NCBI GenBank assembly: GCA_949282745.1
Contig: CASDQM010000007.1
Location: forward strand, 1 to 33,990
Reading direction: 5' to 3'
Source: an uncultured Sutterella sp.
GTDB taxonomy: Bacteria; Pseudomonadota; Gammaproteobacteria; Burkholderiales; Burkholderiaceae_F
DNA length: 33,990 bases
The translations under genes were made by a program, and so were the position numbers. The notes under the pieces are model-generated. The model saw nothing but the letters and a program-made list of their open reading frames with translations, made no database searches and was not told the DNA's origin. This document shows, one piece after another, positions 1 through 33,990 of the stretch; the first letter of the stretch is position 1, and every line of letters starts with the position of its first letter.

Positions 1-93
1 AATCGCCATTGGGTGGCCCCCATCGAACTATCGTTGGACGTTCGAACGTCGGATAAGAAGCTGGAGTTTGATGAGGATTGAGAGAGTGCTCTT
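1..93. other. Non-coding stretch with a 14-bp perfect palindrome
   Basis: No gene is supported here. Positions 37-50 form the perfect palindrome GACGTTCGAACGTC. Its role is unknown; it could be an operator or a chance palindrome. Confidence 0.3.
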
Positions 94-252
94 TCACCCC
101 TTGACACCTGAGGACATAAGAAACCTATAGTGGTAATGAGCTTCCTGAACCTTGACGTTATAGACGAGCGCCTGCGCCGCCGACCACGTAAAGTAGACTT
201 CGGAAGACGTCTTGTTGACGAATTCGGCGGGAAAGCGGTAGTCGTAGCTCAT
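94..252 (-). pseudogene. Short ORF, probably the 5' remnant of a truncated gene
   Basis: A 52-codon minus-strand ORF starting MSYDYRFPAEFVNKTSSEVY, with a modest AAGG just before its ATG. The first ~37 codons use the C/G-ending codons typical of the real genes here (down to about position 141). The last ~15 codons switch to AT-ending and rare codons (including AGG) before a TGA. I read this as the start of a real gene cut by a rearrangement and run into unrelated DNA, but a small intact hypothetical gene is possible. No family is recognised. Confidence 0.35.
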
Positions 253-349
253 GCCTTGGAATCAGTTGGAACAGTTGAGATTACGAAGTATCGCACATTT
301 CTGTGAGGTTTAGAGCTGGGTGTCTCAAAAGATTTTCACGCTTACGCGC

Positions 350-403
350 GGCCTGCTTGACCCCACCCTTTCGCTTCGCGAAAGAATGGGGAATGCGCAG
401 GCC
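350..403. repeat. Three-tier nested hairpin
   Basis: Three nested inverted repeats share one axis: GGCCTGC (350-356) with GCAGGCC (397-403), CCCCA (361-365) with TGGGG (387-391), and CTTTCGC (368-374) with GCGAAAG (378-384) around a TTC loop. The plus strand then reads TTTCGTTC. It could be the terminator of a lost plus-strand gene or a structured repeat element. The rest of 253-490 holds no supported gene. Confidence 0.5.
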
Positions 404-431
404 TTTCGTTCAAACCTTCGCCCCAATAACG

Positions 432-463
432 AACCGCACCCGGCCCGAGAGCCGGATGCGGTT
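432..463 (-). terminator. Hairpin terminator of the M20 amidohydrolase gene
   Basis: AACCGCACCCGGC (432-444) pairs with GCCGGATGCGGTT (451-463) with one mismatch around a 6-nt loop, 28 nt beyond the stop of the minus-strand gene. The U-tract is weak in both directions, so Rho-independent activity is likely but not certain. Confidence 0.6.
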
Positions 464-490
464 TATTCGTCATGCGGGGTTGAGTGTGTC

Positions 491-1591
491 TCAGCCGAGC
501 ACGCGGTGCGTCATGTCGACGAAGACCTTCACGCCGTTTTCAAGGTACTTCGGATCGAACGACATGTTCGCGGCATGCAGACCCGGCGTGGCGCCGACGC
601 CCACGCCGAAGTAGGCGGCCTTGATCGAGGGCTTCGCCATCTTGAAGTTGTGGAAGTCTTCGCCACCGCCGCCGCAGTCCTTGGCAAGGGCTTCCTTGCC
701 GAAGAGCGAGACGATGCTTTCGGCCACCATGGCCTTGAAGTCGTCGTCGTATTCGGCCGCGGGGCAGGAGCCGCGTTCCGTCACGACGGCCGTGGCGCCG
801 AAGGCGGCGGCCGTGTTTTCGACGGCGCGCTTGAAGGCGGCGCGCACTTCGTCGGCAAGCGCGTTCGTGCCGGCGCGGCAGTCGAACGTGAGGCTCGCGT
901 GCGGCGGAACCGTGTTCGTGGCGCCCGCATCGGCGTGGAACTGCGTGCACTTCATCGACCAGACGCCGGCCGGATTGAGCCAGATCGCCTGAACGGCCTG
1001 CACGACGGCGGTGCCGACGTCGATCGCGTTGATGCCGAGGTGCGGACGGGCGGCGTGGGCGCTGCGGCCTTCGATTTCAACGAAGGTCGTGAGCGAAGCC
1101 GAGTGCATCACGCCCGCGCAGATCTGGCCGGCGGGAACGTCCTGAATCGGACGGATGTGGGCGCCCAAGGCGTAGTCGACGTCGTCCAAAACGCCGTCCT
1201 TGATCATCGCGGTCGCGCCCGTGATGTTTTCTTCAGCGGGCTGGAAGACGAGCTTCACGGAGCCCTTCTTGATCGTTCCGACCAGACGGCTCGCGGCGGC
1301 AAGGAGCATCGCCGTGTGCGAGTCGTGACCGCAGGCGTGAATGGCGCATTCCTCGCCGTCGATCGTAAAGGGAAGCGCGTCCATGTCGGCGCGCAGCATC
1401 AGAACCGGACCGGGCTCTTCGCCGCGGATGTAGCCGACCACGCCCGTGCCGCCCACGTTGCGGGTGACGGGAATGCCGAGCTCTTCGAGGGTCTTCGCGA
1501 CATAGGCGGAAGTCTTCACTTCCTGCATGGCGAGTTCGGGAATCTGATGGAGATCCTGCCAAAGGGCTACAGGATCGAGAATCTTGGACAT
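491..1591 (-). CDS. M20 family metallo-amidohydrolase (N-acyl amino acid / hippurate hydrolase type)
   Basis: A 366-residue cytosolic metallopeptidase-like enzyme that should cleave the amide bond of N-acylated amino acids or similar substrates. The M20D core is plain: RADMDALP (67-74), the metal-binding HACGHDSH (85-92) with Cys87, His89 and His92, QPAEE (117-121) with the catalytic Glu, His145 in GAHIRP, and a late GGGGEDF with a GLHAAN segment supplying the last metal ligand. The middle part (about 165-275) is the usual dimerisation or lid domain. Length is slightly short of typical 380-400 residues but complete. The start has AAGGAG 8 nt upstream. There is no signal peptide. The gene is monocistronic, with its own terminator. 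Exact substrate cannot be told; hippurate hydrolase, N-acetyl-amino-acid deacetylase and IAA-amino-acid hydrolase share these motifs. Confidence 0.9.
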   Translation of the reverse strand: MSKILDPVALWQDLHQIPELAMQEVKTSAYVAKTLEELGIPVTRNVGGTGVVGYIRGEEPGPVLMLRADMDALPFTIDGEECAIHACGHDSHTAMLLAAASRLVGTIKKGSVKLVFQPAEENITGATAMIKDGVLDDVDYALGAHIRPIQDVPAGQICAGVMHSASLTTFVEIEGRSAHAARPHLGINAIDVGTAVVQAVQAIWLNPAGVWSMKCTQFHADAGATNTVPPHASLTFDCRAGTNALADEVRAAFKRAVENTAAAFGATAVVTERGSCPAAEYDDDFKAMVAESIVSLFGKEALAKDCGGGGEDFHNFKMAKPSIKAAYFGVGVGATPGLHAANMSFDPKYLENGVKVFVDMTHRVLG

Positions 1592-1632
1592 GACAACTTC
1601 TCCTTCGAGTTGCGTTGTTTGGGGATATGAAA

Positions 1633-1680
1633 ATTCTAAAGGATGGCGGCGGCGCCAAGCCTAGGCAAAATACCTAGCTT
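1633..1680 (-). promoter_or_regulatory. Promoter -10 and candidate operator of the M20 gene
   Basis: Reading minus, a TAGAAT -10 hexamer lies at 1638-1633, about 41 bp before the start codon. Just upstream, where a -35 should be, is an imperfect inverted repeat AAGCCTAGG (1657-1665) / CCTAGCTT (1673-1680). This suits a LysR- or GntR-type operator, but no regulator gene is adjacent. Confidence 0.4.
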
Positions 1681-1767
1681 CCGCATTCTTTACTTTGCGT
1701 CACCGATTTTTTGCGGCGCGTCCCGCCACGCCGCGTTAGGATGGAATGGTAATCAGGGAGACTTTTT

Positions 1768-2238
1768 ATGCGACGCGCACTTCTTTCCCTCACCGCCCTT
1801 TTGCTTCTCTCGGGCTGTAGCACCTACGTCACCGTCGTGACCGATCCCGAAGGAGCCATGATTTCCGATCCGTCGGGCTCGCAGCTCTACGGTTATTCGC
1901 CCGTGCAGATCGAATACGACACGGATCTTCTGCGCAATCAGGGAGGCCTCGTTCCGGGTTACCGCGCGACCTGGCAGTCGGGCGCGACCGCCCAGACGGA
2001 ATCCCCCTTCTACATCAGCGACCTGCAGTACGGCGCCACCGTGAAGCTCGTGCGTCCCGAAGGGGCGCCGGGGCTGGAAAAGGACCTAGACTTCGCCTTG
2101 AAGCGCGCCCAGGAGCGCGCGAAGCAGGCCGAAGCCGAGCGCGACCGAGCCTACCTCTACATGGACCACGGCTGGGGTTGGGGCCCGAGCTGGGGATGGG
2201 GTCCCGGCTGGGGCATCGGCGTGGGCGTTCCTTTCTGA
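1768..2238 (+). CDS. Small lipoprotein with PEGA-like core and Trp/Gly-rich tail
   Basis: A 156-residue predicted outer-membrane or periplasmic lipoprotein. MRRALLSLTALLLLSGC is a standard lipoprotein signal, with the lipidated Cys at 17. Residues 20-60 (VTVVTDPEGAMI, then a PV...IEYD strand) resemble a small PEGA-like beta domain. Residues ~103-127 are a charged Ala/Glu/Arg helix, probably coiled coil. The last ~25 residues are a WGWGPSWGWGPGWG repeat tract. AGGGAGA precedes the ATG. It is the first of three plus-strand genes, each with its own signals. Function is unknown; the aromatic tail suggests binding of peptidoglycan, carbohydrate or membrane, which is speculation. Confidence 0.75.
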   Translation: MRRALLSLTALLLLSGCSTYVTVVTDPEGAMISDPSGSQLYGYSPVQIEYDTDLLRNQGGLVPGYRATWQSGATAQTESPFYISDLQYGATVKLVRPEGAPGLEKDLDFALKRAQERAKQAEAERDRAYLYMDHGWGWGPSWGWGPGWGIGVGVPF

Positions 2239-2287
2239 TGCCCGCCTGAGTTTCCTTTAGGTTCGCAGGAAAAATCCTTAAGCTTCG

Positions 2288-2310
2288 CGCAGGAATGCCT
2301 GCGATAGAAT
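2288..2310 (+). promoter_or_regulatory. Promoter -10 (TAGAAT) and hairpin before the rhodanese gene
   Basis: A perfect 6-bp hairpin CGCAGG-AATG-CCTGCG (2288-2303) is followed at once by the -10 hexamer TAGAAT (2305-2310), 51 bp before the rhodanese start. No convincing -35 is visible. The hairpin may mark the end of the lipoprotein transcript or act as an operator. Confidence 0.4.
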
Positions 2311-2361
2311 GCAGAACGAACCGCGGGCATTTCGTCCGCAACCTTTGTAGGAGAATTTCCG

Positions 2362-2793
2362 ATGAATCTTCGTACCCTCGCCCTCTGCGCCGCCGTCGCC
2401 GCCTCGTTCGCCTTCGGCTCCGTGCAGGCCAAGGAACCGGTCGAACCGCAACCCGCGACGCCGCTCACCTATGTGAACCCGGCCTATCACAAGATCACGC
2501 CGGACGTCGCCAAGAAGATGATGGAATCGGAAAAGGTCGTCATCCTCGACGTTCGCACGCCTGAAGAAGTGAAGACCGACGGCTACATCAAGGGCTCCGT
2601 CAACGTTCCTCTGGATCAGCTCAAGCCGGGCGTCAAGCTTGAAGCCGCTCCCGACCTCAACCAGAAGATCCTCGTTCACTGCAAGTCGGGCGTCCGCGCC
2701 GAAAAGGCTTCGAAGATCCTCGTGGAAACGGGCTACAAGAACGTCTACAACTTCTACGGCACGCTGCAGTGGCCGTTCGGCCTGACGAAGTAA
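2362..2793 (+). CDS. Secreted single-domain rhodanese
   Basis: A 143-residue sulfurtransferase-like protein exported by the Sec route: the signal peptide spans residues 1-23 with an A-x-A-like site (VQA). The rhodanese fold follows: ILDVRTPEEV (61-70), GSVNVPL (78-84), and the active-site loop HCKSGVRA (106-113), with Cys107 as the persulfide-carrying nucleophile. It should act in the periplasm on thiosulfate, cyanide or protein persulfides; single-domain periplasmic rhodaneses of this kind (PspE type) are common in proteobacteria. AGGAG lies 9 nt before the ATG. Expressed alone, between its own -10 and a strong terminator. Confidence 0.88.
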   Translation: MNLRTLALCAAVAASFAFGSVQAKEPVEPQPATPLTYVNPAYHKITPDVAKKMMESEKVVILDVRTPEEVKTDGYIKGSVNVPLDQLKPGVKLEAAPDLNQKILVHCKSGVRAEKASKILVETGYKNVYNFYGTLQWPFGLTK

Positions 2794-2811
2794 CCGCTTC
2801 GTTTGCTCGCC

Positions 2812-2846
2812 AAAGAGGGAGATCCCGCGGGGTCTCCCTTTTGTTT
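2812..2846 (+). terminator. Intrinsic terminator after the rhodanese gene
   Basis: GGGAGA pairs with TCTCCC and the inner CCC with GGG, followed by TTTTGTTT. It starts about 20 nt after the stop codon. Confidence 0.85.
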
Positions 2847-2883
2847 GCCCGCACCCCGCAAGGAATCGACGACGAAATTATTC

Positions 2884-2911
2884 TTGAGTTTCTTTTTCCA
2901 TCGGTTAGAAT
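2884..2911 (+). promoter_or_regulatory. Sigma-70-type promoter of the acetyltransferase gene
   Basis: -35 TTGAGT (2884-2889), 16-bp spacer, -10 TAGAAT (2906-2911), 34 bp before the start codon. Confidence 0.6.
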
Positions 2912-2945
2912 GCTAGAGGTTTCAGGCGTTTGAGAGGATCCTCCG

Positions 2946-3497
2946 ATGATTCTGCGCACCGAAAGAACGGTTCTTCGTCCGTGGCGGCCAAGCGACCTTC
3001 CCGCCTTCGAAAAGCTTTGCGCCGATCCGCGCGCCATGCGCTATTTTCCGCGCACGTTGCCGCCCGAGATGGCCGACGCGCTTGCGCGGCGCCTGATCGA
3101 CGACATGGAGCGAAACGGCTTCGGAGCCTGGGCGCTCGAAATTCCCGGCGTTGCGGACTTCGCAGGGTTCGTGGGGCTCGGCATTCCCACTTTCCGCTCC
3201 GAATGGCGCGAAATCCTCTGGCGGCTCGATCCCGCCCACTGGCATCAGGGCTACGCGACGGAGGCCGCGGAAAAGGTCCTCGAGGCGGCCTTTGAGACCT
3301 TCGACTTTCACGAGGTCGTGGCGTTCACCTCCTACTGGAACGTTCCGTCGATTCGCCTCATGCGGCGCCTCGGCATGAAGCGCGACTGGGCGGGCGACTT
3401 CAATCACCCTGCTCTTCCCGTCACGCATCCGCTTGCACGGCACTGTCTCTTCCGCATGAGCCGTCGCCGCTGGTCATCGCAGTTCGACGACTTCTAA
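2946..3497 (+). CDS. GNAT family N-acetyltransferase (RimJ/RimL-like)
   Basis: A 183-residue acetyl-CoA-dependent acyltransferase. The N-terminus LRTERTVLRPWRPSDLPAF is the standard opening of the RimJ/RimL group. WRLDPAHWHQGYATEAAEK (92-110) carries the acetyl-CoA pyrophosphate-binding Q/R-x-x-G-x-A loop, here QGYATEA at 101-107. A later SIRLMRRLGM segment is the C-terminal part of the fold. The natural acceptor could be a ribosomal-protein N-terminus, an amine or a drug; sequence alone does not say. GAGAGGA is 8 nt before the ATG. Bounded by its own promoter and terminator, so it is a single-gene unit. Confidence 0.88.
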   Translation: MILRTERTVLRPWRPSDLPAFEKLCADPRAMRYFPRTLPPEMADALARRLIDDMERNGFGAWALEIPGVADFAGFVGLGIPTFRSEWREILWRLDPAHWHQGYATEAAEKVLEAAFETFDFHEVVAFTSYWNVPSIRLMRRLGMKRDWAGDFNHPALPVTHPLARHCLFRMSRRRWSSQFDDF

Positions 3498-3536
3498 GCA
3501 CCCTTCGAGAAGACAAATCGGTCTTCCCTACAGCAG

Positions 3537-3576
3537 AAAGGCTCGGAACTCCGAGAAGTTCCGAGCCTTTGTTTTT
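3537..3576 (+). terminator. Strong intrinsic terminator, probably bidirectional
   Basis: A perfect 14-bp stem (AAAGGCTCGGAACT at 3537-3550 with its complement at 3557-3570), 6-nt loop, then TTTGTTTTT. It lies between convergent genes (acetyltransferase and flavin reductase) and could serve both. Confidence 0.92.
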
Positions 3577-3628
3577 GGCTCTTCACCCGCCCGGTGAGGA
3601 CGGGTGAGGATCATCGAAGGCGAAGAGG

Positions 3629-5383
3629 TTACTTCGCGGCTTCGGCAGCGGCCTTACCGGCGATGCGGCCAAAGACGATGATGTCCGTGTAGGCATTGCC
3701 GCCGAGGCGGTTCGTGCCGTGCGTGACACCGGTGACTTCACCCGCGGCCCAGAGACCCGGGATGACCTTGCCTTCCTTCGTCAAGGCCTGAGCCTTTTCG
3801 TTGATGCGGATGCCGCCCATGGTGTGGTGGGTCGACGGCACGGCCTTGATCACGTAGTACTTGCCCTGGCTCATGTCCATGAGGCCGCCACGGTGATGGA
3901 AGTCCTTGTCGTTGCCCTTGCCGGCCATGGAGGTGACGCGGTCAACGGTCTTCTTCAGCTGATCGAACGGGATCTTCGTGAAGTCGGCGATGCATTTAAG
4001 GTCATCGCAGGTCGCCATGATGCCCTGTTTCGTGAAGGCTTCGTATTCGGTCGTGTGCGTGCCGACCGTGTTGGAGATCTTGCCGATGTTGTCGTTCCAG
4101 AGAACCCAGCAGTAGCCGCCCGTCTGCTTCAGGATGGCTTCGGAGAGCACGTCGCGGCGGTCGAGTTCTTCCACGAAGCGCTTGCCTTCCTGGTTGAGCA
4201 TGATGGCGCCGTCAAAGCGGGAGTCGGCGATCAGTTCGATCACGCCCGAGATCGGGTCGCAGATCGGGTAGGTCTGGATGTAGCCCATGTTGACGAGTTC
4301 GGCACCGGCCTTTTCGGCGATGTAGAGGGCTTCACCCGTGGTACCCGGAGCGTCGGTCGTCATGAAGCGTTCGTCGATCTTCGGGTTGTACTTCTTGACC
4401 ATTTCCTTGTTCGCGCCGAAGCCGCCCGTGGCGAGAACCACGCCGCCCTTGGCGTTGAACGTGTATTCGGCACCGTGCATCGTGGCCTTGACGCCCGAGA
4501 CGCGGCCGTCCTTGTCAAGGATGAGGTCCGTCATCTTCATGTTCGTGATGACGGGGATGCCGAGTTCGTCGGCCTTGGCCTGGAACTTCGTGATGAATTC
4601 CGTGCCGGTGTGGCCGACCGGAATCAGGGCGCGCTTGCGGCTGTGGCCGCCGAAGAAGAAGAGGTTGTCGTCTTCAAAGCGGACGCCGAGGTAGTCGCGG
4701 CACCAGAGAGCGGCGTCGAGAGCCTGATGCGTCATCACGTTGATGACCTTCATGTCGCCCTTGCCGTCACCGCCCTTGAACGTGTCCTGAGCGTGGAGTT
4801 CGGGAGAGTCGTCGTTGATGCCGAGCTTGGGCTGGACCCAGTTCTTCGCGGCGTTCATTTCAGCGCCGGAGATGAGGGAGTTGCCGCCGACGGCGGGCAT
4901 CTTTTCAAGCAGAACGACGTTCGCGCCGGCGTTCTTGGCTTCGATGGCGGCCGAGAAACCGGCACCGCCCGCGCCGACCACGACGACGTCATACGAAGAG
5001 GTCTTGGGGAGATCCTTGGCGACCTTCTTGATGGCCTTCTTGTCGGCCTTCGAGAGCGTGACGCCGGCCTTCTTGGCGGCGTCCTTCACGGCGTCAAGGA
5101 AGCCCTTGGAGGTGAACGTGGCGCCCGAAATCACGTCGAGGTCGGCCGAGTTCGTGGCGATGACCTGATCCTTCAGGTCCGTGTAAACGCCGCGGGCAAG
5201 AACCTTGTTTTCCTGTTCCTTCACGACCTTGATGTCGGTGATCTTGCCGCCGTCAAACGTGACGGAAACCGTCACGTCGCCGTGCTTGCCCACGCCCGTG
5301 CCTTCCGCCGTAACGGCGGCGGCCATGGCGCCGCCCGCAAAAACCGTGGCGATCAAGGCCGTAACCAACGTCTTCTTCATCAT
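3629..5383 (-). CDS. Secreted FMN/FAD flavocytochrome-c-type reductase (fumarate/urocanate reductase family)
   Basis: A 584-residue periplasmic respiratory reductase that should pass electrons to a C=C double bond of fumarate, urocanate or a related acid. Start chosen at MMKKTLVTAL, which opens a clean Sec signal peptide (cleavage near AMA-AA, 20-23); upstream in-frame codons would spoil it. Residues 26-110 are an FMN-binding domain with the covalent flavinylation motif D83..SGAT89. A linker is followed by the FAD domain: DVVVVGAGGAGFSAA (132-146), GGNSLISGAEMNAA, LNQEGKRFVEELDRRD with Arg410 matching the catalytic arginine of fumarate reductases, HHTMGG (519-524) and the closing GEVTGVTHGTNRLGGNA. 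There is no heme-binding CxxCH, so a separate cytochrome must feed it. The substrate is undetermined. Controlled, I infer, by the TetR gene upstream. Confidence 0.9.
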   Translation of the reverse strand: MMKKTLVTALIATVFAGGAMAAAVTAEGTGVGKHGDVTVSVTFDGGKITDIKVVKEQENKVLARGVYTDLKDQVIATNSADLDVISGATFTSKGFLDAVKDAAKKAGVTLSKADKKAIKKVAKDLPKTSSYDVVVVGAGGAGFSAAIEAKNAGANVVLLEKMPAVGGNSLISGAEMNAAKNWVQPKLGINDDSPELHAQDTFKGGDGKGDMKVINVMTHQALDAALWCRDYLGVRFEDDNLFFFGGHSRKRALIPVGHTGTEFITKFQAKADELGIPVITNMKMTDLILDKDGRVSGVKATMHGAEYTFNAKGGVVLATGGFGANKEMVKKYNPKIDERFMTTDAPGTTGEALYIAEKAGAELVNMGYIQTYPICDPISGVIELIADSRFDGAIMLNQEGKRFVEELDRRDVLSEAILKQTGGYCWVLWNDNIGKISNTVGTHTTEYEAFTKQGIMATCDDLKCIADFTKIPFDQLKKTVDRVTSMAGKGNDKDFHHRGGLMDMSQGKYYVIKAVPSTHHTMGGIRINEKAQALTKEGKVIPGLWAAGEVTGVTHGTNRLGGNAYTDIIVFGRIAGKAAAEAAK

Positions 5384-5477
5384 AATTTTTTCCACACCTT
5401 TGTGATCTGCCGAAGCGCCCCATTCCGACGCCTCGGTCAAACAAAAGAAAAACTCCCGCAACTTCGGAAGCGAGTGG

Positions 5478-5506
5478 AGTATATTCGACCGTTTGGTCGG
5501 TTTCCA
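5478..5506 (-). promoter_or_regulatory. Proximal promoter of the flavin reductase
   Basis: Reading minus: -35 TGGAAA (5506-5501), 17-bp spacer, -10 TATACT (5483-5478), about 95 nt before the start codon. The spacer is almost wholly occupied by a TetR-type palindrome, the classic position for repression. Confidence 0.65.
5486..5500. promoter_or_regulatory. TetR-type operator O1
   Basis: CGACCGTTTGGTCGG: half-sites CGACC and GGTCG form an imperfect palindrome inside the -35/-10 spacer of the reductase promoter. It shares its half-site with O2 at 5585-5600, so both are probably bound by the adjacent TetR protein. Confidence 0.7.
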
Positions 5507-5584
5507 GTCCGCACTAACCCTAAGATTCTCATCTTTCCCTTTCTCAGAGGGCGAGACAGCCTCCTAGGCATTTTCACTAGTTCA

Positions 5585-5600
5585 CCGACCGATCGGTCGG
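5585..5600. promoter_or_regulatory. TetR-type operator O2, perfect 16-bp palindrome
   Basis: CCGACCGATCGGTCGG is a perfect inverted repeat with the same CGACC/GGTCG half-sites as O1, centred 100 bp from it. It directly follows (minus direction) the TACAAT -10 at 5608-5603, so it would cover that promoter's start site. Confidence 0.75.
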
Positions 5601-5602
5601 AA

Positions 5603-5608
5603 ATTGTA
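5603..5608 (-). promoter_or_regulatory. Candidate distal promoter (-10) of the flavin reductase
   Basis: TACAAT on the minus strand immediately upstream of O2. No good -35 is visible, so this is weaker than the proximal promoter. Confidence 0.35.
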
Positions 5609-5673
5609 TTTTGGAGAAGGTCGGCAAAAGTCGGCTATGCGGGTGAGAAGGCGGGATTTCACCTCGCCCCGAC

Positions 5674-6297
5674 TCAGACGCGCTCGAGGAGCGCGCGCAT
5701 TTCGGCGAAGACGGCCTCCTTCTGATCGGCCGTCATGCCGTCGAGCGAAAACTTGCGGGTAAAGAAGAGCCCCTCCATCGCCATGAGGCAGAAGATGACT
5801 TTGGAGCGCACCCGGAAGGGAAGCGCTTCGGCCCGCGCGATGAGGCGGCGGTACCAGGCGCGCACGGGCTCGAGCAATTCCGGGTCGTGCGATGCGAGGG
5901 CCAAAAGGCTCACCCCCACCTGCGCCCACTCGCTGCTGTCGGCATCGAATTCCCGAAACCAGCGCACGTAGGCGGCGATGAGAGCACGCCCTTTCGCCTC
6001 TTCGTCGTTGCGCTCGGCTTCGCTCAGGTTCGAGAGCGCCCAGGCCTCGTTTCGGCACAGGCGCCCGTTCATGTGCTCGGCATACTCTTCGATGAGCGCC
6101 TGAAGAAGGGCCCGACGGGTCTTGAAGTGGTACATCACGGCGCCCTTGCTTTTTTCGCACCGCAGGGCGAGCTGATCCATGCTGAGGCGGTCGATCCCGC
6201 GCTCCACAATCAGTTCCCGCGCCGCACGCAGCATGGCCGCGCGCGTCATTTTGGCTTTGTCGGACGACATGAGGTTCCCGGCTCCGTGAGTTTTCAA
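5674..6297 (-). CDS. TetR/AcrR family transcriptional regulator (adjacent to flavin reductase)
   Basis: A DNA-binding repressor-type protein, 207 residues if it starts at the TTG at 6297, which has AGGAAG 6 nt upstream. An ATG at 6270 (198 residues, MSSDKAKM) is the alternative and has a weaker ribosome site. The TetR N-terminal domain is clear: helix TRAAMLRAARELIVERGI (18-35), HTH SMDQLALRCEKSKGAVMYHF (39-58). The C-terminal ligand domain has no recognisable signature. It is transcribed toward the flavin reductase, and the intergenic space holds two TetR-type palindromes, one within the reductase promoter. I infer it represses the reductase until a substrate or related acid is sensed. A gene-proximal half-site (6311-6325) suggests autoregulation. 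Confidence 0.88.
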   Translation of the reverse strand: MKTHGAGNLMSSDKAKMTRAAMLRAARELIVERGIDRLSMDQLALRCEKSKGAVMYHFKTRRALLQALIEEYAEHMNGRLCRNEAWALSNLSEAERNDEEAKGRALIAAYVRWFREFDADSSEWAQVGVSLLALASHDPELLEPVRAWYRRLIARAEALPFRVRSKVIFCLMAMEGLFFTRKFSLDGMTADQKEAVFAEMRALLERV

Positions 6298-6310
6298 AAT
6301 TTTCTTCCTG

Positions 6311-6402
6311 ACGGACCGACCGAACCCTCCCCTTCTCGGGGCAAAGCCGCATCACAAAGTCCGTTCGAGCGTGACGGTCATTGTATAGGAAAGAAGACCG
6401 TC
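6311..6402 (-). promoter_or_regulatory. Promoter region of the TetR gene with operator-like repeats
   Basis: A TATACAAT -10 reads on the minus strand at 6387-6380. It is enclosed by the inverted repeat GACGGTC (6373-6379) / GACCGTC (6396-6402). Closer to the gene, ACGGACCGACCGAAC (6311-6325) contains the ACCGACCGA half-site seen in O2. Both suggest autoregulation; no good -35 is visible. Confidence 0.4.
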
Positions 6403-6719
6403 CCTAGGAAACCGATCCGATCCCAGCACCGGGGAGTCGTCCGAAAAGGCACGAAAGCGAATAAGCCGTAATTCTTTGTTTCTTCGTTTTCAGAACATCA
6501 ATTTTTCTCCTGACGTTTTCTCTTTCTCACCTTTCGAGGCTTTTCGAGGACTTTCCCGACGTCGATTTATCCTCCGTCAAAATTTCTACGGATTCCCCTT
6601 CACTTTCCCGTATTTCCTCACCAAAATAATAGGTAAGAAAAAAGGATGCGCCGTGATGCGGATCCTGCCGGCATCGCACCTGAAGGGTGCCGGACAACCA
6701 TTCACTGTTGGAGGACTTT
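6403..6719. other. Intergenic region before the universal stress gene
   Basis: About 320 bp without a gene. It is more AT-rich than its surroundings in 6470-6640, as expected for a promoter and leader. A small hairpin GCACC-TGAAG-GGTGC (6676-6690) sits 22 nt before the ribosome site of the stress gene and overlaps a competing CCGGCA/TGCCGG pairing. I could not fix a promoter. Confidence 0.35.
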
Positions 6720-7619
6720 ATGAGAATTCTCGTTCCCGTTGACGGAAGCCAACACAGTCGTCGTGCACTGCATTTTATTCGCGAAGCAAGCGAACTTACG
6801 GGCAGCCGTCCCGAAGTGGAGCTGTTGAGCGTTCAGTCGTTCGTCTCCGACGGCATGGCCCGCATGTTCGGGGCGGAAGCCGTTAAGAAAGCCTACACGG
6901 ACGAAGGTCTCAAGGTCTTTGAAGACATGGGCGAAGAGATCGCCGCCCTCGGCGAAGGCGTCAAGAAGGAAGTGGGCTTCGGCGACCCCGGCGCCGCGGT
7001 GAAACAGGCTGCCGAGGAATTCGGAGCCGACCTCGTCGTCATGGGTTCGCGCGGACTCAACCCGGTTCAGGGCTTCTTTATGGGTTCCTTTACGAACACG
7101 GTTCTCTCGCAGACGAAGCGTCCGGTCCTCATCCTGCGCGACACGACGCCCGCCCCGTCGGCCAAGAAACTGCGCGTCGGCGTGGCGCTCGACGGCTCGA
7201 AGTACGGCCGCGCCGCGGTGGACTTCGTGATTCAGCATCCCGAGTTCTTCGGCGACGCCGCCTATGAAATCATCAACGTAACGCCCGACTACGCCTTCCT
7301 CGCCGACACGTCGCCCGACGTCTCCGACACGATCGGCCACGAAAGCTTCTCGAAGGCTTATGAAGACGTGCAGAAGTCCGTCTTCTCGGAAACCGTCCGC
7401 GAAGCGATGGAGCGCTTCGAGACGGCCGGCAAGTCCGTCAAGGGCGTGCATCTGGAAGGCGATCCGAGCCGCGTGATCGGCCGCTATGCGAAGTACAACC
7501 TCGACATGCTCGTCATGGGCTCGCACGGCCGCGGAAACTTCACGGCCGCAGTGTTGGGCTCCGTCGCCATGCACGTGGCCGCAGGCACCGACATTCCCAT
7601 CCTGATCATCCCCCGCTGA
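6720..7619 (+). CDS. Tandem-domain universal stress protein (UspA family)
   Basis: A 299-residue cytosolic protein made of two Usp domains (about 1-141 and 151-299), as in the UspE type. Each carries the ATP-binding G-x2-G-x9-G-S pattern: Gly109, Gly112, Gly122-Ser123 in the first half and Gly267, Gly270, Gly280-Ser281 in the second. Both halves open with a VxxDGS strand-loop (ILVPVDGS, VGVALDGS). Both nucleotide sites look intact, so ATP binding is expected in each. The start is the ATG preceded by GGAGG at 6-nt spacing; an upstream in-frame ATG at 6687 lacks a ribosome site. Typical role: survival under starvation, oxidative or membrane stress. Single-gene unit with a terminator. Confidence 0.92.
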   Translation: MRILVPVDGSQHSRRALHFIREASELTGSRPEVELLSVQSFVSDGMARMFGAEAVKKAYTDEGLKVFEDMGEEIAALGEGVKKEVGFGDPGAAVKQAAEEFGADLVVMGSRGLNPVQGFFMGSFTNTVLSQTKRPVLILRDTTPAPSAKKLRVGVALDGSKYGRAAVDFVIQHPEFFGDAAYEIINVTPDYAFLADTSPDVSDTIGHESFSKAYEDVQKSVFSETVREAMERFETAGKSVKGVHLEGDPSRVIGRYAKYNLDMLVMGSHGRGNFTAAVLGSVAMHVAAGTDIPILIIPR

Positions 7620-7661
7620 TCTCTCCTGACGACGCGGCGCGTTGAGTGCCGCAGGGGTCTC

Positions 7662-7699
7662 CCGACGGCCGTCCCGCTTCGGGCAGCCGTCGGCGTTTT
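7662..7699 (+). terminator. Intrinsic terminator after the universal stress gene
   Basis: CCGACGGC (7662-7669) pairs with GCCGTCGG (7686-7693), an inner CCCG/CGGG forms above it, then GTTTTC. Confidence 0.85.
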
Positions 7700-8074
7700 C
7701 GTTCATTTGTCGTGAACATCCCGCTTTTCACAGGATCTTGCGCTCAATTCACGGCATTTCCGCAAACCGAAAACGTAATATTTTGTAATCTCTTATCTCC
7801 GTTGTTTTCACAGGGATTTTCTTGACGGAGGGTGCGACAACAAAGCTCCGTACAAACCCTTAATCGAGCATTTTAGGCAAGCCTCTCCAAAACACGTGTT
7901 ACCCTGATAAGCATTCCGCGTATTCGAAAGCCAAGGGGTGCAATGAATTCAGACAAGCCCCGACATTCCTTTCATCCCGCGGCCCGTCTTTTGACGTACC
8001 GGCTCGGAGCGCAGGGAAGAGGAAACGCATTCTCCCGGCGCTTCCGTCGGGCGTCCCTTTTCAAGGAGTTTCTT
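7700..8074. other. Leader/promoter region of the BCCT transporter
   Basis: No separate gene is supported. The stretch 7700-7880 is AT-rich and promoter-like. It contains the perfect palindrome AACACGTGTT (7891-7900) and AGGC-AA-GCCT (7875-7884), possible operators. From 7943 an in-frame ATG could extend the transporter by 44 residues; the codons there look untypical, so I treat 7943-8074 as probable leader. Confidence 0.35.
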
Positions 8075-10096
8075 TTGTCTGATTCCGGTGTTTCTTCCTT
8101 TTGTCCTTCCCCCTCCATTGCGGGCCGCCGCACGAAAAGCGGTCTCGTGATTCGGCGCAGCGTCTTCTGGCCCGCCGTCCTCTTCATCCTCCTCTGCGTC
8201 GGTCTCGCGAGCGTCTTTCCGAACTCCATGGCGAGACTCTTCTCTTCGGCGCAGGACTTCATCGCCGCCAAACTTTCCTGGTTCTACATTCTCGCCGTGG
8301 CGATCATTCTCTGCGCCATGACGCTCATCGCCCTGTCGCGCTTCGGCTCGATCCGACTCGGCCCCGACCACGCGCGTCCCGCGTTCAGCCTCCCCGTGTG
8401 GTTCGCCATGCTTTTCTCGACCGGCATGGGCATCGGCATCATGTTTTTCGGCATCGCCGAACCGGTCATGCACTTTCTCGCACCGCCCGAAGGCGAGGCG
8501 CAGACCGTGGCGGCGGCGCGCTCCGCCCTTGAAACCACTTTTTTCCACTGGGGGCTGCACGCCTGGGCGATTTACGCCGCCGTGGGACTCATGCTCGCCT
8601 ACTTTAGCTTCCGCCGCGGACTGCCGCTCACCCTCAGGAGCGCCCTCTATCCGCTGATCGGCGAGCGCATCTACGGCCCGATCGGAGACGCCGCGGACGT
8701 CTTTGCCGTGACGGGCACCGTCTTCGGCGTCGCGACGTCGCTAGGCTTCGGGGTCCTTCAGATCAATTCGGGCCTCGGCTACCTCTTCGGCGTTTCGACG
8801 AGCACGAGCCTTCAGATGGCCCTCATCTTCGGGATCAGCGCGCTTTCGGCCCTCTCGGCCGCTTCGGGCCTTAACCGCGGCATCAAGCTTCTGTCCGAAG
8901 CAAACCTCATTCTCGCGGTGCTCCTTCTTGCGCTCGTCTTCGCCGTCGGCCCCACGGCCGAACTTCTCAAGCATTTCGTCGAAAACACGGGGATATACCT
9001 TTCAGGTCTCATTACGAAGACCTTCACGCTCTATGCGTACGAGCCGCAAAACACGGAATGGCTCGGCGGCTGGACCCTGCAGTATTGGGGATGGTGGATT
9101 TCCTGGTCGCCCTTTGTGGGCCTCTTCATCGCGCAAATTTCGCGCGGACGCACCATCCGCGAATTTCTCGCGGGCGTCCTCCTCATTCCCGCGGGCTTTA
9201 CGCTTCTCTGGATGACGGCCTTCGGCAACTCCGCGATCGACCTCATCATGAGCGGCACGGGATCGGCGCTTGCCGCCGCCGTTTCGAACGACGTCTCGAC
9301 GGCCCTCTACAAGTTCTTCGAATACCTCCCCGGAACGCCGTATCTCTGTGCGATCGGCATGGGCATGGTCATCGTCTTTTTCGTCACGTCGGCCGACTCG
9401 GGCGCCTTCGTGTCCGACACCATCGCGAGCGGCGGCGCACGCCGAACGCCCCCGGCGCAGCGCGTCTTCTGGGCCATGCTCCCGGCAGTCTGCGCAGCCG
9501 TTCTTCTGAAGGCGGGCGGCCTGCAGGCGCTGCAGACGATGACGCTCGTCTCGGCCCTTCCCTTCGCCGCGGTGCTCCTGACGTCGCTTTGCGGTCTCCT
9601 TCGATCGCTTCGCTACGACGACATGCGGCGCCAGACGCGCCGAAGCACGGTGACGTCCTCCGCCGCGTCGGGTCTGCGGGACGACTGGCGAGAGCGCCTG
9701 CGCACGATCGTAACCTACCCGACCGAGCGCGATGTGAGAAAGTGGTTCGACCGTACGATCGTTCCCGCACTTGAAGACATTTCGACGGAATTCGAAAAGG
9801 CTTCGCTTGCCGCGCGGGTCGTCAGGCGGGACGATGCCGTCGCGCTCACGGTCGTCTATCCGGAAGTGCCCGACTTTCTCTACGAAGTACGGCTTCGCCA
9901 CTACGAAAGTCCGGAGACGACGCCCGAGAGCGATCAAAGCGCCTTCTGCCGCGCCGAAGTCTTCCTTCGCGAAGGAAGCCGCGACTACGACCTCATGGGC
10001 TGGAGTCGCGAACAGATCATCCACGACGTGCTCGATCAGTACGAGAAACACCTCACCTTCCTGCGCGCCGTCAATGCGCCGAGCGTAGCCACCTAA
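8075..10096 (+). CDS. BCCT family betaine/choline transporter (BetT-like)
   Basis: An inner-membrane, probably Na+- or H+-coupled carrier for glycine betaine, choline or a related quaternary amine. Start taken as TTG with AAGGAG 6 nt upstream, giving 673 residues, close to E. coli BetT. The ATG at 7943 (717 residues, AAGGGG upstream) is an alternative that adds an Arg-rich, oddly coded 44-residue extension. About twelve TM segments span residues ~25-510. Diagnostic motifs: GMGIGIMFFGIAEP (117-130), the Trp-rich GWWISWSPFVGLFIAQ segment followed by SRGRTIREF (~339-366), and TSADSGAF around Ser439. GMGIG at the unwound TM3 site is the form found in BetP/BetT rather than the carnitine carrier. 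Residues ~510-673 are a cytosolic tail like the osmosensing BetT C-terminus. No bet enzymes are nearby. Confidence 0.88.
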   Translation: MSDSGVSSFCPSPSIAGRRTKSGLVIRRSVFWPAVLFILLCVGLASVFPNSMARLFSSAQDFIAAKLSWFYILAVAIILCAMTLIALSRFGSIRLGPDHARPAFSLPVWFAMLFSTGMGIGIMFFGIAEPVMHFLAPPEGEAQTVAAARSALETTFFHWGLHAWAIYAAVGLMLAYFSFRRGLPLTLRSALYPLIGERIYGPIGDAADVFAVTGTVFGVATSLGFGVLQINSGLGYLFGVSTSTSLQMALIFGISALSALSAASGLNRGIKLLSEANLILAVLLLALVFAVGPTAELLKHFVENTGIYLSGLITKTFTLYAYEPQNTEWLGGWTLQYWGWWISWSPFVGLFIAQISRGRTIREFLAGVLLIPAGFTLLWMTAFGNSAIDLIMSGTGSALAAAVSNDVSTALYKFFEYLPGTPYLCAIGMGMVIVFFVTSADSGAFVSDTIASGGARRTPPAQRVFWAMLPAVCAAVLLKAGGLQALQTMTLVSALPFAAVLLTSLCGLLRSLRYDDMRRQTRRSTVTSSAASGLRDDWRERLRTIVTYPTERDVRKWFDRTIVPALEDISTEFEKASLAARVVRRDDAVALTVVYPEVPDFLYEVRLRHYESPETTPESDQSAFCRAEVFLREGSRDYDLMGWSREQIIHDVLDQYEKHLTFLRAVNAPSVAT

Positions 10097-10120
10097 CCTC
10101 CCAAAGCCTTCGCAAAGTAT

Positions 10121-10154
10121 GGACGGACCGCAACCCGACCGGTCCGATCCGTCC
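10121..10154 (+). terminator. Hairpin after the transporter gene, weak terminator
   Basis: GGACGGA (10121-10127) pairs with TCCGTCC (10148-10154); an alternative GGACCG/CGGTCC stem overlaps it. Only a short ATCATTT follows, so termination efficiency is doubtful. Confidence 0.45.
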
Positions 10155-10450
10155 GAATCATTTGAGAACGACGACGGATGGGAATCCGGCTCCTCTCTCG
10201 GGTTTTCAGGATCTTCCGCATTTTTCGAAGCGCTTTCGGGCGCGCTGCGGTCTCTCGCCGCGCGCCTACCGCTCGGAAAGGGGCGCGCCGAACAAAAGGA
10301 CCGCAGAAAACCGCTCCGATTGACACCGCACAAAAGCCCTCCACCTTCTTCCCGACGTGCGGCGCCGGAACGCTTGCTACGATCGAAGAACGCCTTCACG
10401 CCAAGGATTCGCGAAGGCAGTCCTTTTCATACCATTGGAGGAAAGGCTTC
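10155..10450. other. Gene-free stretch with a long-range hairpin
   Basis: No gene is supported, although open frames cross it. CTGCGGTC (10245-10252) and GACCGCAG (10299-10306) are perfect inverted repeats, with CGCGCC/GGCGCG pairs inside, so the RNA could fold into a long stem. An extended -10 TGCTACGAT (10375-10383) is a possible promoter for the downstream exporter. Confidence 0.35.
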
Positions 10451-11320
10451 ATGTTTCGTTTTCTGTGCGCCATGGGGATCTTCGGGACGATCGGACTCTT
10501 TGTCCGATGGGTCGACCTGCCTTCCTCCGCCATCGTTCTCTGGCGTGGCGTCTTCGGGTCGATCGCGCTCTACGTCCTCATGCGCCTCGCGGGCCGGCGG
10601 CTCAACGTCGAAGCGATCCGCAAAAACGGACTGCGCCTTCTCTTCACCGGTGTTTTTCTGAGCGCCAACTGGATTTTCCTTTTTGAAGCGTACAACCGCA
10701 CGTCGATCGCGACGGCGACGCTCCTCTACTACATGGCGCCGGTCCTGCTGATCCTCGCCTCGCCCGTTCTCCTCAAAGAACGCATCACGCCCTTCAAATT
10801 CGTCTGCGTGCTTTTCGCGCTTCTCGGCATGGCGCTTGTATCGGGCTTTCCAGGCGCCTCCTTTGACGGGAACTGGGACGGCGTTCTCTGCGGAATCCTG
10901 TCGGCGGTCTTCTACAGCGCGCTCATTCTCAACAACAAGTTCCTCAAAGACCTCCCCGACGACGACCTCGTCATCGCGCAGTTGGGCGTGGCGGCCCTTC
11001 TCATGCTCCCCTACGTCCTCGCGACGGAAGACGTTACGAGCTTTTCGCTCGATCTCACGGGAATTGCCGCGCTTCTCGCTATCGGGATCCTTCACACGAC
11101 GATCGGCTGCAAGCTCTACTTCACGAGCCTCACGCGCCTTTCCGCACAGCGCATCGCGATCTTCTCCTACCTTGACCCCGTCGTGGCGATCTTTCTTTCC
11201 GTGGTCGTTCTCGGAGAAGCCATGACTCTTTCGTCCGCGGTCGGGGCCGTGCTGATCCTTGGCGCGGCGCTCTTGAGCGAAACGGTCGGTCGCAAGCCGG
11301 AGGGAAAAGAATCCAACTGA
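10451..11320 (+). CDS. DMT superfamily (EamA) transporter
   Basis: A 289-residue inner-membrane protein with about ten TM helices arranged as two EamA repeats, the usual layout of drug/metabolite exporters. It starts at MFRFLCAMGIFGTIG with GGAGGAAAGG just upstream; longer in-frame extensions are Arg-rich non-coding translation. The first repeat contains LWRGVFGSIALY and YYMAPVLLILASPVLLKE, the second YLDPVVAIFLSVVVLGE, both with the conserved Pro and closing Glu of the family. Substrate unknown: amino acids, purines and drugs are all exported by relatives. Followed by a strong terminator. Confidence 0.9.
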   Translation: MFRFLCAMGIFGTIGLFVRWVDLPSSAIVLWRGVFGSIALYVLMRLAGRRLNVEAIRKNGLRLLFTGVFLSANWIFLFEAYNRTSIATATLLYYMAPVLLILASPVLLKERITPFKFVCVLFALLGMALVSGFPGASFDGNWDGVLCGILSAVFYSALILNNKFLKDLPDDDLVIAQLGVAALLMLPYVLATEDVTSFSLDLTGIAALLAIGILHTTIGCKLYFTSLTRLSAQRIAIFSYLDPVVAIFLSVVVLGEAMTLSSAVGAVLILGAALLSETVGRKPEGKESN

Positions 11321-11352
11321 GACTCAACATCATTTGTGGCGAAATTGGCACA

Positions 11353-11389
11353 ACGGTCGGATCCGAATGCGGTTCCGACCGTCTTTTTT
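11353..11389 (+). terminator. Intrinsic terminator after the DMT gene
   Basis: Perfect 9-bp stem ACGGTCGGA (11353-11361) / TCCGACCGT (11374-11382), then CTTTTTT. Confidence 0.92.
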
Positions 11390-11398
11390 CAACTTTTT

Positions 11399-11417
11399 AA
11401 TGAGACTGACTCTCATT
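11399..11417. promoter_or_regulatory. Fur-like palindrome upstream of the porin gene
   Basis: AATGAGA-CTGAC-TCTCATT is a 19-bp inverted repeat with perfect 7-bp arms, close to proteobacterial Fur boxes (AATGATAATNATTATCATT type). It lies ~100 bp before the porin start and ~20 bp upstream of a TAGGAT -10 candidate (11435-11440). Confidence 0.55.
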
Positions 11418-11515
11418 CTTTTAAAAATAGGCGTAGGATTGGAGTCACGACTTCACCGACACGGTGAGCCGCTTAAGTCTCCAGACACAACACCAGTACA
11501 CCTATTTCCCTCATC

Positions 11516-12688
11516 ATGAAAAAGAGTCTTATTTTCCTCGCCCTCGGTTCGATCTTCGCCACCGCTCAGGCTGCCGACGTTTCCGTCTTCGGTGCCGTTG
11601 ACACCGGCCTCATGTTCTCCCACAGCAAGGTGAGCGGCGAATCCGCCGAAAACAGCCTCACGATGGAATCGTCCATGAACGAAACCTCGACCTTCGGCAT
11701 CGCCGGTTCCGAAGACCTCGGCAACGGCATGAAGGTCGCCTTCCACCTCGAAAACGAATTCGCTTCCGATTCGGGCGAAATGGCCACCGAAAACAAGCTC
11801 TTCGACCGCGAAGCGCGCATCACCCTTGAAGGCGGCTTCGGCGCTCTGTCGCTCGGCCGCATGGGCTCGATTTCGGGCGCCACGGGCACCTACGACATCG
11901 TCTACCTCGTCGGCGACAGCTTCGACGGCGGCGACAACAACATCTTCGGTCTCACGGCCGGCGACGTCTACGACAACATGATCACCTATCAGACGCCCGA
12001 ATTCGCGGGCTTCCAGGTGACGGGCCAGTACTCCTTCAAGAACGACTCCGCCAATGAAGACGGCGTCGAAGGCAAGGCCACGGCCGACCGCTACGCCGGC
12101 ATCGCCGCGACCTATACGATCGGCAACCTCCAGACCGTCATCGCATATGACCAGATGATGTTTGGTTCGAAGGAAACGGGAGCGAACCGCGAAAAGGATC
12201 AGCACAACGTCTACCTCGGCGGCAACTACGACTTCGGCCTTCTGAAGCTCTTCGCCATGGGTCAGTACGTCAAGGGCGCGCGTGACTTCGCCGGCACGGA
12301 AGACTTCTTCACCGAGTGGGCTGATACCAACGAAACCCTGCAGTCCCGTGAAGGTTTCGACGGCTGGGGCCTCCACCTCGGCACGGTCATGCCGGTTGCG
12401 GGCGGTGACTGGACGGTCGCCGTCTACTACGCCGACGGTGAACTGGACGACGGTGTGTCCTTGGATGCTGAGGGGATTAAGCAAGCGGACTTCGACGTCG
12501 ACATCAAGTTCTACGGCATCACGACCCGCTACGTCTATCCGCTCTCCGAACAGGCGAGCCTCTATGCGGGCGCGGGCTACGGCGAACGCAAGTATGACCT
12601 TAGCACCAACAACAGCGATGCTCGCGTCAGCGACTCGCCGAAGGAAAAGATCGGTCAGGTCTACGCCGGCCTTTCCTACGTCTTCTAA
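11516..12688 (+). CDS. Trimeric outer-membrane porin (Gram-negative porin, beta type)
   Basis: A 390-residue general porin for diffusion of small hydrophilic solutes across the outer membrane. MKKSLIFLALGSIFATAQA is a signal peptide, cleaved before ADVSVFGAVDTGLMF, the typical first strand of betaproteobacterial porins (V-x-L/F-x-G-x-x-D-x-G). The rest is alternating strands with acidic loops; GFGALSLGRMGS is the conserved strand 4-5 stretch and the protein ends in LSYVF with the C-terminal Phe recognised by the Bam complex. Length matches 16-strand porins. No Shine-Dalgarno sequence is visible in the 20 nt before the ATG, which is odd for an abundant protein. A Fur-like palindrome upstream suggests iron-linked control. 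Confidence 0.93.
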   Translation: MKKSLIFLALGSIFATAQAADVSVFGAVDTGLMFSHSKVSGESAENSLTMESSMNETSTFGIAGSEDLGNGMKVAFHLENEFASDSGEMATENKLFDREARITLEGGFGALSLGRMGSISGATGTYDIVYLVGDSFDGGDNNIFGLTAGDVYDNMITYQTPEFAGFQVTGQYSFKNDSANEDGVEGKATADRYAGIAATYTIGNLQTVIAYDQMMFGSKETGANREKDQHNVYLGGNYDFGLLKLFAMGQYVKGARDFAGTEDFFTEWADTNETLQSREGFDGWGLHLGTVMPVAGGDWTVAVYYADGELDDGVSLDAEGIKQADFDVDIKFYGITTRYVYPLSEQASLYAGAGYGERKYDLSTNNSDARVSDSPKEKIGQVYAGLSYVF

Positions 12689-12699
12689 GGTTTCCGAAC

Positions 12700-12722
12700 G
12701 CCCGCTCCGCTCGTGAGCGGGC
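12700..12722 (+). terminator. First hairpin after the porin gene
   Basis: GCCCGCTC (12700-12707) pairs with GAGCGGGC (12715-12722). No U-tract follows, so it may only stabilise the mRNA end. Confidence 0.5.
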
Positions 12723-12740
12723 ATGAGAAACGATTCTCCG

Positions 12741-12768
12741 AGGGGAGCGGTTTGGCCGCTCCCCTTTC
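12741..12768. terminator. Intrinsic terminator between convergent porin and amidohydrolase genes
   Basis: Perfect 10-bp stem AGGGGAGCGG / CCGCTCCCCT with a TTTGG loop, followed by TTTCC. Placed to end the porin transcript and possibly the convergent one. Confidence 0.85.
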
Positions 12769-12784
12769 CTCATCTATCCATACC

Positions 12785-14263
12785 TCAGGGCTCGCGCAAC
12801 GCGGATAGATTGCTCTGCGCACCCGTCCAGAAGTTGTCGGCGGGCTGGAGAAGCCGCTCATAGCCCGCGCGGCGGATTGCCTCGCGACTTGCCGTTTCGG
12901 CGCATTCGAAGACGTCCGCTTCCGACACCGTGAGCACCTTGCGGTCGCGCATGAGCGCCCTCCCCGCGACAAAGACGTCGGCCACGTCGCCCGGGTTGCC
13001 GTAGAGCATCAGCTGATGAATCGGCATGAGCCGCGGCATCAGATGCGGGGACGTTGTCTTAACAGTGGTGATGTCGGCGAGTTTTCCGACTTCGAGCGAC
13101 CCGAGGTCCGCTTCGCGGCCGATCGCGCGGGCGGCGTCGATCGTGATCATCGAAAGAAGTTTCCCCGCGGGGAGAATGAAGGGATCGTTCGCGGCGGACT
13201 GCTGAAGGAGCGCCGTGTCGCGCGCGGCACGGAAGAGGTCGAACGGCATGGCGGGGGCGGTGCCGTCGGTCGTGACAGCCACGTTCGCGCCGAGCTCGAG
13301 CAGTTCCGGCACCGGACAGCGCATCTGCAGCTGATGCCACGCGGGCGTCGTCGTGACGTTCGTCTTCGTTTCGGCAAGGATCATCGCCTCTCGAAAGGAA
13401 ATCCCCTTGCAGTGCTGCACGTGCACGTCGGGGCCGAGGAGCGGATCGTCCGCCTGCGCGGCTAACCGTATCATCCCGCCGAAGGCTTCGGTGTGAATCC
13501 GCACGTGCTGGCGGCGAGCCACCTCGCGGATCGCCTTCATCATGTGCCGATCCTGGTCCGTCAGGCGACAGGCGAGGTCGGCGGGCGTCGCCTTGGAACC
13601 TTCAATCGAACTCACCATCACGAAGGGCGCGGCAAAGGCGCCGATGAGACCGTCGTGACTGCCGTTTACGAGTTCGATCGCCTCCTCGGCCTTCGCCATC
13701 AATTCGTCGAAAGAAAACGCTTTTTCGACGAGCCGACCGTTTTCCTCCTGCGCGAAAGAGCGAGGGTACGGAGGATTCGAAGGACCGATCGCGGGATTCT
13801 CGCGCGTCCCAACTTCCGCGTGCCCCCGGACGTGTTCGACAACGATGCGGGGATCGTCGCAACGGGCGGCGTTCGAGATCACCGAGACGCCGCAGGTGAT
13901 GCCCGCCTTGAGGCGCTCGAGCGCCGCGAGCCGTCCTTCGGCGTACCAGTAGTCGGGCGTTGTCGAGTGGTGATAGATCTTGGTGAGATAGTCCATCCAG
14001 CGCGTACGCGAATCGAGCCCGAGCGAACGGTTGAGACAGTGCCCCGCATGCGTGTGCGCGTCGATGAGGCCGGGCAAAATCATCTTCCCCGTACAGTCGA
14101 TCCTTTCGACCGCTTCCTCTCCGACGAGTGCAAGAAGATCCGCGGTCTTTCCGACCGCTTGGATGCGCTTGCCCTCGATCAGCACAGCGCCGTCTTCGAT
14201 GCACTCGAATCGGGCGTTCATGGTGACGACGTATCCGTGGACCAACAGTTTTCGTTCGGTCAT
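12785..14263 (-). CDS. Metal-dependent amidohydrolase (AtzA/TrzA, MTA/SAH or guanine deaminase type)
   Basis: A 492-residue cytosolic hydrolase of the amidohydrolase superfamily (subtype III), which deaminate or dechlorinate aromatic and purine-like rings. Start at MTERKLLVHGYVVTMNARF, with AAGGAG 6-7 nt upstream; the upstream extension is Arg-rich non-coding translation. Metal-site residues are all present: GLIDAHTHAGH with His70 and His72, His257 in IHTEAFGG, His284 in VQHCKGIS, and Asp333 in TTDGTAP. N- and C-terminal beta-sandwich parts (1-60 and ~425-492) flank the barrel. The His72-x-x-His pattern and large insertion around 150-230 differ from well-studied MtaD and AtzA proteins, so the substrate is open. 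Divergent from the C69 peptidase gene across 350 bp. Confidence 0.85.
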   Translation of the reverse strand: MTERKLLVHGYVVTMNARFECIEDGAVLIEGKRIQAVGKTADLLALVGEEAVERIDCTGKMILPGLIDAHTHAGHCLNRSLGLDSRTRWMDYLTKIYHHSTTPDYWYAEGRLAALERLKAGITCGVSVISNAARCDDPRIVVEHVRGHAEVGTRENPAIGPSNPPYPRSFAQEENGRLVEKAFSFDELMAKAEEAIELVNGSHDGLIGAFAAPFVMVSSIEGSKATPADLACRLTDQDRHMMKAIREVARRQHVRIHTEAFGGMIRLAAQADDPLLGPDVHVQHCKGISFREAMILAETKTNVTTTPAWHQLQMRCPVPELLELGANVAVTTDGTAPAMPFDLFRAARDTALLQQSAANDPFILPAGKLLSMITIDAARAIGREADLGSLEVGKLADITTVKTTSPHLMPRLMPIHQLMLYGNPGDVADVFVAGRALMRDRKVLTVSEADVFECAETASREAIRRAGYERLLQPADNFWTGAQSNLSALREP

Positions 14264-14615
14264 GCTTCTCTCCTTGCGATACAGCCTTGCGGCGCTTCGC
14301 GTGCTCTGCGCCGCGGGAATGAGTCTCTGCCGAGCGTAGCCGCTCCTTCGCCTCCGGTCTCGAGGCTGGCGCGAAGGCACAACATCTTGGCGCGCAAGGC
14401 CAAACCGACGTTTCAGAGTTTCAGAGGCGCAAAATCGAGCACGTCGCTTCTTCCTCTCCATGCACGCCGCCGCTCTCCCTCCCTAGCGGATTTCCGCCTC
14501 TTTCGCCACTGCCTTTTCCCTGGGGAATCCACCGAAGACGCCAAAGTCTTTCTCCCCTAGACTCTGTCGGATGCCGACCGTTCCCTTGGTCGGCACATCA
14601 TGAGGACCAACCACC
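14264..14615. promoter_or_regulatory. Divergent intergenic region
   Basis: About 350 bp between divergent genes, no gene supported. A TAGACT -10 candidate for the peptidase lies at 14558-14563 without a good -35. An 8-bp perfect hairpin TGCCGACC / GGTCGGCA (14572-14595) sits in the peptidase leader just before its ribosome site. Confidence 0.4.
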
Positions 14616-16448
14616 ATGACCAAACTTTTCGCTCAAAGCCTCGTCGCCGCCTTTGCGGCCATTGCCGCCGTCGGCACCGCCCAAGCCTGCAGCACGCTCA
14701 TCATCGGCAAGGACGTTTCCGCCACGGGCAACATCATCGTCGCCCACAACGAAGACAACGGCGGACGCCTCTTCAACATGCAGCACTACGTACCGCCCGC
14801 CAAGCACAAGAAGGGCGAAATGATCGAGTTCGAATCCTTCGCCGCGAAGATTCCGCAGGTGGAGGAAACGCTCGGCTTCTATTGGACGCAGACCTTTGTG
14901 CCGGACGGCGCGAGCTTTGCGGACGGCTTCTTCAACGATGCGGGCGTCGTGGTCGCCACGAACTGGTGCGGCGAAATCTTCGAAGCCGACCGCATGGAAG
15001 TGAAGGACGGCGGCATCGGCTACGGCATCCGCCGCCTCGTCGCCGAACGCGCCCACTCCGCCCGCGAAGCGGTCGACATCGCCACGGCGCTTTTGAAGGA
15101 ATTCGGCTACTTCCACGACGGCCGCACCTACACCTTCGCCGACGCGAAGGAAGCCTGGCAGCTCGCCATCCATCAGGGCAACTCCTGGGTCGCCCGCAAG
15201 ATTCACGACGACGAAGTGGTCTACATTCCGAACGTCTTCATGATGGACGCCGTCGACCTGAAGGACACCGAAACCTGGCGCATCGAACCCGGTCAGGTGG
15301 AGCGTGCCAACAAGGACGGCCGCCACGACGCCAAGGATCCCATCTTCAAATGGCGCAAGATCGTCGCGCCCGAAAGCATCCGCGCGGAGCGCTGGAACGC
15401 CAACCGCAACGTGATCGCCTGGAAGTTCCTCACGGGCAAGGAGTACAACGATCCCGAAAGCTTCCCGTACAGCGCCAAGATCGACCACAAGTTGGGCGTT
15501 GCGGACGCGATGACGCTCCTGCGTCTGCACGAAGACTACATCGGTGAAGAGCAGGAACTCTATCACTCGGCTTCGGAAGGCATCTGCCGCACGACTTCGC
15601 ACGATTCGATCGTCTACAACCTCACGGCTGATCCCACGCTCACCGAAGCCTGGAAGACGGTGGGCCGCCCCTGCCAGTCGGTCTACATTCCGCTCTATCC
15701 GCTCGCGGGTCCCGCCAAGGGCACGGCGTTTGTGGACGGCGCCACGGCGACGAAGGAACACTTCGCGGGCACGCCCGCCATGTTTGACTTCCGCGCCGAA
15801 TTCACGCCGCACAGCGTCTTCAGCGCCGGCACGAATGCGATCGACTATCTGCGCGGCGGTGAAATCGCGCACCGCACGGAACTCATCGCCAAGATCGAAG
15901 GGAAGTACCTTGCCGAACGCGCCGACGTGACGAAGGAAGCCGCGAAGCTCAAGGGCGACGAACGCCGCGCGTTCCTGCACGACTACAACCAGAAGGTCTA
16001 CGACGAAGTGCTCGCCGTCATGAAGGACGAAAACGCCCGTCTCATGCCCTACAAGGTTGAAATCCTCGCCGACAAGGTGAAGGCCGACTCGGACGAAGCG
16101 GTCGCCTTCGCGCTCCTCGGCGCCAAGGACCACTCCGTGAAGAGCGCCAACCTGTCCGCCACGCGCGCCGGCATGAGCGCCAATCAGCTCAACTCCACGC
16201 GCAAGTTCCAGAACTTCGCTCCCGCGCAGAAGATGGAATATAAGGACGTCAACGGCGACGGCATCGAAGACGTGGTCTTCACCTTTAAGTCGAAGGACGT
16301 CACCAAGGGCGCCGTCGCGGGCGCGACCATGGACCTCTGGCTCTACACCCAGGTGAACGGCCACCGCGTGGTCGGCTTTGACGTCGTCCCCGTGGAAACC
16401 AAGGAAGTGAAGGCCGCGGCCTCGCGCGACGGCAAGCACCTTCTCTGA
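14616..16448 (+). CDS. Secreted C69 family dipeptidase
   Basis: A 610-residue exported peptidase of the PepD/C69 group (N-terminal nucleophile fold), cutting dipeptides or peptides. MTKLFAQSLVAAFAAIAAVG is a Sec signal; the site AQA-C25 would leave Cys25 as the new N-terminus, exactly the residue C69 enzymes use as nucleophile. The following STLIIGKD, GNIIVAHNEDNGG is the conserved C69 opening. The family core extends to about residue 400. A C-terminal tail includes DVNGDGIED (544-552), a calcium-loop-like D-x-N-x-D-G-x-x-D, within a possible extra beta domain. AQAC is not a lipobox, so lipidation is unlikely. AGGA precedes the ATG by 9-10 nt. Likely feeds periplasmic peptide use together with the amino-acid-oriented metabolism suggested by the neighbours. 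Confidence 0.9.
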   Translation: MTKLFAQSLVAAFAAIAAVGTAQACSTLIIGKDVSATGNIIVAHNEDNGGRLFNMQHYVPPAKHKKGEMIEFESFAAKIPQVEETLGFYWTQTFVPDGASFADGFFNDAGVVVATNWCGEIFEADRMEVKDGGIGYGIRRLVAERAHSAREAVDIATALLKEFGYFHDGRTYTFADAKEAWQLAIHQGNSWVARKIHDDEVVYIPNVFMMDAVDLKDTETWRIEPGQVERANKDGRHDAKDPIFKWRKIVAPESIRAERWNANRNVIAWKFLTGKEYNDPESFPYSAKIDHKLGVADAMTLLRLHEDYIGEEQELYHSASEGICRTTSHDSIVYNLTADPTLTEAWKTVGRPCQSVYIPLYPLAGPAKGTAFVDGATATKEHFAGTPAMFDFRAEFTPHSVFSAGTNAIDYLRGGEIAHRTELIAKIEGKYLAERADVTKEAAKLKGDERRAFLHDYNQKVYDEVLAVMKDENARLMPYKVEILADKVKADSDEAVAFALLGAKDHSVKSANLSATRAGMSANQLNSTRKFQNFAPAQKMEYKDVNGDGIEDVVFTFKSKDVTKGAVAGATMDLWLYTQVNGHRVVGFDVVPVETKEVKAAASRDGKHLL

Positions 16449-16481
16449 TCGCCTGACACGCCCTGAATTTTCTTAGGGCTC

Positions 16482-16518
16482 CGCCCGAACGGCACCGCAA
16501 ACCGTTCGGGCGTTTTCT
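16482..16518 (+). terminator. Intrinsic terminator after the C69 peptidase gene
   Basis: Perfect 11-bp stem CGCCCGAACGG / CCGTTCGGGCG (16482-16492 / 16502-16512), then TTTTCTT. Confidence 0.93.
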
Positions 16519-16591
16519 TCTCTGAGGTTCTCCCCCGCACCGCCTCCGGAGCGCTATGCTTTTCCCTACACGAACCTCAAGGACTCCCCTC

Positions 16592-17104
16592 ATGACGACC
16601 CTCACCCTCAAGGAAATCGAGACGCCCACGGGCGTGATGCGCCTGGGCGCCACCGAAGACGCCCTCGTTCTCTGCGACTGGCCCGACGCCCCGGGGGCGC
16701 CCCATTGTCTCAAGGCGCTCTGCAAACGCCTCGGCGCCGTCCCGACGACGGGGGATTCGCCCGTTCTTGAGAAAGCCGTCAAGGCCCTCGAAGACTACTT
16801 CGCGGGGCGTCTCCAAACCTTCGACCTGCCGCTTCGTCCCTGCGGAACGCCCTTTCAGGAGGTCGTCTGGCGGGCGCTTCTCGAGGTTTCCTACGGCAAA
16901 ACCGCTTCCTACGGCGACATCGCGCGCCGAATCGGCCGACCGACGGCATTCCGTGCCGTTGCGCAGGCCGTCGGGGCCAATCCCCTCTGCATCGCCGTTC
17001 CCTGCCACCGCATCATCGGTTCGAACGGAACGCTCACGGGCTTCGGGGGCGGCCTCGACCGAAAAGTCTTCCTGCTCAAGCTCGAAGGACATACCGCATT
17101 TTGA
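16592..17104 (+). CDS. ogt: Methylated-DNA-[protein]-cysteine S-methyltransferase
   Basis: A 170-residue suicide repair enzyme that takes the alkyl group from O6-alkylguanine onto its own cysteine. The active site VPCHR (136-140, Cys138) lies in AVPCHRIIGSNGTLTGFGGG, and the helix-turn-helix arginine finger is in IARRIGRPTAFRAVAQAVGANP. The N-terminal half (1-80) is the Ogt-type cap domain without the Ada metal site. Start taken at MTTLTLKEIETPTG, with AAGGA 9 nt upstream, because family members begin there; an upstream ATG at 16556 overlaps a TATGCT likely to be the -10. Independent unit between the C69 terminator and the next regulator. Confidence 0.92.
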   Translation: MTTLTLKEIETPTGVMRLGATEDALVLCDWPDAPGAPHCLKALCKRLGAVPTTGDSPVLEKAVKALEDYFAGRLQTFDLPLRPCGTPFQEVVWRALLEVSYGKTASYGDIARRIGRPTAFRAVAQAVGANPLCIAVPCHRIIGSNGTLTGFGGGLDRKVFLLKLEGHTAF

Positions 17105-17130
17105 GGATTCTTAAGGGTTTTCACGACATC

Positions 17131-17158
17131 TTCACACCTCTTTTCCCTTATTTAGCAT
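17131..17158 (+). promoter_or_regulatory. Promoter of the tetR-activase operon
   Basis: -35 TTCACA (17131-17136), 16-bp spacer, -10 TAGCAT (17153-17158); an overlapping TATACAAT (17160-17167) is an alternative -10. Both are just upstream of the palindrome at 17176. Confidence 0.45.
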
Positions 17159-17175
17159 CTATACAATTGGCGAGT

Positions 17176-17187
17176 GAACAATCGTTC
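17176..17187. promoter_or_regulatory. TetR-type operator at the start of the regulator gene
   Basis: GAACAATCGTTC is a near-perfect palindrome (one mismatched pair), widened by TGGCGA / TCGCCA arms on both sides. It lies between the promoter and the regulator's ATG, where binding would block its own operon. Confidence 0.55.
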
Positions 17188-17203
17188 GCCATGGGAAAAG
17201 AAA

Positions 17204-17800
17204 ATGAGAAAACCCGTCCTGCGCCGCACGCACTCCGAGAGAGAACAGCAGATTCTCGAAATCGCCGCCCGCTCCTTCCGGGAGCGGGGCTTCGAAGGCG
17301 TGTCGCTCTCGGATCTCGCCCGAGAGGCGGGCGTCACGCGCAACCTCGTCTACCACTACTTTCCCAACAAAGGGGCCCTCTTTGAGGCGGTGCTCGGTCA
17401 TCAGGCGGAGCGCCTTCTCGAACAGCTTCCCGAACCCGAAGGACCGGGGTCGGAAGAAAACCTCCTCGCCCTCCTTACGTCCGTCATCGAGCTCGGAAAC
17501 GGCTGCCGCGACGTTCTGCGCCTCTCATTCGGGCGCCCGACGCGAAAGCAGTTTCTTTACGCCCACACGGCCTGGGCGAAGGAGCAGCTCGAACCTCGCC
17601 TCGCCCGCGCCATGGGACTTGCCGCGGACCTTCCTTCGCAAAGGGCGTTTTCCGCCTTCACGGGCATGCTTCTACACTTTCTCATGGACGCCCCCGAAGA
17701 GCTCTATCGAAACCACGAGCGGGAATGGGCCGAATATTTCGCCCGCATTCTGCGGGAAATGATCGAACGACTCCCCGCCATCGAACAAAAACAACCGTAA
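17204..17800 (+). CDS. TetR/AcrR family transcriptional regulator of the activase operon
   Basis: A 198-residue TetR-type regulator from ATG at 17204 (a GTG at 17174 would add 10 residues but has no ribosome site and would overlap the operator). The N-terminal domain is textbook: REQQILEIAARSFRERGFEGV (13-33), HTH SLSDLAREAGVTRNLVYHYF (34-53), then NKGALFEAV. The C-terminal effector domain is not assignable. The next gene begins 12 bp after its stop, so the two form an operon, and a palindrome in front of it points to autoregulation. Since TetR proteins often sense acyl-CoAs or aromatic acids, the ligand may be linked to the activase substrate; this is inference. Confidence 0.87.
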   Translation: MRKPVLRRTHSEREQQILEIAARSFRERGFEGVSLSDLAREAGVTRNLVYHYFPNKGALFEAVLGHQAERLLEQLPEPEGPGSEENLLALLTSVIELGNGCRDVLRLSFGRPTRKQFLYAHTAWAKEQLEPRLARAMGLAADLPSQRAFSAFTGMLLHFLMDAPEELYRNHEREWAEYFARILREMIERLPAIEQKQP

Positions 17801-17812
17801 GAGAGACACGTC

Positions 17813-20800
17813 ATGCTTTTGGGACTCGACCTCGGATCCACCACCGTCAAGTACGTGCTTCTTGACGACGACCGCAAGATCCTTGCGCGCGACTACCGCC
17901 GCCACAAGAGCGATCTGATCCTGACCGTCCGAACGCTCCTTTCCGAACTCAACGAACGCTTTCCCGGACGTCCCGTGCGGCCGGTGCTGAGCGGCTCGGG
18001 CGCGCTCGCCCTGAGCGAGGCGCTTGGCGTCACCTTCCTGCAGGAAGTGGCGGCGGGCGCGACCTTTCTCGCCGAACGTCTTCCCGACGCCGACGTCGCA
18101 ATCGAACTCGGGGGCGAAGACGCGAAGCTCCTCTATCTCACGAACGGTCTGGAACTGCGCATGAACGAAGCCTGCGCGGGCGGGACCGGCGCCTTCATCG
18201 ACCAGATGGCGGCGCTCCTTTCGACCGACGCCGCGGGCCTGGACGAACTCGCGCTCTCCGCCTCGGTCTCGCACCCGATCGCCTCGCGTTGCGGTGTCTT
18301 CGCGAAGACCGACCTCGTCGCGCTCCTCAACGCGGGGGTTCCCCGCTCGGAAGCCGCGCGAAGCGTCTTCGACGCCGTCGCGGAACAGACGATTTCAGGG
18401 CTCGCCTGCGGGCGTCCGATCCGCGGAAAGATCGTTTTCCTGGGCGGTCCGCTCTCCTTCCTCAAGGGCCTTCGCGAGAGCTTCATCCGAAAGCTCGAGG
18501 GTCCAGGGCAGAGCTTCACGGCGCTTGACGACGCGCACTTCGCGGTCGCCCACGGGGCGGCGCTCACGGCCGACGAGTCGGCGGAACTCGCGAACCTCGG
18601 CGAACTCATCGAGCGCTTCGCGAAGGTCCGCGTGGAAGCGGGGGCCGGACGTCTTCCCGCCCTCTTTGCGAACGACGGGGAGCTCGAGAGCTTCCGCGCG
18701 CGCCACGCCAAGGAAAAGGTGGAGCGAGGCGACCTCTCTCAGGCCCGGGGCGACCTCTACCTCGGGATCGACCTCGGAAGCACCACGGTGAAGGGCGTCC
18801 TGATCGACGAAGAAGGCCGTTTTCTCGCCGCCTGGTACGAACGAAACGAAGGGAATCCCCTCGAGCGCCTTTTCCCGCGCGTGAAGACCCTCACGGCGTC
18901 CCTTCCCGAGGGCGCGCGCATCCGCTCGATCTGCACGACGGGCTACGGGGCTGAACTCGCCAAGGCGGCGCTCGGCGCCAACTGGGCCGAAGTCGAAACG
19001 CTCGCGCATCAGCGCGCGGCCGCGCACTTCGCACCCGACGTGAGCTACGTGATCGACATCGGCGGGCAGGACATGAAGTGCCTCGCCGTGAAGGACGGGC
19101 TCATTTCCGGGGTGACGCTCAACGAAGCCTGCAGCTCGGGCTGCGGGTCCTTCCTTCAAACCTTCTCGGACCAGCTCGAACTCACGCTTTCTGAATTCGT
19201 GGCGGCGGCGCTTCGCTCGCGCTCGCCCGTGGATCTCGGCACCCGCTGCACGGTCTTCATGAATTCCAAGGTGCGTCAGGCCCAGCGCGACGGCGCGTCG
19301 ACGGACGACATCGCGGCGGGGCTTTGCCACTCGATCGTACGAAACGCGCTCTACAAGGTCCTTCGCATCCGAAACGCCGACGAACTCGGCCAACACGTCG
19401 TCGTACAGGGCGGAACCTTTTTGAACGACGGCGTCTTGCGCGCCTTTGAAACCCACATCGGGCGCGAAGTGATCCGCCCCGACATTGCGGGACACATGGG
19501 CGCCTACGGGGCGGCGCTTCTCGCCAAGGAGCGCACCACAGCCGAAACGCCCGTTCCGGGACTCGACGAAAAGACCTTCGACCTTACCGACGTGAAGCGG
19601 CGCGAATTCCTCTGCCGCGGCTGCAGCAACCACTGCCACCTCACGCTTCACCGCTTTGCCTCGGGCGAAAAGTTCGTGAGCGGCAACCGCTGCGAATTCG
19701 CCTTGAAGTCGCTCGGCCGCGCCGCGAAGGACGAAGTCTCCTTCCACGACGAAAAGACGGCGCTCCTCTTTGACCGCCCGGTGCTCGAAGAGCCTCCTCG
19801 CGGGACGATCGGGATTCCGCGGGTCCTCAACGTCTACGAACACTATCCCTTCTGGCACGCGTTCTTTACGAAGCTCGGCTTCAAGGTCGTGCTCTCGCCC
19901 GCCTCGAACCGCACGATCGCGGCGAAGGGGACCGAAACGATTCCTTCGCAGACGCTTTGCTGGCCCGCGAAGCTCGCGCACGGCCACGTGACGTGGTTGG
20001 CCGAAGAAGGGGTCGAACGCATCTGGCTTCCCTCCGTCGCGCGCGAAGGTACGCCCTTCCCCGAGGGCGACGCCCGCTACGCCTGCCCGGTGGTCGGGGG
20101 CTATCCGGAAGTGCTTCGGTTGAACCTTCTCACGACCTTCCCGAAGATTTCGCTCAAGGCGCCCTTCATCGACCTCGAGCGCGAGGACTCGGTCCTCGCG
20201 GGCGTCTGCGAATCCTTCCCCGAACTCGGCCGCGACGAAGTGCGCGAAGCCTTCCGGGCGGGGCGCGAGGCGCTTTCGCGCTACCGCGACCAACTTCACG
20301 CGATCGGCGAAGAACGCGCCGCGCTCGCGCGCGCCAAGGGCGTGCCCCTCATCGTGCTCGCGGGCCATCCCTATCACCTGGATCCCCTCGTCAACCACGG
20401 GATTCCGACCCTCATTTCTTCCATGGGGGCGGAAGTCGTGACCGAGGACGCGGTCGCGCACCTCGTCCTCAATCCGAAGCCCCTTTCGGTCGTCAATCAG
20501 TGGACCTTCCACAGCCGTCTCTACCGCGCGGCCGAATATGCGCTCGAGCACCCCGACGTCGAAGTCGTGCAGTTGGTGAGCTTCGGCTGCGGTCTTGACG
20601 CCGTGACGAGCGAACAGATGAAGCGTCTGCTCGAGCCCGAAGGGAAGCTCTACACGCTTCTCAAGATCGACGAAGGCGACGCCTTCGGCGCGGCCCGCAT
20701 TCGTCTTCGCTCCCTCATGGCGGCCTTGGACGACCGACACCGCACGGAAAAGCACCGCGTCATCCCGATCGCCTCGATTCCGCACGGCCATGCCGCGGAC

Positions 20801-22060
20801 GACGATGAGGAAAAGCAGCCCAAGCTCGAAAAGGGCTCGACCCTCTACGTCCCGCAGATGGCGCCGATTCACTTCCCGGTCCTCACCTCGGCCCTCGGAT
20901 CCTTGGGCTACGACGTGCGGCTTCTCTCGGACGTGCGCCCGAACGCCCTCGAACTCGGCCTTCGCTACGTCAACAACGACGCCTGCTATCCGGCGATCGT
21001 CGTGATCGGGCAGTTCCTCGACGCGCTCGCCTCGGGCGAGATCGACGCCGAAAAGCCCGTTCTCGTCCTCGCGCAGACCTGCGGGCCCTGCCGCGCGACG
21101 AACTATCCGAACCTGCTGCGCTGGGCCCTTCGCGATTTCGGACGCCCCGAAATCCCCGTCTATTCGATTTCGGCGGGCTCGATCGATCCGGTGCATGCGC
21201 TTCCGATCGGCGTCAAGGGGCTTCACCGCATGACCCACGCGGTGCTCTACGGCGACATGCTGCAGCGGCTCACGCACTCCGTGCGCGCCCGCGAAGTGAC
21301 GAAGGGCGACGCCGAAGAACTTCGAAGGAAGTGGACCGACATCGTGTCGCTTCGCGTCAAAAACGGCTCCTACTTCGGCTACACCGACACGCTTCGCCGC
21401 ATGACGGCGGACTTTCTGCGCGTGCCGGTTCGCGCCGAGCGGATTCCGCGCGCGGGCGTCGTCGGGGAAATCCTGCTCAAATATCACCCCGACGCGAATC
21501 AGCGCATCGTCGACGAGATGATCGATCAGGGGGTGGAGCCGGTCGTCGGCGACCTCTCGAGCTTCTTCCTCTACTGCCTCTACGACGACGTCTACCGCGC
21601 CGAGCAGTACGGCGACTCCAAGGGAAAGGCCTGGGCGGCGAAACTCATGATCGGCTGGATCGAGTCGCTTCGCAAACGCTCGGCGTCGGTTCTCGCGGGG
21701 ACGCCCTTCCCGAAGCCCCACAGCCTCGCCTCGGGACTCGCCCACATCCGCGGCGTCGTCTCGGCCGGCCAGCAAGCGGGCGAAGGGTGGCTCCTCACGG
21801 CCGAAATGATGGAAAGCCTTGAAAACGGCATTCCCAACGTCGTGTGTCTGCAGCCTTTCGGGTGCCTCCCCAACCACATCACCGGCAAGGGCGTCATGCG
21901 CACCCTTCGCGAACGCTTCCCCGAGGCGAACCTCTGCGCCATCGACTTCGAAGCGGGCACGAGCCGCGCGAACGTCTCGAACCGCCTCAAGCTCTTCCTG
22001 CGTCAGGCGAAGGAGCGTTTCGAGAAGGAAGAGGGAAAAGGCCGATTTGCACAAAAATAA
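17813..22060 (+). CDS. Giant 2-hydroxyacyl-CoA dehydratase activase fusion (double BadF/BcrA-type ATPase plus cysteine-rich DUF2229-like region)
   Basis: A 1415-residue cytosolic iron-sulfur ATPase. It has two complete ASKHA activase domains in tandem. Domain 1 (1-~265) opens GLDLGSTTVKYVLL and has Cys121 in NEACAGGTG and Cys160 in RCGVF. Domain 2 (~310-575) opens LGIDLGSTTVKGVL and has Cys440 in NEACSSGCG and Cys479 in RCTVF. In each the two cysteines are 39 residues apart, the same spacing as the [4Fe-4S] ligands of HgdC. Then come CRGCSNHC (Cys601, 604, 608) plus Cys627, and a DUF2229/HgdB-like part with Cys716, Cys758, NNDACYP (Cys1058), TCGPC (Cys1090, 1093), Cys1255, Cys1345 and Cys1351. 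HgdC-type proteins hydrolyse ATP to push one electron to very low potential. Here activator and probable acceptor are in one chain. Natural substrate unknown. Operon with the TetR gene. Confidence 0.88.
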   Translation: MLLGLDLGSTTVKYVLLDDDRKILARDYRRHKSDLILTVRTLLSELNERFPGRPVRPVLSGSGALALSEALGVTFLQEVAAGATFLAERLPDADVAIELGGEDAKLLYLTNGLELRMNEACAGGTGAFIDQMAALLSTDAAGLDELALSASVSHPIASRCGVFAKTDLVALLNAGVPRSEAARSVFDAVAEQTISGLACGRPIRGKIVFLGGPLSFLKGLRESFIRKLEGPGQSFTALDDAHFAVAHGAALTADESAELANLGELIERFAKVRVEAGAGRLPALFANDGELESFRARHAKEKVERGDLSQARGDLYLGIDLGSTTVKGVLIDEEGRFLAAWYERNEGNPLERLFPRVKTLTASLPEGARIRSICTTGYGAELAKAALGANWAEVETLAHQRAAAHFAPDVSYVIDIGGQDMKCLAVKDGLISGVTLNEACSSGCGSFLQTFSDQLELTLSEFVAAALRSRSPVDLGTRCTVFMNSKVRQAQRDGASTDDIAAGLCHSIVRNALYKVLRIRNADELGQHVVVQGGTFLNDGVLRAFETHIGREVIRPDIAGHMGAYGAALLAKERTTAETPVPGLDEKTFDLTDVKRREFLCRGCSNHCHLTLHRFASGEKFVSGNRCEFALKSLGRAAKDEVSFHDEKTALLFDRPVLEEPPRGTIGIPRVLNVYEHYPFWHAFFTKLGFKVVLSPASNRTIAAKGTETIPSQTLCWPAKLAHGHVTWLAEEGVERIWLPSVAREGTPFPEGDARYACPVVGGYPEVLRLNLLTTFPKISLKAPFIDLEREDSVLAGVCESFPELGRDEVREAFRAGREALSRYRDQLHAIGEERAALARAKGVPLIVLAGHPYHLDPLVNHGIPTLISSMGAEVVTEDAVAHLVLNPKPLSVVNQWTFHSRLYRAAEYALEHPDVEVVQLVSFGCGLDAVTSEQMKRLLEPEGKLYTLLKIDEGDAFGAARIRLRSLMAALDDRHRTEKHRVIPIASIPHGHAADDDEEKQPKLEKGSTLYVPQMAPIHFPVLTSALGSLGYDVRLLSDVRPNALELGLRYVNNDACYPAIVVIGQFLDALASGEIDAEKPVLVLAQTCGPCRATNYPNLLRWALRDFGRPEIPVYSISAGSIDPVHALPIGVKGLHRMTHAVLYGDMLQRLTHSVRAREVTKGDAEELRRKWTDIVSLRVKNGSYFGYTDTLRRMTADFLRVPVRAERIPRAGVVGEILLKYHPDANQRIVDEMIDQGVEPVVGDLSSFFLYCLYDDVYRAEQYGDSKGKAWAAKLMIGWIESLRKRSASVLAGTPFPKPHSLASGLAHIRGVVSAGQQAGEGWLLTAEMMESLENGIPNVVCLQPFGCLPNHITGKGVMRTLRERFPEANLCAIDFEAGTSRANVSNRLKLFLRQAKERFEKEEGKGRFAQK

Positions 22061-22099
22061 GGCATTTTCATCCACTTCCGTGACATTTCCATGACAAAG

Positions 22100-22149
22100 C
22101 CCCGAAAGTTCTGCACCGTTTCGGTGGACAACTTTCGGGGCCGTTCTTT
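22100..22149 (+). terminator. Terminator-like compound hairpin after the activase operon
   Basis: A perfect 11-bp stem CCCCGAAAGTT (22100-22110) / AACTTTCGGGG (22130-22140), with an inner CACCG-TTT-CGGTG hairpin (22114-22126), then CCGTTCTTT. Confidence 0.8.
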
Positions 22150-22242
22150 GTGGATAACTTGGCTTCTTCTGTGCCGCAGTGGAATTTTCGAAGGAATTGG
22201 CGTTCCGGCGCCGAGAACGCGGACATTTGCGTTTTTTGAAGG

Positions 22243-22262
22243 GAAAAGGACGGATTGGTCCT
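22243..22262 (-). terminator. Short terminator-like hairpin after modB
   Basis: Reading minus, AGGAC / GTCCT (22262-22258 / 22251-22247) with a 6-nt loop, then TTTT (22247-22244), starting 3 nt beyond the modB stop. A weak 5-bp stem. Confidence 0.35.
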
Positions 22263-22264
22263 CG

Positions 22265-22942
22265 TCAAACGTCGCTTCGGCGGCGAAGGAGTTCAAGCGC
22301 CGCATAGAGAACGAGGGCGACCGCGGCGAGGACCGCACAGAGGGCCGTCGCCGTGTCGAAGTCCCCGCGCCCGACGGCGTTGTAGATTTCCAGCGACAGC
22401 GTGTTGGTCTTGTCGGAGACGTTCCCGCCCAACATCATCGTGATCCCCACTTCCCCGCTCGCCCGGGCGGTCCCGAGCAAAAAGGCGGAGAGAACGGCGT
22501 TTCGGACCGTCGGCAGGGTCACGCGAAGGAAGGTCGTAAGGGGCGTCGCGCCGCAGACCCGCGCCGCGCATTCGAGATCCAGAAGGGTCTTCGATTCGAA
22601 GGCCTCCTTCACGGGCCGGATCACGAGCGGCATGCCCGCAATGAAGGCGGCCAAGGTCACCGCCGTCTGTGAAAAGACGATACGGGTTCCGAAGGCTTCG
22701 TGGATCACCGACCCGAGGGGACCGTTGATCCCGAGAAGAAGGAGGAGAAGGTAGCCCAGGGCCACGGGCGGGAAGATGAGCGGAAGCGTCGCGACGAAGA
22801 GGACCGCGCGCGAAAGACGCGTCTTCGAGCGCGCCGTATAGAGCGCCAGGGGTACGCCGATCACGGCGAAAAGAACGAGGCTTGAAAAGGCCGCCTGCAG
22901 CGTGAGCGTGATCGGAAAGACGAGTCCGTTCATCGAGTCCAC
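22265..22942 (-). CDS. modB: Molybdate ABC transporter permease
   Basis: A 225-residue inner-membrane permease of the molybdate importer, with about five TM helices. The EAA loop that docks on the ATPase is ECAARVCGATPLTTFLRVTLP; ARASGEVGITMMLGGN is the ModB-specific stretch after it. GTG at 22942 is chosen since AGGAGG ends 4 nt upstream; an ATG 9 nt inside (MNGLVFP) is possible. The start overlaps the end of modC by 13 bp, implying translational coupling. Last gene of the modADCB unit. Confidence 0.92.
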   Translation of the reverse strand: MDSMNGLVFPITLTLQAAFSSLVLFAVIGVPLALYTARSKTRLSRAVLFVATLPLIFPPVALGYLLLLLLGINGPLGSVIHEAFGTRIVFSQTAVTLAAFIAGMPLVIRPVKEAFESKTLLDLECAARVCGATPLTTFLRVTLPTVRNAVLSAFLLGTARASGEVGITMMLGGNVSDKTNTLSLEIYNAVGRGDFDTATALCAVLAAVALVLYAALELLRRRSDV

Positions 22943-23634
22943 GGCGCCTCCTTCACGTAGCCGTGGCGCGTGAGCACGGCTTCGGTGTCGTCGTATTCGG
23001 CGATTCGCCCTTTTTCGACGTAGAGTGCCTTGGGTGCGAGGCGAAGGGCCTCTTCGCCCATGTGCGTGATGTAGAGGATGGGAAGCGCCGTGTGGCGCGC
23101 AACCGCGGCGACCCCTTCGACAAGTTCGCCCCGCAGTTCCGGGTCGAGCGACGCCGTGGGTTCGTCGAGAATCAGCATCTCGCGAGCGGCGCAGAGCGCC
23201 CGCGCGAGCGACACGCGCTGCGCTTCGCCGCCCGAGAGCGTCGAGGGACGACGATCGAGAAGTTTTTCAAGGTGCAGAAGCGCGACGGTCTCCTCCCAGG
23301 GAACGAGCGGCGTTCTTCCTCCGAAGCGTTGCGGAAAGAAGATGTTCTCGCGCACGCTCATCGCGGGAAAGAGGCGGTGGTTTTGAAAGACGAAGCCGAT
23401 CCCGCGCGCCTCGGGAGGCAGGCGCACGCCCTTTTCGACGTCGTCGAGGACCTTGTCGCCGATTGCAAAACGCCCGGCGTCGGGCGCGGTGAGGCCCGCC
23501 ATGAGGTTGGCGAGCGTCGACTTCCCCGAGCCGCTTCGCCCGAGCACCGCCGTGAGGCCGCGCTCCGGGAGGCGTCCCGCCAGGTGAAAGGCGGGGCCTC
23601 CCTCAAAGCGCTTTTGATAGTCGAACTCGATCAC
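22930..23634 (-). CDS. modC: Molybdate ABC transporter ATP-binding protein, short form
   Basis: A 234-residue ATPase that drives molybdate import. Walker A GRSGSGKST (32-40), Q-loop FQNHRLFP, signature LSGGEAQ (133-139), Walker B MLILDEP (153-159), His191 switch. GTG start at 23634 overlaps the modD stop in a GTGA junction, so the two are coupled; the longer upstream reading lies in another frame of modD. Compared with typical ModC (~350 residues), the C-terminal TOBE/Mop domain that binds molybdate and mediates trans-inhibition is absent: the protein ends ~20 residues after the nucleotide domain. Uptake may therefore lack feedback at the transporter. Confidence 0.9.
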   Translation of the reverse strand: MIEFDYQKRFEGGPAFHLAGRLPERGLTAVLGRSGSGKSTLANLMAGLTAPDAGRFAIGDKVLDDVEKGVRLPPEARGIGFVFQNHRLFPAMSVRENIFFPQRFGGRTPLVPWEETVALLHLEKLLDRRPSTLSGGEAQRVSLARALCAAREMLILDEPTASLDPELRGELVEGVAAVARHTALPILYITHMGEEALRLAPKALYVEKGRIAEYDDTEAVLTRHGYVKEAPWTR

Positions 23635-24482
23635 GGCCGGACGTCGGTCGGAACCGACATGCGCATCTTCACGTCGTGCGGACGCCCGAAATAGGGCCAG
23701 GACGTGACGAGGAAGTCCGCGCCCGCCTTGGCGTAGTCGGCGGCGTTCCCCGCATTGACGCCGCCGGCGGCGGAGACGATGATCGCGGGATGCTTCGCTT
23801 TGGCCGCGGTGACAAGCGCCCCGACGTCTTCGGGCGACATCTTGTCGCACTGCAGAATGTCGGCTCCGAGATCCGCCGCGCGCACGCCCTCTTCCGCGTC
23901 GCCCACTTCGACCGCGACCTTGCGTTCGGGGTCGAGTCGGCGAAGCGTTTGAAGGCGCTCGGCAAAGTCGGGCGAGAAGACGCGGTGCTGATCAAAGATC
24001 AGGATCGATTCCGAAAGGCCCGTGCGGTGCACGAGTCCCCCGCCCGCCTCGACGGCGAGAAGCGAGAGACGCTTCGTGCCGGGGAAATGCTTGCGGGTCG
24101 TCACGACGCGGCAGTCGGGGTTGACGGCCTGCGCCGCTTCGACCATCGCGCGCGTTCTCGTGGCGATCCCCGAGGCGTACTCCATGACGTTCTGAGCGGC
24201 CTTGTAGACCGCATGGATGCGGTCGGCGCGGCCGACGGCGCGAAGGAAGACGGTCTTGGCGGGAAGACGCGAGCCGTCCTCGGCCCGGCGGGTCACGCTG
24301 AGGCCAGCCTTCAGAAAGATCCGTTCGGCGAGTTCCGCTCCCGCAAGAACGCCCTCTTCCTTAAAAAAGCACTCGACGGCCCCGCGGGCGCCTTCGAGTC
24401 CGAGAAGGCGCGACGTGAGGTCGCCGTAGGGAATGTCTTCGGAAAGAATCGCCTCGAGTTCGGCGTCGGGAAAGAAGTACAT
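23631..24482 (-). CDS. modD: ModD protein (molybdenum-locus quinolinate phosphoribosyltransferase paralogue)
   Basis: A 283-residue protein of the nicotinate-nucleotide pyrophosphorylase fold. DIPYGDLTSRLLG (16-28), EYASGIATRTRAMVEAA, VTTRKHFPGTKRLSLLAV and GGLVHRTGLSESILIFDQH are features of the ModD branch rather than NadC. The barrel ends with ILQCDKMSPEDV and VSAAGGVN. ModD occurs only in some molybdate operons and its reaction is not firmly established. GGGAGG is placed 4 nt before the ATG, 12 bp after the modA stop. It could still have NadC-like activity; position in the operon and motifs favour ModD. Confidence 0.88.
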   Translation of the reverse strand: MYFFPDAELEAILSEDIPYGDLTSRLLGLEGARGAVECFFKEEGVLAGAELAERIFLKAGLSVTRRAEDGSRLPAKTVFLRAVGRADRIHAVYKAAQNVMEYASGIATRTRAMVEAAQAVNPDCRVVTTRKHFPGTKRLSLLAVEAGGGLVHRTGLSESILIFDQHRVFSPDFAERLQTLRRLDPERKVAVEVGDAEEGVRAADLGADILQCDKMSPEDVGALVTAAKAKHPAIIVSAAGGVNAGNAADYAKAGADFLVTSWPYFGRPHDVKMRMSVPTDVRP

Positions 24483-24494
24483 GACGCCTCCCGA

Positions 24495-25226
24495 TCAGCG
24501 GACGCCGGCCTTTTCGAGGACCTTCTTCCCCTTGGGCGAAGCGAGGCACCCGAGGAACTTCTGCACGTCCGCGTCCTTTTCGGCGCCTTCCACCACGGCC
24601 GCGACCATTTCAATGGGTTCGTAGCCTTCGTTGATGGCCATCACGCCGCCCAACTTCGCGCGGTTCTTCTGCGCGGCCTGCCAGTTGACGAAGCCCGCGT
24701 CGACTTCGCCCTGCAGCACGTAGGACATCACCTGCGGCACGCCCGCGACGCCGAGGAGCTTGGGCGTCACGGCCTTCTTCACCGCTTCGGGGCTCTTCGC
24801 CACCCATTCGGTGCCGGCGCGGCCGTAGACGGCGGCCTTGGGATCGGGGTGCGCAATGCGCTTGACGCCGTCCTTGGCGAGATCTTCGGGATTGGTGATC
24901 GTCACGCCCTTACGCCAAATGAGCATGAGGGGCGTCTTCCCGAGCGACTGCATCGTCGAGAACTTGACCGGGGTCTTCATCTTGAGAAGCGTCGTGCGGT
25001 CGGTGACGACGACGTTGACGCCGCTTCCCGACTTCACCTGCGCGAGCATCTGACCGATGTTGCCGCCGAAGCTCTTTTCAATCGGCGCGGCGGTTTCGTT
25101 CTTGCAGACTTCGACGAGCTTTTCGACCATCGGCACGTAACCGCCGCCGGTCGTGACCGTGACGGCCGCCGAGGCGCCGAGGGAAAAGGCGATGAGCGAA
25201 AGGGCGACGAGCGTACGCTTGGGCAT
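24495..25226 (-). CDS. modA: Molybdate ABC transporter periplasmic binding protein
   Basis: A 243-residue periplasmic protein that captures molybdate or tungstate. MPKRTLVALSLIAFSLGASA is the signal peptide, followed by VTVTTGGGYVPMVEKLVEVC and the ModA-type SFGGNIGQMLAQVKSGSG with the oxyanion-binding Ser; YVLQGEVDAGFV is the conserved hinge segment. The start has GGGAGAG 7 nt upstream, whereas the longer in-frame reading lacks a signal. First gene of the operon. Upstream (minus) CATACT at about 25265-25260 could be the -10. No ModE-type palindrome or modE gene is present, so regulation is unknown. Confidence 0.9.
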   Translation of the reverse strand: MPKRTLVALSLIAFSLGASAAVTVTTGGGYVPMVEKLVEVCKNETAAPIEKSFGGNIGQMLAQVKSGSGVNVVVTDRTTLLKMKTPVKFSTMQSLGKTPLMLIWRKGVTITNPEDLAKDGVKRIAHPDPKAAVYGRAGTEWVAKSPEAVKKAVTPKLLGVAGVPQVMSYVLQGEVDAGFVNWQAAQKNRAKLGGVMAINEGYEPIEMVAAVVEGAEKDADVQKFLGCLASPKGKKVLEKAGVR

Positions 25227-25320
25227 GAGAATCTCTCCCGTAAAAGAAATGGAATGCTCCAAGTATGCACGCGTTATTCCAAAAAAGCAAAACGCTTGCA
25301 GGAATTCTTTCGGTCCGTCT

Positions 25321-26484
25321 TCATTTGCCGCGCAGGAAGGCGAGCACCTCTTCGGTCTGCCGCTCGAAGTGCGGATTGTAGGTAAGCCGCACGTAGACGT
25401 GTCCGTCGCGCTCTTCGCCCCAGGCGCCGTACCAGATCTCGGACTCGGGGATTTCGCAGTGGTACCGCGGCCGCGGATCGTTTTCGGGGCGGCACCACTC
25501 GGCTCTCGCTCCGCGCCCGTAGTGGGGATTGGCGGGGGAGAAGTTGACCGAAAGGTGCGAGAAGCTTCGGATGTGTTCCTTCTCGAGATGCGAGGGGAGC
25601 GAAATCACCTTCATGAGCTTCGTCTCGGGCGTCTCGTCGCCGTACCAGATCGTGCGCGAGCGGGGATTCAGGAAACTTTCGTCGGCGGCCTCGAGCATGC
25701 GCTCCGTGTCGACGATCGAATCGAATTCGGAGAGCACCGTGAGGACGGGCTTGCGGTAGGGTTTCTCGAGCGCTTCTTCCGCATGGTCCATCGTGTCGCA
25801 GTAGGCGACGAGGCCCGTCATCGGGAGCGTGCGGTAGCGAAAGGCAGTGGTGCCCCCGCCCGATTCCTCGGGGGTGCGGAGCCACTCGAAAAAGAGGGAC
25901 GCGAAAGGAACGAGCCCCACGAGGTTCGTTCGCACGTAAGGCGCGGGCGAAAAGAGAAGCAGCCCCTCCACGTCGGGGTCTTCGGCCCCGAGCGTGACGG
26001 CGATGTTGCCGCCCGTCGAAAAGCCCGCGAGCCACACGCGGTAGCCTTCCTTCTTCAGACGATCCTTTTCGCGGCGCACCACGCCCTCCCAGGCTTCGCC
26101 CGTCGAGCGCGCGATCATGTCCTCGGGCTTCGTGCCGTGGCCCGGCAAAAGGACCGTGCGCACGAGCACCCCGTCTTCGGCGAGGCGCTTTGCGGTGTCG
26201 AGAAAGGTCCAGGGGCCTTCGCCCAAGCCGTGCGCAAAGAGGACGGCGCGGCCGTCGGGATGAACGGGCCGCATCTCCCAGGGCGTGTTCCAGTCGATTT
26301 CGGCCTTGTGATCGGGCGTCGCAAAGCGTCGGTCGCGCGCGACGAGCGCGCGGGTTTCCTCCACGTATTCGGCGAAGGTGGCGGGCGCCTTCTCTTCTTC
26401 CGCGACGGAAGGCGTGCCGCAGCCCGCGAGCGTGAATAGAACCGGGAGGGCGAAGGCAAGAAGGCGCAAAGTGCTGTGCGTCAT
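25321..26484 (-). CDS. Lipoprotein alpha/beta hydrolase (carboxylesterase/lipase type)
   Basis: A 387-residue membrane-anchored serine hydrolase. MTHSTLRLLAFALPVLFTLAGC is a lipoprotein signal with Cys22. The hydrolase fold shows VLFAHGLGEGPW (81-92, oxyanion loop), PGHGTKPED, the nucleophile elbow GFSTGG (154-159, Ser156), probable acid Asp255 or Asp259 in LSEFDSIVD, and His310 in FSHLS. The body resembles monoglyceride lipase/carboxylesterase enzymes; a long C-terminal extension (~315-387) ends with a VYVRLTYNPHFERQ strand. No Shine-Dalgarno is visible before the ATG, which is nevertheless fixed by the signal peptide. Substrate undetermined. The modA start is 94 bp further on in the same direction. 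Confidence 0.85.
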   Translation of the reverse strand: MTHSTLRLLAFALPVLFTLAGCGTPSVAEEEKAPATFAEYVEETRALVARDRRFATPDHKAEIDWNTPWEMRPVHPDGRAVLFAHGLGEGPWTFLDTAKRLAEDGVLVRTVLLPGHGTKPEDMIARSTGEAWEGVVRREKDRLKKEGYRVWLAGFSTGGNIAVTLGAEDPDVEGLLLFSPAPYVRTNLVGLVPFASLFFEWLRTPEESGGGTTAFRYRTLPMTGLVAYCDTMDHAEEALEKPYRKPVLTVLSEFDSIVDTERMLEAADESFLNPRSRTIWYGDETPETKLMKVISLPSHLEKEHIRSFSHLSVNFSPANPHYGRGARAEWCRPENDPRPRYHCEIPESEIWYGAWGEERDGHVYVRLTYNPHFERQTEEVLAFLRGK

Positions 26485-26708
26485 GGGGGATTCGGTGCAA
26501 AAAGGGGGATGGAAAAAGTATAGAGGCAGCGCCCGCAAGGAAGATTGGCCGATTCTCTCGATCTCGGATCGTTTCTTGCGCAAAGCTCGCCCTCCCGGCA
26601 TCACTTCGTCACGAATTTTCCGCCTCGGCCGAGCCGGCCGCCACCCCGAAACCGCGCGGCATTCACTATGATTTCGGTTGGTTTTGGACAACTACAAAAA
26701 AGACATCC
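26485..26708. promoter_or_regulatory. Divergent promoter region
   Basis: Minus-strand TATACT (26522-26517) lies 33 bp before the hydrolase start; plus-strand TATGAT (26667-26672) lies 37 bp before the 720-residue gene. Neither has a strong -35. A perfect palindrome CTCGGCCGAG is at 26624-26633. Confidence 0.45.
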
Positions 26709-28871
26709 ATGCTTACCCTTCACGCAGACGTGAACGATCTTCCCGACGCGCTTCGACGCCTTTGGACGGCCCGCGACGCGGGCGGCGCCTGGCGCCTCGC
26801 GCTGGAACTCCCCGACGAAGAGCAGACCGAGGCGACGCTCTCGCTTCTCGTCACCGCGGCGGTCGACGGCGACGCCTCTCAGACGGACTTTCGCCATATC
26901 GCCGACGTGCTCGAGCGGACGCTCCCGGCCGAGCGCACGCCCCGGCAGACCTTCTGGCTCGCCCTCTCGCTCGCCCGCTGCAACGCCTATCGCCGCGCCC
27001 TTTCGCTTTTCTCCTCGATCCCGTTGGACGCCCTGGAGCGCGACGAAACGATCGTCGCCGAAGAGGAAATGCTACGCCTTCGCATGGCGCTCTTTTCGCC
27101 CGCCTGTTCGGACGAAGAGCTGCTCCCCTTGATCGAGCCCCTCATGCGCCCCGAAGCGAAGCCCCGCAGGCTTGCGGTGCTTCGGCTCCTCTCCTCCTAT
27201 CTGCGAACGGCCGACGCCGCCCGCGGAGAAGAGGCCAAGGACGGCATCCGCCGCCTTCTCACCCTCACGGACGACCTCACGCCCAAGGAAGAGGCGGAGA
27301 TGCTGCGGCTTCGCATCCTCATTCTCGGCCGCATCGACGACTATCTGCCGCCCGTGCTGGACGACTGCTTCCGACTCTTTCACGAGCATCCGGAAAGCGA
27401 CGAAGCCGTTCTCACGGCCTTCGAGCTCGTGCGCTGTCTCCTTACGCCCGAAAGCGCCGCAAAGCCCCTGGGTTCCAAAGAGGCCTGGGCGCAGGTGGAG
27501 ACCGGACTCTGCCCGCAGTGGGCCTCGGACGAAACGAAGCTCTTTTACCGCATCGCCTCCGACGTGCAAAGGGGCGCCATCTCGGCCGTCTACGACGCGC
27601 TCGTCGCCGCCGAGAGCCGCTCGGGGTTCTTTCTCTTCCTTCGCGGCTGGTGCGCGACCTACCTCTTCATGGATTCCCGCGACGCCAAGGTGGGCGCCGA
27701 CGCCTGGGCGTCTTTTGACTGGGAGCACAAGACCGCGCTTCGTCCCTTCCACGCCCTTCTGAAGTTCTGGCTCGTCTGTCTCAACGGCATGTGGCCCGAC
27801 GACGTGGAAATGCCCGAAGAAGCGAACCTCGCGGTTCCGCCCCTGACGCCCTGCGAAGCCAAGATGTCGAAGGACGTCATGAAGTTCATGAACGATCACG
27901 TGCAGCGGCACTTCCGCCGTCGTCTCGACACGCAGACACACCGACAGCTCACCGAATGGCTCAGGAAGACCGCGGACGTCGCGCCCGAAGACGAGGAAAA
28001 GCACTGGAATGAAAGCGCCCTGCTCCTCGTGAGCTGTCCGGGCTCGCAGCACCTCCCCGTCTGGTGGGAGTGCGCCCTGCAGTTTCCGGGGTCGCTCCTC
28101 TCGCCCGCGAACACCGAGGGACTGTGGCTCGCCTTCCGGTCGGCCCTGCGAAAGAGCCCGCGCCGCCGCACCTTCCGCCCGTTGAAGACTTACGAACCGT
28201 TGACGGAAGATCCGCGCGTGCACGTCTGGGGCGGCACCGCCGTTCTTCTTCCGCCTCTCTTTCGGCCGCTCTGGATGCGCTTTCACGACCCCATGGGCGT
28301 GACCTCGGAGTGGGCCTGGGTCCCCGAATACGACGGTCCGATCGGCCTTCTTCGCAACTGGCCCGACAAGCGGCTTCGCGTCACCACGGCGCTCGGCGCC
28401 GTGTCGAGGGGCTTTTCGGAAGACAATTTCGAATTGAGCCTCACGGTCGAGGACGCCCCGACCGAAGCGCTCGACACGCGCCTGCAGAAAGTCCTCTTCG
28501 AGACGCTCGCCGCCGTGCGCGCGGACATGAAGCTTCTCGACCGACTCGGCTTTCGCGGCGTGATTCCGAACGAACCCGTCGTCCTCGACACGAAGGACGC
28601 CGTGCCCTCTCTTGCGGACGCGAGCTTTGAGAAGCTTCTCTTCATCGACTCGCGCACGGCCGGGACGGCCGTGTTCCTTCCGCCCCTGCAGGGCTGCAAC
28701 CTGACCCGCTACGAGCTCGTGCCGCTTCGCGCGGGCGAAGCGAAACTTCTCGACACGCTCGGGATCGAAGGCTTCCTGAAGCTCTTCCCCTTTGAAAAGC
28801 TCGGGCCCTTCTCGTTTGCGCGCGCCGACCTGGCGCTCACGACGAATCCGAGCGGCATGCGCGCTTCGTAA
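26709..28871 (+). CDS. Unrecognised 720-residue cytosolic protein with helical-repeat N-terminal half
   Basis: I do not recognise the family. There is no signal peptide, TM helix or catalytic motif. Residues ~1-440 are rich in Leu/Ala/Arg amphipathic helices, each about 30-40 residues long (e.g. RQTFWLALSLARCNAYRRAL), typical of TPR- or HEAT-like scaffolds. Residues ~450-720 differ: Trp- and Pro-rich beta-type stretches (PVWWECALQFPG, HVWGGTAVLLPPL, SEWAWVPEYDGPIG), then a mixed domain with ELVPLRAGEAKLLDTLG that faintly recalls suppressor-of-fused-like folds. That likeness is weak and not an assignment. Codon use matches neighbours. No ribosome site is visible before the ATG. It stands alone, divergent from the lipoprotein hydrolase, with a strong terminator. 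Confidence 0.8.
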   Translation: MLTLHADVNDLPDALRRLWTARDAGGAWRLALELPDEEQTEATLSLLVTAAVDGDASQTDFRHIADVLERTLPAERTPRQTFWLALSLARCNAYRRALSLFSSIPLDALERDETIVAEEEMLRLRMALFSPACSDEELLPLIEPLMRPEAKPRRLAVLRLLSSYLRTADAARGEEAKDGIRRLLTLTDDLTPKEEAEMLRLRILILGRIDDYLPPVLDDCFRLFHEHPESDEAVLTAFELVRCLLTPESAAKPLGSKEAWAQVETGLCPQWASDETKLFYRIASDVQRGAISAVYDALVAAESRSGFFLFLRGWCATYLFMDSRDAKVGADAWASFDWEHKTALRPFHALLKFWLVCLNGMWPDDVEMPEEANLAVPPLTPCEAKMSKDVMKFMNDHVQRHFRRRLDTQTHRQLTEWLRKTADVAPEDEEKHWNESALLLVSCPGSQHLPVWWECALQFPGSLLSPANTEGLWLAFRSALRKSPRRRTFRPLKTYEPLTEDPRVHVWGGTAVLLPPLFRPLWMRFHDPMGVTSEWAWVPEYDGPIGLLRNWPDKRLRVTTALGAVSRGFSEDNFELSLTVEDAPTEALDTRLQKVLFETLAAVRADMKLLDRLGFRGVIPNEPVVLDTKDAVPSLADASFEKLLFIDSRTAGTAVFLPPLQGCNLTRYELVPLRAGEAKLLDTLGIEGFLKLFPFEKLGPFSFARADLALTTNPSGMRAS

Positions 28872-28892
28872 CGCACAGGCCTTTTTGACAGC

Positions 28893-28928
28893 AACGGACC
28901 GATTCTCTCGCGGGAACGGTCCGTTTTG
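28893..28928 (+). terminator. Intrinsic terminator after the 720-residue gene
   Basis: Perfect 9-bp stem AACGGACCG / CGGTCCGTT (28893-28901 / 28917-28925), then TTTTG. Confidence 0.88.
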
Positions 28929-29039
28929 CTTTCGCGGCATTTTTCGGCAAGGATTCGAAACGATCGAAAAAGCCGCTAGCGGCCCCCGGCGTTAGCATGA
29001 AAACACGAATAAACCTCCTTCATTCATAAGGAAACCGCC

Positions 29040-29831
29040 ATGCAACGCCGCACACTCGCCGCCCTGATTCCCGGTGCCGCCCTGACGGCCGCCGGCGTGG
29101 CCTTTGCCAAGGAAAACGATATGACCACCACCGATCTCTCCGTGACCGATCCCGATCTCGTCGCCATCCGCGAACGCTTCCTGAAATTGGACGTCCCCGC
29201 GCACACGTCCGCCCTTACCGAGCGTGAACGCTTCCTCGTGCAGGTGACGACCCTTACGACTTTGTCCGAACCGCTCTCCCTGAAGCGCGTCGTCAAGGAA
29301 GCCCTCGCCGCGGGCGTAAAGCCCCTCGAAATCCGCGAAGCCGTCTATCAGCCCTTCGCCTACATCGGCTTTGCGAAGGTCGAAACGGGCGTCCTCGCCA
29401 TGAACGAAGCCTTCGTCGAAGCGGGCGTGAAACTTCCGCTCGAATCGGCCACGACCGTCACGGACGCGGACCGCTTTGAAAAGGGCCTCACGCAGCAGAA
29501 GACGATCTTCGGCCCCGCCATCGACACGATGCACAAGAACGCCACCGACGACATCCGCTTCCTGCAGGTGGACGCCCTTACGGGCTGGTGCTTCGGCGAC
29601 ACCTATACGCGCAAGGGCCTGACGCTTGCCGAGCGCGAACACCTCACCTTCGTCACCATCGCGACGCTCGGCGGATGCGAACCGCAACTGCGCGCCCACA
29701 CAGGCGGCAACCGCACGATGGGCGCGACGAAGCAGAAGCTCATCGACACGATCGCCGCCATGGCGGGCTACATCGGCTTCCCGCGCACGCTCAACGCCCT
29801 TGCGATCGTACAGGAAATCTACAAGGACTGA
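29040..29831 (+). CDS. Exported carboxymuconolactone decarboxylase (CMD) family protein
   Basis: A 263-residue protein with two CMD domains (about 45-140 and 165-263). MQRRTLAALIPGAALTAAGVAFA is an export signal whose RRTLA looks Tat-like; CMD proteins are usually cytosolic, so secretion is notable. Domain 1 contains LVQVTTLTTL and AVYQPFAYIGFAK; domain 2 contains LTFVTIATLGGCEPQLRAH, with the E-x-x-x-x-x-H kept but not the AhpD-type CxxC redox pair, so peroxidase function is unlikely. AAGGA lies 8 nt before the ATG. Convergent with a secreted cupin; relatives of the two are often neighbours, pointing to a common periplasmic pathway. Reaction unknown: lactone or aromatic-acid chemistry is the family norm. 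Confidence 0.87.
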   Translation: MQRRTLAALIPGAALTAAGVAFAKENDMTTTDLSVTDPDLVAIRERFLKLDVPAHTSALTERERFLVQVTTLTTLSEPLSLKRVVKEALAAGVKPLEIREAVYQPFAYIGFAKVETGVLAMNEAFVEAGVKLPLESATTVTDADRFEKGLTQQKTIFGPAIDTMHKNATDDIRFLQVDALTGWCFGDTYTRKGLTLAEREHLTFVTIATLGGCEPQLRAHTGGNRTMGATKQKLIDTIAAMAGYIGFPRTLNALAIVQEIYKD

Positions 29832-29861
29832 TCCCATCCAACACGGTTCTCTCCTTAGGAA

Positions 29862-29898
29862 CGGCCGGCCGCCCTCACGGGGCGCCGGCCGCTTTTTA
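29862..29898 (+). terminator. Intrinsic terminator after the CMD gene
   Basis: CGGCCGGC (29862-29869) pairs with GCCGGCCG (29884-29891), with an inner GC stem, then CTTTTTAT. Confidence 0.93.
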
Positions 29899-29934
29899 TC
29901 CGTAAAAACCCCGGGATTAGAGTTCCCGTTCGAA

Positions 29935-29969
29935 ATAAAGGTCCCGCACGGGAGAGATGCGTGCGGGAC
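29935..29969 (-). terminator. Intrinsic terminator of the cupin gene
   Basis: Perfect 10-bp stem GTCCCGCACG / CGTGCGGGAC (29941-29950 / 29960-29969), followed on the minus strand by CTTTATTT, 24 nt after the stop. Confidence 0.88.
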
Positions 29970-29993
29970 TGAATGAGAGGCGGTAAGCGGGAA

Positions 29994-30488
29994 TCAGCGG
30001 CCGGCGTACTGTTCGTCCGTCACGGCTTCCTGCCAGACGACCACGACGCCCGGATCCTTTTCTTCGCAGATCGAGATGTGGGTCATGGCCGAGTTTTCAC
30101 TCGCGCCGTGCCAGTGCTTGACGCCGGCGGGACAACGGACGATGTCGCCCGCGCGGATTTCAACGCGGGGTTTGCCCCATTCCTGGGTGTAGCCGACGCC
30201 GTCGGTCACGATCAGGACCTGTCCGACGGGGTGATAGTGCCAGAAGGAGCGGGCCCCGGGCTGGAAGGTGACGGAGCCGCCCGAACTCTTCATGTCGCCG
30301 AAGGTTCCGTAGAGCCCCGTCACGGTGACCTTGCCCGTAAAGGTGGCGGCGGGACCTTCGACGGTCTTCAGATCGGCCGCTAGCGTCACGACCTGTTCGG
30401 TAAGATTGTCGGCGGCCTGGGCACCGGCGGCAAAACCGAGGGCGGCCGCAACGATGCCGAGCATCGTCCATTTTGCATTGTGCGTCAT
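29994..30488 (-). CDS. Secreted cupin-domain protein
   Basis: A 164-residue exported small-barrel protein. Start at MTHNAKWTMLGIVAAALGFA with AAGGAG 6 nt upstream; signal cleaved at AQA-AD (25-26). The double-stranded beta-helix has cupin motif 1, WHYHPVGQ (83-90), with His84 and His86 and Gln90 in place of the usual Glu, and motif 2, CPAGVKHWHG (119-128), with His125/His127. A three-His metal site is therefore intact. Similar cupins sit beside CMD proteins in many proteobacteria. Probably a metal-dependent isomerase, lyase or sensor in the periplasm; reaction unknown. Confidence 0.87.
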   Translation of the reverse strand: MTHNAKWTMLGIVAAALGFAAGAQAADNLTEQVVTLAADLKTVEGPAATFTGKVTVTGLYGTFGDMKSSGGSVTFQPGARSFWHYHPVGQVLIVTDGVGYTQEWGKPRVEIRAGDIVRCPAGVKHWHGASENSAMTHISICEEKDPGVVVVWQEAVTDEQYAGR

Positions 30489-30741
30489 ACGAAACTCCTT
30501 CAAGAAAACGAAAGGACATTGATTTCCTTGAATTCCATTTTCTCGAATACGCTCGGCGCCCCCTTTGCCGAAAATTTCAACTTTCTGCTTCATTCTCTCC
30601 GCACCTCGGAAGGCGCGGCACCCCCTCTTCCACATCTTTGGAATCGGCTGGCGATTCTCCCCGCCACAAAGCGGATATCTGCATTCCGACGACCTTCCTC
30701 GTTACGATTCGCAAAGCCCGCCTTATCAAGAAGAACAAAAA

Positions 30742-30765
30742 AGGGAGCTGAAGCTCCCTCTTTTT
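30742..30765 (-). terminator. Intrinsic terminator of the H-NS gene
   Basis: AGGGAGC (30742-30748) pairs with GCTCCCT (30753-30759) around a 4-nt loop. U-tracts flank both sides (AAAAAA and CTTTTTG on plus), so it can work in both directions. The stretch 30489-30741 holds the cupin promoter region and nothing else I can identify. Confidence 0.85.
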
Positions 30766-30783
30766 GTTTCAGTCGAGACGAAA

Positions 30784-31095
30784 TCAGAACGTCGTCGTCT
30801 TGATGAGCATTTCCTCTTCGGAAACGCCGTTTTCGAGCGCCTGCTTGAACCACTTCGGACGGCGGCCGGAACCCGACCAGGTGCCTTCACCGTGAGGGTT
30901 GGCGTACTTCGCGGGCTTGACGTCGCCGCGACGCTTGCTCTGATGCTGACCGAGGTCGGAGAGCGTAATGCCGTATTCCTTCATCGCGACGAGAATTTCG
31001 TCGACGAGCTGAGCGCGAACGGATTTGGCTTCGTTCTGGAGACGTTCCATTTCTTCATTGATTTCCTGCAGGCGGACGGCATTTTCAAAAGCCAT
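30784..31095 (-). CDS. H-NS family nucleoid-associated protein
   Basis: A 103-residue DNA-binding protein that binds curved AT-rich DNA and silences acquired genes. Start at MAFENAVRLQEINEEMERLQ with AAGGGG 8 nt upstream. Residues 1-45 are the coiled-coil oligomerisation part; a charged linker (50-62) leads to the C-terminal H-NS motif YANPHGEGTWSGSGRRPKWF (64-83), with the core SGSGRRP replacing enterobacterial QGR. This short layout is typical of Burkholderiales H-NS-like proteins (BpH3 type). Transcribed from a -10 TAGAAT (31166-31161). Confidence 0.92.
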   Translation of the reverse strand: MAFENAVRLQEINEEMERLQNEAKSVRAQLVDEILVAMKEYGITLSDLGQHQSKRRGDVKPAKYANPHGEGTWSGSGRRPKWFKQALENGVSEEEMLIKTTTF

Positions 31096-31125
31096 GTGGT
31101 AAACCCCTTCAAAAAAAATGCATGG

Positions 31126-31191
31126 AAGAGGGAACTTTTCCCCTCTTAAGGACTGTGTGAATTCTAGCAGATTTCGAACGGATCGATTCAA
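31126..31191 (-). promoter_or_regulatory. Promoter and leader hairpin of the H-NS gene
   Basis: Reading minus: TTGAAT (31191-31186), 19-bp spacer, TAGAAT (31166-31161). The leader then folds as AGAGGGGAA / TTCCCTCT (about 31147-31126) before the ribosome site. Confidence 0.45.
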
Positions 31192-31243
31192 ACAATTTTT
31201 TGGCAAATATTTCCGTTCGGTCGTTTCGGAATAGCGCAATAAA

Positions 31244-31278
31244 AAACGAAGCGCTTTCGGGAGGAAAACGCTTCGTTT
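31244..31278 (-). terminator. Intrinsic terminator of ppsA
   Basis: Perfect 10-bp stem AAACGAAGCG / CGCTTCGTTT (31244-31253 / 31269-31278); on the minus strand it is followed by TTTTTTATT. Confidence 0.9.
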
Positions 31279-31284
31279 CGGCTC

Positions 31285-31319
31285 ATCGGAATTCGATCCC
31301 GGAGGATCGAATTTCCGAT
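31285..31319 (-). terminator. Second long hairpin behind ppsA
   Basis: ATCGGAATTCGATCC (31285-31299) pairs with GGATCGAATTTCCGAT (31304-31319) with a one-base bulge and 4-nt loop. It begins 11 nt after the ppsA stop and has no U-tract, so probably an mRNA 3' stabiliser in front of the true terminator. Confidence 0.6.
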
Positions 31320-31329
31320 TGTCCCGCAA

Positions 31330-33699
31330 TTACTTGGCGAGACGACGCCAGGTGTCGACCACCGTGTCCGGATTGAGCGAGATCGATTCGATGCCCTGCT
31401 CCATCAGCCAGGCGGCGAAGTCGGCGTGGTCGGACGGACCCTGACCGCAGATGCCGACGTACTTGCCCTTGGCGCGGCAGGCCTTGATGGCCATCGCGAG
31501 GAGCGCCTTGACGGCCGGATCGCGTTCGTCGAACGAGGCGGCGACGAGACCGGAGTCGCGGTCGAGACCGAGGGCGAGCTGCGTCATGTCGTTCGAGCCG
31601 ATCGAGAAGCCGTCGAAGTATTCGAGGAACTGGTCGGCAAGGACGGCGTTGGACGGGATTTCGCACATCATGTTGAGGCGCAGGCCGTTGACGCCTCGCT
31701 TCAGACCGTGGCTTTCCATGATTTCCGTGCAGCGGCGGGCTTCGTCGAGCGTACGCACGAACGGAATCATCAGTTCGACGTTGGTGAGGCCCATTTCGTC
31801 GCGAACGAACTTCATCGCGCGGCATTCCATGGCGAAGCATTCGGCGAACTGGTTGGAGATGTAACGCGAAGCGCCGCGGAAGCCGAGCATCGGGTTTTCT
31901 TCGTCCGGTTCATAGAGGGCGCCGCCGATCAACTTGCGGTATTCGTTGCTCTTGAAGTCGGACATGCGGACGATGACCTTCTTGGGCCAGAAGGCGGCCG
32001 CGATCGTGGCGACGCCTTCGGCAATCTTGCGCTCGAAGAAGTCCTTGGGCGAGGCGTAGCCGGCCGACAGACGTTCGACGGCGTCGCGGAGTTCCGAGGG
32101 AACGCGCGGATAGTCGAGGATCACCTTCGGGTGGATGCCGATGTTGTTGTTGATGATGAATTCGAGACGGGCCAGACCCACGCCCTTGTTCGGGATCGAC
32201 TGGAATTCGAAGGCGAGCTGCGGGTTGCCGACGTTCATCATGATCTTCACGGGGATTTCCGGAAGAGCGCCGCGGCGGACTTCTTCGACGGCCACTTCGA
32301 GGAGGCCTTCGTAGATGTTGCCCGTGTCGCCTTCGGCGCAGGAGACCGTCACCTTGTCGCCTTCGACGAGACGTTCGGTGGCGTCGCCGCAGCCGACGAC
32401 GGCGGGAATGCCGAGTTCACGCGCGATGATGGCGGCGTGGCAGGTGCGGCCGCCGCGGTTCGTCACGATGGCCGAGGCCTTCTTCATCACCGGTTCCCAG
32501 TTCGGGTCGGTCATGTCCGTGACGAGGACGTCGCCCGCCTGGACGCGGTCCATTTCGGCGGCGGATTCGATGATGCGAACCGTACCCTGGCCGACCTTCT
32601 GACCGATGGCGCGGCCCTGAACGAGGAGACGGCCCTTGCTCTTCAGGGAGTAACGGAGCTGGACGTCGGCGCCCTTCTGCTGGGACTTCACGGTTTCCGG
32701 ACGGGCCTGCAGGATGTAGATCTTGCCGTCGATGCCGTCCTTGCCCCATTCGATGTCCATCGGACGACCGTAGTGCTTTTCAATGATGCGGGCGAACTTG
32801 GCGAGTTCGATCACGTCTTCGTCGGTGATCGAGAAGCTGCGGCGGTCTTCGGCGTCGACTTCGACTTCGCGGACCGAGCGGCCCGAAGCGCCCGTCGGGT
32901 CGAATTCCATCTTGAGGAGCTTGCTGCCGAGCGTCTTGCGGATGATCGGATACTTGCCCGCTTCGAGCATGGGCTTGTGCACGTAGAATTCGTCGGGGTT
33001 GACGGCGCCCTGAACGACCATTTCGCCGAGGCCGTAGGAAGCCGTGATGAAGACCACCTGATCGAAGCCCGATTCGGTGTCGAGCGTGAACATCACGCCC
33101 GCGGCGCCCTTGTCGGAGCGGCACATGCGCTGCACACCGGCGGAAAGAGCGACTTCGGCGTGCGTGAAGCCCTTGTGGACGCGGTAGGAAATGGCACGGT
33201 CGTTGTAGAGCGACGCGAAGACTTCCTTCATGCGGGCGAGCACCTGATCGATGCCGACCACGTTGAGGAAGGTTTCCTGCTGACCGGCGAAGGAGGCGTC
33301 GGGCAGGTCTTCCGCGGTGGCCGAAGAGCGAACGGCCACGGAGATTTCTTCCTGGCCGTCCTTGAGCCATTCGTAGAATTCACGGATTTCGCGTTCGAGC
33401 TCGGCGGGGAACGGAGCGGCTTCGATCCAGCCGCGAATTTCGGCGCCGGCTTCGGCCAGGGCCTTCACGTCGTCGACGTCGAGCGTTTCCAGACGGGCGT
33501 GGATTCGTTCTTCAAGTCCGCTTTCCTTCAGGAAGATGCGGAAAGCTTCGGCAGTCGTGGCAAAACCGTCGGGAACGCGAATGCCGGCTTCGGTGAGCTG
33601 GCTCAGAAGTTCGCCAAGCGATGCATTCTTACCGCCAACGCGGTCCACATCGGTCATGCGAAGTTGACTAAAGGGAAAAACGTAACGACCCTGTACCAT
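31330..33699 (-). CDS. ppsA: Phosphoenolpyruvate synthase
   Basis: A 789-residue cytosolic enzyme (EC 2.7.9.2): pyruvate + ATP + H2O to PEP + AMP + Pi, the entry to gluconeogenesis from pyruvate or amino acids. Start at [10 protein letters not shown] with AGAGGA 6 nt upstream. The ATP-grasp domain spans ~15-345 ([29 protein letters not shown]). The swivelling domain has [15 protein letters not shown] with the phospho-carrier His421. The C-terminal PEP/pyruvate barrel (~470-789) includes [17 protein letters not shown] and [13 protein letters not shown] with the catalytic Cys. Length and residue numbers match E. coli PpsA. Regulation by a PpsR kinase is usual, and ppsR is often divergent; it may lie beyond 33990. 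Confidence 0.96.
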
Positions 33700-33751
33700 T
33701 TGTGTCCTCTTTGCCCGCATCACTCGGCTGACGGCAATACGGGCGTAGATT

Positions 33752-33800
33752 AAAAATACGATGAAAGCGCAGGAGGCACCCAGTCCCCCGTTGCGCTTTC
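33752..33800 (-). promoter_or_regulatory. Terminator-like hairpin in the ppsA leader (candidate attenuator)
   Basis: Perfect 9-bp stem GAAAGCGCA (33763-33771) / TGCGCTTTC (33792-33800); on the minus strand it is followed after a 6-nt gap by TTTTT (33756-33752). It lies inside the expected ppsA leader, about 55-100 nt before the ATG. Confidence 0.5.
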
Positions 33801-33813
33801 ACATTCCGAGCGG

Positions 33814-33822
33814 ATTGTATCA
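33814..33822 (-). promoter_or_regulatory. Extended -10 promoter of ppsA
   Basis: Reading minus, TGATACAAT is an extended -10 (TG-N-TACAAT). TTGGGC 18 bp upstream is a poor -35. Predicted start near 33807 gives a leader of about 105 nt. Confidence 0.55.
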
Positions 33823-33963
33823 CAGCGCTTTCGCCCTGCCCAAGGCACAAAAGCGCCTCAAAGGGTGAGAAAACGCAAGAAGGTCGACATTTTTTCGTCT
33901 CGGGCGTCTCAAACGTCCGCAAAAACGCGTAAAAATCCGCAATGTGACGAACCTGCAACAAAT

Positions 33964-33990
33964 TTGACGACGTTAAACGTCGCTTCTTCT
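33964..33990 (+). promoter_or_regulatory. Possible promoter start of a divergent gene beyond the window
   Basis: TTGACG (33964-33969) could be a -35 facing out of the window, overlapping a CGACGT-TAA-ACGTCG palindrome (33968-33982). The -10 would be outside, so this is tentative. Confidence 0.25.

Follow-up and report, generated by a model that had tools for sequence, protein, structure and literature searches.

A probable plasmalogen synthase of the PlsA-PlsR type, predicted as a single-chain ether-lipid reductase in a Sutterella-lineage gut betaproteobacterium

INTRODUCTION

Plasmalogen synthases form an oxygen-sensitive enzyme family that converts common membrane lipids into plasmalogens. 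The synthase encoded by plsA-plsR was discovered in C. perfringens, where the two-gene fragment measures 4,199 bp, and a single gene is described as sufficient in facultative anaerobes (PMC12838417). That paper reports plasmalogens in E. coli expressing the E. faecalis, L. cremoris, C. perfringens or B. longum genes, and it names the domains Act1, Act2, Red1 and Red2 from AlphaFold3 models. Goldfine mentions orthologues of the synthase in some Proteobacteria; the same source lists Enterococcus and Listeria among the genera reported to contain plasmalogens and states that in E. faecalis a TetR/AcrR regulator gene, EF1326, immediately precedes EF1327 (PMC9702350). The glycerol ester reductase Ger is likewise described as a PlsA homologue that turns a glycerol ester into an ether, which was shown by expression for Thermotoga maritima (Tmari_0479) and Desulfatibacillum alkenivorans, but its products are saturated alkyl ethers.

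Similar machinery acts on CoA esters. In the benzoyl-CoA reductase systems (activators MbdPQ/BzdPQ, reductases MbdON/BzdNO) an activator of two different chains serves a two-part reductase, all as separate subunits, and BzdN carries a double cubane that is reportedly held by six cysteines. In the pairs HadI/HadBC and HgdC/HgdAB the activator is a homodimer encoded by its own gene and the substrates are 2-hydroxyacyl-CoA esters; HgdC has a cysteine pair 39 residues apart. DCCP:DCCP-R is a homodimer with double cubanes.

Dimethyl acetals (DMAs) derive from vinyl ethers. For two Mesosutterella species, C16:0 DMA (11.6% and 3.8%), C18:1 DMA (8.7% and 4.3%) and C16:0 aldehyde (4.1% and 1.25%) are listed (PMC11022602). 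These are lipid data at the level of the family Sutterellaceae and are apparently not tied to a gene. Here we describe a gene from this lineage whose product is very probably an enzyme of the PlsA-PlsR type.

RESULTS AND DISCUSSION

Locus and domain architecture

The window is a stretch of 33,990 nucleotides from an uncultured Sutterella sp. and forms part of contig C7 of a 2.5-Mb assembly that is 92.5% complete. Its plus strand encodes a TetR/AcrR-family regulator of 198 amino acids (17204..17800; TetR_N in Pfam at E 1.6e-17) and, after a gap of 12 nt, a protein of 1415 amino acids on the same strand (17813..22060), which from its reading frame, Pfam matches, relatives and the literature is predicted to be a fused PlsA-PlsR type plasmalogen synthase. 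The latter frame is about as long as the C. perfringens fragment. The regulator frame as mechanically called starts at GTG 17174; ATG 17204 is favoured because in L085, a near relative, a 1-nt insertion falls between these two positions.

Pfam finds two BcrAD_BadFG stretches in the 1415-residue protein, followed by DUF2229 at residues 665-881, and this locus holds the only match to either family in the whole assembly. Act1 (residues 1-253; 17813..18571, plus strand; 52.8 bits at 18053-18571) is an ASKHA-type activase domain with C121 and C160, and its residues 3-251 are matched by the solved chain MbdP (9gai_C). Act2 (residues 314-579; 18752..19549, plus) contains C440, C444 and C479 and matches MbdQ. 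Next comes a module of beta strands with C601, C604, C608 and C627 (residues ca. 594-630; 19592..19702, plus), delimited by cysteine conservation and by strands at 594-600, 609-615 and 620-624 in the structure model. Red1, the DUF2229 half (residues 649-975; 19757..20737, plus), carries C716, C758 and C926. It is joined by a linker (residues 976-1003; 20738..20821, plus) to Red2, the PlsR-like half (residues 1004-1407; 20822..22033, plus), with C1058, C1093, C1345 and C1351; Red2 was placed by cysteine conservation and a weak profile match. The linker has pLDDT values below 50 at residues 982-1000. Fusobacterium L116 encodes the same protein as two genes of 975 and 404 amino acids, which puts the PlsA/PlsR border near residues 975-1005 of the window protein.

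The predicted structure was compared at the level of domain folds. Red1 is modelled with a HadBC/DCCP/BCR-type fold, akin to the HadBC chains, and the activase fold is common to HadI and HgdC; ten-residue blocks around C121, C160, C440 and C479 have mean pLDDT values of 68-75. In sequence profile comparisons with HGD-D proteins, Red1 gave no match and Red2 a weak one (probability 68). Sequence searches of a PDB copy returned only activator-type chains or nothing significant, and no solved relative of the reductase half. An earlier note on this DNA had read the chain as two activase domains fused to a reductase-like region, and Pfam and fold comparison agree on this, the reductase half having the BCR/HAD/DCCP fold. 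Its remark that 2-hydroxyacyl-CoA dehydratase and CoA-transferase genes are absent nearby also holds: HGD-D (PF06050) has no match in the whole assembly, including the 1415-residue protein despite its related fold, and a Pfam scan of 22 ORFs in the window turned up no CoA-transferase family. The same genome encodes phosphatidylserine decarboxylase, an enzyme of PE synthesis.

Several other features of the window are recorded here. An open frame of 1226 amino acids runs antisense to plsA (18395-22075, minus), and similar frames lie opposite plsA in several relatives; it is read as a by-product of codon composition in this high-GC DNA. On the minus strand at 22265-25262 a transport operon encodes a solute-binding protein, a permease, an ATPase and a quinolinate phosphoribosyltransferase-like protein; its make-up suggests a molybdate ABC transporter accompanied by ModD. 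At 3629-6355 (minus) a gene for an FAD/FMN-binding fumarate-reductase-like protein adjoins a second TetR gene (TetR_C_28).

Conserved cysteines

A script confirmed that C121-C160 and C440-C479 are each exactly 39 residues apart, as had been noticed before; together with the ASKHA fold this is a feature of HgdC/HadI-type activators. Cysteine conservation was scored in 99 aligned relatives, drawn for the most part from the 80 nearest members of a larger set and mostly 42-62% identical. Cysteine occurs in 99/99 of them at positions 121, 160, 440, 444, 479, 601, 604, 608, 627, 716, 758, 926, 1058 and 1093, and almost throughout at 1345 (97/99) and 1351 (98/99). Haliovirga L117, at 33% identity the most distant aligned sequence, has all 14 invariant residues. 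The key cysteines of the window protein are not a matter of chance, since they are kept across these relatives. The CxxCxxxC motif of the earlier note is C601/C604/C608. Its suggestion that further C-terminal cysteines are conserved is borne out for C627, C716, C758, C926, C1058, C1093, C1345 and C1351, but C799, C1090 and C1375 are poorly conserved and C1255 partly (52/99). Elsewhere in the chain C374 and C505 are poorly conserved, C199 (83/99) and C423 (71/99) partly.

The cysteine spacing in Red2 resembles that of BzdO. The distances between C1058, C1093 and C1345 are 35 and 252 residues; those between the reported active-site cluster ligands of BzdO (Cys95/128/380) are 33 and 252. By this analogy the active site of the window protein would lie in Red2.

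Relatives and probable function

At least 584 stretches were confirmed as relatives, of which the best 80 loci cover nearly the full length with 42-62% identity in the best segment. The window protein is 44% identical to the proteins of Enterococcus raffinosus (L067) and of L114, an unverified phage record with host label E. faecalis that is not EF1327 itself, and 45% to a Listeria protein (L115); all three have the same Pfam layout of two BcrAD_BadFG stretches and DUF2229. The window protein has the PlsA/PlsR layout, which consists of two activase domains and two reductase halves, the first of them with DUF2229, either fused or encoded by two adjacent genes. Length, conserved cysteines and the order Act1-Act2-Red1-Red2 are shared with PlsA/PlsR of C. 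perfringens (CPE1194/1195) and with the single-gene PlsA of E. faecalis (EF1327), L. cremoris and B. longum, and plasmalogen production by such homologues was demonstrated by others. We therefore regard the window protein, with considerable confidence, as a single-chain PlsA-PlsR type ether-lipid reductase and most likely a plasmalogen synthase. The earlier note, which had named a characterised function for this exact architecture as a finding that would speak against it, left substrate and function open; that part gives way, because the homologous PlsA/PlsR plasmalogen synthases have the same architecture. Overall its observation is confirmed and its interpretation partly supported. A literature search found no experiment on the window protein or on any Sutterella PlsA.

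The architecture is published and the function known for the family; for the product, Ger is a real rival. As a Ger, the protein would be the same machine but would carry the reaction on to saturated alkyl ethers, at the sn-1 and perhaps also the sn-2 position. PlsA and Ger are in general described as inseparable by primary sequence, and the same source associates two activation domains with producers of alkyl ethers alone and, in most genomes screened, one such domain with plasmalogens (PMC13274423). The two BcrAD_BadFG (PF01869) stretches of the window protein would fit a Ger. However, two stretches are scored in all six other relatives scanned, including those from Enterococcus and Listeria, genera with reported plasmalogens, and Sutterellaceae are reported to show DMAs, a marker of vinyl ethers; a Ger is quite unlikely.

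One form of the earlier note's reading, in which the chain is an electron pump with its acceptor, resembles double-cubane cluster proteins and acts on a soluble substrate sensed by the TetR, is very improbable: end-to-end relatives have a tested lipid function, and the Red1 core has three invariant cysteines (716, 758 and 926) as against the six of the BzdN double cubane. That the window copy is degraded or silent and has no function is more improbable still. The gene is patchy in the genus and the copy in genome G056 has a large internal gap, but in the window the gene is a single open frame that retains every conserved cysteine, and its counterpart in genome G060 has 98% protein identity.

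Two further observations concern the records searched. OR846627.1, OR848391.1 and other unannotated records named "Enterococcus phage" or "Listeria phage" contain whole plsA genes and are probably contigs of host DNA. DUF2229 matches also occur in the control genomes of Thermus composti and Deinobacterium chartae, which are generally regarded as aerobes.

Distribution

Among 67 genomes of the window's taxonomic family, a full-length copy occurs in 21, pieces in 4 and partial matches to the activase region only in 12. Among 12 genomes of the genus the copy is full-length in 6, in pieces in 1 and without a match in 5. Two genomes of this genus, G053 (L086) and G057 (L096), encode proteins identical to those of Sutterella massiliensis and of a Sutterella sp. 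MAG (L003, L005), which points to a Sutterella-like source of the window. The same-genus copy L108 (G056:C86:23316-25926) is a single 834-aa frame that lacks residues ca. 479-1005 between its two matching portions, from either decay or an assembly error.

In a quick tree of 100 sequences, with arbitrary root and flagged composition bias, 20 sequences of the family (the window protein, three from Sutterellaceae-titled loci and sixteen from genomes of the window's family) cluster with five Desulfovibrio sequences at SH-aLRT 100; a sixth, the long-branched L066, stands just outside. This clade suggests horizontal transfer of plsA between gut lineages.

The upstream regulator

An upstream TetR is shared with PlsA of E. 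faecalis and other facultative anaerobes, as described for these. The host here is a Sutterella-lineage betaproteobacterium and the regulator gene is oriented like plsA, 12 nt upstream, whereas in both Enterococcus loci (L067, L114) it is divergent. Among the best 80 of the at least 584 stretches, 7 of which have less than 500 nt of upstream sequence, a TetR gene lies directly upstream in 11 (8 on the same strand, 3 divergent), and in the window's taxonomic family in 8 of 21 full-length loci, all on the same strand. The pairing is recurrent and not obligatory in view of these counts. The earlier note's "own TetR" is right for this locus, where the gene adjoins plsA, but only those 8 family loci have one. 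A TetR gene also lies directly before plsA in loci L006 and L035 (both Desulfovibrio MAGs), L074 (Desulfosporosinus) and L055 and L070 (both actinobacterial MAGs), though these regulators need not be orthologues of EF1326; PMC9702350 names facultative anaerobes, and the pairing reaches beyond them.

Upstream of the TetR gene, a candidate -10 element, TATACAAT, lies at 17160-17167 (plus) and an imperfect 16-bp palindrome, GTGAACAATCGTTCGC, with 12/16 symmetric positions, at 17174-17189 (plus). The latter, on our reading, might be a TetR operator: 14/16 positions are unchanged in relative L085, but other palindromes of this stretch are at least as good.

Proposed mechanism

The cluster positions, reaction steps, regulation and activity proposed for the window protein are inferred, the mechanism from the enzyme families involved. 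Act1 and Act2 would form an internal heterodimeric activator, with C121/C160 and C440/C479 holding one [4Fe-4S] cluster between them. A ferredoxin or flavodoxin would donate the electron, whose potential would be lowered by ATP binding and hydrolysis, and the ATP-gated electron would then be pushed from the activator cluster into the Red1/Red2 pair, with putative three-cysteine clusters at C716/758/926 (Red1) and C1058/1093/1345 (Red2). Two one-electron steps at the ester carbonyl would convert the sn-1 ester of a diacyl phospholipid to a hemiacetal, and loss of water would give the vinyl ether of a plasmalogen. The upstream TetR would most likely repress its own gene and plsA and be released by anaerobiosis or a membrane-state signal.

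For Mesosutterella multiformis, C16:0 DMA is given as 3.8% without nitrate and as undetected at 1, 10 and 50 mM nitrate, with no error stated, and C16:0 aldehyde is listed without and undetected with nitrate (PMC7765368, Table 1). This is a possible lead on plasmalogen regulation. Red1 has three invariant cysteines in its core and four in the preceding module. A further idea, which we consider unlikely, is that the C601/604/608/627 module packs on the C716/758/926 cluster, both jointly holding either a double cubane or an electron store of two clusters, and that the Sutterella-lineage TetR switches the enzyme with the supply of electron acceptor, a link that the disappearance of C16:0 DMA reported with nitrate would suggest. 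If true, one chain would unite the cluster of the activator, a store for two electrons and an active-site cluster that reduces a membrane lipid ester.

CONCLUSION

The 14 invariant cysteines, in four groups, provide a concrete target list for mutagenesis and spectroscopy in an enzyme type whose reductase half is without a solved relative by sequence in the PDB copy searched. With this predicted synthase, an anaerobic plasmalogen enzyme is now placed in a Sutterella-lineage gut betaproteobacterium, Proteobacteria orthologues having been mentioned previously (PMC9702350), and a plsA gene is found in the same family, Sutterellaceae, for which DMAs had been reported, apparently without a link to a gene.
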